A stretch of 44,337 bases of DNA from positions 1 to 44,337 of the IMG/VR virus record IMGVR_UViG_3300030090_001109, one strand, 5' to 3'. Under the pieces are notes generated by a model, which was given only the letters and a program-made list of their open reading frames with translations, was not told the DNA's origin and searched no databases. Positions 1 to 44,337 of the stretch are shown here, piece by piece. Within the stretch, counting starts at the first letter, position 1, and every line of letters starts with the position of its first letter. Source of the stretch: a virus. The position numbers and the translations under genes are program-made.

Positions 1-77
1 TTGTGTCCAAACTACATTGCAGATAGTTTGAACCTCTGTAGGTTCATTAGTTATGTCTGAGTCTGGATGTAATACAT
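1..77. repeat. 77-bp exact repeat, terminal copy
   Basis: Bases 1-77 are identical to 42904-42980; the first mismatch is at base 78 (g here, a there). A 77-base exact match beginning at base 1 is what a de Bruijn assembler run with k = 77 leaves at a branch point, so this is probably a contig junction rather than a biological terminal repeat. Confidence 0.85.
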
Positions 78-204
78 GTCTATGAAAAGATCTTGTAAGT
101 TCTTTGCCATCTTTTTTGATGACTGTTGCTTTACGTACTTGTACGTGTTTGTGTTGACCGACAACTTCTATCTTGTCGTATTCTAGTGATTCTGATAATG
201 CCAT
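1..204 (-). CDS. Small hypothetical protein, copy A (3' end cut by window edge)
   Basis: The frame starts at the ATG at 204 and is still open at base 1, giving 68 residues beginning MALSESLEYDKIEVVG. It closely matches the 87-residue protein at 42844-43107; the last 77 bases are identical in DNA. The missing C-terminus would therefore be the same about 19 residues seen there, if the two ends of the window are joined. It lies directly downstream of a tail fibre gene, as does its counterpart, so fibre plus small protein looks like a fixed pair. Function is unknown. A fibre-associated virion protein or assembly factor is possible but inferred only from position. Confidence 0.75.
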   Translation of the reverse strand, partial: MALSESLEYDKIEVVGQHKHVQVRKATVIKKDGKELTRSFHRHVLHPDSDITNEPTEVQTICNVVWTQ

Positions 205-216
205 AATTATTTTTAG

Positions 217-1869
217 TTATACTTGATAGCTTCCAGCCATCATCATTTTGCTGTTGTTTGCTAAATTGTTTGCTACTGTTAGATTTACAGCGTGTCCACT
301 ACTATCAGGAAATAAGTACAAATATATTCGATTAGCGTTAGCCTCGACATATCCAACAGGACTGTCTGTTCCGTTATACCCTTGAAGAGTATCCATGTAT
401 CCAAATGATACACAACCAAAAGCAGGTCCTTGACCAGTATTAGATACAGGAGTATAAGGTAATCCATCAACAAACAAAATTCCAGAACCGTTAGAGTTAA
501 CTACATTAATTCTTAAATATATTTGAAAATGAACTACTCGACCAACTTTTGTATATTGACCTTGTTGGTCGTAATAAGTAATATTAGGAGAACTACTTGT
601 CATGTTAAAAGAAGGTGTAAACGAGCCTTCTTCATAGTCGTCGAGTAACTCATTTGTAGCACCACTAGCATCACCTGTAGCACTAAAGTCAATACCATGA
701 CCAGATGCAAAGGATAAGTTTCCATTAACTACGTCTAGGTTTCCATTAGCTTGAATTTTAAGTTTTTCACTTGGAGTAGATGTATCACCACCTGTATAAA
801 AACCCATATGGTCAGTGGTATGGTCATAAATAACTTTTCCAGCGTAAGAACCTGCGTCACTACCACTATAAAGGTGACTATCTGTAAAATATAATCTTCC
901 AGTACCATTGTTAGCAGATCTTATTTCTATAGCACATGCATCTCCAGAACCAGTATTTGCTACTGTTAATTTTCTAGATGTAAACGGTGCTTCTTGGTCA
1001 GTATTAACTAGAAGTTGTGAACCATTATAAATTAAATCAGACTCTGCTTCTAAAGTATTAGCAGTATTAGAACCAGTAATAACTTTATTATTTGCGTTGT
1101 TGTTTATTGTTGTACCAGATACAGTCTCAAACGTAGGATCTGCTCCGTTGTTTGCACGTAGAAACTTACCATTGTTAGATGATGTACCGTGTGGTAGTTT
1201 GGCTAGTGTTACTGCTTCGTCAGCTATATTAGCTGTTCCAACAGCATTAGCTGCTAATTTAGCATTAGTAACTACACCACTATTTATTTTATCTGTGGTA
1301 ACTGCATTAGTAGCTAGTTTAGCTTCTGTAACTGCACCATTAGCTATAGTCAAAGACGTAGATCCAGTTACATCACCAGTATGTGTAGCGTTGGTAGTCT
1401 TGGCTGTGTTTGCTGCTATAGATGCTACAACAGAGTTAGCTAATTTGTCGTTGTTTACTGCATCATCTGCTAGTTTAGCTGTAGTTACACCACCGTCTGC
1501 TAACGCACCAGTAATATATAGTATACCGTTCATAGCAGCGTGACTGGTACACTGATAGTATAGGACATCAGGAGCATCATGTTGTACTTCTACAATGACT
1601 GTACCACTACCAGCGTTGTTAGTTACGCCAGTGTTGTATGCAGTACCGCTTGCTCCAGATGTGCTTTGTATACGTATAGGATGACCGCCTGAGCCATTCT
1701 CAAATCTATACGTTTTACCTCTTGTAAGGTAAAGGGTAGGGTTGTTGACAGTGCCATTTAACCCTTCTCCTTGAAATGTGTAGGCACTAGAACCGCTAGC
1801 ACCTATTGTAAAGACATGATCCAGAGCTATCTCATCTAGACCAGCCTTATTTATTTGTGTTAAAGCCAT
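217..1869 (-). CDS. Tail fibre / receptor-binding protein with cupredoxin-like N-terminus
   Basis: 550 residues. Residues about 20-122 look like a cupredoxin-type beta-sandwich: GHPIRI contains His63, and the loop YYQCTSHAAM contains Cys107, His110 and Met113, the four residue types of a type 1 copper site. Residues about 124-235 hold low-complexity VTTAKLAD-type repeats and an IAANTAKTTNATHTGDVTG module also present in the long fibre. After a variable middle, LDDYEEGSFTP (about residue 405) opens a C-terminal beta-rich tip, probably the receptor-binding part. It sits downstream of the main fibre and an 84-residue protein. The fibre role comes from position and repeat type; copper binding is inference. 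A divergent version of the second half is at 43165-44337. Confidence 0.8.
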   Translation of the reverse strand: MALTQINKAGLDEIALDHVFTIGASGSSAYTFQGEGLNGTVNNPTLYLTRGKTYRFENGSGGHPIRIQSTSGASGTAYNTGVTNNAGSGTVIVEVQHDAPDVLYYQCTSHAAMNGILYITGALADGGVTTAKLADDAVNNDKLANSVVASIAANTAKTTNATHTGDVTGSTSLTIANGAVTEAKLATNAVTTDKINSGVVTNAKLAANAVGTANIADEAVTLAKLPHGTSSNNGKFLRANNGADPTFETVSGTTINNNANNKVITGSNTANTLEAESDLIYNGSQLLVNTDQEAPFTSRKLTVANTGSGDACAIEIRSANNGTGRLYFTDSHLYSGSDAGSYAGKVIYDHTTDHMGFYTGGDTSTPSEKLKIQANGNLDVVNGNLSFASGHGIDFSATGDASGATNELLDDYEEGSFTPSFNMTSSSPNITYYDQQGQYTKVGRVVHFQIYLRINVVNSNGSGILFVDGLPYTPVSNTGQGPAFGCVSFGYMDTLQGYNGTDSPVGYVEANANRIYLYLFPDSSGHAVNLTVANNLANNSKMMMAGSYQV

Positions 1870-2124
1870 TTAACCTCCGTAGATGGTTTTACCTTTAACT
1901 ATTGCTGCATCTATTGCTGTAAAATCTTCTGTAGTCCAGATAGATGTTTTCTCATCTAACTTTTTGTATGCTTTAATAATTTCAAGATGTTCTACGTTAC
2001 GTTTAACTTTTTCTTTCCATTGATTATCTGTTTCTTCTTCATCTTTAGTACCATTAATTACAGTAACACTATCGCCAGCAGCTTTAAAAATTGCTGCTAT
2101 TTCTTCGGTTGTAAATTCTTCCAT
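1870..2124 (-). CDS. Hypothetical 84-residue protein between two fibre genes
   Basis: MEEFTTEEIAAIFKAAGDSV opens a mostly charged, helical protein of 84 residues with no signal peptide, membrane segment or motif I recognise. The stop of the long fibre gene (2125) is directly adjacent to its ATG, and its own stop abuts the start of the cupredoxin fibre (1869), so all three are translated from one message. Small helical proteins in such positions can be fibre chaperones or adaptors, but nothing in the sequence proves that here. Confidence 0.75.
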   Translation of the reverse strand: MEEFTTEEIAAIFKAAGDSVTVINGTKDEEETDNQWKEKVKRNVEHLEIIKAYKKLDEKTSIWTTEDFTAIDAAIVKGKTIYGG

Positions 2125-5100
2125 TTATTTGCCCTCCAAGGCTGTGACTTTTGCTGATAACTCTTTGACTGCGTTAACTAATGCCCATATAATCGGATCA
2201 CTATTAACAGTCTTTGTTCCTTTTTCACTTACACTAATACACTCAGGTAAAATCTTTTCTATTTCTTGTGCAATAACACCTGTTTGAATTTTACCTTCTT
2301 TACCTTTACCAATAACAACTTGATTAGGACTGTCAGCTAGTGGGAACTGACTCATGTCAATTTCATCTTCTGTTCTATATTCAAAATTAGCTACTCTTAG
2401 TTGATCTATTTCAGCAAGACCCTTCGTGCTATTAGTAATATTTTTCTTTAATCTTTCATCAGATGTTGTTGACCAATAACCACTATTGTTTCCTTGATAA
2501 CAAGCACCACTACTATTACCATGAATCCAAACTGCGGAATTACCTGGGCCTTGAGAACCTCTTGCTATAAAAAGTTCATTACTAAAATTACCTTGATTTC
2601 TTCCAGCGTAAAAACCTAAAAAGACATTTTGATAACCTGTTGTAATTTGACTTCCACATTCGTAACCTATTCCAGTATTATAGTAACCAGTTGTAAGTGC
2701 TGGCATTCCATCTGCACCTACCATCACATTGATTCGGCCAGTTGTACAAGAATTTAAAGTATTTTTACCAATTCCAACATTAGCATCACCTGTTGTGTTG
2801 TTCTGTAAGCATTGGAAACCTATACCAACGTTAGCGTGATGTTGAGTTTGTCTTAAAGCTCGATATCCAACAGCAGTATTATAATGAGTTGTTGTGTTTG
2901 CTGATAAAGCTGATCTACCTACAGCAGTGTTAGATACTCCAGTCGTGTTAGCATCTAAAGCATCACAACCTACGGCTGTATTGTCAGTTCCAGTTGTGTT
3001 TGCTGCTAAAGCACTTTTTCCAACAGCAGTGCCCTGTGCTCCAGTTGTGTTTTGTGTTAATGCTGAAGTTCCAACAGCTACGTTTGAAGCTCCAGAAGTA
3101 TTACTTCTTAGAGAATTAGACCCAATACCAGTATTGTTATGTGTTGTATTGGCATGTAAAGAAAAATGCCCTATTGCAACATTATGAGTACCAGTTTGGT
3201 TTCCACCAAGCGAACCATCACCTATCATTACGTTAGCTGCTCCAGTGGTTATAGCATCACCAGCTTGCCAACCTACAGCAGTGTTATAACTACCAGTTGC
3301 AGAAGCTAAAGCCTGATAACCAACTGCTGTAGTTTGAAGTACACCACTTGTAACACTTCCTAAAGCGTCATATCCTACAGCAGTCAATGCAGATGATGTA
3401 GTACAGGCATCTAAAGCTCCAGAACCTAGAGCAGTGTTATAAGCTCCAGTTGTGTTTAGTACTAAAGCATTTTTTCCTATAGCAGTATTATTGCTTGCCG
3501 TAGTGTTGTTTGCTAATGCACTTTCACCCAAGGCTGTGTTTTGTCCTCCTGTGGTGTTATCCAACATTGAGTAAGCACCTATAGAGACATTTTCAGTTCC
3601 AGTTGTATTTGCACCTAATGCAGCAAAGCCTACGGCAGTGTTGTTAGCAGCAGTGGTGTTATCATCTAAAGCTGCTCTTCCGAAAGCTGTGTTGTTATAC
3701 CCCGTAGTATTTGCATACAAAGCCGCAGCACCCATAGCAGTATTATCATAACCAGTAGTAGTAGAATATAAAGCACTACCTCCAACAGCTATGTTTCGAT
3801 CTCCAGTAGTAATACTCAATCCAGTATTTTTACCAAATAAAGTATTACTTACTGCATCTGTACCTGAGAAATTTGATCCAGCTCCATCACCGCCTACAGT
3901 GTTACCTTGTCCGTCACTTGTTACACCAGCAGAAAAAGCATTTGTAGAAGCTGCTGTAACACGTCCCTGAGCGTCTACAGTAATCGCTGGGATGGCTGTG
4001 GCTGAACCATAGCTACCAGCTGTTACAGACGTATTAGCGAGCTTTGCAGCAGTCACTGCGTCATCTGCTATTTTAGCTGTAGTTACATTTGCATCTACTA
4101 TCGAAGCTGTAACAACTGCACTACTTGCAAGTTTAGCTGCTGTAACTGCGTCATCTGCAATCTTTGCTGTAGTTACAGCTCCAGAAGCAATCGTTAAAGA
4201 TGTAGCTCCTGTAACATCTCCTGTGTGCGTAGCGTTAGTTGTCTTAGCTGTGTTAGCTGCAATTTCTGAGTTAATAGAGTTTGCAAGTTTATCTGTTGTA
4301 ACTGCATCATCTGCAATCTTAGCTGTAGTTACGTTTGCATCTGTAATCTTTGCAGTTGTAACTGATCCGTTCTGTAGTATGGCTGTTGTAACTGTGTTGT
4401 CGCTAGGTGTACCTATTCCGACTGTTGATCCGATGACAGTAACGAAAATACTAGCACCATTAGCAGGGGCGGACCCAAAGATAATGTCATTGCCAACAAG
4501 AACGTATCCCTCGCTTGGCTGGCTTGATCCAGCGTTAGGTTTCTGAATGACTCCATCGACACTAACAAGTAACTGTTGTGCATCAGGTGGTGCATTACTA
4601 ATTGTAAATCTATAAGCTGTTCCATTTGCTGTTGCACTACCTCCACCTGTACTTGATGAGCTAGATATTGTAGATATAAAGAAATTACCAATTGCAGATG
4701 ACTCTTCCCAGGCAGAGTTTTGACTAGAGTAAACCATAAGTTTACTGTTAGTTGTGTCGTACCATAAGTCACCACCATCTAGAGAAGATGTAGGTGCAGA
4801 AGAAGACACTCTGTATCTGTTTGAAAATGAGTTTACTGTTGCACTGATAGCTGCAATATCCGCAGCACTAGCTAATTGTTTGTGGAATGTATATGTATGT
4901 AATGTTGTTGTAGTCTGAACCTGTAGTCCACTGCTTGCAGCTAGACTAGTATTACGTAGTGTTGTTGGAAACCCAGTTATAGTTACTGTGTTACCTGTGC
5001 CAGCACCGTTAGCTATGGTTGCTACACCAGAATTGTTTATAGTAATTGCACTTCCACTACTTACTTGTGATATAGACACAACAGTACCAGCACCGTTACT

Positions 5101-6402
5101 GGGGTCTGGGTTTGTAGCAGGGAAACTTGTTTCGTCAGCAATAGCTACAAAACCACCAAGAGCATTAGTAACTGCAAGTATCTGATCGTTTACAGCTTTT
5201 GATGTAGGTATACGAGTATCGCTAGATGTTAAAGTTGTTTCAAGTGTTATACCATCAAGCTGATTTAGCTCTGCTGTAGTTGCTGTCAGTGCTGTAGAAC
5301 TTGCTAGGTTTGACGCAGTTGTTGACTGCATACCAGCTAGTGTTGAAAGCTCACTGTCAGCTATCTTGTCAGTTGTAACAGCATTGCTTGCTAGTTTAGC
5401 TGTTGTAATATTAGCGTCTGCTATTTTTGCAGTAGTTACCTGATTATTACCTATATGTGCTGTATCAATAGATCCGTCAACGTAATGCTCAGAGTCTATA
5501 GAGTCGTCAGCTATCTTAGTACCATTAACTGCATCAGCTGCTATTTTTGCTGTTGTCACATTTGCATCTACAATTTTAGCAGTTGTTATCTGTGCATCAG
5601 CTATATGTGCAGTGTCGATAGACCCATCAACATAGTGTTCTGAGTTAATCTGGTCATCAGCTATCTTAGCTCCAGTTACTGCGTCAGATGCTAATTTAGC
5701 TGTTGTTACATTACTGTCAGCTATCTTTGCTGTAGTAACTTGACTGTTACCTATATGAGCTGTATCAATACTACCGTCTACATAATGTTCAGAGTCTATA
5801 CTGTCATCTGCTATCTTCGTACCGTTGACTGCATCAGCTGCTATTTTATCTGTAGTGACAACACCAGTAGCTAATTTTGTAGTAATGATTGTACTATTAG
5901 CTAATTTTGCAGCAGTCACCGCACTGTCAGCTATGTCTGTTGTAGCTATTGTGCCATCTAATATTTTATCGCTTGTTATTGCACCTGTATCTATTTGCTC
6001 CGCTAATACAGGATTATTTTGTAATTCGTGTATAGCATATAATGCTTGTTCTGTATTAGAGTTTAAATCAATAGCTCTTATAGACGAACCAGCTGCATAT
6101 ACAGCTTTAGGATCATCATCACCTGTAGATTTACCAACAGTTGTCTGTCTATATACTCTTACTAATACTCCTGATTTAGGTGCACCAGTAGTTTCTTGTA
6201 CAGAACTATCTATACTTGTATTGTTAAAAGTTATTTTGGTGGGATTGCTTGCAGTATCAACTGCATATTTAGTTGTCGCTTGTGTCACTCCGTTAAGAGC
6301 AACTTTTACATCTTCAGTTTGTAAGACAGGGAAAGTGAACGTAAATTCCAAATCGGAACCATTAGCCGCACCTCCACCGTTGTCGGTGTATGTAATTGGC
6401 AT
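2125..6402 (-). CDS. Long tail fibre: T7-type N-terminus, repeats, S74 self-cleaving chaperone
   Basis: 1425 residues. Residues 1 to about 130 (MPITYTDNGGGAANGSDLEF, then VRVYRQTT and IRAIDLN) match the T7 gp17 N-terminal domain that anchors a fibre to the tail. Residues about 140-365 and 690-800 are VTTAKIAD-type repeats, including three copies of HYVDGSIDTAHI. Residues about 845-1270 hold about 25 repeats of the form NTAVGxxAL-xNTTG, similar to the beta-roll heads of trimeric adhesins. The C-terminus is a Peptidase_S74 intramolecular chaperone: SDERLK gives Ser1314 and Lys1319, with the spacing of the autocleavage dyad of phage endosialidases, followed by a short heptad coiled coil. Mature fibres are therefore expected to lose roughly the last 110 residues. 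Confidence 0.93.
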   Translation of the reverse strand: MPITYTDNGGGAANGSDLEFTFTFPVLQTEDVKVALNGVTQATTKYAVDTASNPTKITFNNTSIDSSVQETTGAPKSGVLVRVYRQTTVGKSTGDDDPKAVYAAGSSIRAIDLNSNTEQALYAIHELQNNPVLAEQIDTGAITSDKILDGTIATTDIADSAVTAAKLANSTIITTKLATGVVTTDKIAADAVNGTKIADDSIDSEHYVDGSIDTAHIGNSQVTTAKIADSNVTTAKLASDAVTGAKIADDQINSEHYVDGSIDTAHIADAQITTAKIVDANVTTAKIAADAVNGTKIADDSIDSEHYVDGSIDTAHIGNNQVTTAKIADANITTAKLASNAVTTDKIADSELSTLAGMQSTTASNLASSTALTATTAELNQLDGITLETTLTSSDTRIPTSKAVNDQILAVTNALGGFVAIADETSFPATNPDPSNGAGTVVSISQVSSGSAITINNSGVATIANGAGTGNTVTITGFPTTLRNTSLAASSGLQVQTTTTLHTYTFHKQLASAADIAAISATVNSFSNRYRVSSSAPTSSLDGGDLWYDTTNSKLMVYSSQNSAWEESSAIGNFFISTISSSSSTGGGSATANGTAYRFTISNAPPDAQQLLVSVDGVIQKPNAGSSQPSEGYVLVGNDIIFGSAPANGASIFVTVIGSTVGIGTPSDNTVTTAILQNGSVTTAKITDANVTTAKIADDAVTTDKLANSINSEIAANTAKTTNATHTGDVTGATSLTIASGAVTTAKIADDAVTAAKLASSAVVTASIVDANVTTAKIADDAVTAAKLANTSVTAGSYGSATAIPAITVDAQGRVTAASTNAFSAGVTSDGQGNTVGGDGAGSNFSGTDAVSNTLFGKNTGLSITTGDRNIAVGGSALYSTTTGYDNTAMGAAALYANTTGYNNTAFGRAALDDNTTAANNTAVGFAALGANTTGTENVSIGAYSMLDNTTGGQNTALGESALANNTTASNNTAIGKNALVLNTTGAYNTALGSGALDACTTSSALTAVGYDALGSVTSGVLQTTAVGYQALASATGSYNTAVGWQAGDAITTGAANVMIGDGSLGGNQTGTHNVAIGHFSLHANTTHNNTGIGSNSLRSNTSGASNVAVGTSALTQNTTGAQGTAVGKSALAANTTGTDNTAVGCDALDANTTGVSNTAVGRSALSANTTTHYNTAVGYRALRQTQHHANVGIGFQCLQNNTTGDANVGIGKNTLNSCTTGRINVMVGADGMPALTTGYYNTGIGYECGSQITTGYQNVFLGFYAGRNQGNFSNELFIARGSQGPGNSAVWIHGNSSGACYQGNNSGYWSTTSDERLKKNITNSTKGLAEIDQLRVANFEYRTEDEIDMSQFPLADSPNQVVIGKGKEGKIQTGVIAQEIEKILPECISVSEKGTKTVNSDPIIWALVNAVKELSAKVTALEGK

Positions 6403-6432
6403 TTTCTCTTAAGAGTTATATTTTTAGGCGGA

Positions 6433-9400
6433 TTATTTATTACGTAGATTTAAAATTGCTTCTTTACTTTTTATTCTGTAATTACCAGTTTTCTTTAATG
6501 TTTTTAAATTATCTATTCTTCTTTCATCTCTTTCTTTAATTAACTGTTTAACTTCTGGATGGTTACGTATTTTATTAAATGCTTTTCTTTTTGCTATTTG
6601 GAAAATTCTTTTTATTTCAGCGTTATGAACATATGCTTTCATTGGATCTCTACCACGATTGCCATTGTTCATATCAAACATCATTTGATTTAAAGAATTT
6701 ATTATTTTTGGATTATCAGCTAACTCATTAAGTTGTGCTTCTATATTTTGATCACCTATAGCTTTAGCAAATAAAGATCTAACTGTTGCATTTTTACTAA
6801 AATCTATACCTTCGTATGAATATGTTGTTGTTCTTAAATCATATCCACTATCAAATAACAGCTTTCTACCTTTACTGTAATCTAAATTTACTGTAAAAGG
6901 ACTAAACATATTAAATAAACGTGTAGGGAAGTCCCAGTTTCTTATTGGGTTACCTGTAAGAGTGTCATATTTTGTAGGTAATTCAAATGCTGCTACACCC
7001 TCTAGATATAAGTTTCTATTTCTAAACGACTGTAATAGACCAGAGTTAATCTCTTTCATGTATGGATTAAATACTTTACCTAATTCATTTCTAAGAGATG
7101 ATAATGGAATTGTATTATTAGCAATACTTGCAATAATTCTTTCCATAGAACCTGGTTTACCAGCAAATAAATCTACAAATTGTTGCATACTTGCAAGATA
7201 TGACTTACTTGACAAACCTTGCATGATAACTATTGATAGTTTTCTGTATTGTTCTTCTGTCCACTCAGGACCCATTTGTTCATAATGATCACCAATATCA
7301 CCAATAGTAGAAAGTATTAGGTTAAATGGTTCAAATGCATCATATCCTACCCACACATTTCCTATTTTTATACTTCTTGGCCTCCAACCAGCATCAATCC
7401 AGGTCTGTCTTTTCTGCCTATCAGCTGGTCCGTTACCAGTTAGCCCACCATTAACATAGTGCATATTTGCTAACAGTATTAAACTACTACCAATAGCTAT
7501 TCTACCTTGTCTTAATGCCTTTGCATTTGCTAAATCTTGTGCATTTCTAATACCATATATAGCTAAATCACTTAAATTATCTGGTGTAGCCTTCATTATA
7601 TCTCTAGACTCTTTTACAAGTCTATTAAATAATGGTGTATGTTTTGCAGTTAATGCTAAACCGTTCATACCAGTTCTAGCAAATAACAAGAATGGTTTTG
7701 TCCAGGGACTTGATTCAAATGCTGCATCTAATTTTGCAGAAAAACCTTGCAATTCATTTGTTAATGTTGCCTCTTTTTTTGCATATAAAGCTGCTTCATC
7801 AATGATATTGCCATCACCATCCATGATTTGTTTATAAAACCTTTCTTGTGCTTCCTTTAACATCTGTGGTGATATTTCTGTAACCTTACCAGCATTAAAA
7901 AGATCCATTGCTTCACGCATTGCTCTTTCTTTTGCAGTAGCTCTAGCTAATATCAATCCAAATGCATCGTCAGTTGCACCCATTATTTTTGTAGAATAGG
8001 TTAAAAACTTATTATCATTGAGTGCTCTTGTACCATTAGCAATATGAAATGCTAATTTATCACCATCTGTAGCTCTACCACTGTTTTCTATCCAGTCAGT
8101 GTACATAGCCCACTGTTCATCACCTTTTGTAAATTGGTTAAATCTTGTTTTTACAGTTGCTATATCACCAGACCAATAACCATTGAGGTTATGTCTAAAT
8201 AGTTCCCAGGCTTCTGGTATAGATTCTCTCATAGCATTCATGGCTGCCATAGATGCTCTTAATGTTGCACCATCACCACGTATACCAGCACCGACTGCCA
8301 TTGATAAAGGACGTAAAAATGTAGCTGCACCAGTACCCATAATTGCTCTCATAGGAGTTTTAGGACCACTAAGTACACTATTAACCATTACCTTACCTAA
8401 ACCTTTGACTATCAATCCTTGCTCAGTCTTACCTTTTATTTTACCGCCTCTAAATTTTTTTCTAATATAATTATCGTAATCATTAAGCGTATGTATTTCA
8501 CCTGTAAATGATATGGCTTCCTGTATTGCTTTAAACAAATCATCATTGTCGCTTGTACCAGCAATCTCATAAGCTAATTTGTGTGCTGCTTTAGATTCAG
8601 CCATTTGTTTATTAACAGCTTCAAATACTTCAGCTTTAGACTCTTTTGTAAATACTTTTCCAGCTTTAAAATCAGAAAACTTTTTAGAATGAGTCATTTT
8701 TGATAATTTAATTTGCGTTAAACCAGCAATAACTTTGTCATATGTTGCTTTAGCTGGACCATCTACATCAGTAAGATTTGCATAATCATATAATTCTCTA
8801 TTTGTAATACCAGAATCCCTTATTTCTTTTAGTAAAGATCCTATAACTAAATCAGCAGCTGCAACATTTTTAGGGTCCCATACTGCGAACTCATCAGGTG
8901 TTCCTGTATTAACAGTTGTTTTACCACGATTTAATAGGTCCCAAAACTCATCAGCTGTAAGCTCACTAGTATTTCTACCTTCCATTATTTGTTGTGCTAA
9001 TTCAACAGAGTCTTGCCATACTTTATGCAATGGAATATTTTTTGCTCTTGCAGCAGCAACTTCTTCTTTTACTCTTGCATCACTCATATAAACTTTCATA
9101 AGTTTGACAAGTTCTGCCTCTGCCATTTCACTTGTACGTTTCATACGATCTAGTGAAACTGGTGTTGTTACAGAGTCAGTAGAACCACCTTCTGCACCAT
9201 ATTCTGTTCTTATTCTTTTTAGCTGTTGTTTTACATTATATAAAGGACCAGTGGATGTAGGTGCAGCCTGTGTAGGACTTGCAACATTTTTATTTTTATA
9301 TGCACCAAATCCTGGTAATTGTAGCTGTTCTATTCCTTTTTCTGCTATTTGTGCCTGTACACTTTCGTTTCTAGCTAATACTTTAGACAACTCTTGTTCA

Positions 9401-10200
9401 TCAATAATATAATCTTCAGTATTAAATAACTCTTTTTGTACAACACTTAATTCGTTTGCTGGTACTTTTCTAACACCTCTTTTTAGTGCCATGCCAGCAG
9501 CATCAAACAATATTCCAATACCCATACCTTCTACAACATTTTTCAATGTTTTCATAGCAGGGTGGTCAGTATCTTTTGTAGAAAAGGGTGTATCTAGTAA
9601 TCCAAAATTATCTCTTAACACAGCTAGACCATTGTCATCTTGTGAGTACCGTGATACTAAATCTGACGTAGCACCTATTGCTGCACCTCTAACTAAACTA
9701 CCAGCTACAGTTGTAGCAGCTCCTATACCAGCAGCTTTCATTGCTGGAATTATACCAACTGCTAACGATCCAAAATGAACAAGTCCTCGTAAGGCTCCTC
9801 CCCACCATGTTTTGGTTTCTATTGGATTTTCATCATTTACAAATGCATCATCCCATTCTGGCTTATAACCTTCCTCGGTTTGCATTTCTTCTTCCATTTC
9901 GCCACTGAACATATCAATAGCTCTTTCTGGAAGTGTTACTAGAGAAGAAGCTGTGTCTTGTAAACCACCACCTATTGCAGATGTAACTTCTTTAGCAAAA
10001 CCTCTTACACCACCAAAACCTTCTCTATTTCTAGGATCTTCAGCATCAGCAGCAATTCTTTCTTCTTCCTCTAGTTGTTGAGCTTCCATTTGTTGTCTCA
10101 ACTGTTCTTTTCTTTCTTCTTCTTCTCGTGACTCACGGATTTCTTCTGAAAAATCCTCAAATCCTGTATCAAAAGAATCAAAATTCATATTTGAATTCAT
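6433..10200 (-). CDS. Internal virion protein D-like (T7 gp16 position), DNA-ejection core
   Basis: 1255 residues, close to the length of T7 gp16 (about 1300), and last in the order gp13-14-15-16 before the fibre. The first 60 residues are acidic and coiled-coil-like (many E/R/Q); residues about 140-180 form an alanine/glycine-rich hydrophobic stretch ([20 protein letters not shown]) that could enter a membrane. The rest is mixed helical sequence. I see no lytic transglycosylase motif of the kind T7 gp16 carries at its N-terminus, so wall digestion during entry is not evident. Assignment is mainly by size and synteny. The start ATG at 10200 is followed by another in-frame ATG four codons later. 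Confidence 0.8.
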
Positions 10201-10224
10201 TTCATTACCTTAGTAATTACATTG

Positions 10225-12615
10225 TTATCTTCTTGTATTAGAAGGTCTATCCATATTTGCAACTTCTTCTTTTCTTTTTTCAATTTCTCGTAAGAAACTG
10301 GAGAATCCTTTTCTAGTAGCTTTAAATGCTAAAGGTTCTGCGTATCGTAAAAAATCACTAACAAACTTTTTACCACCTGGTGTTTCTAACCAAGGTGTTT
10401 GATCTCCTCTTATTTTTTTAGATCTTCTAGATTTTGTATCACTTAAATTAGGTATATCTTTTTTAATAACAATTTCTTCACCTAACGGAAAATCTCTATC
10501 TAGTATAGCTTTACCTTCAGGTGTAGCATAATAATCTTCTACCTCTTCTATAAGAAACTGTACATCATTGTATGAGATGTCACCATCTTCTGCTAATAAA
10601 TCAATCTTAGCTCTATTGACACGTTCTTGATCTGGGTGTACTAATAGTTTACTTCTAATATATTCTGGTAATTCATCAAGTTGTTTTTCAATTTCAGACT
10701 TAGGTATTTCATCTTTACCAACTAACGATGCTTGTTGTCTTGCAATATCAGTAGCAGACACAGGTGGGTATTTTGTACGATTATGTTGATTGGCTATAAG
10801 TTGATAAATTTCTGGTAAATCTTTACCATCAGAATCTATAAATCTTTTAAGATAATCTTCTGTGCCAGGTAAAACACTTTTAGTAATTGCTTCTGAACCA
10901 TTAGTTTTTATTGCGTATGCAGCTAATTCTAAATCTTTGTTTAGTGTCATTTCTGGATCAGGATCAATAGCACGTTCATAATAATCATATGTAATGCCAT
11001 CTTCACCTTCTATTGTTGCATTAATGTTTCCTAGTACTTCTTTTTTAGCAATATCAAAAGCTTTTTCTTTTCCAAATTTGTCAACATTATCTTTGTATAT
11101 TCTATGAAAATCAGCTAATGCATTATCATGATATTCCCAATATCCGTCAGGCTTAGTATCACCATCATTTTTAAGTTTAAATTTATTTTTTAGTCTTGTA
11201 TTTAATCTGTTTGTAAAACTTGTAACTTCTTCTTTTTTTAAACTTGTTGCATTACTCTGTGTTACTTTAGTTGACCATGTATTCCATAACTCTGTATCTT
11301 TTATTTTATCAACATCTTCTTGATTTATAGGTAAATTTCTACGTTGTCTAAATTCTAAATCTTCGATGATACCTTCATCATCTCTATCTTCTTCTGTCCT
11401 ATCTAGAATATTTTTTAATTTAGTAGGTACTGTACCCCACTGTGGGTCCCACTGATTTAGTTTTTCTTTTATTTGTTCTTCTGTAAAACGTTTACCATCT
11501 TTTTTTAATTCTGCTTCTTCTTTTAAAACATCCTGTGTAAATTGTTTACCTTTTAATTCTTGTGCTTCTATTTCATTTTCAATAACATCATTTTGATATT
11601 CAGTAACTTCATCTCCTAATTTTAACCATCTAGTTTTCCATCTACTTACTTTGTATGGTTTACCATCAATCATTATTTCTTGTTCTTGTATAGCCTTTAA
11701 ATCATCTTCTGTTAACTGACCAGTTTTTGCCATATCAGTTAATATTGTAAATACCTCGTCTAAAGCTTCTGCACGACTATAAGGTTTATTATTTTCATCG
11801 ACTGTTCTTTTTACAGAATCAAGTAATCTTTTAAAATTTTTATTGATAGCAAAATCATTAACAGCATCTTCTCTTACTTTAAAACTTTTATCTATTGCAT
11901 CATTTTTTTCATAATCTTTCATTATGTTTTTATGAGCACTTTGAACTTTATCATAAAAACCAACGTTCTTATCATCTAATAGTGCTCTATTTACATCAGT
12001 AAGATTTTGTTCTTTAATATATTGCCTTCTCAAGGCTTTCATTGCAATATTTTTTTGATCTAAAGTTTCTGCTGTTTTAGGAGTAAACTCAACACCATTA
12101 ACTTCTAACTTTATATCCTCATTATTTATCATCTCACCTTTCAGCCAATCTTCATAGTTATCAGCTGCAATCTTAGATTTCTGTTGTACGTAACTATATA
12201 AAGCCCATCCAGATAAGTTACTGATCTCATCAGCTTGCTGAAATGAACCACCATCTTCTAGCACTTCTACAGCAACAGTATCTAAGTCTTCTTTGTTTTT
12301 TGTTATTGTTGTTAAATTAGATTCGTAATCAAATATATCTTCTTGCGGTATATCTACTTTACCAGTAGCTTCCTTAGATTCTATATCCTGTTCTATGAAT
12401 GCTAATTTACCTCTAAGGATTTCTTCTTCCTTAAAATCTTCTGCTTTGCTTTTGACAAAACCATCTAATGTATCTGAAAAAGTAGAAAGAGCTGCTAACC
12501 TTTCTCTACCTCTTTCACGATCTTCAGCTAAACGTACAGACTCAATTTCTCGAAATCTATCTGCGTTTCTTTGTTCACCAGCTGAAAGATTACGTAGTAC
12601 TTCTTTATATGACAT
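10225..12615 (-). CDS. Internal virion protein C-like (T7 gp15 position)
   Basis: 796 residues, very rich in Lys, Glu and Asp, with long predicted helical stretches and no membrane segment, as in T7 gp15 (about 750 residues), which with gp14 and gp16 forms the ejected core that carries DNA across the envelope. It begins MSYKEVLRNLSAGEQRNADR and lies between the gp14-like gene (stop at 12618, two bases upstream of its ATG) and the gp16-like gene (24 bases downstream). The call rests on gene order, size and composition, not on a diagnostic motif. Confidence 0.78.
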   Translation of the reverse strand: MSYKEVLRNLSAGEQRNADRFREIESVRLAEDRERGRERLAALSTFSDTLDGFVKSKAEDFKEEEILRGKLAFIEQDIESKEATGKVDIPQEDIFDYESNLTTITKNKEDLDTVAVEVLEDGGSFQQADEISNLSGWALYSYVQQKSKIAADNYEDWLKGEMINNEDIKLEVNGVEFTPKTAETLDQKNIAMKALRRQYIKEQNLTDVNRALLDDKNVGFYDKVQSAHKNIMKDYEKNDAIDKSFKVREDAVNDFAINKNFKRLLDSVKRTVDENNKPYSRAEALDEVFTILTDMAKTGQLTEDDLKAIQEQEIMIDGKPYKVSRWKTRWLKLGDEVTEYQNDVIENEIEAQELKGKQFTQDVLKEEAELKKDGKRFTEEQIKEKLNQWDPQWGTVPTKLKNILDRTEEDRDDEGIIEDLEFRQRRNLPINQEDVDKIKDTELWNTWSTKVTQSNATSLKKEEVTSFTNRLNTRLKNKFKLKNDGDTKPDGYWEYHDNALADFHRIYKDNVDKFGKEKAFDIAKKEVLGNINATIEGEDGITYDYYERAIDPDPEMTLNKDLELAAYAIKTNGSEAITKSVLPGTEDYLKRFIDSDGKDLPEIYQLIANQHNRTKYPPVSATDIARQQASLVGKDEIPKSEIEKQLDELPEYIRSKLLVHPDQERVNRAKIDLLAEDGDISYNDVQFLIEEVEDYYATPEGKAILDRDFPLGEEIVIKKDIPNLSDTKSRRSKKIRGDQTPWLETPGGKKFVSDFLRYAEPLAFKATRKGFSSFLREIEKRKEEVANMDRPSNTRR

Positions 12616-12617
12616 AA

Positions 12618-13523
12618 TTATAAGAATGTATTTTGTGTCTCAAACCCAAGACTCTGGCCTGTATCAAATGTTTTACTAGCAACATAATCATCTAACTCTG
12701 ATTGTAAAAATGGATTTTGTTTAAATTGAGGTATCTCATACTGTGGCACCTCCATAGTAGTAAATGATGTTGATCCCTGATTATATGCATCAGAAAATGA
12801 TGGTGCTTGATTTTGTGCACTACCTGGTGGTGTAAATTGGTATGGATTACCACTTTGTGTTACATCAGGTGCTTTGTTATCTTGATATTGTTGATATCTA
12901 TTAAAACCAGCACTTGCAATAGATAATGCTGTATTGAAGAAACTTGGACCTTTTTTAAATGGTGTTAATAGTGGTGGTGCTTCAGGACTTGGTCTACCAG
13001 TAATATACTCTACATATTTACCTTGAGCAAAAGATGATATAGCTCTGCCAGCTTTATCTTGAAATAGTATCTGACTATCTTTGGCAAATGCAGCTTGTGC
13101 ACCAGCAGCAGCCCATTGTTGTCCTAACTCAGCTATACCTCCTCTACCAGATCTACGTCCAGCTTGTTCTCTACCACCAGCATTTATCATTTTAGCAAGT
13201 ATTCTTTGTTGTGATATAGCAGCATTACCAACAGCTTCTCTAGCTCTTAGTTGTGCTTCTGCAATAGAATCTTGTGTTTCACGCCATTTGTTGTCAACTT
13301 CGATGTCACCATCTTGTTTACTATTTCTCCAAATGAGTTCTTCGTTTCTGTTTTTAGTATTGTAGGCATTGATTGCTAATCTATTTTGTATAGCGATTGA
13401 TTCATTAGCTTCTCTTGTTTGCCTTCGTTGTTCTCCGTATTGTCCTAGTGCTCCTAAAGCATCTAGTCCGAAGCCGATTCCGCTGGACATCCCTGCGGAC
13501 ATTCCTCCTGATCCTGCACACAT
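12618..13523 (-). CDS. Internal virion protein B-like (T7 gp14 position)
   Basis: 301 residues. The Gly/Ala/Ser-rich N-terminus (MCAGSGGMSAGMSSGIGFGL) is followed by a helical stretch rich in Q, R, E and A (residues about 25-165) and a Pro/Gln-rich C-terminus. T7 gp14 similarly has a hydrophobic start and a helical body and is ejected into the cell envelope. The gene overlaps the end of the gp13-like gene by 61 bases if translation starts at 13523; in-frame ATGs at 13502 and 13490 would shorten the overlap. I keep the first start because an MCA-type N-terminus also occurs at 23240 in this genome. Confidence 0.75.
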   Translation of the reverse strand: MCAGSGGMSAGMSSGIGFGLDALGALGQYGEQRRQTREANESIAIQNRLAINAYNTKNRNEELIWRNSKQDGDIEVDNKWRETQDSIAEAQLRAREAVGNAAISQQRILAKMINAGGREQAGRRSGRGGIAELGQQWAAAGAQAAFAKDSQILFQDKAGRAISSFAQGKYVEYITGRPSPEAPPLLTPFKKGPSFFNTALSIASAGFNRYQQYQDNKAPDVTQSGNPYQFTPPGSAQNQAPSFSDAYNQGSTSFTTMEVPQYEIPQFKQNPFLQSELDDYVASKTFDTGQSLGFETQNTFL

Positions 13524-13957
13524 GGTATTTTACAAAATTCAATAAATGGTAATAAGTTCGGACCATGTAAAACTTCACGAAGAAATTTAAAGCCCAAAAA
13601 TTTTAATAATCTTAGGTGTGTTGTATTTCGTTTATCACAAATATTCCACAACAAAGATTCAGTTCGTTTATCTAACCATCGTTTCGCTTCTCTAGAAAAT
13701 GAAACTGGATAGTCATGAATGACATCTGTACATATCATCCATATTCGCCCATCTGGATAAACGCCAGCCAATCCAGCAGTCTTGCCGTTTGGCATCGTGA
13801 AATAGATATTGTCTCCAGATTCTAAGAAAAGAGGAACATGGACAACAGGTGTTAATCCATGACCCTCAACAAGTTCTCGATAGTCGTCTGAACGTAAGTT
13901 TTGTGCAACTTCTAAAGCTACTGCTTTTGTAGCTGGGAGGATAGTTACTTTAGACAC
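13463..13957 (-). CDS. gp13-like internal virion protein (DUF2833 / acetyltransferase fold)
   Basis: 164 residues. The pattern of an N-terminal MSKVTILPATKAVALEVAQN strand-helix, a central GLAGVYPDGRIWMICTDVI, and a late NTTHLRLLKFLGFKFLRE helix resembles the GNAT-like fold of the DUF2833 family, which includes T7 gp13-related proteins needed for proper core assembly. It sits between tail tubular protein B and the gp14-like gene, the gp13 position. The start overlaps the end of the upstream gene by eight bases. Catalytic activity as an acetyltransferase is not implied by the sequence. Confidence 0.72.
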   Translation of the reverse strand: MSKVTILPATKAVALEVAQNLRSDDYRELVEGHGLTPVVHVPLFLESGDNIYFTMPNGKTAGLAGVYPDGRIWMICTDVIHDYPVSFSREAKRWLDKRTESLLWNICDKRNTTHLRLLKFLGFKFLREVLHGPNLLPFIEFCKIPCVQDQEECPQGCPAESASD

Positions 13958-16799
13958 GTCTATAATATTTAGGGTTGTAATCTCCTTCCCAGTTCATCGA
14001 GTGAAGTGTAGCTGGTGAAGGATGTGTTGATTTAATTTGTATATCTAAGTTTGTATTTCTTTCGTATATCGGTATTGTTTGTATAAACTCTTCTACTACA
14101 GGTAATTCATTTGCTTTTATAGAATCTATCTCAGCGGCACTGAAATTAGTTGTATAGTCAACTCTACCTCTTCTTTTTACAACTGTATCAATATTTCCTA
14201 TTTCACCAAATGCAAAATGTAATCTATGTATAACTAATGATGATCTTGTATCTGATCTTGTTTTTTCTCCAGCTGCTTTTGTAACAAATATAGTAGGTAA
14301 TTCTAATGACCAATCATATAGATAACCTAGCATTAATGTAGACCCAGTCCAATTACCTTCTACTTCTAAATTTTGTGTACCACTTACGATATTAGCTTTT
14401 GCGTATCTACCAATATCATTTCCAGCATTATTGTTATATACAGCTAGTTGCCCAGTACTAGCATATCCAGTTGGTTTTGCAAAAGTTGTTTTTTTAGTTG
14501 TTGCATTATATGAGCCAGAAGATAAAGCTGATAGTTGACTATGTCTATCTAAATGTATAGGATAATTTTCTGCACCTATAAGTGTTGTGTCATCTTGTTT
14601 TTTTACATCAATAGCTTCTAAAATATGTTCTCCGCCACTTAAAACAACAACATAATATACATCATCTAATATTGCATGGTGTACTAATTCACCAGTTAAT
14701 AACCATCTAAACCAAGCTGACTGTACTCTTTTTTCTCCATTATTATAAAACCTAAAACCCCATACTTCATTAGATGGTGAGTCAGTATCAGCATATCTAG
14801 CACCTAGTAATAGTAAACTATTTTCTTTAGAAGTTGTAGGTAAATTAATATTAATAGGTAATTTTTTTGATATTAGTTTGCTTTGTTCTAGAACTGTAGG
14901 CTCACCTTCTCTTCTAATATCAGCCATTTCAAATATTCTACCATTCTTACCAGTGCTATTTATAAATCCTGATGTAGTACCTAAAGAAAAAGGCACAGTT
15001 TTTGGATTATAATTATAGGCACATAAATAATTTATTTTTGCTGTAGATGGTGTTAATGCATCACTATCTGTAGTTAACATAAATTGTTGGTTAGAACTAA
15101 ATAATAATAGTCCTGAGTTAACTTCTATACCATCAAATAATGTCGTTGGAAAAGTAGAACTAGCCTGGATATCTATAGGGTCAGCTGTAGATTCTGACAT
15201 TGCAGTTGTACTAAAGAAATTAAAAAAGTCATTAGTTTTTGACAATACAACATTGCCTTTACTTAATACGACCAATCTATTTCTAAAAAATAACATTTTT
15301 TCTAATGTGCTTCCTATAAAACTAGGAACTGGGTTTGTGTTGTCATCACCAACATCACGTAGACTGTAGTCGATTGTTTGTACACGAAATCTACCTTGTG
15401 GATATGTAGTACCAGCTGATTCTCTAACAATCTTTACAGGCATAGTATCTTTATCAATTTCTATTTCTATGCCAGGTGCTGGACATTCTTCCCATACACC
15501 TTCACCAAAAAAGTTACCACTAGTACCAGCGTTAGATTGTTTAAATTTTAAAAAGAAATCGTCATCATCATCACCACTATTAACAATCTTGACCACATAA
15601 TTATGTCTACAATTAGTAGGTAATTCTGCAATTGAGTTTGCTTCATTAGTTATAATATTCATCAACTGTGGTTCTGGTGTACTAACAGCAAAAGGTGTAC
15701 TGCGTTGTAGATGTAAACAGTTACCAGTTATAGTTGCTGTAATACCCGTACCAGAAATAGCGTCTAGTGCAGTTTTCATATCACCTAATATACCAGCAGC
15801 TGTTACAGCTTCATCAGCACTAGAAGAGGTAGCAGCTGGGCGTACAGCAGCAATATTAGCAGAACTACGTATTGTGACATGTGATTTTATTTCAACAGTT
15901 CCTGAACCACCTTTTTCAGTTGTGTAGTTATGTGTATTACCAGTAACCCATCCTTCACCACCAAATTGTAATTTTGCAAATGGTTGATAAGAGTCGTTAT
16001 ACTCTGGTCCAGAGTTTGTACCACCAATATTATTAGGATCGACAACAGGTGAACATCTTACGTCTATTTCGTATCTTAAATTTTTTGTACCACTACTAGT
16101 TGCATTTATAACTTCTCTACCCATAGCTTGACATGATCCATCATTTGCACCACTACTTTCAGAAAAGTTTTTTCTTGCAGCTATAGATGTAGCTCTTGTT
16201 TCTGTAATTGATGTACCAGGATTAGTAGGATTATAAATATTTAATGCGTACTGTTTACCATAAGATATTGTTTTTAATTCTATTATTGCTTCATTAACTA
16301 GAGCTGGTGACAAATCAGATGCACCACTTTTCATAGCTGTTGTCTTTTTTCTATTAGTAAAAAAAGTTTGCTCGTTAAGTGTTAGTGCCTGAATATCAGT
16401 AGATTCTGTCCAACCAGATAAATATGTTTGTGCATTGTTACTTACATTAGGCAAACCATTTGCATCATTATCTTTGTAGATAATTAAATTGGTTCCTTGG
16501 CCATTATTGTCATGATATGAAAAACCATCTCTTGTTCTCCATATTTGTACTACACCAGATGTATTTACACAACCTATATACTGATTATCTTCATCTGTAT
16601 AAATGTGAAACCAACTTAATGTACCACTGTTTGGTGTAATTTTTTTTATTAATTTACTGCCAGGTCTTTTTATACAACCTAAAGTTACATCAGGTATAGC
16701 ATTAACTAAATCTTTAACTTGTCCTGGTAGTTTTAATTCATCTGGCTGTTCTGATATTCCTAAAATATAGTTAGGTATTTGTTGTGTAACTGTAGACAT
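13950..16799 (-). CDS. Tail tubular protein B (T7 gp12-like nozzle)
   Basis: 949 residues, beginning MSTVTQQIPNYILGISEQPD, a start typical of cyanophage and T7 gp12 proteins (PNYxxGISxQPDxxxxPGQ). The family builds the hexameric nozzle at the tail tip. The segment VKDLVNAIPDVTLGCIKRPG continues that conserved N-terminal region, and the long beta-rich body fits the propeller-like fold known for gp12. Its ATG shares one base with the stop region of the tail tubular A gene (16799), so the two are probably translationally coupled. Confidence 0.9.
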   Translation of the reverse strand: MSTVTQQIPNYILGISEQPDELKLPGQVKDLVNAIPDVTLGCIKRPGSKLIKKITPNSGTLSWFHIYTDEDNQYIGCVNTSGVVQIWRTRDGFSYHDNNGQGTNLIIYKDNDANGLPNVSNNAQTYLSGWTESTDIQALTLNEQTFFTNRKKTTAMKSGASDLSPALVNEAIIELKTISYGKQYALNIYNPTNPGTSITETRATSIAARKNFSESSGANDGSCQAMGREVINATSSGTKNLRYEIDVRCSPVVDPNNIGGTNSGPEYNDSYQPFAKLQFGGEGWVTGNTHNYTTEKGGSGTVEIKSHVTIRSSANIAAVRPAATSSSADEAVTAAGILGDMKTALDAISGTGITATITGNCLHLQRSTPFAVSTPEPQLMNIITNEANSIAELPTNCRHNYVVKIVNSGDDDDDFFLKFKQSNAGTSGNFFGEGVWEECPAPGIEIEIDKDTMPVKIVRESAGTTYPQGRFRVQTIDYSLRDVGDDNTNPVPSFIGSTLEKMLFFRNRLVVLSKGNVVLSKTNDFFNFFSTTAMSESTADPIDIQASSTFPTTLFDGIEVNSGLLLFSSNQQFMLTTDSDALTPSTAKINYLCAYNYNPKTVPFSLGTTSGFINSTGKNGRIFEMADIRREGEPTVLEQSKLISKKLPININLPTTSKENSLLLLGARYADTDSPSNEVWGFRFYNNGEKRVQSAWFRWLLTGELVHHAILDDVYYVVVLSGGEHILEAIDVKKQDDTTLIGAENYPIHLDRHSQLSALSSGSYNATTKKTTFAKPTGYASTGQLAVYNNNAGNDIGRYAKANIVSGTQNLEVEGNWTGSTLMLGYLYDWSLELPTIFVTKAAGEKTRSDTRSSLVIHRLHFAFGEIGNIDTVVKRRGRVDYTTNFSAAEIDSIKANELPVVEEFIQTIPIYERNTNLDIQIKSTHPSPATLHSMNWEGDYNPKYYRRV

Positions 16800-17461
16800 T
16801 ATCTCTGCAATGCTTTAAATGGTTTGTATGTTGAATAATGTGTGTTATGTCCAAAACCTAACATATTATAATCACCTTGATTACACTCATATTCCATACA
16901 TGCAGCTCTAGCCATTTGCTCTTGTGTAGCTATTAGTTGTACAAGTTGTGCATTTGTAATCATTTGTGTAGCTGCTCTACCAGCTGCCTTATATGTTATG
17001 TATCTCTTAAACACAGAAGGTAAATCCTCATACTCAAAAAGATAAACAACATTTAGTAGAATGTCATCGTCAAATTCATATGTATGATTTACTTTGTCAT
17101 ATAGTTTTCCTTGTCTTCTAACTGGATCTATAGTTCTATCTTCAGGATTTTCTGAATCTAATCTCAGTACATTTGTAGGTATAACAATATGTTTTGTTGT
17201 TGCATCTGGACTAAACTTAACATGATTTTCTCTGTTAAAAGACCAGCCTTCATTTTGTATGTCACTATTACACTCTTTTAGTATCTGAAATATAAGTGCT
17301 ATTTCTGGATTCTCAAAAGTGTTAGCAACTTCTGAAGCTGTATTAGTTACGTTTGTAGTTACTTTACCTAATGTTGTTACTGGAGATTGACCGATAGCTC
17401 CCAGTATTGTATTTACAGCGGAGAGTTCTGTCTCGGTATCTATTGTTGTGGGAGTTGTCAT
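16799..17461 (-). CDS. Tail tubular protein A (T7 gp11-like gatekeeper)
   Basis: 220 residues, the usual size of gp11. Family features include the early SAVNTILGAIGQSPV helix (residues about 14-28), the EIALIFQILKECNSDIQNEG stretch and the late FKRYITYKAAGRAATQM segment. gp11 forms a ring below the portal, to which tail fibres and the gp12 nozzle attach. The gene follows the capsid gene after a strong terminator at 17462-17490, so its transcription needs read-through or a separate promoter, as in T7 downstream of gene 10. Confidence 0.9.
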   Translation of the reverse strand: MTTPTTIDTETELSAVNTILGAIGQSPVTTLGKVTTNVTNTASEVANTFENPEIALIFQILKECNSDIQNEGWSFNRENHVKFSPDATTKHIVIPTNVLRLDSENPEDRTIDPVRRQGKLYDKVNHTYEFDDDILLNVVYLFEYEDLPSVFKRYITYKAAGRAATQMITNAQLVQLIATQEQMARAACMEYECNQGDYNMLGFGHNTHYSTYKPFKALQR

Positions 17462-17490
17462 ATAAATAAAAAAGGGGAGCCGAAGCTCCC
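17462..17490 (-). terminator. Rho-independent terminator after the capsid gene
   Basis: On the minus strand the sequence reads GGGAGC-TTCG-GCTCCC (17490-17475), a six-base-pair GC-rich stem with a UUCG tetraloop, followed directly by CTTTTTTATTT. It lies between the capsid stop and the gp11 start, the same place as T-phi in T7, and would limit expression of tail genes relative to capsid. Confidence 0.93.
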
Positions 17491-17505
17491 GTATAAATGT
17501 ATAAA

Positions 17506-18633
17506 TTAGAATGCAGAAGGAGCAGATGTTCCAACATATAGTTCAACAGCAGCAGCTGGGTTTAAGTAGTCTGCACCCATAGCCATGCGACCTAAGATCA
17601 CATCGCCTTGGTAGATTACAGAAACGTCACCGTTTGTTACTTGAACTTGTGGTCCGATTGCTTCAACAACACCAGCAGCTTCCTTTTGGAAGATAAGTCC
17701 ACAAGACTTAGCACCTAACTCAGCGTTAGTACCGTAGTCGTTGTTAACTCCACCAGTAGCGTTAGCATTCTCAGGTGTAGGTCCAATGAAAGAACCAAGA
17801 TTTCCAGGAGAAGTCTCACCTGTTGTACCGCCGTAAGCAACACCATACTTGCCAAGGAAAGGAATATTCATTGACTTGTAGATGTGGATACCAGCGATTT
17901 CTATAACGCCTGATCCACCTTGTAATGCATCACCCTGTACATCTCTATTAACAAGTCCGTTAGACCCTACATTTTGGATGAGGGAATAATATTGTCTTGG
18001 GTTCAATACCGCACAGCGTCCGTCAGTACTCACTCCTTTTTCGTCAAGAGCAGCAGCAGCATCATAAAATGCGTTTACTAGGTTTGTAGCGTTATAAGCA
18101 TCAGAATCGTTTGTTGTAGATCCAACTCTGATTTGTGTTCCGCCAGGCTCTACAAAACTTGTTGCAGATACTGGAGATGCAGATCTAGCTCCACGTGTTA
18201 TAGAACGGAAGATAAGTCTGTCATATTTTTCAGCAAGAGCATATCCAATCTTCTTGGAAATTTCTCCTCTTAATTCGTAGTGAGCAAGAGTTTCATCTAA
18301 GTCATAAACAAATGCAGAGCTGATTAGTAGATCATCCATTACGATGGTCTTCTCTGCCACTGGAGGTGCCTTGTCACTGTTTCCAAGTATGGGAGTACCT
18401 GGTGTGTGAAAGGAACTGCTCATGCGTCCTGTGTAGACGAACTGTAGAGATTTGCCGTTTCTTAGTGTTCTCTTTGTTACAAGATCTCTAGCAATTGTTT
18501 CATGCTGGAAACCTTTAAACATTTCTCCACTAAACAATTTAAGGTAAAGGGCGTACTTATCGGTAGCACCACCATACCCTGTGCCTGTAGATAGATTCGA
18601 TCTACCTAAAGCAACTTGATTAGCATTAGCCAT
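17506..18633 (-). CDS. Major capsid protein (T7 gp10-like)
   Basis: 375 residues, the usual length for podovirus major capsid proteins with the HK97-type fold. It begins MANANQVALGRSNLSTGTGY and contains conserved features of the cyanophage gp10 family: KYALYLKLFSGEMFKGF near the N-terminus, VMDDLLISSAFVYDLDE (residues about 95-115), a CAVLNPRQYYSLIQ segment and the late QVTNGDVSVIYQGDVILGRM. It has its own long structured leader upstream and a strong terminator downstream, which fits its need for very high expression. Codon use appears more selective (more GTA/GCA/AAC) than in the neighbouring tail genes. No frameshifted longer form is evident. Confidence 0.95.
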   Translation of the reverse strand: MANANQVALGRSNLSTGTGYGGATDKYALYLKLFSGEMFKGFQHETIARDLVTKRTLRNGKSLQFVYTGRMSSSFHTPGTPILGNSDKAPPVAEKTIVMDDLLISSAFVYDLDETLAHYELRGEISKKIGYALAEKYDRLIFRSITRGARSASPVSATSFVEPGGTQIRVGSTTNDSDAYNATNLVNAFYDAAAALDEKGVSTDGRCAVLNPRQYYSLIQNVGSNGLVNRDVQGDALQGGSGVIEIAGIHIYKSMNIPFLGKYGVAYGGTTGETSPGNLGSFIGPTPENANATGGVNNDYGTNAELGAKSCGLIFQKEAAGVVEAIGPQVQVTNGDVSVIYQGDVILGRMAMGADYLNPAAAVELYVGTSAPSAF

Positions 18634-18813
18634 TTTAAGTTATAAAATCTAAGGTATAAATAATCGTCTTCACATGCGAAAAGTTGCGAGTCTTATGCGA
18701 CTCATTTGTTGCGTGGTCTATCCCACCGTCATGACGGCTAGTGAGTATCCTCGTAAGGGTCAAAAGCCAAACTGAAAGAGAGTCCGACTCTGAGGTGCTC
18801 TCTTTCTTTGTTG
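18634..18813 (-). other. Structured non-coding leader of the capsid gene
   Basis: No ORF is credible here. The stretch contains several inverted repeats: GAAAGAGAG/CTCTCTTTC (18774-18782 with 18798-18806, 15-base loop), the perfect palindrome CCGTCATGACGG (18726-18737), and GAGTC-TTATGC-GACTC (18688-18703). GAGTC/GACTC arms also occur at 18780-18790, so alternative pairings are possible. Just before the palindrome, the minus strand reads ATACTCACTAGCC, sharing ACTCACTA with the core of the T7 promoter. This could be a phage promoter plus mRNA-stabilising hairpins for the capsid message; none of that is proven. Confidence 0.6.
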
Positions 18814-18867
18814 TTACTTAACTATTCTAGTGTAAGCAACGCCACGATATACGTAAGTTACTGTCAT
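18814..18867 (-). CDS. 17-residue peptide downstream of the riboswitch
   Basis: The ORF encodes MTVTYVYRGVAYTRIVK. A Shine-Dalgarno-like GGGAG (minus strand, 18879-18875) lies seven bases before the ATG. The YRGVAY core resembles the short DUF4278-type proteins of cyanobacteria and their phages. Downstream-peptide (glutamine-II) RNAs are known to precede ORFs as short as 17 codons, which fits exactly. Function is unknown; a regulatory peptide acting on host nitrogen metabolism is only a guess. The ORF is far below normal gene-calling limits. Confidence 0.6.
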   Translation of the reverse strand: MTVTYVYRGVAYTRIVK

Positions 18868-18884
18868 GAGTAATCTCCCATATA

Positions 18885-18937
18885 CCTAGACCCCGTTCCA
18901 TGTCTAGGTTTCATGCGTCCTATAACAGGATGAACGG
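18885..18937 (-). promoter_or_regulatory. Glutamine-II (Downstream-peptide) type riboswitch
   Basis: On the minus strand: stem P1 CCGTTC (18937-18932) pairs with GAACGG (18898-18893); inside is a hairpin TCCT-GTTAT-AGGA (18930-18918). CCTAGAC (18908-18902), within the P1 loop, pairs perfectly over seven bases with GTCTAGG (18891-18885) just 3' of P1, making an H-type pseudoknot. The conserved strings CGTTCATCC and AGGACGCA match the glnA/Downstream-peptide motif as I remember it. The pseudoknot ends six bases before the Shine-Dalgarno of a 17-codon ORF, so ligand binding could control its translation. Motif and ligand assignment are from memory of the family. Confidence 0.75.
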
Positions 18938-18946
18938 ACGTGGCAT

Positions 18947-19072
18947 TTATTCTTCTTTTTTAATATAGCGTCCTTTTTCGTCACGCTTTTTTTTCACTGG
19001 TTTTTCTGTAACTATTGGTATATTTTTTCTACCTGTAGTTTCAGATTTCCAGTGTCTTGTACTTTCAGCCAT
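18947..19072 (-). CDS. Small basic protein, 41 residues
   Basis: ORF from ATG 19072 to stop at 18947, beginning MAESTRHWKSETTGRKNIPI and ending in a Lys-rich tail (KPVKKKRDEKGRYIKKEE). It is two bases downstream of the preceding small gene, in the same tight operon. It is strongly basic and has no motif I recognise. It is one of a run of tiny genes between scaffold and capsid and could be a DNA- or capsid-associated protein. Confidence 0.6.
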   Translation of the reverse strand: MAESTRHWKSETTGRKNIPIVTEKPVKKKRDEKGRYIKKEE

Positions 19073-19074
19073 TT

Positions 19075-19212
19075 TTAAAATGAAGGATCACCTTCTGGTT
19101 CTTTATACACAGGAATCTTTTCTTGTCTATATTTTTCTAATATTTCCTCTACTTGCTTTTGTAGTTTAGCAACTTCAAAATCATGTTCTGGTGTAGGTTT
19201 TGTATTAGACAT
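19075..19212 (-). CDS. Small hypothetical protein, 45 residues
   Basis: MSNTKPTPEHDFEVAKLQKQ opens a 45-residue ORF with a clear amphipathic helix (residues about 10-32, heptad-like V/L/V/I/L spacing) that may form a short coiled coil. Unlike its neighbours it is not strongly basic. It begins five bases after the stop of the 56-residue basic gene and ends two bases before the next start, which supports it being a translated member of the operon. Confidence 0.6.
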   Translation of the reverse strand: MSNTKPTPEHDFEVAKLQKQVEEILEKYRQEKIPVYKEPEGDPSF

Positions 19213-19217
19213 AAAGA

Positions 19218-19388
19218 TTACTTCTTAGTTTTTCTCTTTGCACCTTTAGCAGTTTTAGCTGCTCTTTTAAAGTTAGCAGCAGTAGGTGCCCCCGCAGTTC
19301 CAGGCTTTCTCATTTTTTCACCTGACCCAGCAGCTATTCTTTTTCTCTTTGCATGTATGTTTGCATAGAGTCCACGTTTAGCGGGCAT
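19218..19388 (-). CDS. Conserved cyanophage small basic protein (MPAKRGLYANIHAKRKR type)
   Basis: 56 residues. The string RGLYANIHAKRKRIAAGSGE and the following KMRKPGTAGAPTAANF belong to a small protein found in many marine cyanophages and related marine phages, always of unknown function. It is extremely basic (a Lys/Arg-rich end, KRKTKK), which suggests nucleic acid binding. Its start overlaps the end of the 22-residue ORF upstream by 11 bases. Confidence 0.75.
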   Translation of the reverse strand: MPAKRGLYANIHAKRKRIAAGSGEKMRKPGTAGAPTAANFKRAAKTAKGAKRKTKK

Positions 19389-19446
19389 TTTTTTTTCCTC
19401 CTTTTTTCATGCCTCCTTTACAGGAGCCTTTACCTTTGTGTGCCAT
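19378..19446 (-). CDS. Tiny basic peptide, 22 residues
   Basis: The ORF encodes MAHKGKGSCKGGMKKGGKKN plus AR. It starts three bases after the stop of the 49-residue gene and overlaps the next gene by 11 bases, so it sits in frame with the tight spacing of the island. Composition is Lys/Gly with one Cys. Such short Lys/Gly peptides are seen in cyanophage genomes, but chance cannot be excluded at this length. Confidence 0.45.
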   Translation of the reverse strand: MAHKGKGSCKGGMKKGGKKNAR

Positions 19447-19449
19447 AAT

Positions 19450-19599
19450 CTACCTTTTTTTCATTGCTTTTTTAACAACTTTCTTTGCAGCTTTAGCTTT
19501 CTTTTTTGTAGGAATAGGAAATGATCCTCCTAACATTTTACTGCCCATTGTATTTTTTGGCTTTTTCCTACCATCTTTTTTATACGATTGTATGCTCAT
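19450..19599 (-). CDS. Small basic protein, 49 residues
   Basis: The ORF begins MSIQSYKKDGRKKPKNTMGS and ends in repeated Lys/Ala (KKKAKAAKKVVKKAMKKR), like a histone-H1-type tail. The ATG lies one base before the stop of the 80-residue gene upstream ends, giving near-overlapping translation. No catalytic motif is seen. A role in DNA condensation or capsid interior charge balance is conceivable from composition only. Confidence 0.6.
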   Translation of the reverse strand: MSIQSYKKDGRKKPKNTMGSKMLGGSFPIPTKKKAKAAKKVVKKAMKKR

Positions 19600-19600
19600 G

Positions 19601-19843
19601 TTAACATTTCCATTTGCGAAGGGCTAAAGCCTTACGTGTAGGCTTGCCGTTTGGTTTTTTCATAGGACCTTTTACACCTTTCATGCGAGCACAAAATGAT
19701 CTCTTTCTAGGTCCACCTCCTGGCTGGGGTGCTTTTAAATTACTGCCAGTTTCTCTGTTGTATTTTTCTCTACCAGCTTTTGTAAGGCCGCCAGTTCTAC
19801 TTTTATGTTTACCTAGTTTTAGGCTTACGTTTTTTCTTGGCAT
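19601..19843 (-). CDS. Conserved small basic protein, 80 residues (DUF6321-like)
   Basis: 80 residues, with SRTGGLTKAGREKYNRETGS (residues about 15-34), then APQPGGGPRKRSFCARMKG and a basic C-terminus. The GGLTxxGRxxYxRxTGSNLKAPxPxGG pattern is widespread in marine phages and some bacteria as an uncharacterised family, which I recall as DUF6321. It lies between scaffold and capsid in the small-gene island. The function is unknown; the conserved Gly/Pro/Arg-rich loop suggests nucleic acid or structural binding. Confidence 0.78.
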   Translation of the reverse strand: MPRKNVSLKLGKHKSRTGGLTKAGREKYNRETGSNLKAPQPGGGPRKRSFCARMKGVKGPMKKPNGKPTRKALALRKWKC

Positions 19844-19952
19844 TTGACTTCATTGCTCTAAGTTTTGCTAGATCGTCTGCACCAATCTTCTTTCTATTAC
19901 CAGCTAAAGATGCCAAACCTTTTTGTTTTGCAGAGTATTTAGAATATGGCAT
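19809..19952 (-). CDS. Small basic protein, 47 residues
   Basis: The ORF begins MPYSKYSAKQKGLASLAGNR and ends in a Lys/Arg-rich tail. The SKYSAKQKxLASLAGNRKKI string recurs in marine cyanophages as a short protein of unknown role. The start immediately follows the stop of the Hli gene (19953), and the 3' end overlaps the next gene by 35 bases in another frame; both spacings are typical of this compact region. Confidence 0.65.
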   Translation of the reverse strand: MPYSKYSAKQKGLASLAGNRKKIGADDLAKLRAMKSNAKKKRKPKTR

Positions 19953-20150
19953 TTAGAATATACCTGGAATAATTTGTCCTGTTAGTGCATAAGCACCTAA
20001 TGCAGCTATGATGCCTATCATTGCAAGGCGACCATTTGTTTCTTCAGCTACATGCCATCTATCGTTTTCGTGGTTATGATGGGTCATAATTCTTATCGGC
20101 GGTTCGTAGGGATAATTGTTTAATAGTTTTTCTAAGTCTTCAGGCTTCAT
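19953..20150 (-). CDS. hli: High-light-inducible protein (Hli)
   Basis: 65 residues. Residues 36-65 carry the Hli/chlorophyll a/b-binding-like helix: ExxNGR (Glu36, Asn39, Arg41), then LAMIGIIAALGAYALTGQ and the terminal IIPGIF. Glu and Arg of this helix are the pigment-coordinating and salt-bridge positions in the family. Hli proteins sit in the thylakoid membrane and protect photosystem II and chlorophyll synthesis from excess light; cyanophages carry them to keep host photosynthesis running during infection. The N-terminal 33 residues are longer than in the shortest phage Hli proteins. It overlaps the upstream gene by four bases (ATGA) and sits unusually among structural genes. Confidence 0.93.
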   Translation of the reverse strand: MKPEDLEKLLNNYPYEPPIRIMTHHNHENDRWHVAEETNGRLAMIGIIAALGAYALTGQIIPGIF

Positions 20151-20317
20151 GGTTTAAATTCTGGACCAACACCAGCCTGTACACACCTTCCTTTTTTCTT
20201 ATCAAAATAAAAACCAGATGGACACTTAGTGCCAGTTTTTTTTGCTGGTGATTTTTTTGTTTGTTTAGGTGGTTCTCTTAGAGGTGTTGCTCTAGGAGGT
20301 TGCATGTCATACATCAT
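20147..20317 (-). CDS. Small hypothetical protein, 56 residues
   Basis: The ORF starts at the double ATG at 20317 (MMYDMQPPRATPLREPPKQT), is Pro- and Lys-rich in the middle, and has a Cys pair in TKCPSGFYFDKKKGRCVQAG (Cys32 and Cys46). That C-terminal unit resembles the short CPxGFxxDxxxxxCV motif common in small phage and cyanobacterial proteins. It overlaps the preceding stop by one base (TAATG) and the Hli start by four (ATGA), so it is clearly part of the operon. Function is unknown. Confidence 0.65.
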   Translation of the reverse strand: MMYDMQPPRATPLREPPKQTKKSPAKKTGTKCPSGFYFDKKKGRCVQAGVGPEFKP

Positions 20318-20454
20318 TAGAAGTTACCCTTAAATGCATCTTGAATTGCTTTGTTTCTTTTATCTACAGCTCTTATGTACTTAGATGTTGGAGATACGTT
20401 CTCCTTTTTTGTCATGTACTTTTTAATTTTTTTTAATACTTTTTTGTATGCCAT
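20317..20454 (-). CDS. Small basic protein, 45 residues
   Basis: The ORF begins MAYKKVLKKIKKYMTKKENV, strongly basic and amphipathic in its first half, ending AIQDAFKGNF. It starts two bases after the scaffold stop and is the first gene of the small-protein island. No family is recognised. Confidence 0.6.
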   Translation of the reverse strand: MAYKKVLKKIKKYMTKKENVSPTSKYIRAVDKRNKAIQDAFKGNF

Positions 20455-20456
20455 GA

Positions 20457-21314
20457 TTAAAATTTCAAATCTGATCTATCTAATTTAGCTATGACATCCT
20501 GTCTATATGCTGGATCTCTATCATAGCGTGGGTCACTCATAGCTTCTACAAGTTGTGCTTGGCTTCTAAATACATCTGAACTTTGCTTAGATGGTTTGCC
20601 TGTTAACATTCTACCTTCATATCCATTTTCATTTTGATATTTAGATAGTAAGCCATCTACTGCTAGTTGTATAGAACCAGGATCTCCAGTATTTACAAGA
20701 TTATCAAATGACTTTATAGAATCTTCTGATAAGTTTTGACTTGCCCAATTCATAAGAGTTTTATACTGCTGTTCTCCGCCAACTGAATTATAAATAGCAT
20801 TTATATCAGTTTGCTGTATAGCAGAATTCATACCCATATCTTTTGCTCGTCCAGCTAAATATGCATCTACTGCTTCTTTTGCTATACCAGCTCCAGTTAA
20901 TTGGTTGTGCATTTCAGGTGTTATCTGACCATTATTTTTATAAAAATGTTCAGCAATACTGTAAGGATCTACACCTTTTTGTTGAAATAAACTACTAAGA
21001 GTTTCACCATAGTGTTCTTTTACAGACTCATAATTAACGTTACCGTCATCATGATACATCTGTGTTTCAGTAGGTTCATCTACTTCTTGGGTTTCTTGCT
21101 CCCCTTCCCTTTCTTGTGATAAGGCATCTTTGTCTCCTAATTTTTTCTGTAGTTCTACGTATGCTCTCTCTAGATCTTCAGCATTTTTATATTTACCAGC
21201 AAGTAATTCACCTTGCTGTTCAGCCATTTGTTCCCCAACTTGCAGGGAGTCTTGCTCTTCAGCACTTAGACCTTCAGCTTCAGGGGTATCGTTTACTGTT
21301 AAAGTTTCTGCCAT
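20457..21314 (-). CDS. Capsid assembly scaffolding protein (T7 gp9-like)
   Basis: 285 residues, very acidic in the first 100 (TPEAEGLSAEEQDSLQVGEQ, then many E/Q/D), followed by helical sequence and a basic C-terminal end (about residues 240-285), the usual charge layout of gp9-type scaffolds whose C-terminus binds the capsid protein. The segment LLAGKYKNAEDLERAYVELQ (residues about 37-56) is conserved in podovirus scaffolds. It lies directly after the portal. In T7 scaffold and capsid are adjacent; here about 1.8 kb of small genes separates them. Confidence 0.9.
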   Translation of the reverse strand: MAETLTVNDTPEAEGLSAEEQDSLQVGEQMAEQQGELLAGKYKNAEDLERAYVELQKKLGDKDALSQEREGEQETQEVDEPTETQMYHDDGNVNYESVKEHYGETLSSLFQQKGVDPYSIAEHFYKNNGQITPEMHNQLTGAGIAKEAVDAYLAGRAKDMGMNSAIQQTDINAIYNSVGGEQQYKTLMNWASQNLSEDSIKSFDNLVNTGDPGSIQLAVDGLLSKYQNENGYEGRMLTGKPSKQSSDVFRSQAQLVEAMSDPRYDRDPAYRQDVIAKLDRSDLKF

Positions 21315-21315
21315 T

Positions 21316-22905
21316 TTATTCTTCTGGTGGTGTTTCCATTTCAGGTTCTGCTTCAGCCATTCCTTCCATCATTGCAGGGTTTTTACTTGGGTCCATCATA
21401 GGTGTACCAAGAATCTGCCCAGCCTGTTTGGTCATTTCTTTAGCTTGCATCATCTGTTGTTGTTGCTGCATTTCTTGTTGTAACTTCTGTTGTGTTTTAA
21501 CAAGATTTAATACGTCTATACCTTGTGCAGCTGCAAGACGTTTGATATATTCACTTGGCTCAATAAATTTCATAAGTGCTTCAGGTCCCATAGTTTGGGC
21601 TAACACTTGTACAAACTGAGTTAAGCTTTCTCTGTCTTGTCCTCTACCTAATGCGTTAACACCAGCTACAATTTGTGGTCTAACTAAATCTTTAGGAATC
21701 TTAGGTATTTCGTTATTTCTTTGAAGTATGTGTAGAGTTCTGTTGAGGTAAGGTATGAGAAACTCAACCGTTAACAAACTAAAAAGTCCGCCAAGCTGTT
21801 TCTCTAATTCTAACTGTGTAAGACGAACCTCTTCTGCGGTAGTTCTTTCACTTTGTCTAATTTGTAAAACAAGAAATGCTTCGTTAATTCTTCTTTCTAA
21901 ATTAGAAATCATTTCAGATGCCGTGCGGAAATCTGCCGTTTTACCGACTTGTACCACCTGTACATCTTCTGCTCTTCCTTGTACGATAGCTCCATTTCCA
22001 GCTTCTGCAAGGGTTTTTGGCTTCGTAGTTGAAGAGGGGCTGACTAGAAAAATTACCTTCGCAGCCGCCGAGCTGCCTTCCGTTAGTGCTTGAGATAAAC
22101 CTTCTAGAGATTTAAAATCACCAAGAAACTCTTCTACTCTGCCACGTCCATAGTCCTCACCGTCAACGGTATTGAATCTTAGAACAAGCCAGGGGTTTGC
22201 ATTTTTTGGTGCACTACTTCTGCTGCCAGCTATTATTTTATCAAACGCTTCTTGATGCCATACCCAACGTCCGTTTTCTAAACGCACATAGGTAAATACT
22301 TCTACATCATCTTCATCAGACTTTGTCTCATCTATGCCTGAGTTAGGCTCGACTATTGGTTCTTCTAAGTCTATGTCAAGAACCTGACGTGATATAAGTT
22401 CCTTTGTGACAATCTCTAGCACGTTCCCGTTTCCATCTCTATTAACTACGAAACGGTTAAGGGGATAGTGCTTTAGACCATCTTTGCCCATAAATATTAA
22501 TGCATTTCCAGAAACAATTAAATGTTTTAATGCTTGGTTTACAACGACTCTATCAGTAGAAGCATTAATGTAATCCATAACCATCCTTTCCATTTTAGAA
22601 AAAGATAGGTCTAGTTCACTTCTAACTTCTGCTGGTAAATCTACACCAAGTTTATCATCTCTAATTTGTAACTTAAAAAATGTAGTTTGGGGTGGTAAGA
22701 GAGCTAGACCAAGTTTAGCACTAAGGTTAACAACGGCTTTAGCTCCAATGCTTTGCCAAGGTGTTATCAACCTTTTGTGATATGGTCCATCTAAATCATC
22801 TCTTATAAGATAAGGCAACGTTAACTCACTACAATCGACTGCGGTGTCAAGGAACTCGGTACGACCATGTGTCAATCGATCATATCTAGTACGTGCCAGC
22901 ATCAT
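21316..22905 (-). CDS. Portal / head-tail connector (T7 gp8-like)
   Basis: 529 residues, the usual gp8 length. It begins MMLARTRYDRLTHGRTEFLD and includes the family's early TLPYLIRDDLDGPYHKRLITP-like segment (residues about 29-49), SIGAKAVVNLSAKLGLALLP, and the clip/stem region around GRGRVEEFLGDFKSLEGLSQ. The C-terminus is Gln/Met-rich (QQEMQQQQQMMQAKEM) and acidic. The portal is the dodecameric ring through which DNA is packaged by the terminase and to which gp11 attaches. Its ATG overlaps the TGA of the gene upstream. Confidence 0.95.
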   Translation of the reverse strand: MMLARTRYDRLTHGRTEFLDTAVDCSELTLPYLIRDDLDGPYHKRLITPWQSIGAKAVVNLSAKLGLALLPPQTTFFKLQIRDDKLGVDLPAEVRSELDLSFSKMERMVMDYINASTDRVVVNQALKHLIVSGNALIFMGKDGLKHYPLNRFVVNRDGNGNVLEIVTKELISRQVLDIDLEEPIVEPNSGIDETKSDEDDVEVFTYVRLENGRWVWHQEAFDKIIAGSRSSAPKNANPWLVLRFNTVDGEDYGRGRVEEFLGDFKSLEGLSQALTEGSSAAAKVIFLVSPSSTTKPKTLAEAGNGAIVQGRAEDVQVVQVGKTADFRTASEMISNLERRINEAFLVLQIRQSERTTAEEVRLTQLELEKQLGGLFSLLTVEFLIPYLNRTLHILQRNNEIPKIPKDLVRPQIVAGVNALGRGQDRESLTQFVQVLAQTMGPEALMKFIEPSEYIKRLAAAQGIDVLNLVKTQQKLQQEMQQQQQMMQAKEMTKQAGQILGTPMMDPSKNPAMMEGMAEAEPEMETPPEE

Positions 22906-23240
22906 GTTCCTGTATTAACTCCGCCAGCTGGGGTGCTATCTACACCTGTATTAACTGCTGATGCCGCTCCAAGAGATGCAAGTCCTTTCTTAACTGTTTG
23001 CTTATCTCTTTTCTGTTTTGCGTTTTGTTGGATCTTAATTGACTCATCAACCTTCTTAGTTTTTTCATCATCTCCAGCAGCTGATGCAGCTGGTCCTGGA
23101 CCCTGTACTGTAGGAGGTGGGGTCATTGATCTTGCTGGTTGAGTCTGTCTGTTTCTATTTCCTCCTAGTATTCCTAGTGATGAGGCGGCTGTTGCTAAAC
23201 CACCTATAGCACTAATTAATGGTATGACTGGTGCACACAT
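22902..23240 (-). CDS. Hypothetical 112-residue protein upstream of the portal
   Basis: MCAPVIPLISAIGGLATAAS forms a hydrophobic N-terminal helix (residues about 4-25), followed by a Pro/Ala/Lys-rich, probably disordered region and a Gly/Thr end. The MC-P hydrophobic start resembles that of the gp14-like internal protein of this genome, so it may be a small virion or membrane protein. It is located between a 63-residue protein and the portal, where T7 carries gene 7.3 (a virion protein needed for adsorption). A relation to gp7.3 is a guess from location and composition. Confidence 0.75.
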   Translation of the reverse strand: MCAPVIPLISAIGGLATAASSLGILGGNRNRQTQPARSMTPPPTVQGPGPAASAAGDDEKTKKVDESIKIQQNAKQKRDKQTVKKGLASLGAASAVNTGVDSTPAGGVNTGT

Positions 23241-23431
23241 TAGATTTCTTCCTCCATTATGGATTTTATGTAATCAATTACGCTGGCTTGTCCAGCTCTG
23301 TACATGATGGTCTGTACATCTTCTTTAGGATGGATAGGTTTCCAACCAAAATTTTCCTCTAGCCTTGTTAGTAATTTATCTAATCGCTCGTTGTGTAACT
23401 TAAGCGTAGCTAGGGAGATTTCTGTTGTCAT
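23240..23431 (-). CDS. Hypothetical 63-residue protein
   Basis: I take the start at MTTEISLATLKLHNERLDKL (23431), which leaves a 32-base overlap with the RNR small-subunit gene; a longer frame begins 13 codons upstream. The sequence has an amphipathic helix followed by FGWKPIHPKEDVQTIMYRAG and an acidic end (MEEEI). Its last base overlaps the next start. No family is recognised. Confidence 0.7.
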   Translation of the reverse strand: MTTEISLATLKLHNERLDKLLTRLEENFGWKPIHPKEDVQTIMYRAGQASVIDYIKSIMEEEI

Positions 23432-24113
23432 GTTCAAAAAATGCTGGCATTCTTCCAGCTTTGGTACCATTTAGCTGTGGAGCTTTACCTTCATACATGA
23501 GGCGATCACTCGCATCCAGCCAAAATTTTTTGCTTAAATATTTATCGTCATGCTCCATAGACAATGGTTGCATAATCCAATTTATTGTTGCTTTTCTAAG
23601 TTTGTCTAGTGACTGGCTAGGTCTTAATCCTAGCTCTGCACATACTAATGAGTTAGTAGCTACATGCACTTGCTCATCTCTTGATATATCTGCTGACACT
23701 GTTGCTAATCCAGCATCACCATTAAATCTAAACATAGGTAATAGCACGAAAAATATAGCTCTTTCTATTACTAGTGCTTTAGCTATCGTATGATCAGGAT
23801 GTGATAACCAGGCATCTCGTAGGCGTAGTGCCTCGGCTTCTGCTTTGTCATTAACGCCATGAGCGTTGGTGATGTATCCAAGAGCAAGGTCATGCTTTAT
23901 CTCATCCTTTACATTTGACTCCAAAAGTTTTCTAGCTTTCTCAGGAATCTCAGAGAGAGCTTCTGATATGAAGTCGCCAACTGGTAATTCCATATGGCGT
24001 ATTGCAAGAGCACGGTAGATGGTTTCTTCTGCTCCATGTTTAAATTTTCCTTTGGTGGTTTGTACTGGTGTCCAGGTTCTTTTTCTATTTAATAATTTTT
24101 CGTAGGGGTTCAT
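23400..24113 (-). CDS. nrdB: Ribonucleotide reductase class I small subunit-like (short form)
   Basis: 237 residues against about 320-390 for usual NrdB. A ferritin-like diiron (or dimanganese) ligand set can be read: Glu29/Glu30, then Glu71 and His74 (KDEIKHDLALGY), Glu117 (LVIERAIFF), and Glu147 and His150 (SRDEQVHVATN). The class I small subunit generates the radical that starts dNTP formation in the large subunit. The gene overlaps the large-subunit gene by four bases, so the two are co-translated. Compared with cellular NrdB, N-terminal and inter-helix regions look trimmed. I cannot place the radical tyrosine with confidence; a metal-only (class Ic-like) mechanism is possible. Confidence 0.82.
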   Translation of the reverse strand: MNPYEKLLNRKRTWTPVQTTKGKFKHGAEETIYRALAIRHMELPVGDFISEALSEIPEKARKLLESNVKDEIKHDLALGYITNAHGVNDKAEAEALRLRDAWLSHPDHTIAKALVIERAIFFVLLPMFRFNGDAGLATVSADISRDEQVHVATNSLVCAELGLRPSQSLDKLRKATINWIMQPLSMEHDDKYLSKKFWLDASDRLMYEGKAPQLNGTKAGRMPAFFEHDNRNLPSYA

Positions 24114-25516
24114 TGTTGACAGTCACAAGCTATTTCATCGGGTTTATTGCTCATTATGTCTTCCAAGTATGCGTCAACATCGGACTGATCTAGTGCAGCG
24201 TAGGCATCTGATTTATCCTGAACGTCACCCATTACTTGTAATGCATAATAGAGGGACGTTTGTGGGCTTTTAAGCCACTCGTCTACAAATGCCTCATCGT
24301 AATTCACCATATCACTCCAAGAGTTGAAGCTATAGCCATGAAGCAAACCAGTTCTATGAAGCATAATCATTATCTGATCTGCTACCTTTTTATAATTCTC
24401 CCACCCGACCTCGGATGCGATCTCAACGTTGCCATATTCCACCCTTTCTACACCAAATTCGCCCGAATCTCTGTCTACTGTTCTAGCAATAGGAGGAGCT
24501 ATTTCTGGTGTGCAAGTATAACCTTGTAAATCTCTACTTCTATATGAACATGATGCAGTTGGAGCTATGGCAAAAGCTCGCACCATGTTGTGTTGTCTTG
24601 CTGCGTTGCTTGCTTCCTCAAGACCTATGTATAACTCTCTCGCAGCGAATCCAGCTAGTGTATCAGTTATGTTGCCATTATTAATAGCTTCTAAACCTTC
24701 ACCAAACTCTTTGTAAGTTATATTATTGATTTTGAGGAAGTTGGCCAGACCGAGCATGCCGAGTCCGACTTGTCTATCGACATCTGGTGAAAGGTACTCT
24801 CCAGATTCTCCAACGCCTGTCCGACTATGGAGATCGCACAGAGATTGCATACCTTCACGGAAACTCTGCCGTAAGTCGCCGATACGACAGGCACCGAGAT
24901 TGACGTGCTGTAACAAGCAAGTCCCTCGTGAGGGCAAGTAAACTTCAAGACAGACGTTGCTGTATATTCTTTGTCCTTGTTCATCGTGTTTTATTTTATT
25001 GAGCCAAATGTCTCCGCTTGCAATTCCTCTAAGTATTGCTTCCTTGACTTCAGGTTTTGAATTATACCAGTCTTGGGCTTCGAGATCGATGCATCTTTTG
25101 ATCCAGGGAAGTTCATGCCTGGGAGCTTCGATAAAATCAAGAATATCGGGATGTGTAATATCGAGATGAATAACACACGCACCATTACGGTAGGTGCCAC
25201 CCCTTCTAAGAATTTCATTTAATGTTGAGTAGATTTTTGCGAATGAGACAGGTCCGCTCGCAACGAGCGAATCAGGTCCCTTATTTGTTGTTGTTCCTTT
25301 TGGCCTAATTTTCGACAGGTGGACTGCAACTCCCGCTCCAAAGCGAAGAGCATGCGACACAAATCTCCAGCTCTTTTCGATACCATTTGGACCCTCCATT
25401 GAGTCTTCTACTACGAAGATTGTACAACTAACTGGTAAACGAGAACCAGGGTTATCTATCCAGGATTGTACTCTCCCAGTTCTCGCAATTTTTTGCGGTT
25501 CTATATTCGATTTCAT
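24110..25516 (-). CDS. nrdA: Ribonucleotide reductase class I large subunit (compact)
   Basis: 468 residues, much shorter than cellular NrdA (about 750), with no N-terminal ATP-cone. Key residues are present: Cys31 (LPVSCTIF, active-site disulfide), the catalytic N-C-E triad Asn187, Cys189, Glu191 (SNVCLEV), and Cys210 (HVNLGAC). The phosphate-binding APTASCSYRSRD and the C-terminal CDC, a likely redox pair, follow. The enzyme reduces ribonucleotides to deoxynucleotides for phage replication. Pairing with the adjacent small subunit supports class I. The missing ATP-cone suggests it escapes dATP inhibition. Confidence 0.9.
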   Translation of the reverse strand: MKSNIEPQKIARTGRVQSWIDNPGSRLPVSCTIFVVEDSMEGPNGIEKSWRFVSHALRFGAGVAVHLSKIRPKGTTTNKGPDSLVASGPVSFAKIYSTLNEILRRGGTYRNGACVIHLDITHPDILDFIEAPRHELPWIKRCIDLEAQDWYNSKPEVKEAILRGIASGDIWLNKIKHDEQGQRIYSNVCLEVYLPSRGTCLLQHVNLGACRIGDLRQSFREGMQSLCDLHSRTGVGESGEYLSPDVDRQVGLGMLGLANFLKINNITYKEFGEGLEAINNGNITDTLAGFAARELYIGLEEASNAARQHNMVRAFAIAPTASCSYRSRDLQGYTCTPEIAPPIARTVDRDSGEFGVERVEYGNVEIASEVGWENYKKVADQIMIMLHRTGLLHGYSFNSWSDMVNYDEAFVDEWLKSPQTSLYYALQVMGDVQDKSDAYAALDQSDVDAYLEDIMSNKPDEIACDCQQ

Positions 25517-25700
25517 TTGATAAGTAGTGGATTGCTTTTGATAAATCTTCTATGTCATTGTCTTTGTAACCAGCTCGACATACATATTTAATTACGTTTC
25601 CGAGGTGGAATCCGAGTTCTTGTTGTCTAACAAAATCCCAAACATCAATAGGCCCTCTTCTGTAGTACGATGGTCCTTGGTCGTTGGTGGTTTTGGCCAT
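25452..25700 (-). CDS. DUF3310 protein (82 residues)
   Basis: The sequence GPIDVWDFVRQQELGFHLGN followed by VIKYVCRAG is the signature of DUF3310, a small phage family often annotated as nucleotide-kinase-like; its true activity is not established. I use the ATG at 25700 (MAKTTNDQG). It overlaps the gene upstream by 109 bases and the RNR large subunit by 65 bases in different frames, an unusually dense arrangement. The association with RNR and exonuclease genes fits a role in nucleotide metabolism. Confidence 0.82.
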   Translation of the reverse strand: MAKTTNDQGPSYYRRGPIDVWDFVRQQELGFHLGNVIKYVCRAGYKDNDIEDLSKAIHYLSNEIEYRTAKNCENWESTILDR

Positions 25701-25843
25701 TTCTTTATAAGGTTTTCTATACAATTAGATAAGACAAAGGCTTGTTCTTGTAATGCAATCATAACGGTTGCAATATCTTCTTTCCTTGTCTCTGGTTTAG
25801 CTAACATGATTTCAAGCTGGCGTAGCTTCAAGTCTTGATCCAT
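25592..25843 (-). CDS. Hypothetical 83-residue cyanopodovirus protein
   Basis: Taken from the ATG at 25843 (MDQDLKLRQLEIMLAKPETR). The body contains KEDIATVMIALQEQAFVLSN and NLIKKWPKP. I recall similar proteins in cyanopodoviruses between the exonuclease and DUF3310 genes. A longer frame starts at 25897 or 25939 but would deepen the overlap with the exonuclease gene. The C-terminal third overlaps DUF3310 by 109 bases. Mostly helical, no motif; function unknown. Confidence 0.65.
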   Translation of the reverse strand: MDQDLKLRQLEIMLAKPETRKEDIATVMIALQEQAFVLSNCIENLIKKWPKPPTTKDHRTTEEGLLMFGILLDNKNSDSTSET

Positions 25844-26576
25844 TGTTAACTTGGTAATTGGTGGCGGGGGTCCAAAGGATTGGTTCTTTTTTCTCATGAT
25901 CGTAATCGTCAGTTGTAAGTATTCGTGCAAGTCTTGCATTTACTAATGCATCATTTTCAGTCATGCCTTTATCTTCAAAGGTTTCTACGACTGCTCGCCA
26001 AGTATATCCTTTCTCTTTGAAAATCTTTTCTGCACGTTTAATACCAATGCCTGGTACACCACTATATCCATCTGTGTTATCTCCAGAAAGTGTCTGTGTG
26101 AGATGCCACATTGCACCTTCTTCAGGTGTGATATCTATGGTTTCATTAAAGTCATACAGTTTGCCTGGTATTTGTCTCATATCCTTATCAGGTGAAACAA
26201 TGATATTACCTTTCCACTTTGTAGCATAAATACCAAGACTGTCATCAGCCTCAAGTGTAGGTTTAACTATTACTTTATAATCTTTTTTGAGTTGATTTAT
26301 AACTCTTTTGAATCCACAGGGTTTTTTTCTGTTGCGATGACCTTTATATTCAGGTAGAATTTTTTTCCTAAAATTATTAGGACTTGTAAAAAATAAAAGT
26401 ATATCTTCTGCAAAAGGAAAATCTTTTTTTATCTTATCAAGTTCTCTCTGTACACATCTGTACGCCTCACTAAATAATGAGGTGACTAATATAACATCAT
26501 CACCAAAATCAATTTCAGTCTCAGCAGCTGCACAGCATTTGTATACTATGTAGTCGCAGTCAATTAGTAGTTTCAT
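25812..26576 (-). CDS. 5'-3' exonuclease (T7 gp6-like, FEN family)
   Basis: 254 residues. The start MKLLIDCDYIVYKCCAAAET carries the first metal-binding Asp; YKGHRNRKKPCGF is the arch region; EADDSLGIYA and SPDKDMRQIPG hold further metal-binding acidic residues; and GDNTDGYSGVPGIGIKRAEK is the helix-3-turn-helix DNA-binding motif of flap-type exonucleases. In T7 this enzyme removes RNA primers, degrades host DNA for nucleotides and acts in recombination. It starts 17 bases before the end of an HNH gene that separates it from the DNA polymerase. Confidence 0.93.
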   Translation of the reverse strand: MKLLIDCDYIVYKCCAAAETEIDFGDDVILVTSLFSEAYRCVQRELDKIKKDFPFAEDILLFFTSPNNFRKKILPEYKGHRNRKKPCGFKRVINQLKKDYKVIVKPTLEADDSLGIYATKWKGNIIVSPDKDMRQIPGKLYDFNETIDITPEEGAMWHLTQTLSGDNTDGYSGVPGIGIKRAEKIFKEKGYTWRAVVETFEDKGMTENDALVNARLARILTTDDYDHEKKEPILWTPATNYQVNNGSRLEATPA

Positions 26577-26994
26577 TCGGGTTTAAATAAGTTATTGCTT
26601 TTTTGAGTAAATTTGTATCTTCATTAAATTTACCTAGACCAGTGTTGCATTCGTTACACAACCACCCTCTAAATAATAATGAGTCATGACAATGATCTAA
26701 ATATGTCTTACACACTTTGCCACATAAGTCACATTGTTCTGACTGTGGTGGTGCATTTTTACGTATCTCTCTACGATCTTTTGATATTTTACTGTCACAA
26801 CTTTTACAAAAACTCTTATAATGTATTTTTTTTGGAGTTGTATTAGATATTTTAAAATCTGATAATAATTTAAAATCTTTACATATACTGCATTGTCTAG
26901 TGAACTTCGCTCCAGTTGTTTCCTGACTTTGCTTCTGCTGCGATTGGGCAGCGTAACTTGTAATACACTCCAGCGTTAACTGCTGAGTTTTCAA
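26560..26994 (-). CDS. HNH endonuclease, recombination endonuclease VII-like
   Basis: 144 residues. Two zinc-binding halves are visible: Cys35, Cys38, Cys63, Cys66 and Cys88, Cys91 with Cys113, Cys116. Between the last pairs, YLDHCHDSLLFRGWLCNECN contains Asp100, His101 and His103, the catalytic beta-beta-alpha core of the T4 endonuclease VII family, with Asn117. The first 98 bases overlap the end of the DNA polymerase gene. T7 phages already resolve junctions with endonuclease I (present at 30296), so this is more likely a free-standing homing-type nuclease beside the polymerase, or a second resolvase. Confidence 0.85.
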   Translation of the reverse strand: MKTQQLTLECITSYAAQSQQKQSQETTGAKFTRQCSICKDFKLLSDFKISNTTPKKIHYKSFCKSCDSKISKDRREIRKNAPPQSEQCDLCGKVCKTYLDHCHDSLLFRGWLCNECNTGLGKFNEDTNLLKKAITYLNPNETTN

Positions 26995-28159
26995 GTTGTT
27001 GTTTTACCTCTTCTGTATATTTTGGATTACATTCGTATTGCAATTCATCGTGTATGAACGCAAGTTGTTTAGTGTGAAAGGGTTGTAATTGGTCGTTTGC
27101 TATTACCATCCAACGTTTTGCGATGATACCAGCGGAACATTGTAGAAGGTAATTTAATCCTTTGTGCGGTGAATCGACCAGCACCCTTCGTCCGTCACAT
27201 GCCAAGAGGTAACCATTAGCAGCCTTATCTGTAACCGCTGCCAATAAGTCGGAGAGTCCAGGGATTGCAGCAACGTAAGCCGCTCTAATCTCGGATCCTT
27301 TTTTACTGGCTTCCTTGGGTTGTAAAGAGTTATCATAACTCATACCTAGTTTAATATTTCCCCCACCATAAAGAAAGCAATATGTCACAGTCTTAACTTG
27401 GCGGCGGGTGATTCCTATTTTGTCAGCGTTAACTTGATGTATATCATCGTTTAGTAGTATGTCTGCGTATCGACCTCCGTCATACCGTCCGAGATAATGG
27501 GCTAACATTCGTAACTCGATACCGCTTAAATCGGCACCTACCATTATATTACCTGGACTTGCTGTAAATAGTTCTCTAAATTCTTTTTCTGCTGGCGACT
27601 GAGCCACGTTTGGTTTACGATGGGCACATCGAAATGTGTTTGTCGATACAGAACAATGATGATGAATCCTAGAGTTCGTACATAACCGAAGCCATGCGTT
27701 CACGCCTTGCGATATCATTCCTAGCTTCTTCTTTAGATCCAAAGCTTTCGCACATAACTTGCAAAAGGGATTCGATATCTCCGTCAGAGTGATTTCGTCT
27801 ATAATTGGTTTCCCAGTCTTCGTAGTCTGAGTCAATGTAATCTTCAGACGATTCTTTAATATCCATGCTATATGATCTCGTGATGTTGGATTAAACTCAA
27901 CTAATCTTTGTAACTCTGCTCCCTCGACATATCCTTGGGATGCGTTATTTCGTTTAGGTGTGAACATCTTTCCTCCAATGAGAGGGAATTGTTTTTGTAG
28001 TATTCCAGTAACTTCTTCCATCTCTCTTCTGAGATGTGATTCAAGTTGCTGACATTTTTGTTCATCGAATTGCCATCCATGAAGTTCTTGTTCTGTAAGT
28101 ATGTGTGCGACTTGGTGTTCTAACGTGCACCAGTCAGGTAAGGGCGGAAGTGCTCGCAT
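26897..28159 (-). CDS. DNA polymerase, family A, polymerase domain (separate ORF)
   Basis: 420 residues. Motif A is VGADLSGIELRMLAHYL (Asp210), motif B RRQVKTVTYCFLYGGG (Arg253, Lys256, Tyr264), motif C FIHDEL (His370, Asp371, Glu372). These are the fingers/palm residues of T7 gp5-like polymerases. The 3'-5' exonuclease part lies on a different, overlapping ORF (28120-28653), with a 40-base overlap and a -1 frame relation. The first residues (LPDWCTLEHQVAHILTEQE) read like the direct continuation of an exonuclease-thumb linker. Either two polypeptides assemble into one enzyme, or translation shifts frame, or one base is wrong here. Confidence 0.9.
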   Translation of the reverse strand: MRALPPLPDWCTLEHQVAHILTEQELHGWQFDEQKCQQLESHLRREMEEVTGILQKQFPLIGGKMFTPKRNNASQGYVEGAELQRLVEFNPTSRDHIAWILKNRLKITLTQTTKTGKPIIDEITLTEISNPFCKLCAKALDLKKKLGMISQGVNAWLRLCTNSRIHHHCSVSTNTFRCAHRKPNVAQSPAEKEFRELFTASPGNIMVGADLSGIELRMLAHYLGRYDGGRYADILLNDDIHQVNADKIGITRRQVKTVTYCFLYGGGNIKLGMSYDNSLQPKEASKKGSEIRAAYVAAIPGLSDLLAAVTDKAANGYLLACDGRRVLVDSPHKGLNYLLQCSAGIIAKRWMVIANDQLQPFHTKQLAFIHDELQYECNPKYTEEVKQQLENSAVNAGVYYKLRCPIAAEAKSGNNWSEVH

Positions 28160-28653
28160 AATTTAGTTGTAACTTTAACGTCTTGTACGCAATAGTCTTG
28201 CATCTCCTGGCTCCATTTTTGCCAGTCTGTTGTTTTACCAAACTCACCTTTGTATTCTTGTAATCGATAGCCATAACTTTCTAAGCTATGTCTACCATAC
28301 AACTGTAATGGCATTCTTGCTATGTTTCTTTTCTTATCTATCTCCATCATGTTTGGATGATATAAGCGAGATAAGATAAGAGTGTCAACAATAGAAGCAT
28401 TAGTATCAAACCAAGAATAAATTTTCCGAAGAACAGGTAAGTCGTAATTAATAACGTTATGGCCGACAAGAACATCAGCCGAACTGAGCCAATGCAAAGC
28501 TTCAGTGATTGGTCCTGATTGGTCACCTTGATTATTAAATACGAAGGTTTCCTCTTTCGTATTGTCGTATATGGCGATGCAATGTATCTCAGAAACGTCA
28601 TGCAATAATCCGTTTGTTTCGCAGTCAAATACGAGCATTTGCTTTTCCGACAT
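28120..28653 (-). CDS. DNA polymerase 3'-5' exonuclease domain (separate ORF)
   Basis: 177 residues with all three proofreading motifs: Exo I FDCETNG (Asp10, Glu12), Exo II VGHNVINYD (Asn66, Asp71) and Exo III YCVQD (Tyr154, Asp158). The protein ends nine residues after EHF in PYLTGAR, where a contiguous T7-type polymerase would run on into the thumb. The polymerase ORF starts at an ATG 40 bases before this stop. The catalytic residues are intact, so the domain should be active by itself or in complex with the polymerase ORF. Confidence 0.88.
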   Translation of the reverse strand: MSEKQMLVFDCETNGLLHDVSEIHCIAIYDNTKEETFVFNNQGDQSGPITEALHWLSSADVLVGHNVINYDLPVLRKIYSWFDTNASIVDTLILSRLYHPNMMEIDKKRNIARMPLQLYGRHSLESYGYRLQEYKGEFGKTTDWQKWSQEMQDYCVQDVKVTTKLCEHFRPYLTGAR

Positions 28654-28771
28654 AAGTTTTATCCCGAAACTTTGCTTTCTTCACTGCTTGTTTACTTGGT
28701 GGGTTTGGTTTTTTTAATTTATCCAGCTCAGAAGTCTGTGCTGGGATTGAAAACTGTGTTCTTAGTTTCAT
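28625..28771 (-). CDS. Possible small basic protein, 48 residues
   Basis: The ORF begins MKLRTQFSIPAQTSELDKLK and includes KPNPPSKQAVKKAKFRDKTY; it is rich in Lys and Pro. It bridges the 74-base gap between the primase-helicase stop and the DNA polymerase start, overlapping the first by 44 bases and the second by 29. T7-like phages often carry tiny genes here. Evidence is only the open frame, its plausible composition and its position. Confidence 0.4.
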   Translation of the reverse strand: MKLRTQFSIPAQTSELDKLKKPNPPSKQAVKKAKFRDKTYVGKANARI

Positions 28772-30299
28772 TAAATCTACAGGTAGTTTTATCATATTTC
28801 AATTCAGCTGCCACCCCAGTCTCTCCACTGTATCTGTTTTTCAACACACGTAATGTAGAGCAATCATCTGGGTTTTGCTGATCTCTTTCCAGTGCTAAGA
28901 CTGTGTCAGATAATTGGCTTATGCTGGCTGACCCTCGTAACATGCCAATAGAAACACGCTGGCCATCTTCAACTGCCTTGTCTCCTTGTGCTCTTCTAAG
29001 ATGAGACACTAAGAATAATTTAATTCCTGTACGCTCAACAAGACTACGTAAGTCAGTCATAGTTTTATCTATAGTTCTTCTCTCATCCATACTTCCATCT
29101 AAACCACTAAGTAGAATAGACAAGTGGTCAAGAAAAACTACTTTTATATCCAGGCCAAGAGCCATATATTCAATACGGTTGTAAATAATATCCGCAGATA
29201 GACTGCCAAAATGGTCGTATAAATAAAGGTTCCAACCCAAGATAGTTTTATCGTAAGCATCTTTCAAAGTAGAATATTCATGTTCACCTAAATGTAAAGC
29301 TTTTCCTACAGCCACTGACATAAGTCCAAGTGCTGTTCGCCTGTTAGATTCTTCTAATGCGATGTAGCCTACTTTCTCTCCTTTGTTAAGAAGCTCAGTT
29401 GCGAGCATTCTACATAGGCTGCTCTTGCCTTGGCCTGTGCCAGCCGTAATAGTTGTAAGTTCGCCATATCTTATACCGTGGGTCATTGCCTGTAAACCAG
29501 CAAATGGATACTCATGATTACATGGTTGACTTGGTGTCGTTACTGCATTCAGTAAAGATTTACCATCAACGATTCCATCTGGCCTATAAGGTTTCGCATC
29601 CCATATCGCACGGCGTATAGCGTCTGGATTATTATCCTGTAAAGCATCACTGGCATCCTTGTACGGATCTTCCAGGTAAGCAATCTTAACTGTCCCTTGC
29701 GGTAAGACAGCTGCCACTTGCTCTGTCGCCTTGCGTCCCTGATCGTCTTTATCAAAAAATAAAACAATCTCTTGATATCCCTGTAAAAAGGGTATTTGTT
29801 TTTGTACATCTTTTTTTGCACTTGCTGCACCATGCGGCAAAGACACCATTGGCCAACCATTCATTGCCTCGTATCCAGAGGCTGCATCTAGCTCACCCTC
29901 GAATATAACAATACGTTTGCCAGAATTAGGAAACAAATGCTGACCAAATAAAGTGTCAGTAGTATGTCCTTCATACTTAAATGATTTTAGTTTGGTTTTT
30001 GTTTTGAATCCTTTAATACGTCCAGAGCCATCGAAATAAGGGAAGCGTAAGTATGTCTCATCTCTGTAGATTTTGTACTTTTCGCACGTCTGTTCGCTGA
30101 TTCTTCTTTTATTAAGTCGTTGAGCGGTACCTTTGAAGTTGACATTTGTTTGCATGGATAATTTGTTTTCTTGTTTGTCAGCAGCTGTCCTAGTTTGACA
30201 ACTGAAACAGAATGTATGGCCATCTGTATACACAGCTAGTGCGTCAGATGAGCCACAGTCTGGACATGGTTCGTGTCTAATGAATTCGCTTTCAGTCAT
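28728..30299 (-). CDS. Primase-helicase (T7 gp4-like)
   Basis: 523 residues from the ATG at 30299, which overlaps the TGA of the endonuclease I gene (ATGA). The zinc-binding primase finger has Cys12, Cys15, Cys31 and Cys34 (CPDCGSS and CFSC). The TOPRIM region has VIFEGELDAASGYEA and LFFDKDDQGRKA. The helicase domain has Walker A GTGQGKSS and a Walker B-like KVVFLDHLSIL, then LVSHLRR. The hexamer unwinds DNA and makes RNA primers for the phage polymerase. A longer frame upstream of 30299 lacks support because it would overlap endonuclease I more deeply. Confidence 0.95.
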   Translation of the reverse strand: MTESEFIRHEPCPDCGSSDALAVYTDGHTFCFSCQTRTAADKQENKLSMQTNVNFKGTAQRLNKRRISEQTCEKYKIYRDETYLRFPYFDGSGRIKGFKTKTKLKSFKYEGHTTDTLFGQHLFPNSGKRIVIFEGELDAASGYEAMNGWPMVSLPHGAASAKKDVQKQIPFLQGYQEIVLFFDKDDQGRKATEQVAAVLPQGTVKIAYLEDPYKDASDALQDNNPDAIRRAIWDAKPYRPDGIVDGKSLLNAVTTPSQPCNHEYPFAGLQAMTHGIRYGELTTITAGTGQGKSSLCRMLATELLNKGEKVGYIALEESNRRTALGLMSVAVGKALHLGEHEYSTLKDAYDKTILGWNLYLYDHFGSLSADIIYNRIEYMALGLDIKVVFLDHLSILLSGLDGSMDERRTIDKTMTDLRSLVERTGIKLFLVSHLRRAQGDKAVEDGQRVSIGMLRGSASISQLSDTVLALERDQQNPDDCSTLRVLKNRYSGETGVAAELKYDKTTCRFNETKNTVFNPSTDF

Positions 30300-30646
30300 G
30301 TCAGCCAATCCACTGGTATTGCGTGGTATGCACACCACTTAATGTTGTATCGTGTGCACCATTTCGCATATGTTGTTTTGGATTTCTTACTAATCTTTTT
30401 ATAAGGATCTTGAAACACCATTCGTAAATCTATGTGTGGGTTTTCAGTGACAACTTGTCTTATCTTTCGTCTGTCCTCTGGTTTCCAATATCCTTTTGTT
30501 TCTAACACGATGCCGTTAGGCAAAACAAAGTCAGGTGTATATAAGTGTTTAATTGTATAAGGTAAACTTAAACCCTCATACTCGTAGTCAACACCTAACT
30601 CACATAAAAGATCAGAGACTTTTTCCTCTAATCCTGATTTAAACAT
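30296..30646 (-). CDS. Endonuclease I, Holliday junction resolvase (T7 gp3-like)
   Basis: 116 residues, slightly shorter than T7 gp3 (149). The PD-(D/E)xK-type catalytic residues are visible: Glu7/Glu8 in KSGLEEKV, Asp39 in YTPDFVLP, Glu49 and Lys51 in VLETKGYW. It resolves branched DNA before packaging and helps break down host DNA. The first base of its ATG overlaps the last base of the SSB stop; the last four bases overlap the primase start. Confidence 0.93.
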   Translation of the reverse strand: MFKSGLEEKVSDLLCELGVDYEYEGLSLPYTIKHLYTPDFVLPNGIVLETKGYWKPEDRRKIRQVVTENPHIDLRMVFQDPYKKISKKSKTTYAKWCTRYNIKWCAYHAIPVDWLT

Positions 30647-31239
30647 TAGAAGTCGTCTTGATATTGTTCAATGTCGATTTCTACTGAGCTAGGTGCTAAG
30701 TCAGGTGTAACGTTTGGTTCATCAGTTTTAAAACCTTTTGTTTTACCAAAAAGTTCTGCAACACCAACCTCATCAAGGTCACCTGTGTCTACACCAGCTC
30801 CTGTTTGTACACTAACTATTTGTATTCCACTAAGTTTTAAACTTGTGCCGTATGTAACGCCATCTTTTAATACGTATGGTTTCTGATGAAAACCTAACTT
30901 AACTTTAGATCCTTCGTAAACTGGTGTATCTAAATTCTTAATAGGTGTACCCTCTGTATCTACAACAGGTGGTTTCTTTTCATCTGCCCATGAAAACTTA
31001 ACGGTATACTTACCGTCTTCTACTTCTTCCCAGGGTTCTGGTTTAAGAGTAGATCTTTTAGGATTCTTAAGTTTAGACTGTGCCCATTTAAGACAGTCTT
31101 CCCTTTCTGTTTCTAGTTTTGAAATAATTTCCTCACCAACTAGTGCTTTAAGTGAGTAACCAAATTTGCTTGGTTTTAATATAGCCTGAAAACCAGTTAA
31201 AACTACTGGTTCAGGTGTCAAGTGGATGGTTCTAGCCAT
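30646..31239 (-). CDS. Single-stranded DNA-binding protein (T7 gp2.5-like)
   Basis: 197 residues from the ATG at 31239 (MARTIHLTPEPVVLTGFQAI), which overlaps the RNA polymerase stop (TAATG). A TTG two codons upstream is less likely. The body has an OB-fold-like arrangement of strands (YTVKFSWADEKKPPV; GSKVKLGFHQKPYVLKDG) and an acidic C-terminal tail ending EIDIEQYQDDF, the feature by which gp2.5 contacts the polymerase and primase-helicase. It protects single strands and promotes annealing. Confidence 0.9.
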   Translation of the reverse strand: MARTIHLTPEPVVLTGFQAILKPSKFGYSLKALVGEEIISKLETEREDCLKWAQSKLKNPKRSTLKPEPWEEVEDGKYTVKFSWADEKKPPVVDTEGTPIKNLDTPVYEGSKVKLGFHQKPYVLKDGVTYGTSLKLSGIQIVSVQTGAGVDTGDLDEVGVAELFGKTKGFKTDEPNVTPDLAPSSVEIDIEQYQDDF

Positions 31240-33578
31240 TAACAAAAAAAATAAGTGGAATTAATTACGTCTGAGGGTACTAAGTCCCCGATGATAGGTG
31301 GTTCAGACTCTGCTTCAATTGCTTTGGCAAAGTCGTTGAGATAGTCATGCTCTGCAAATAAATGCATGTAGACTTCTCTCACCTTTGTCGAAAGTTCTGT
31401 CATATCTGTAGCTCTGCACAAGACACTGTCATGTATGAGAGCTATAGGTTTGTCAAACTTGTCAACAGTAAAATGTAAAGTATTTGCGTCAAGTGAATGT
31501 ATTAAATTAGGAGCTGTTCCATTCTTGTGCCCTAGTAGGTCAACTTCATTTGTATCGTCAGTAGCAACTCTAATCTCACAACGTCCTAACAACTTCATCT
31601 TTATTTCAACTACTTCTTTCTTCATGTATCTTTGTGATACAACGAAACCTGATGGTGTAACCCATAAAATCTTGTCTACACCACGCTTTATAGTTTTTGC
31701 AACCTCTTTTTCAATCCAACGCATAACAGCCATAGGACCTGGTACAACTATTTCCATAGCATTGCGTACAGCCTGTACTGTTTGTGTCAAATCTTCTTTA
31801 GTTATGTCTACGCCTTTTTCTTTTAGAGCATCTCTTATATATGTTCTATTACTAAAAGGTTTAGCATTGTAAGGTATAGTCATGACCGTTCTCTTGGTGC
31901 ATTTTCTATCCCAATGCGGATGTAAAACTATAGGTATATATGGTTTAGACTTCTCAGCTACTATCTTGTATGCATCAACAGGTTTATCTGAAGGTAATAC
32001 ATTACATAACATAGCTGCTGATTTATCTCTTGCTAAACCAGACAATATTTGTATACCTGATGCCGTAGCATCTATTGCAATCATTAGACTTGTAGTCTTA
32101 CGATCTCTTTTGATAAGGCAATGGTACATTTCTTCACATGCAGCCACAAATTGCCAAGGTTCTTCAACGCCTTCCCATTCATGCAAGTTAGTTATAGGAT
32201 CTTCAGCAATTCTTGTTATCAATGCATGATTGTTTCTTGCCCATGCAAGGCGTTCAGGCATAGTTGCCTTATCTAATCCATATGTTGTTGCAACTTGAAA
32301 CTCTATCCATGACTCAGAGTCAGGTGTTAAATCAACTGGATCTGCAAAAACTAACAATGATTTACCAAAGTCAGTACATTGCGGTGTCAAATAGGCTGGT
32401 ATAGGGTAGCATCTACCACGCCAGTCAAAGTTCCAAGGTAAAAAGAAACGATCTCTGTTTTTAAATATACTTGCAGCTTCCATTTGTTTTCTAGTTCTAC
32501 AACTAGCTTTGTAAACAAGTGCACGTTTATTGTGAACCTCTGCTTCTTTTCTGCAATAATCCTTTTTAACATTTGGATCTTCCATGTTATTTGGAAGTGG
32601 TGTCGATGGTATTTCAACAATAGGAATAAATTTTCCTACTGCTATACCTCTCTGCTGTAGCTGGTCTGCTATAGCATATACAAAGGGATTTATTTTGTAG
32701 CCAACCTTCTGTATCTTATTTAAGAAACGAAGTGGCAGTTCTCCCTGTACTATTCCGACCTCTCCCTGTCGTACCAACTGATGTCCCTTCATAACTTCAT
32801 TAAGAAGATATCCACCTTTTCTTTCGTTAGTCCAGTCGTTTGGTTCTATTAACATTGGATATGATAGAGGTGCAAACAACTCAGCATCTTCCATTAATTT
32901 ATCTTTAATAGATAGGTATGCTTCAGTTGGTACTATTGCGTTAGGACATTTTGTTCCTCTCATGTGTACACGTTTCTTTTCAAACCAGTTACATGAGTTA
33001 ATAACGCAGTCAATAAGCCATGCACCTAGTCGTACACGCACAGCTGAGTTCCATCTCTTCCAGGTTTCTACGTTGTACCTGTTCATCAATGTACGCAAGA
33101 CAACAACCTTTTGATGTGTACCACATGCCTTGTGCCAATAATTCTTCTGGATATAATCTAATAATCCAGGCACAGTCTTCTCGTAATATGTGATGTGGCA
33201 CTCATCCTCTACAGCTGTGCCAACTGCGGAAGATATATTAGTTAAATAATTACTCTTATCACGAGTGCTAAACACTTTATCCATGACAACCTTACAGGTT
33301 ATGGATGCAAGCACATTGGTATCAACAGAGTCTAAATATTTATATACGTCCTTGAAGGCTACTCCGTTGTGGCCTCGTTTTAGCATGTCTTTGCGTGTTT
33401 CTATCTGTTCAATTACTAACGGTAGTAGATCTCTTATAGATGTTACGCCGTATATAGTTGCAGAAGAATATGACTTGCTCTCTAGATTCTGCGTGTTATC
33501 ACGCAATATATCTATACCTTTTCTAATTTGTTCTCTTTCTAACTTTACTTGCTCATCAATTTGTGAGGGTGTAGCCAT
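31239..33578 (-). CDS. Phage RNA polymerase, single-subunit (T7 gp1-like)
   Basis: 779 residues. Conserved catalytic motifs: AIDATASGIQILSGLARD (palm Asp, about residue 500), KRTVMTIPYNAKPF (fingers O-helix with the Lys/Arg and Tyr, about residues 561-575; the usual YG is YN here) and LIHDSVLCR (palm Asp in HDS, about residue 715). It transcribes middle and late genes from phage promoters. It is 21 bases after the integrase, so both are on one message starting at the promoters near 34.5 or 35.4 kb. It is about 100 residues shorter than T7 RNA polymerase, as usual for cyanopodoviruses. Confidence 0.96.
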   Translation of the reverse strand: MATPSQIDEQVKLEREQIRKGIDILRDNTQNLESKSYSSATIYGVTSIRDLLPLVIEQIETRKDMLKRGHNGVAFKDVYKYLDSVDTNVLASITCKVVMDKVFSTRDKSNYLTNISSAVGTAVEDECHITYYEKTVPGLLDYIQKNYWHKACGTHQKVVVLRTLMNRYNVETWKRWNSAVRVRLGAWLIDCVINSCNWFEKKRVHMRGTKCPNAIVPTEAYLSIKDKLMEDAELFAPLSYPMLIEPNDWTNERKGGYLLNEVMKGHQLVRQGEVGIVQGELPLRFLNKIQKVGYKINPFVYAIADQLQQRGIAVGKFIPIVEIPSTPLPNNMEDPNVKKDYCRKEAEVHNKRALVYKASCRTRKQMEAASIFKNRDRFFLPWNFDWRGRCYPIPAYLTPQCTDFGKSLLVFADPVDLTPDSESWIEFQVATTYGLDKATMPERLAWARNNHALITRIAEDPITNLHEWEGVEEPWQFVAACEEMYHCLIKRDRKTTSLMIAIDATASGIQILSGLARDKSAAMLCNVLPSDKPVDAYKIVAEKSKPYIPIVLHPHWDRKCTKRTVMTIPYNAKPFSNRTYIRDALKEKGVDITKEDLTQTVQAVRNAMEIVVPGPMAVMRWIEKEVAKTIKRGVDKILWVTPSGFVVSQRYMKKEVVEIKMKLLGRCEIRVATDDTNEVDLLGHKNGTAPNLIHSLDANTLHFTVDKFDKPIALIHDSVLCRATDMTELSTKVREVYMHLFAEHDYLNDFAKAIEAESEPPIIGDLVPSDVINSTYFFC

Positions 33579-33599
33579 AGTAATGCTTTCAATTGTTGA

Positions 33600-34484
33600 T
33601 TAGATGTTTGCCATTGCATCTGCCCTGGCTTTGTTAGAAACTTTCGCATACATGATGGTAGTTTCTATTGTTTTGTGACCCATAAGTTCCATGAGAGTTC
33701 TTATCGGTGTTCCAGCTTCGGCATGCCATACACCAAAAGAGTGGCGTAAATGGTGAAAGTTCATTACTGGCGGCTGTTCCAAATAAACTAACACCTTTTT
33801 AAATTCACGCAATAATTTATCTTTATTCGCCCAGTCATGTCCGAATATCAAAGTATTCGGGTGTGTTTTGTTAATCCTTTTTAAGATTATTGGACGCACT
33901 CTTTTATGCATTGGCACCTCTCGCCAGTCATCATTCTTTGTAGAAAAACCTGGGCGGCCACCTATATAAATACTGCCTCTGCCATCGTAGGCATCAAGGT
34001 CTATATCTATTGATCTAAGATTAAGTATCTCTGCCTGTCTTGCACCGACATATGCACCAAAGACAGCGATGTCTGCAAGGTCATCTCGGCAAAAGTTAAG
34101 GCTTCGTGCTACCTGTTCATATGCATCAATAGTACTTTTGTCGTACCAATTAGGTCTACCTTTATTTTCTTTTAACTTAAGGAATTTAAAGGAATGTGGC
34201 AGCTTTCTTTTTGCGTATGCAAAGTTTAATACTGCCTTAATAGAAGCCATGTATCTGTTAGCTGTAGCATTGACTACATTTCTCTCTTCCATTACTTGTG
34301 TCTGCATGTCATCTATCACATCCTGTGTGATTTCCATACAAGGAAATGACTTTCCATAACATGCAGTGAAGTAATCAAGATGATGCACAACGTCATCATG
34401 GCTGGCTCTGTCCTTGCCGTGGCTTTTGTTACGCAATAGGTCGTACTCTACTGCTTCGCCCCAGGTTTTAAAAAAGGTGGTCAT
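33600..34484 (-). CDS. int: Tyrosine recombinase integrase
   Basis: 294 residues. N-terminal core-binding domain to about residue 105, catalytic domain after. Catalytic residues: Arg149 (YVGARQAEIL), Lys183 region, His244 and Arg247 (HHLRHSF), His270 (LMGHKTIETT) and nucleophile Tyr279 (MYAK). All are intact, so the enzyme should be active in site-specific recombination. It is placed just upstream of the RNA polymerase, the same arrangement as in P-SSP7-like cyanophages and some pelagiphages. I could not find a convincing tRNA-matching attP core, and no excisionase is recognisable, though several small early genes could fill that role. Confidence 0.95.
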   Translation of the reverse strand: MTTFFKTWGEAVEYDLLRNKSHGKDRASHDDVVHHLDYFTACYGKSFPCMEITQDVIDDMQTQVMEERNVVNATANRYMASIKAVLNFAYAKRKLPHSFKFLKLKENKGRPNWYDKSTIDAYEQVARSLNFCRDDLADIAVFGAYVGARQAEILNLRSIDIDLDAYDGRGSIYIGGRPGFSTKNDDWREVPMHKRVRPIILKRINKTHPNTLIFGHDWANKDKLLREFKKVLVYLEQPPVMNFHHLRHSFGVWHAEAGTPIRTLMELMGHKTIETTIMYAKVSNKARADAMANI

Positions 34485-34489
34485 AATAA

Positions 34490-34540
34490 TGGGTGGTAGT
34501 TACCCATATTATACACTATTTTTGCTATCGGTCTAGACTG
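34490..34540 (-). promoter_or_regulatory. Candidate host-type promoter for integrase
   Basis: The minus strand has a perfect TATAAT (34513-34508) in GTGTATAATATGGG, 24 bases ahead of the integrase ATG; the -35 region is weak (CTAGAC). Overlapping the expected start of transcription is a small dyad GGGT-AACTACC-ACCC (34504-34490) that might be an operator. No Shine-Dalgarno is visible before the integrase ATG. Confidence 0.55.
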
Positions 34541-34665
34541 CTGACCTTATATGTATCATCAGCTACCTGTTGTCTCATTAATTTAATCAACTCACGTTTA
34601 TGTGGATGAGTAGTTATACTGGTGAGCAGTGCACCAAGTCTTCTTTTTGTTGTTTGACTATTCAT
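34525..34665 (-). CDS. Small hypothetical protein, 46 residues
   Basis: The ORF begins MNSQTTKRRLGALLTSITTH and continues PHKRELIKLMRQQVADDTYK. It is basic and helical, of the size of phage excisionases or small DNA-binding proteins, though no helix-turn-helix can be claimed. It begins two bases after the stop of the 110-residue gene and precedes the integrase, an arrangement that would suit a recombination directionality factor; this is inference. Confidence 0.6.
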   Translation of the reverse strand: MNSQTTKRRLGALLTSITTHPHKRELIKLMRQQVADDTYKVSSLDR

Positions 34666-34667
34666 TA

Positions 34668-35000
34668 TTAAAAGTTCCAATCAATAAAAGTATCTGAAGG
34701 TCTAAGGTGATATAAACCATCGTTTGATACCATTGTTATTTCCAAGCCGCTTTCAATGCTCCTTTTCAATCGCTTCTTTGCGTGATGCTCGGTGTTGTAG
34801 TAGTGTTCTTCAACCTTTCCTGTTTCCATGTTACGAGTTCTAAATACACAGTACACAGAGTCAGGTATCTCATACCCGTGTATTTTCCAGCTGATTAAAT
34901 CATCATATGGAATTGATACAAAGTATGCGTCAGGTGTATCTTGTAAGGCTCTTACATTATTAGGAAAGTATTTTCTACGTTTACGTGGTTCACGTTTCAT
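34668..35000 (-). CDS. Hypothetical 110-residue protein
   Basis: MKREPRKRRKYFPNNVRALQ gives a basic start; the rest (YFVSIPYDDLISWKIHGYEI, then VYCVFRTRNMETGKVEEHYY) is a mix of strands and aromatic residues with a basic helix AKKRLKRSI. It overlaps the 55-residue gene upstream by 11 bases. I do not recognise the family. It is one of three genes between the operator array and the integrase and so belongs to the putative lysogeny or early-switch operon. Confidence 0.75.
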   Translation of the reverse strand: MKREPRKRRKYFPNNVRALQDTPDAYFVSIPYDDLISWKIHGYEIPDSVYCVFRTRNMETGKVEEHYYNTEHHAKKRLKRSIESGLEITMVSNDGLYHLRPSDTFIDWNF

Positions 35001-35157
35001 GATCTATATCTCGTATTTGTTTAACATCAATCAGCTCAAAACCTTTGGACTGAGTCCAGCAGTTAGCCTTCCATGCAGCCTCTTCGTCATCGATAGCATC
35101 AAAGAAACGCCAACGAGAATCACCAGTGACTCCATACATAACCTGATAAGTTTGCAT
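34990..35157 (-). CDS. Small hypothetical protein, 55 residues
   Basis: The ORF begins MQTYQVMYGVTGDSRWRFFD and continues AIDDEEAAWKANCWTQSKGF, with many aromatic residues and a folded-domain look (MYxVxGxSRWRxFxAxDxxEA resembles small single-domain phage proteins). It is the first ORF after the operator array and non-coding leader, and overlaps the next gene in an ATGA-like fashion. Its function is unknown. Confidence 0.65.
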   Translation of the reverse strand: MQTYQVMYGVTGDSRWRFFDAIDDEEAAWKANCWTQSKGFELIDVKQIRDIDHET

Positions 35158-35336
35158 TTGCAGCAGTTGTATTGTGAAAACCTGTAGGGTTTTGTGACAG
35201 TCAGGTATTGTCAGGGTGGGTTTGTTTTAGTAAATGTATCTGTAAATATACAGTGCGTCCTTGCGTTAGTTCACATCGCAGTTGCGTCCTTGCGTCCTTG
35301 GTGTTGGGAACCTCCTGGAAAAAATTAAAAAAAGAG
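35158..35336. other. Non-coding leader between operator array and first ORF
   Basis: No credible ORF. It contains three copies of TGCGTCCT within 35262-35300 and an inverted repeat AAAACC-TGTAG-GGTTTT near 35178-35194. On the minus strand an excellent Shine-Dalgarno-like AGGAGG (35317-35312) is followed by no start codon at proper distance. The minus-strand T-rich run CTCTTTTTTTAATTTTTT lies next to the first operator dyad. Confidence 0.55.
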
Positions 35337-35427
35337 TAGTACATTTGTACTATATATAATACATTTGTACTATAGTATGTTTGTACTATAATACATTTGT
35401 ACTATTTAATATAATACATTTGTACTA
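35337..35427. promoter_or_regulatory. Tandem array of five LexA-box-like dyads
   Basis: Five copies of a 16-bp dyad: 35337-35352 TAGTACATTTGTACTA (perfect), 35357-35372 TAATACATTTGTACTA, 35373-35388 TAGTATGTTTGTACTA, 35389-35404 and 35412-35427 (both TAATACATTTGTACTA). Centre spacing is 20, 16, 16 and 23 bp. The perfect copy fits the cyanobacterial LexA-box pattern RGTACNNNDGTWCB; the others keep the right half. Intervening AT-rich DNA (TATTATA-type on the minus strand) offers -10 elements that bound protein would cover. In RNA the first copy plus its T-run could also act as a weak terminator for the upstream operon. A sixth copy is at 38100. Confidence 0.75.
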
Positions 35428-35442
35428 CTTTTGACTATGAAA

Positions 35443-35646
35443 TTAAACCAGGTCGCCCAATATTTGTTTAGCCTGGTAATAGCAATATTTAATCTCATAT
35501 GCTTTTAATTGCATCTTGAGACTTTGAACCAGTTTGTGAGCCTCGGCCCGTTGTTGGTCATTCTCGGCAACTTTGACGTTTACTAATTGTTGAATTAGTG
35601 CCCGTCTAAGTGAATAATTGCTCTTTTGTTTTTGGTAAGTATTCAT
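35443..35646 (-). CDS. Hypothetical 67-residue protein, end of early operon
   Basis: I start it at MNTYQKQKSNYSLRRALIQQ (35646). The open frame extends upstream to a TTG at 35742, but that part is aromatic/Asn-rich and overlaps the previous gene. The protein is helical with Gln/Lys/Ala-rich sequence (NVKVAENDQQRAEAHKLVQS) and could be coiled coil. It is followed directly by the operator array. No family is recognised. Confidence 0.6.
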   Translation of the reverse strand: MNTYQKQKSNYSLRRALIQQLVNVKVAENDQQRAEAHKLVQSLKMQLKAYEIKYCYYQAKQILGDLV

Positions 35647-35722
35647 AGACTTTTTTATATTAGGGTGTTTTTTAAAAAAATATATAAAATGATTGTTAAG
35701 CATATAAAAACAATTAACGAGG

Positions 35723-36394
35723 TCATAATAAAACCTCGTCAACTTTTTTCTTTTGTGTGCCGTGTGCTATGAATGCGACTATAAAATTACGTTGCTTAGA
35801 ACATAATTTACACGTAGAGCATGTTACACCGTCTTTAATTTGTGCGGGGCATACAACCACACGCCGCCCGCCTGGTGTTGTTTTTGGTGGCTTATCTTTT
35901 GAATTAACCACAGTAACGGCGGGTAAGTCGTAATTATCGGCGACATAATCGGCGGCCTCTAATGATTCAGTGCTTACATTTATTGTGAGTCCTAATTTGT
36001 TTGCCTCTTGTAATGCCTTTATATTGTGCGGCGTGTGTTTATGGTGGCTATAAGTATAAGACTTACGGCCCTTATTAGCTTTTACTAATTGCCTTAATAA
36101 AAAGGTATCAATAACGCCGTTTTGGTGGGGTAGGTCCCCCGCCTGGTTTAACCGTATTAACTGGTTAAGTGGTTGTTGCTCAATAAATGAACATAAACCG
36201 TCCCAGTCTGTAAGGTTCGACTGTGTGCCGTTGCTTACTTTGTGCCAGTGTAAAGCAAGCGGGCCGCTTTTAGCGTAGCAACCACTATTAATAAAGGGAC
36301 AAGACGGCGGGCACGTTGCCGCCTCTGTTGTTGTAGTCGGTATTGGTCCGACTTTCCGATTATTAGATTTTTTGGTAATGTGAACTAATACCAT
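35723..36394 (-). CDS. Cys-rich phage protein, GP88-like family
   Basis: 223 residues. N-terminal RKVGPIPTTTTEAATCPPSC followed by PFINSGCYAKSGPL gives Cys28, Cys32 and Cys39; the C-terminal part has Cys182, Cys192, Cys195 and Cys198 (VVVCPAQ and TCSTCKLC). The middle has RLNQAGDLPHQ and YTYSHHKHT, ending in ITINVSTES-like strands. I recognise this pattern from phage proteins annotated as gene product 88-like; the Cys pattern suggests a metal or iron-sulfur site. The role is unknown. It lies in the early region after two hairpins and is the largest early protein. Confidence 0.78.
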   Translation of the reverse strand: MVLVHITKKSNNRKVGPIPTTTTEAATCPPSCPFINSGCYAKSGPLALHWHKVSNGTQSNLTDWDGLCSFIEQQPLNQLIRLNQAGDLPHQNGVIDTFLLRQLVKANKGRKSYTYSHHKHTPHNIKALQEANKLGLTINVSTESLEAADYVADNYDLPAVTVVNSKDKPPKTTPGGRRVVVCPAQIKDGVTCSTCKLCSKQRNFIVAFIAHGTQKKKVDEVLL

Positions 36395-36407
36395 TTTTTA
36401 AGTTGAA

Positions 36408-36424
36408 CCGCTCTCAGTGAGCGG
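36408..36424 (-). other. Hairpin in front of the Cys-rich gene
   Basis: CCGCTC-TCAGT-GAGCGG, six-base-pair GC-rich stem in an AT-rich genome, ending 14 bases before the ATG of the Cys-rich gene. It is not followed by a T-run on the minus strand, so it is more likely a translation or mRNA-processing element than a terminator. Confidence 0.5.
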
Positions 36425-36434
36425 CAATAGTAAA

Positions 36435-36453
36435 GGGCGGAATTGAACCGCCC
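36435..36453 (-). other. Hairpin resembling a tRNA T-arm
   Basis: On the minus strand GGGCGG-TTCAATT-CCGCCC; the inner five pairs and seven-base loop TTCAATT match the tRNA T-arm pattern (TTCRANY). Flanking AGTAAGG and CTTTACT could pair over seven bases with one G-U. It has no D- or anticodon arm, so it is not a tRNA. It could be an attenuator or terminator (TTTACT follows), an RNA-processing site, or a relic of a tRNA-derived attachment site. Confidence 0.45.
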
Positions 36454-36479
36454 ATAAAGCCTTACTTTTTTACTTGTTG

Positions 36480-36764
36480 TTAGTCGTCATCGTGCTCATC
36501 ACATGTGCACGGCTCTAACTCCCATAAACGGTGAACTACATCTTGAAAAGGTTTATCTTTTTTGACAACTTCATAACAAAGATGCACAATTGTATCTTCT
36601 AAATGGTTGTCTACGGTTGCATGCGGTGCGACATCTTTAATTAATTTAATAACATCCCATCGCTCTTGACCGTATTTTTTAAATAAAGCTCTTTGAGCGT
36701 CTAATTGTGTCTCGTTAGTTCCGACAATGTCAGTTTTAACAAGTGCGGGTTTTTTAGTAGCCAT
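36480..36764 (-). CDS. Hypothetical 94-residue early protein
   Basis: MATKKPALVKTDIVGTNETQ opens a protein with a helical middle (QRALFKKYGQERWDVIKLIK) and an acidic, Cys/His-containing end (LEPCTCDEHDDD). The C-x-C plus His could bind metal weakly. It lies in the early operon, six bases from the 83-residue gene's stop, and is followed by two hairpins. No family is recognised. Confidence 0.75.
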   Translation of the reverse strand: MATKKPALVKTDIVGTNETQLDAQRALFKKYGQERWDVIKLIKDVAPHATVDNHLEDTIVHLCYEVVKKDKPFQDVVHRLWELEPCTCDEHDDD

Positions 36765-36770
36765 TTGTTT

Positions 36771-37022
36771 TTAATGTGGTTTAAAGTTAATTTTAAATCT
36801 TGCCTCAGTTTTTGGTTTTTTAAACTTGGCAATGTTTGGAAGTTCGGGCGGTGCCTGGTCTAGAAAGTTGTCTAGCTCACTGGCCGCCCTTTCACACATT
36901 TTAATTTCTGCTAATTGATCACTAGTTAAGTAATGATAATTAGCTAGACTTAACAACCTTAACCGTTTTGTTTGTACTTGTTTAAGTAAATAACGGGCCG
37001 TTGTTAGTTTTTGGTCGGACAT
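36771..37022 (-). CDS. Hypothetical 83-residue early protein
   Basis: MSDQKLTTARYLLKQVQTKR opens a basic, helical protein; LRLLSLANYHYLTSDQLAEI and a helix with ERAASELDNFLDQAPPELPN follow, with a basic C-terminus. It overlaps the preceding gene by 19 bases. Such small basic proteins in the early region of T7-like phages often target host enzymes. This is by analogy only. Confidence 0.75.
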   Translation of the reverse strand: MSDQKLTTARYLLKQVQTKRLRLLSLANYHYLTSDQLAEIKMCERAASELDNFLDQAPPELPNIAKFKKPKTEARFKINFKPH

Positions 37023-37198
37023 TGTGTCACTCCTGTAATGTGTGATTTTAACGCTATGCGTTTATTGTGAAACATCATCAAAGCGTTTATTTCATTAACC
37101 GCTTTAACGTTGTAGGTTTTTATATCGTCCCTAGTTCCCCAGGTCGTATATGTCACTACATAATCACGTAATACATTAAACTTACTAATCATTGACAT
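37004..37198 (-). CDS. Hypothetical 64-residue early protein
   Basis: MSMISKFNVLRDYVVTYTTW, then KTYNVKAVNEINALMMFHNK: a small protein with a beta-strand start and a helix. It overlaps both neighbours by 14-19 bases, as expected in a tightly coupled early operon. No family is recognised. Confidence 0.7.
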   Translation of the reverse strand: MSMISKFNVLRDYVVTYTTWGTRDDIKTYNVKAVNEINALMMFHNKRIALKSHITGVTQCPTKN

Positions 37199-37442
37199 AA
37201 TCCAGTTTAAACAACGCTTTTAATATGTCCCGTACATATTCACGGTCCATAGTATCGCCGTAAAAAGGTTTATTGACATACTCACGGTCAGTGAGTCGGT
37301 ATATTATGGCCTCGGCTATTTGTAAAGGGGTTGCCCCCATATCATAGATACCGCCTGGGCCGTAATAACTAGTAACATAATCAATAAAACCTAGACCAAA
37401 ATGTAACTCTTTTGGCTCTTGTAATGCTCTAAAAATGCCCAT
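37185..37442 (-). CDS. Hypothetical 85-residue early protein
   Basis: MGIFRALQEPKELHFGLGFI, then ATPLQIAEAIIYRLTDREYV and VRDILKALFKLDYVND. Mostly helical and rich in Tyr/Asp. It begins two bases after the stop of the 73-residue gene. No family is recognised. Confidence 0.72.
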   Translation of the reverse strand: MGIFRALQEPKELHFGLGFIDYVTSYYGPGGIYDMGATPLQIAEAIIYRLTDREYVNKPFYGDTMDREYVRDILKALFKLDYVND

Positions 37443-37444
37443 GA

Positions 37445-37666
37445 TTATTTAATAGTGTTTAAACTTACTTTTGGAGACATAACTAGTTCAATAGTGTAGC
37501 CAAGTTTCTCAAGTGCTCTGAAGTCGTAACGGTCAAGTGTTTTCTTTTTTGTTAATGCTTCGAGTGCTTCGGCCTGGGCCTCGTCTTTTACATAGTTGTA
37601 AGGTGTTCCGTAATGGTTTTCTATGTAAACTTGAATGACTTTGTTTGTGTCTGTTTGAGTAGCCAT
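37445..37666 (-). CDS. Hypothetical 73-residue early protein
   Basis: MATQTDTNKVIQVYIENHYG, then DEAQAEALEALTKKKTLDRY. The fold looks like one strand followed by helices. Its ATG is preceded by TTCACCCTTTAATT, identical to the 14 bases before the 54-residue gene upstream, which suggests a shared regulatory or translation-start element. Confidence 0.72.
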   Translation of the reverse strand: MATQTDTNKVIQVYIENHYGTPYNYVKDEAQAEALEALTKKKTLDRYDFRALEKLGYTIELVMSPKVSLNTIK

Positions 37667-37751
37667 AATTAAAGGGTGAATAAATGACGTTTAATTGTAG
37701 AGTCTTAAGGACTCTTTAAAACTTACAAAGTAAGCTTTAAGGAATCGTTAA

Positions 37752-37916
37752 TTAATGTTGTATAGGATTCCAGGGCGTAACCATTAATGAATAATCGTTA
37801 GATGTTGCTTTTAGATCTCTCATTAATGAGTAGTAAGTTGCACTGGTAATATCAGTACTTCTTACAAGTTTAAATAATACTGGAATGTATTTTTCTTTTA
37901 ATGATTGATTAATCAT
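37752..37916 (-). CDS. Small hypothetical protein, 54 residues; first early gene
   Basis: The ORF begins MINQSLKEKYIPVLFKLVRS, continues TDITSATYYSLMRDLKATSN and ends VTPWNPIQH. It shares the TTCACCCTTTAATTATG start region with the next gene (37666). It is the first ORF after the long non-coding stretch that starts at 38292, so it may be the first gene expressed on entry. No family is recognised. Confidence 0.65.
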   Translation of the reverse strand: MINQSLKEKYIPVLFKLVRSTDITSATYYSLMRDLKATSNDYSLMVTPWNPIQH

Positions 37917-38008
37917 AATTAAAGGGTGAATGAAAGTTAATAAGTAACTCTTAACGAGTACTTAATATTTATATTGCCAGTACTTACAGAATAAAGCAAA
38001 TATAAAAA

Positions 38009-38024
38009 GTACGGGTAACCGTAC
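38009..38024 (-). terminator. Candidate terminator or operator dyad
   Basis: On the minus strand GTACGG-TTAC-CCGTAC followed by TTTTTATATTTG. The stem has six pairs and a four-base loop, with a short U-run: a weak-to-moderate intrinsic terminator. The symmetry would also suit a repressor site. Confidence 0.5.
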
Positions 38025-38099
38025 AAAGTAGCAATAAATATTAAACGCCTACAGATCTCTACTAATTGAGACACAAAAACCCAGGCCACGGCTAAATAC

Positions 38100-38115
38100 T
38101 AGTACAAATGTACTA
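38100..38115. promoter_or_regulatory. LexA-box-like dyad, single copy
   Basis: TAGTACAAATGTACTA, a perfect dyad and the reverse complement of the perfect copy at 35337-35352. It fits RGTACNNNDGTWCB on both strands. It is followed by TATATATAG, a possible -10 region, and lies about 180 bases upstream of the first early gene. Confidence 0.7.
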
Positions 38116-38197
38116 TATATAGGCTAAAATCGCTACAAAATACCAACTTAACACCCCATAACACGGTAAAAACGTAGTCATAGCCTAGGTTTAAGCC

Positions 38198-38235
38198 AGT
38201 CTAAGAGACTAGCGACCTGGTAAAAATCGACCAGG
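38198..38235. other. Two adjacent short hairpins
   Basis: AGTCT-AAG-AGACT (38198-38210) and CCTGGT-AAAAATCG-ACCAGG (38216-38235), immediately followed by a GC-rich patch unlike the surrounding DNA. Neither has a T-run. They could be packaging or concatemer-processing signals, which is inference from location. Confidence 0.4.
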
Positions 38236-38292
38236 GGCCGCAGGGGGTGACCTTGGCGGTACGACTATATATACTGGCTAGAGAAATTTATG

Positions 38293-38553
38293 TCATTTTT
38301 TATCGACTTCACCTATCGACATTTCCCAGCCGTCATCTGTCTTTTTCATCACTACCGTTGGCTTCTTGACCTCGTCTAACACTTGTTTCTTGTAATTATT
38401 TATAGCCTCATCCACAGTTTGCTTAGTTCGTATGCTAATATACTGTTGTTCTATCCCCATCAAGTAACCCAGTATGATCCAGTTCAATGGTTTCCAAGGA
38501 GTCTTCAGACTCTTGTAGATACGTCTAAAACGATCTAGTTTTAACTTAGGCAT
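38293..38553 (-). CDS. Hypothetical 86-residue protein
   Basis: MPKLKLDRFRRIYKSLKTPW gives a basic amphipathic start, WIILGYLMGIEQQYISIRTK a short hydrophobic stretch, and the rest is charged (DEVKKPTVVMKKTDDGWEMS). It is separated from the terminase by a terminator and from the early operon by non-coding DNA, so it has its own transcription and may be the leftmost or rightmost gene on the linear genome. No family is recognised. Confidence 0.7.
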   Translation of the reverse strand: MPKLKLDRFRRIYKSLKTPWKPLNWIILGYLMGIEQQYISIRTKQTVDEAINNYKKQVLDEVKKPTVVMKKTDDGWEMSIGEVDKK

Positions 38554-38652
38554 ATATCATGTATAATACGTAATATCACTATCTAATTATTACAGTTCGT
38601 TTACTTAGATAGAGAGAGGTGCTTTAAAGTAATATCATTAACGGATATTAAA

Positions 38653-38681
38653 GTAAAGAGGAGGTTGTGTCTCCCCTTTAC
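38653..38681 (-). terminator. Late transcription terminator after terminase
   Basis: On the minus strand GTAAAGGGGAG-ACACAAC-CTCCTCTTTAC: eleven pairs with one G-U and a seven-base loop, followed by TTTAATAT. It lies about 50 bases after the large terminase stop. A purine-rich run (AAGAGGGGGAAGGAGAAGGG) precedes it. It would end late transcripts before the genome end. Confidence 0.75.
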
Positions 38682-38730
38682 AGAGAAAGAAGTCCACCCT
38701 TCTCCTTCCCCCTCTTATTCCGACCTCTGC

Positions 38731-40464
38731 CTAAGTCCAGGTGGGGACTGAGTTCCCGTCAACGTTACCTTGGGCTTGTTGTCTTTGGTCTACATCCATC
38801 CCTAATACTAGATGATTAGCACTTGACTGTGGGTCATCTAGGAAAGCTTGTAGTATGTCATCCCACTCTTCACGTTTACGTAGTTTGATCTGTTCGAGAG
38901 CTGAAATAGATAATGCATCGGTAAAGTATTTAACGCCTTGAGCTAGACAGTCTATTCTGTCATCATGTCTCACTGCAAACTTCATACGACACATACGACT
39001 CATCTGGTAAAAGAGCATATAGAGGAGCCTACTTTCAGGTGCACTGTCTTTGTTTGAGCTGTAATCCCACTCAATAACCCCACGGTCAACAATAAGACGA
39101 TGCTGGTTAAGAATAGGTTCAAGCGAGTCAATGATTCTGTCTTCCTTCCGAACATTTGCACGAACCTCATCAATAAGAATCTGTTGTTTTGTCTGTTGTA
39201 TATGTTTTTTAAATAATTCACTTACGATACCATCTCCGAAGTTTGTTTCGATAACCAATGTTGTAACGTTATACTTTTTGCAACCTTTAAGGATATCGAG
39301 CAAGGTATTATCACTGTACCCATCTCTGTATGCTCGCATTTCATGCAAATAGAGGAACCCGTTTTTTTGGGATATATAGGCAGCAGCAGTTTCATCTGTT
39401 CCTCGCCCTGATGGGTCAACGGAGCAGATTGTTTCATCATACTCTGTCCATTCTCCTTGCAGTTGCATAGGCGAATAGAAATAATCTCCTGGAAGTCCAA
39501 CGGTAGGTAAGTCTTTAAGGACGTTTCTGGGATCGGAGCACCATATGACATTGTCGGGTGCTTTAGTAGGATTAACACTAGTAACAATGAGGTCAGCCAT
39601 TTTAAGAGGAAACTTCTCAGCGTCACTAAGAGTTGTGTCAAGTTGAAACTGTAGCATAAAGTTACTACGTCCCATTGCTGCTTCTCTTTGTAGGAGATCC
39701 TCGTCACTAAATCTGTCTGGATCTGTGCAGTCTCCAGCTGATGCTCCATTGTCAATGTCTTCCTGTAGTTGTGGTGCTAGTAGTCCCTCGTATGGCGTTG
39801 AATCTTTAGGAAAACGAGCTGGCCATACAAAGGGACGGTAGTTCCGTTCAGCAAGTTTTCTATATACTGTGAAAGTAGTCTGGGGTGTTCCCAGATACAT
39901 AATGCGACTATCATCATTAGGTGTAAGAATAGATTCGGCTTCAGTACAGAGCTGTAAGAGTTTCTCTCTCATTAGTTCTGTCATACTATTACCTGGCACT
40001 TCTATATCATCTAGAATCATGAGGTCAGCTCTTGATCCAGTTAACTGACCAGTGATACCCACAGACTTTACTGAGGGTGCCTGGTGAGGTGCACAGTTAA
40101 CATCAAATGATATACGTGACCAACGTGCATCATCACTTTTAGGCTGTAGATGCTTGAGCCACTGTGTTTCTATAATTAGTTTCTGTAAAAATATAGACAT
40201 GTTATCTGCTCTTTCTTTAGATGCAGATATAATCATTATTTTTTTTTCTGGATCTTTGAACAAGGTCCATAACACAAAAGCACCAGTAATCCAAGATTTA
40301 CCAACACCTCGAAAAGCTTGAATCTGGAGTCTCTTGGGTCCTGATTGTAAGTAGTCTGCGATGGCATATTGTGCTCTAGTAGGTTGGGGTAGATCAAGCT
40401 GGTCCCACAAAGCTTGCAGAAACAGCTTGAAATCGCCCTGTAAGGCGGTTAAAACGTCACTCAT
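38731..40464 (-). CDS. terL: Terminase large subunit (T7 gp19-like)
   Basis: 577 residues from the ATG at 40464 (a TTG lies two codons upstream). The ATPase motor has Walker A RGVGKS (residues 52-57) and Walker B LMILDD (148-153) with the catalytic acidic residue after it; MYLGTPQT is the coupling motif. The nuclease domain begins at CSVDPSGRGTDETAAA (about residue 345), with the further acidic sites ETNFGDG and HDDRIDCLAQ. The protein cuts concatemers and drives DNA into the capsid through the portal. It overlaps the HNH gene by eight bases. Confidence 0.96.
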   Translation of the reverse strand: MSDVLTALQGDFKLFLQALWDQLDLPQPTRAQYAIADYLQSGPKRLQIQAFRGVGKSWITGAFVLWTLFKDPEKKIMIISASKERADNMSIFLQKLIIETQWLKHLQPKSDDARWSRISFDVNCAPHQAPSVKSVGITGQLTGSRADLMILDDIEVPGNSMTELMREKLLQLCTEAESILTPNDDSRIMYLGTPQTTFTVYRKLAERNYRPFVWPARFPKDSTPYEGLLAPQLQEDIDNGASAGDCTDPDRFSDEDLLQREAAMGRSNFMLQFQLDTTLSDAEKFPLKMADLIVTSVNPTKAPDNVIWCSDPRNVLKDLPTVGLPGDYFYSPMQLQGEWTEYDETICSVDPSGRGTDETAAAYISQKNGFLYLHEMRAYRDGYSDNTLLDILKGCKKYNVTTLVIETNFGDGIVSELFKKHIQQTKQQILIDEVRANVRKEDRIIDSLEPILNQHRLIVDRGVIEWDYSSNKDSAPESRLLYMLFYQMSRMCRMKFAVRHDDRIDCLAQGVKYFTDALSISALEQIKLRKREEWDDILQAFLDDPQSSANHLVLGMDVDQRQQAQGNVDGNSVPTWT

Positions 40465-40792
40465 ATGCAATATGATCTAATATTCTTTTCTCTCGCTGTG
40501 GGATGTGTCCAAACGTGCTACGCATCCAATACAGCCAGTTCATACTACCTTTATCCTGATTACATTTTCTACATGCGGGTACAAGATTTGATTGTAAATC
40601 TTCTCCGCCAAGTGTTCTAGGCTTGACATGGTCAAGTGTAAGTTCGTGTAATTCATAATTTCCTCCGCAATAAACACATGTACAGTTGAAGTGCTCTTTT
40701 ATAGCTCTTCTCCAGAGCCGTTTAGATTCTGAACTTGTCATGGTTATTAAGTTGTGTAAGTAATGTTCTGGACTAGGTAGTAAAGGGGTCAT
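40457..40792 (-). CDS. HNH endonuclease beside terminase
   Basis: 111 residues. The HNH core is LHELTLDHVKPRTLGGEDLQ (Asp-His pair) followed by SNLVPACRKCNQDKG (Asn and zinc Cys pair); the first zinc pair is CVYCGG. HNH proteins next to terminases are common and in some phages are needed for cos-type cleavage; others are homing enzymes. Nothing distinguishes the two here. An internal ATG at 40741 (MTSSESKRLW) could also be the start. Confidence 0.88.
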   Translation of the reverse strand: MTPLLPSPEHYLHNLITMTSSESKRLWRRAIKEHFNCTCVYCGGNYELHELTLDHVKPRTLGGEDLQSNLVPACRKCNQDKGSMNWLYWMRSTFGHIPQREKRILDHIAYE

Positions 40793-41031
40793 TTTTTAGT
40801 TCTGCTTTGTCTGTTTTTAGATCTGTGTTGTGGTCTGCCACTGGTTTTGCTGCCTTTATAGTGGGCTGCATCCATTTTGGAACCTTTTGGTATCTCTAAC
40901 TTAGCTCGAAGCTTCTGTGCATTTTTAATAATGCTTTTACCCTTATCAGTTTTATTGTATTTAGTTTGCTGAACTAAACGTTTCTGTCTAGCTTTTTTAT
41001 TTTTACGATAATATTCAGCGGTTTCTGCCAT
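40789..41031 (-). CDS. Small very basic protein, 80 residues
   Basis: MAETAEYYRKNKKARQKRLV, then KGKSIIKNAQKLRAKLEIPK and MDAAHYKGSKTSGRPQHRSK. It resembles the small marine-phage proteins with EYYxxNxxARxKK and a C-terminal D(M)xH motif that sit next to HNH or terminase genes. Strongly basic, probably DNA-binding. It overlaps the HNH gene by four bases and the small terminase gene by 17. Confidence 0.75.
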   Translation of the reverse strand: MAETAEYYRKNKKARQKRLVQQTKYNKTDKGKSIIKNAQKLRAKLEIPKGSKMDAAHYKGSKTSGRPQHRSKNRQSRTKK

Positions 41032-41257
41032 ATAATCTCCTTTGAACTAGATCTGGGTCTACTTCAGGTAATACGTTTGCTAATTTTGCTAATGGGTTGC
41101 CTTCGTATGCAACACCGCTTATATCATTTGCTTTCAGCCAATCACAGGCTGCTTTTAAATCTTGGGTAGTTGCTTCACCACCCTTAACTCTATCTAAAAA
41201 CTCTTGTGTGACCAACTGATGCAGTTCGTTAAACTGTGATTCAGTTGCTTTGTTCAT
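41015..41257 (-). CDS. Terminase small subunit (T7 gp18-like)
   Basis: 80 residues. MNKATESQFNELHQLVTQEF and GGEATTQDLKAACDWLKAND match the DNA packaging protein A (gp18) family: an N-terminal helix, then a TTxDLxAAxxWLKxNxI segment; the C-terminus ends LPEVDPDLVQRRLYGRNR. It recognises the packaging site and hands DNA to the large subunit. Position upstream of the large terminase fits T7 order, although two genes intervene. Confidence 0.85.
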   Translation of the reverse strand: MNKATESQFNELHQLVTQEFLDRVKGGEATTQDLKAACDWLKANDISGVAYEGNPLAKLANVLPEVDPDLVQRRLYGRNR

Positions 41258-41415
41258 TATTCTATGTCTAATCCTTTTTTGACCATAGCTAAAACTTTGT
41301 CATCAAGACTATTATCACTTTGCTCTACAAGTTTTTCTAGGATATCTACGATAAAAAATTTAAATTTATCGCTTTTTAAAAAGGTTAAAACGATTGGTTT
41401 TAGTAGTGCTAACAT
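41257..41415 (-). CDS. Small conserved protein, 52 residues
   Basis: I take the start MLALLKPIVLTFLKSDKFKF at 41415, reducing overlap with the gene upstream to 50 bases; the open frame begins at 41517. The hydrophobic N-terminal helix and the SDNSLDDKVLAMVKKGLD end recall a family I have seen in cyanophages. The amphipathic first half could lie on a membrane, perhaps assisting lysis. Function is unknown. Confidence 0.65.
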   Translation of the reverse strand: MLALLKPIVLTFLKSDKFKFFIVDILEKLVEQSDNSLDDKVLAMVKKGLDIE

Positions 41416-42010
41416 CTTTTTTTGGTAATAATGATTGTATAGGAACAATGTCGGAACATAATCCGTAAACTCTTGTTCCAGGGCGGATTGTAAAGCCCTT
41501 TTGTTGTAGTTCTGCACATTTTAATGCACGAACAAGTTCATAGTCTAAACGCATCTTCTCTTCTTGTCGTTTAGCTATATCTTTGCATTGTTTTAAACCC
41601 TCTCTGTCAAGTGGCACCATAAAATTTATTTGAAAACCCCAGTTTTCATTTAGCTGATAGCTTGAAGGATACAGTTCTCGTGTATCTTCGTCTGCTGAGT
41701 AGGGGTTTACATGGTTACCCATATAGAAAGGACTAAAAGTCATTGTGCTTCCATTACATTGTATGGATGGTCCATATGATTGTCTAGAAGACGCTCCATT
41801 GTTCTGAAATTGTATTGCCGAATTGGTGACATTTCCCGTGGCTGCGGCCACAGGATTGGAGCTATTATTGACTTTTGGCTCTTCAGCTAGTACTGGACTT
41901 ACTGAGAGAATACAGAGAGCGAGGTAGTTGTAGAGTTTATAGTGTAGTTTCTTGTTGTATCCCACTGCTCTACTACGCCAGCTGCTCTGGTTGTTACTTC
42001 TAAGTTCCAA
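41366..42010 (-). CDS. Conserved cyanophage protein with signal-like segment
   Basis: 214 residues from 42010, but the first residues overlap the gene upstream by 112 bases; a GTG at residue 17 (VGYNKKLHYK) is an alternative start. LYNYLALCILSVSPVLA (residues about 27-43) looks like a signal peptide ending at VLA-E. The conserved body has NSSNPVAAATGNVTNSAIQF, QCNGSTMTFSPFYMGN, then QCKDIAKRQEEKMRLDYELV and LKCAELQQKG. Several Cys may form disulfides. I recall similar proteins in many cyanophages next to terminase genes; some are reported as virion proteins. Exact role is unknown. Confidence 0.78.
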   Translation of the reverse strand: MELRSNNQSSWRSRAVGYNKKLHYKLYNYLALCILSVSPVLAEEPKVNNSSNPVAAATGNVTNSAIQFQNNGASSRQSYGPSIQCNGSTMTFSPFYMGNHVNPYSADEDTRELYPSSYQLNENWGFQINFMVPLDREGLKQCKDIAKRQEEKMRLDYELVRALKCAELQQKGFTIRPGTRVYGLCSDIVPIQSLLPKKDVSTTKTNRFNLFKKR

Positions 42011-42261
42011 GGTAATGTATTGTCAGTTACAGTAAATACAGCATCGCCTCCAGATATTCCAGCACTAGCTGCTGCTGATATATTACTACCACTCCAGGTA
42101 TTTACGGCAGCTCCGAACACCTGACGCTGTTCTGTTTCGACAATTGTTTGAGTGGTAGTAGTCGTACTATTCATCGACCCTGTAGTAAACTGAGGGGTTA
42201 CGACATTTGCTTTAGCTATGCTGGGTGATAACAAGGCTAATAGAATGATAATTTTTTTCAT
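41899..42261 (-). CDS. Secreted-type hypothetical protein, 120 residues
   Basis: A clear signal peptide (MKKIIILLALLSPSIAKA, cleavage after AKA) is followed by a Ser/Thr/Asn-rich, beta-strand-like body (NVVTPQFTTGSMNSTTTTTQ; FTVTDNTLPWNLEVTTRAAG). It is paired with the next signal-containing protein, with 112 bases of overlap, and overlaps the holin candidate by four bases. Both may be exported to the periplasm or be virion components; function is unknown. Confidence 0.8.
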   Translation of the reverse strand: MKKIIILLALLSPSIAKANVVTPQFTTGSMNSTTTTTQTIVETEQRQVFGAAVNTWSGSNISAAASAGISGGDAVFTVTDNTLPWNLEVTTRAAGVVEQWDTTRNYTINSTTTSLSVFSQ

Positions 42262-42551
42262 TGTTTTGTTTTATCTTCTTTTGACTTTTTGTTACCTGTA
42301 GACAGTCCAAAAGTGGCTAGTGCCCCCGTAAAAATCGAGGCTACGAAAGTGATATCAGCTGACGCATTTGTTTTTTTAACCATAGGAAGTTCAACATAAT
42401 TAAGAGTAATTATAAATCCACTCCATATGACAACACCCAAACGGACTGCTGCACCAAGAACTGCCATTTGTTCATCATGGTCGTCTACATTTTCTTTTAG
42501 TTTTTTTAGGAAACTTTTGGGTTGTCCTTTGATGACCTTATCTTCTTCCAT
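42258..42551 (-). CDS. Holin-like membrane protein
   Basis: 97 residues from the ATG at 42551 (MEEDKVIKGQPKSFLKKLKE). Two hydrophobic segments, AVLGAAVRLGVVIWSGFIIT (about residues 30-50) and ITFVASIFTGALATFGLS (about 65-83), are joined by a short polar loop and followed by a charged Lys-rich tail, the layout of class II holins. It is in the T7 gene 17.5 (holin) position, between fibre and terminase genes. No endolysin partner is recognised nearby. Confidence 0.68.
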   Translation of the reverse strand: MEEDKVIKGQPKSFLKKLKENVDDHDEQMAVLGAAVRLGVVIWSGFIITLNYVELPMVKKTNASADITFVASIFTGALATFGLSTGNKKSKEDKTKQ

Positions 42552-42889
42552 GCTGTTTTTAATATAGGTTTCATTGCAGTTACAACCCATTTAAAGGCTG
42601 CTGTTGCTGTTAGTGTTGCAGCTACAGAAACGACTGCTGTAGTAGAAGCCGTTATTAGTATTTCGTTTTCTGGTAAAGGCATTTTGACATCAATAATAGG
42701 TATATCAATTTGCCTTATGCCAGTAGGTGCTTCTTCTGTAGCCTCTGGTTCTGTGCCTTCTGGTTCTCTAAGATCACTAGGAGGTACTACCAAAGGTACA
42801 TAACTAGGAACGTCAGCAGTAGGCAACGGTATGGATATTGTTTCTATTCTTTCAACGCTGGGGAGGTTGATTCTTGGAAGGTTTTCCAT
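42506..42889 (-). CDS. Hypothetical membrane-anchored protein, 127 residues
   Basis: From the ATG at 42889: MENLPRINLPSVERIETISI, then PLPTADVPSYVPLVVPPSDL, a Pro/Glu-rich region, and a hydrophobic segment ASTTAVVSVAATLTATAAFK (about residues 80-99) with a basic C-terminus. I recall the LPSVERIxxIxIPLPTADVPxYxPLVVPPSDLR string from cyanophages in the same place. A spanin or virion membrane protein is possible. It overlaps the holin candidate by 46 bases. Confidence 0.75.
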   Translation of the reverse strand: MENLPRINLPSVERIETISIPLPTADVPSYVPLVVPPSDLREPEGTEPEATEEAPTGIRQIDIPIIDVKMPLPENEILITASTTAVVSVAATLTATAAFKWVVTAMKPILKTAWKKIRSSKDNPKVS

Positions 42890-43107
42890 GCGTCTTTTAC
42901 CTCTTGTGTCCAAACTACATTGCAGATAGTTTGAACCTCTGTAGGTTCATTAGTTATGTCTGAGTCTGGATGTAATACATATCTTTCAAAAGTTCTTGTT
43001 AGTTCAACACCATCTTTTTTGATGACTGTTGCTTTACGGACTTGCACCGCTTTGTATATACCGACAATTTCTATCTTGTCGTATTCAATAGATTCGCTTA
43101 ATGCCAT
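42844..43107 (-). CDS. Small hypothetical protein, copy B (complete, 87 residues)
   Basis: MALSESIEYDKIEIVGIYKA, ATVIKKDGVELTRTFERYVL and then the 3' part identical in DNA to copy A at 1-77, ending FQESTSPALKE. Differences from copy A are concentrated in the first 60 residues, the part next to the fibre gene. It follows the alternative fibre (43165-44337) as copy A follows the cupredoxin fibre. Function is unknown. Confidence 0.85.
   Translation of the reverse strand: MALSESIEYDKIEIVGIYKAVQVRKATVIKKDGVELTRTFERYVLHPDSDITNEPTEVQTICNVVWTQEVKDAWKTFQESTSPALKE
42904..42980. repeat. 77-bp exact repeat, internal copy
   Basis: Identical to window positions 1-77. Joining base 78 onward after this copy closes a circle of 42,903 bp in which the fibre, copy A and the downstream genes are continuous and in frame. 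Confidence 0.85.
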
Positions 43108-43147
43108 TAGGATTAATCTCCGATTAAAACAGGTTTAGGCTTAGTTT

Positions 43148-43168
43148 ATAGACGTAGCTTCGGTCTAT
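43148..43168 (-). other. Short hairpin at the end of the alternative fibre
   Basis: ATAGAC-GTAGCTTCG-GTCTAT, six pairs with a nine-base loop, overlapping the fibre stop codon. No T-run follows on the minus strand, so it is not a clear terminator. Confidence 0.35.
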
Positions 43169-44337
43169 GAGTCTGTAAAGTATGTACCAGACATCATTAC
43201 ATATAAAGCACTTCTATGAAAGTCACTTGCAGGAAAATCAGTCCAAGAACTATTTGATCGTGAAAGTAATCCATACCAAATTGTTGTGTTACCACTTAAG
43301 TAAAAAGCGGGAAGATGTCCTGTATCAAATGGTACGTTATAATATAGTACGTCTGCTGTTACTCCACACGCACCATTGCTAGGTCGGTGTCCACCAGTAA
43401 ATGGCATGTTAAAAATCTGTACAGTACCAGAGGCACTATTATTTAAATCAACACTATTAAATCTTACTTGAACTGTAACTTGTCTACCAATTTTAATATA
43501 AGTACCTGTACCAGTAACGTAATAACTACCAGGATTACCAGTACCACCTAATCTAGGCGTAAATGAACCCTCCTCATAGTCGTCAAGTCCGTTGGCTGCT
43601 GCGGTGTCTCCGTTAAACTTAATACCATCAGCATCAGTAATAGTTGCTATACTTCCACCTCTAGTAGCAATAGTAAACTTACCTATTTCAGCAGAACTAC
43701 TATCAGTTAATCTACCAACTTCAAAAACAATGCCATTACTGCTGTTACCACTTGTGTTGTTTTGGTGAGCATACATAACGCTTTGGTTATATGTACCAGT
43801 TCTACTATTATTTTTAAAAGTAAACGGTTGCGTAGTGCTTCCCTGAGTAGAAATCTTACCAACACCAGTTAAAGCTATATTACCGACAACATCAACACCA
43901 TTGCCGTTTATATCTACAATTTCTGTACCAGCTATATCAACTTCTATACGATCATTTTCTGTAATATCAACTAAAGAAGTTCCGTTTTTAATATTAAAAT
44001 CGTTTACATCTAAATCAGCACCTAGCTGTGGACTTGTATCAGATACTAAATCTGTATTTACTGTCTCAAATGTAGGATCTGCTCCGTTGTTTGCACGTAA
44101 GAACTTACCATCGTTAGATGATGTGCCGTGTGGTAGTTTGTCTAGCGTTACTGCTTCGTCTACAATGTTAGATGTAGTAACTGCGTTATCTGCTATTTTA
44201 GCTGCGTTAACTGCACCAGTTGCTATTTTAGCTGTAGTTACATTAGCATCTGCAATTTTAGCTGTAGTTACAGCATTTGATGCTAACTTACCATTATCTA
44301 CTGAACCACCAGCTATTTTACCTTGTGTAACTGCATC
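43165..44337 (-). CDS. Alternative tail fibre, C-terminal 390 residues (5' end cut by window edge)
   Basis: The frame is open from the last base of the window (44337) to the stop at 43165. It starts within VTTAKIAD-type repeats, then has DEAVTLDKLPHGTSSNDGKF and LRANNGADPTFETV, nearly identical to the cupredoxin fibre at 1100-1215. The middle differs (GADLDVNDFNIKNGTSLVDI) and the tip after LDDYEEGSFTP is unrelated to the other fibre's beyond the module border. Same architecture, different presumed receptor-binding end. It is an alternative allele or a tandem paralogue. Confidence 0.82.
   Translation of the reverse strand, partial: DAVTQGKIAGGSVDNGKLASNAVTTAKIADANVTTAKIATGAVNAAKIADNAVTTSNIVDEAVTLDKLPHGTSSNDGKFLRANNGADPTFETVNTDLVSDTSPQLGADLDVNDFNIKNGTSLVDITENDRIEVDIAGTEIVDINGNGVDVVGNIALTGVGKISTQGSTTQPFTFKNNSRTGTYNQSVMYAHQNNTSGNSSNGIVFEVGRLTDSSSAEIGKFTIATRGGSIATITDADGIKFNGDTAAANGLDDYEEGSFTPRLGGTGNPGSYYVTGTGTYIKIGRQVTVQVRFNSVDLNNSASGTVQIFNMPFTGGHRPSNGACGVTADVLYYNVPFDTGHLPAFYLSGNTTIWYGLLSRSNSSWTDFPASDFHRSALYVMMSGTYFTDS

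Follow-up and report, generated by a model that had tools for sequence, protein, structure and literature searches.

The secondary tail fibre and its neighbourhood

The window analysed here (the whole 44,337-nucleotide stretch of viral record IMGVR_UViG_3300030090_001109) shows DNA similarity to the Prochlorococcus phages P-SSP7 and P-GSP1 across parts of its first 20 kb, and its gene order is that of internal core genes of a T7-like phage followed by two fibre genes. The first fibre (1425 aa; 2125–6402, minus strand), considered only as context, matches tail-fibre PHROGs and carries a C-terminal S74 chaperone (Peptidase_S74, 5e-11). It adjoins the 550-aa protein P0001 (217–1869, minus strand), residues 1–292 of which match phrog_892 (tail fiber protein; 6e-68); membership of PHROG 892 is supported by this profile match and by the structural-gene neighbourhood of first fibre and core genes, so that the initial annotation of the 550-aa protein as the second fibre is correct. 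The window is a P-GSP1/P-SSP7-like cyanophage, and the 550-aa protein, which carries a cupredoxin domain, is its secondary tail fibre.

The cupredoxin domain comprises residues 17–122 (1504–1821, minus strand). It is preceded by an N-terminal tip (residues 1–16; 1822–1869, minus strand) that is conserved together with it, with an identity of mostly 0.6–0.94 in podoviral homologues and nearly invariant columns in a full-length alignment (A4). Downstream of the domain lie a repeat/linker region with VTTAKLADDAV-type repeats (residues 123–250; 1120–1503, minus strand) and a variable distal fibre (residues 251–550; 220–1119, minus strand). The cupredoxin-like domain of the initial annotation was rightly recognized, although the coordinates given for it also include the N-terminal tip. 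Among homologous fibres, the cupredoxin domain is 80–100% identical, whereas identity is mostly 30–66% in the repeat region and mostly 15–40% in the distal 300 residues; every invariant column of A4 falls within residues 32–142. This contrast between a constant cupredoxin and a variable distal fibre places the domain in the constant, presumably virion-attached, end of the protein.

Two further features of the window are recorded here as separate observations. A fibre ORF at 43165–44337 (minus strand), open at the contig end, has a linker in common with the cupredoxin fibre (VTLxKLPHGTSSNxGKFLRANNGADPTFETV), which suggests shuffling of fibre modules; the open ORFs at 43165–44337 and 1–204 suggest that the contig ends lie near each other in the genome. 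The T7-like DNA polymerase (26897–28653, minus strand) is split into an exonuclease ORF (28120–28653) and a polymerase ORF (26897–28159) that overlap out of frame; this appears ordinary, as the same split is annotated in P-SSP7.

Ligand motif and predicted fold

The numbering of the four proposed ligands in the initial annotation is exact: His63 (1681–1683), the predicted first (N-terminal) copper ligand; Cys107 (1549–1551), the predicted thiolate ligand and the only Cys within the domain; His110 (1540–1542), the predicted second His ligand; and Met113 (1531–1533), the predicted axial ligand, all encoded on the minus strand. The C-x2-H-x2-M loop described there is likewise present (CTSHAAM) and has amicyanin spacing. 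When the protein was shuffled, C-x2-H-x2-M arose in 0.1% of cases and His-x30–60-C-x2-H-x2-M in 0.04%, and C-x2-H-x2-M is absent from every other open frame of at least 90 aa in all six frames of the whole window. These results, together with the invariance of the ligands in a broad alignment (A3, below), rule out a chance motif.

An AlphaFold2 model of the domain, for which an alignment of 31 diverse homologous domains (A1) was the input, has a mean pLDDT of 93.5 (the five models span 82 to 93.5). DSSP assigns it eight strands: Cys107 closes the penultimate strand, His110 and Met113 occupy the short loop before the last strand, and His63 lies in a loop preceding an inner strand, the arrangement of established type 1 copper proteins; the ligand order (His...Cys-xn-His-xn-Met) and the placement of the ligands on strands and loops are thus those of a type 1 copper site. 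Foldseek comparison with the PDB returned only copper proteins at E ≤ 0.001 (29 of 29 matches), among them rusticyanin (9.8e-6), three-domain nitrite reductase, plastocyanin, amicyanin, multicopper oxidases and purple cupredoxin. Model confidence and PDB matches together indicate a Greek-key beta-sandwich of the plastocyanin/azurin type, and the check by structure prediction that had been proposed with the initial annotation is passed at the level of fold and strand placement, the best structural neighbours being copper proteins. TM-scores to solved structures are moderate (0.4–0.6), which points to a distant member of the cupredoxins. A full-length model built from close relatives only was not used; its mean pLDDT is 62 and it is poor throughout, including the cupredoxin because the close relatives are nearly identical there, so the confident domain model depends on the diversity of A1. 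Among BFVD matches, giant-virus 'Beta-sandwich proteins' (Marseillevirus LCMAC201/202, Pithovirus LCPAC302/304) resemble the fold, with TM-scores of 0.61–0.71.

At the level of sequence, a search with the single domain only hints at a cupredoxin (PDB 2vmj, 0.025) and the A1 profile reaches 6e-4. A significant relation to known cupredoxins was obtained with A3, a profile of 35 diverse viral and cellular domains (28–64% identity to the window domain; rows picked by hand from profile hits), which matches nitrite reductase (6e-7), plastocyanin 1kdi (1.7e-5), amicyanin (1.6e-4) and also rusticyanin, and which brings the His and the Cys/His/Met of 1kdi into register with H63, C107, H110, and M113. 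The window domain has no match to any Pfam or NCBIfam model, including PF00127 (Copper-bind), PF13473 (Cupredoxin_1) and the amicyanin model TIGR02657; divergent phage relatives fall just under the PF00127 cut-off (best 21.0 vs. 21.2), and a relative scored against TIGR02657 (locus L265) reaches 19.3 against a cut-off of 110.2. The domain is a member of the cupredoxin superfamily that lies outside every curated family tested and in a new setting. Residues 17–122 are confirmed as a real cupredoxin domain with an amicyanin-spaced type 1 copper site, the site being predicted in the absence of metal data.

Conservation and distribution of the family

All four ligands are invariant in A1. In A3, full invariance is confined to the columns of H63, Y105, C107, H110, and M113; Tyr105 (1555–1557, minus strand), two residues before Cys107, is the sole one besides the ligands, and no glycine or core residue is conserved as strongly as the ligands. 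The second check proposed with the initial annotation, conservation across homologues, is likewise passed, since nowhere in the family is conservation higher than at these four residues; within the limits of a fold prediction, neither of the refuting outcomes named there has arisen. Across all loci gathered, His-Cys-His-Met is kept in 174 of 177 distinct complete family domains (62 clusters at 70% identity), and the three that deviate, in phage PSS2 (DATM) and at loci L120 (D-TI) and L250 (GNRM), each lack three or four ligands; loss of just one or two was found in none of the 177. Such all-or-nothing retention is what selection on a metal site produces. When ligand loss was sought with the His63–Cys107 stretch, without any ligand, as the query, none was found among close relatives. 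These counts carry the caveats that profiles reward ligands, that some partial matches at the ends of stretches could not be scored, and that one pattern of the A1 scan included Cys and His; for the phage collection, the search was a pattern-free tblastn. In P-GSP1 and 10 further distinct sequences the domain protein equals that of the window despite 8–23 synonymous codon differences, with zero replacements, and on such codon comparisons the cupredoxin domain is under strong purifying selection. The first His is followed directly by Pro in 166 of the 174 full-ligand domains and by Asn in none; in classical plastocyanin, azurin and amicyanin, Asn directly follows the N-terminal His ligand.

Cyanophage tail fibres and baseplate proteins commonly carry the module, which is also widespread among proteins secreted by bacteria. 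At least one match to the window domain (E ≤ 1e-3) occurs in 345 phage records, nearly all of cyanophages, and as many as four or five copies can be spread over the different tail proteins of one phage, as in P-SSM2, Syn19 and P-HM2. Giant gp7/gp10-like baseplate wedge proteins contain highly divergent cupredoxin-like domains that have all four ligands (locus L268, 3001–3318; more in P-HM2), with ligand-less copies beside them. Cellular relatives (~37–50% identity) occur among the proteins secreted by Flavobacteriaceae, Dokdonella, a myxobacterium and others; several other 'genome' hits resemble phage or prophage fibre proteins, and none of the 28 genome loci is cyanobacterial. One locus (L157, 3357–5309, plus strand) encodes flavobacterial lipoproteins with six Lipoprotein_15 repeats and a C-terminal cupredoxin of the phage-fibre family. 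In a tree of viral and cellular domains the rows are mixed, and the origin and direction of transfer remain unresolved. Recent capture of a host plastocyanin is unsupported, given this unresolved tree, the lack of a Pfam or NCBIfam match, and nearest cellular relatives that are non-cyanobacterial secreted proteins. A search limited to one PMC library found no paper linking cupredoxins with phage tails (other papers, and domain databases such as SUPERFAMILY and Gene3D, which may already tag some of these proteins, were outside its scope); the only paper found on cupredoxins and cyanophages concerns Borg elements, and where the P-SCSP1u cryo-EM paper mentions copper, it refers to the EM grid.

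Position in the virion and possible roles

In the cyanomyoviruses Syn19, P-RSM4, and S-RIM14, the domain is the C-terminal domain of a gp9-like baseplate wedge/fibre connector, and this connector C-terminus is the site of the module in most cyanomyoviruses. In S-SCSM1 (residues 99–203) and P-SSM2 (residues 62–166; both in open-frame numbering), it lies near the N-terminus of the proximal long fibre; the S-SCSM1 genome has one copy, on the fibre. The module is thus probably carried by either partner of the same fibre joint, an inference from annotation without a structure. The S-SCSM1 relative is labelled 'virion protein' in its record, and virion proteins of that phage have been identified by mass spectrometry (PMC9602691); there are no particle data for the phage of the window. 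No match to the domain was found in the 25 kb of P-SSP7 searched, which include its structural genes; a fibre joint can therefore be built without the domain, and the module is accessory.

The preferred reading is that of an adaptor locked by metal at the joint of the fibre, and not of a device for host contact: a cupredoxin with an amicyanin-spaced type 1 site that acts as a copper-binding, modular adaptor. The site would bind copper acquired in the lysing cell or from seawater; the bound metal would tie the His63 loop to the Cys-His-Met loop, and this tie would lock the beta-sandwich as a rigid adaptor where the fibre joins the tail or baseplate. Fold prediction, ligand set, conservation, N-terminal position and purifying selection support this reading, in which copper binding and locking are themselves inferred, and it is held with about as much confidence as doubt. 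Conservation of the ligands across marine phages suggests that virus particles carry copper, although no metal has been measured. The cyanobacterial cytosol, in which virions are assembled, is thought to be very low in free copper; this counts against the explanation, as do the absence of metal data, the lack of a Pfam or NCBIfam match, the His-Pro at the first ligand, TM-scores of only 0.4–0.6, P-SSP7 without a match, and the equation of the myoviral with the podoviral joint, which rests on annotation alone.

The initial annotation had offered stabilisation of the fibre, binding of cell-surface copper, redox contact with the host and a structural relic as possible roles. The relic is the option that the data oppose most clearly. 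It supposes a metal-free site in which only the beta-sandwich matters and the residues persist through folding needs or shared ancestry, and the apparently metal-free copies of PSS2, L120, and L250 do speak for it; these copies, however, lack three or four ligands at once, partial loss occurs in no complete domain, and the ligands surpass every glycine and core residue of A3 in conservation. With the ligands kept or lost as a set under strong purifying selection, a relic is very unlikely. A metal other than copper, most likely zinc, could be held in the virion in a purely structural role; cupredoxins produced recombinantly are generally known to bind zinc if copper is in short supply, and the cytosol holds little copper, yet the axial Met, an unusual ligand for zinc but a typical one for type 1 copper, does not vary even between very distant members of the family. 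Occupancy by zinc in the virion cannot be excluded by sequence, and is regarded as distinctly improbable.

Of the functional options offered earlier, fibre stabilisation fits best, with copper binding inferred and no metal data; binding of copper on the host surface, or redox contact with the host, is harder to reconcile with a domain located in the conserved N-terminal portion of the fibre, away from the variable distal portion. Metal receptors of the host have been proposed as targets of phage tails that bear putative iron sites (PMC11705849), and this proposal has a copper analogue, in which copper is presented to the host as a Trojan horse or bound at the cell surface and aids adsorption; receptor-binding parts are distal and variable, whereas the domain is N-terminal and varies less than any other part of the fibre, and such a role receives little credence. 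The retention of a full electron-transfer ligand set, axial Met included, makes a redox or trigger role possible: Cu(I)/Cu(II) cycling might exchange electrons with a partner on the host surface, or sense redox conditions near a photosynthetic cell, and trigger rearrangement of the fibre. The structural neighbours are electron-transfer proteins and some phages carry several copies, but no redox partner is known, and a domain that belongs to the constant proximal part of the fibre and recurs in numerous unrelated baseplate proteins looks more like a general module than like a docking protein; a redox-active site is accordingly thought unlikely, without being dismissed. That cyanophage particles are copper proteins whose type 1 sites, in the tail-fibre joint and baseplate, are redox switches, the oxidation state of copper near the host helping to trigger fibre rearrangement and infection, is a conjecture to be regarded as rather improbable.

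Were copper bound by the metal-locked adaptor, a blue-copper module would be present in the tail machinery of some of the sea's most abundant viruses, whose hosts, in the virus group of the window, are the ocean's most abundant photosynthetic bacteria. It would give type 1 copper a new place, phage assembly or infection a possible metal requirement, and seawater a particulate copper ligand. A name and a testable chemistry are in any case supplied for a domain of hundreds of cyanophage proteins annotated merely as hypothetical, fibre or baseplate.

Among known cupredoxins, plastocyanin, rusticyanin and the domains of copper nitrite reductase give the best fold and profile matches, and the ligands of plastocyanin align; the Cys-His-Met loop of plastocyanin is longer, all three are free redox proteins or enzymes and not virion modules, and their TM-scores are 0.4–0.6. 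Amicyanin and the cupredoxins into which an amicyanin loop has been engineered (PDB 2vmj, 2ux6) resemble the phage domain in the length of the C-x2-H-x2-M loop, the upstream His and the fold, but are small periplasmic electron carriers or a mutant nitrite reductase of low sequence identity, and amicyanin, as is generally known, has His-Asn where the phage family has His-Pro. Within phages, the same domain is contained in PHROG 892 and in PHROG 677 (baseplate wedge/tail fiber connector; positions 308–409 of 412), the annotations of which name neither cupredoxin nor copper; it is C-terminal in the myoviral connector and near the N-terminus of the podoviral fibre. Ig-like accessory domains of phage structural proteins are likewise mobile beta-sandwich modules, of a different sequence family and without a metal site. 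Putative iron sites with six repeated HxH motifs have been described in the tail fibres of Alteromonas phage R22Y (PMC11705849), which, though lacking a cupredoxin fold, share with the phage cupredoxin a metal proposed in the tail fibre of a marine phage.
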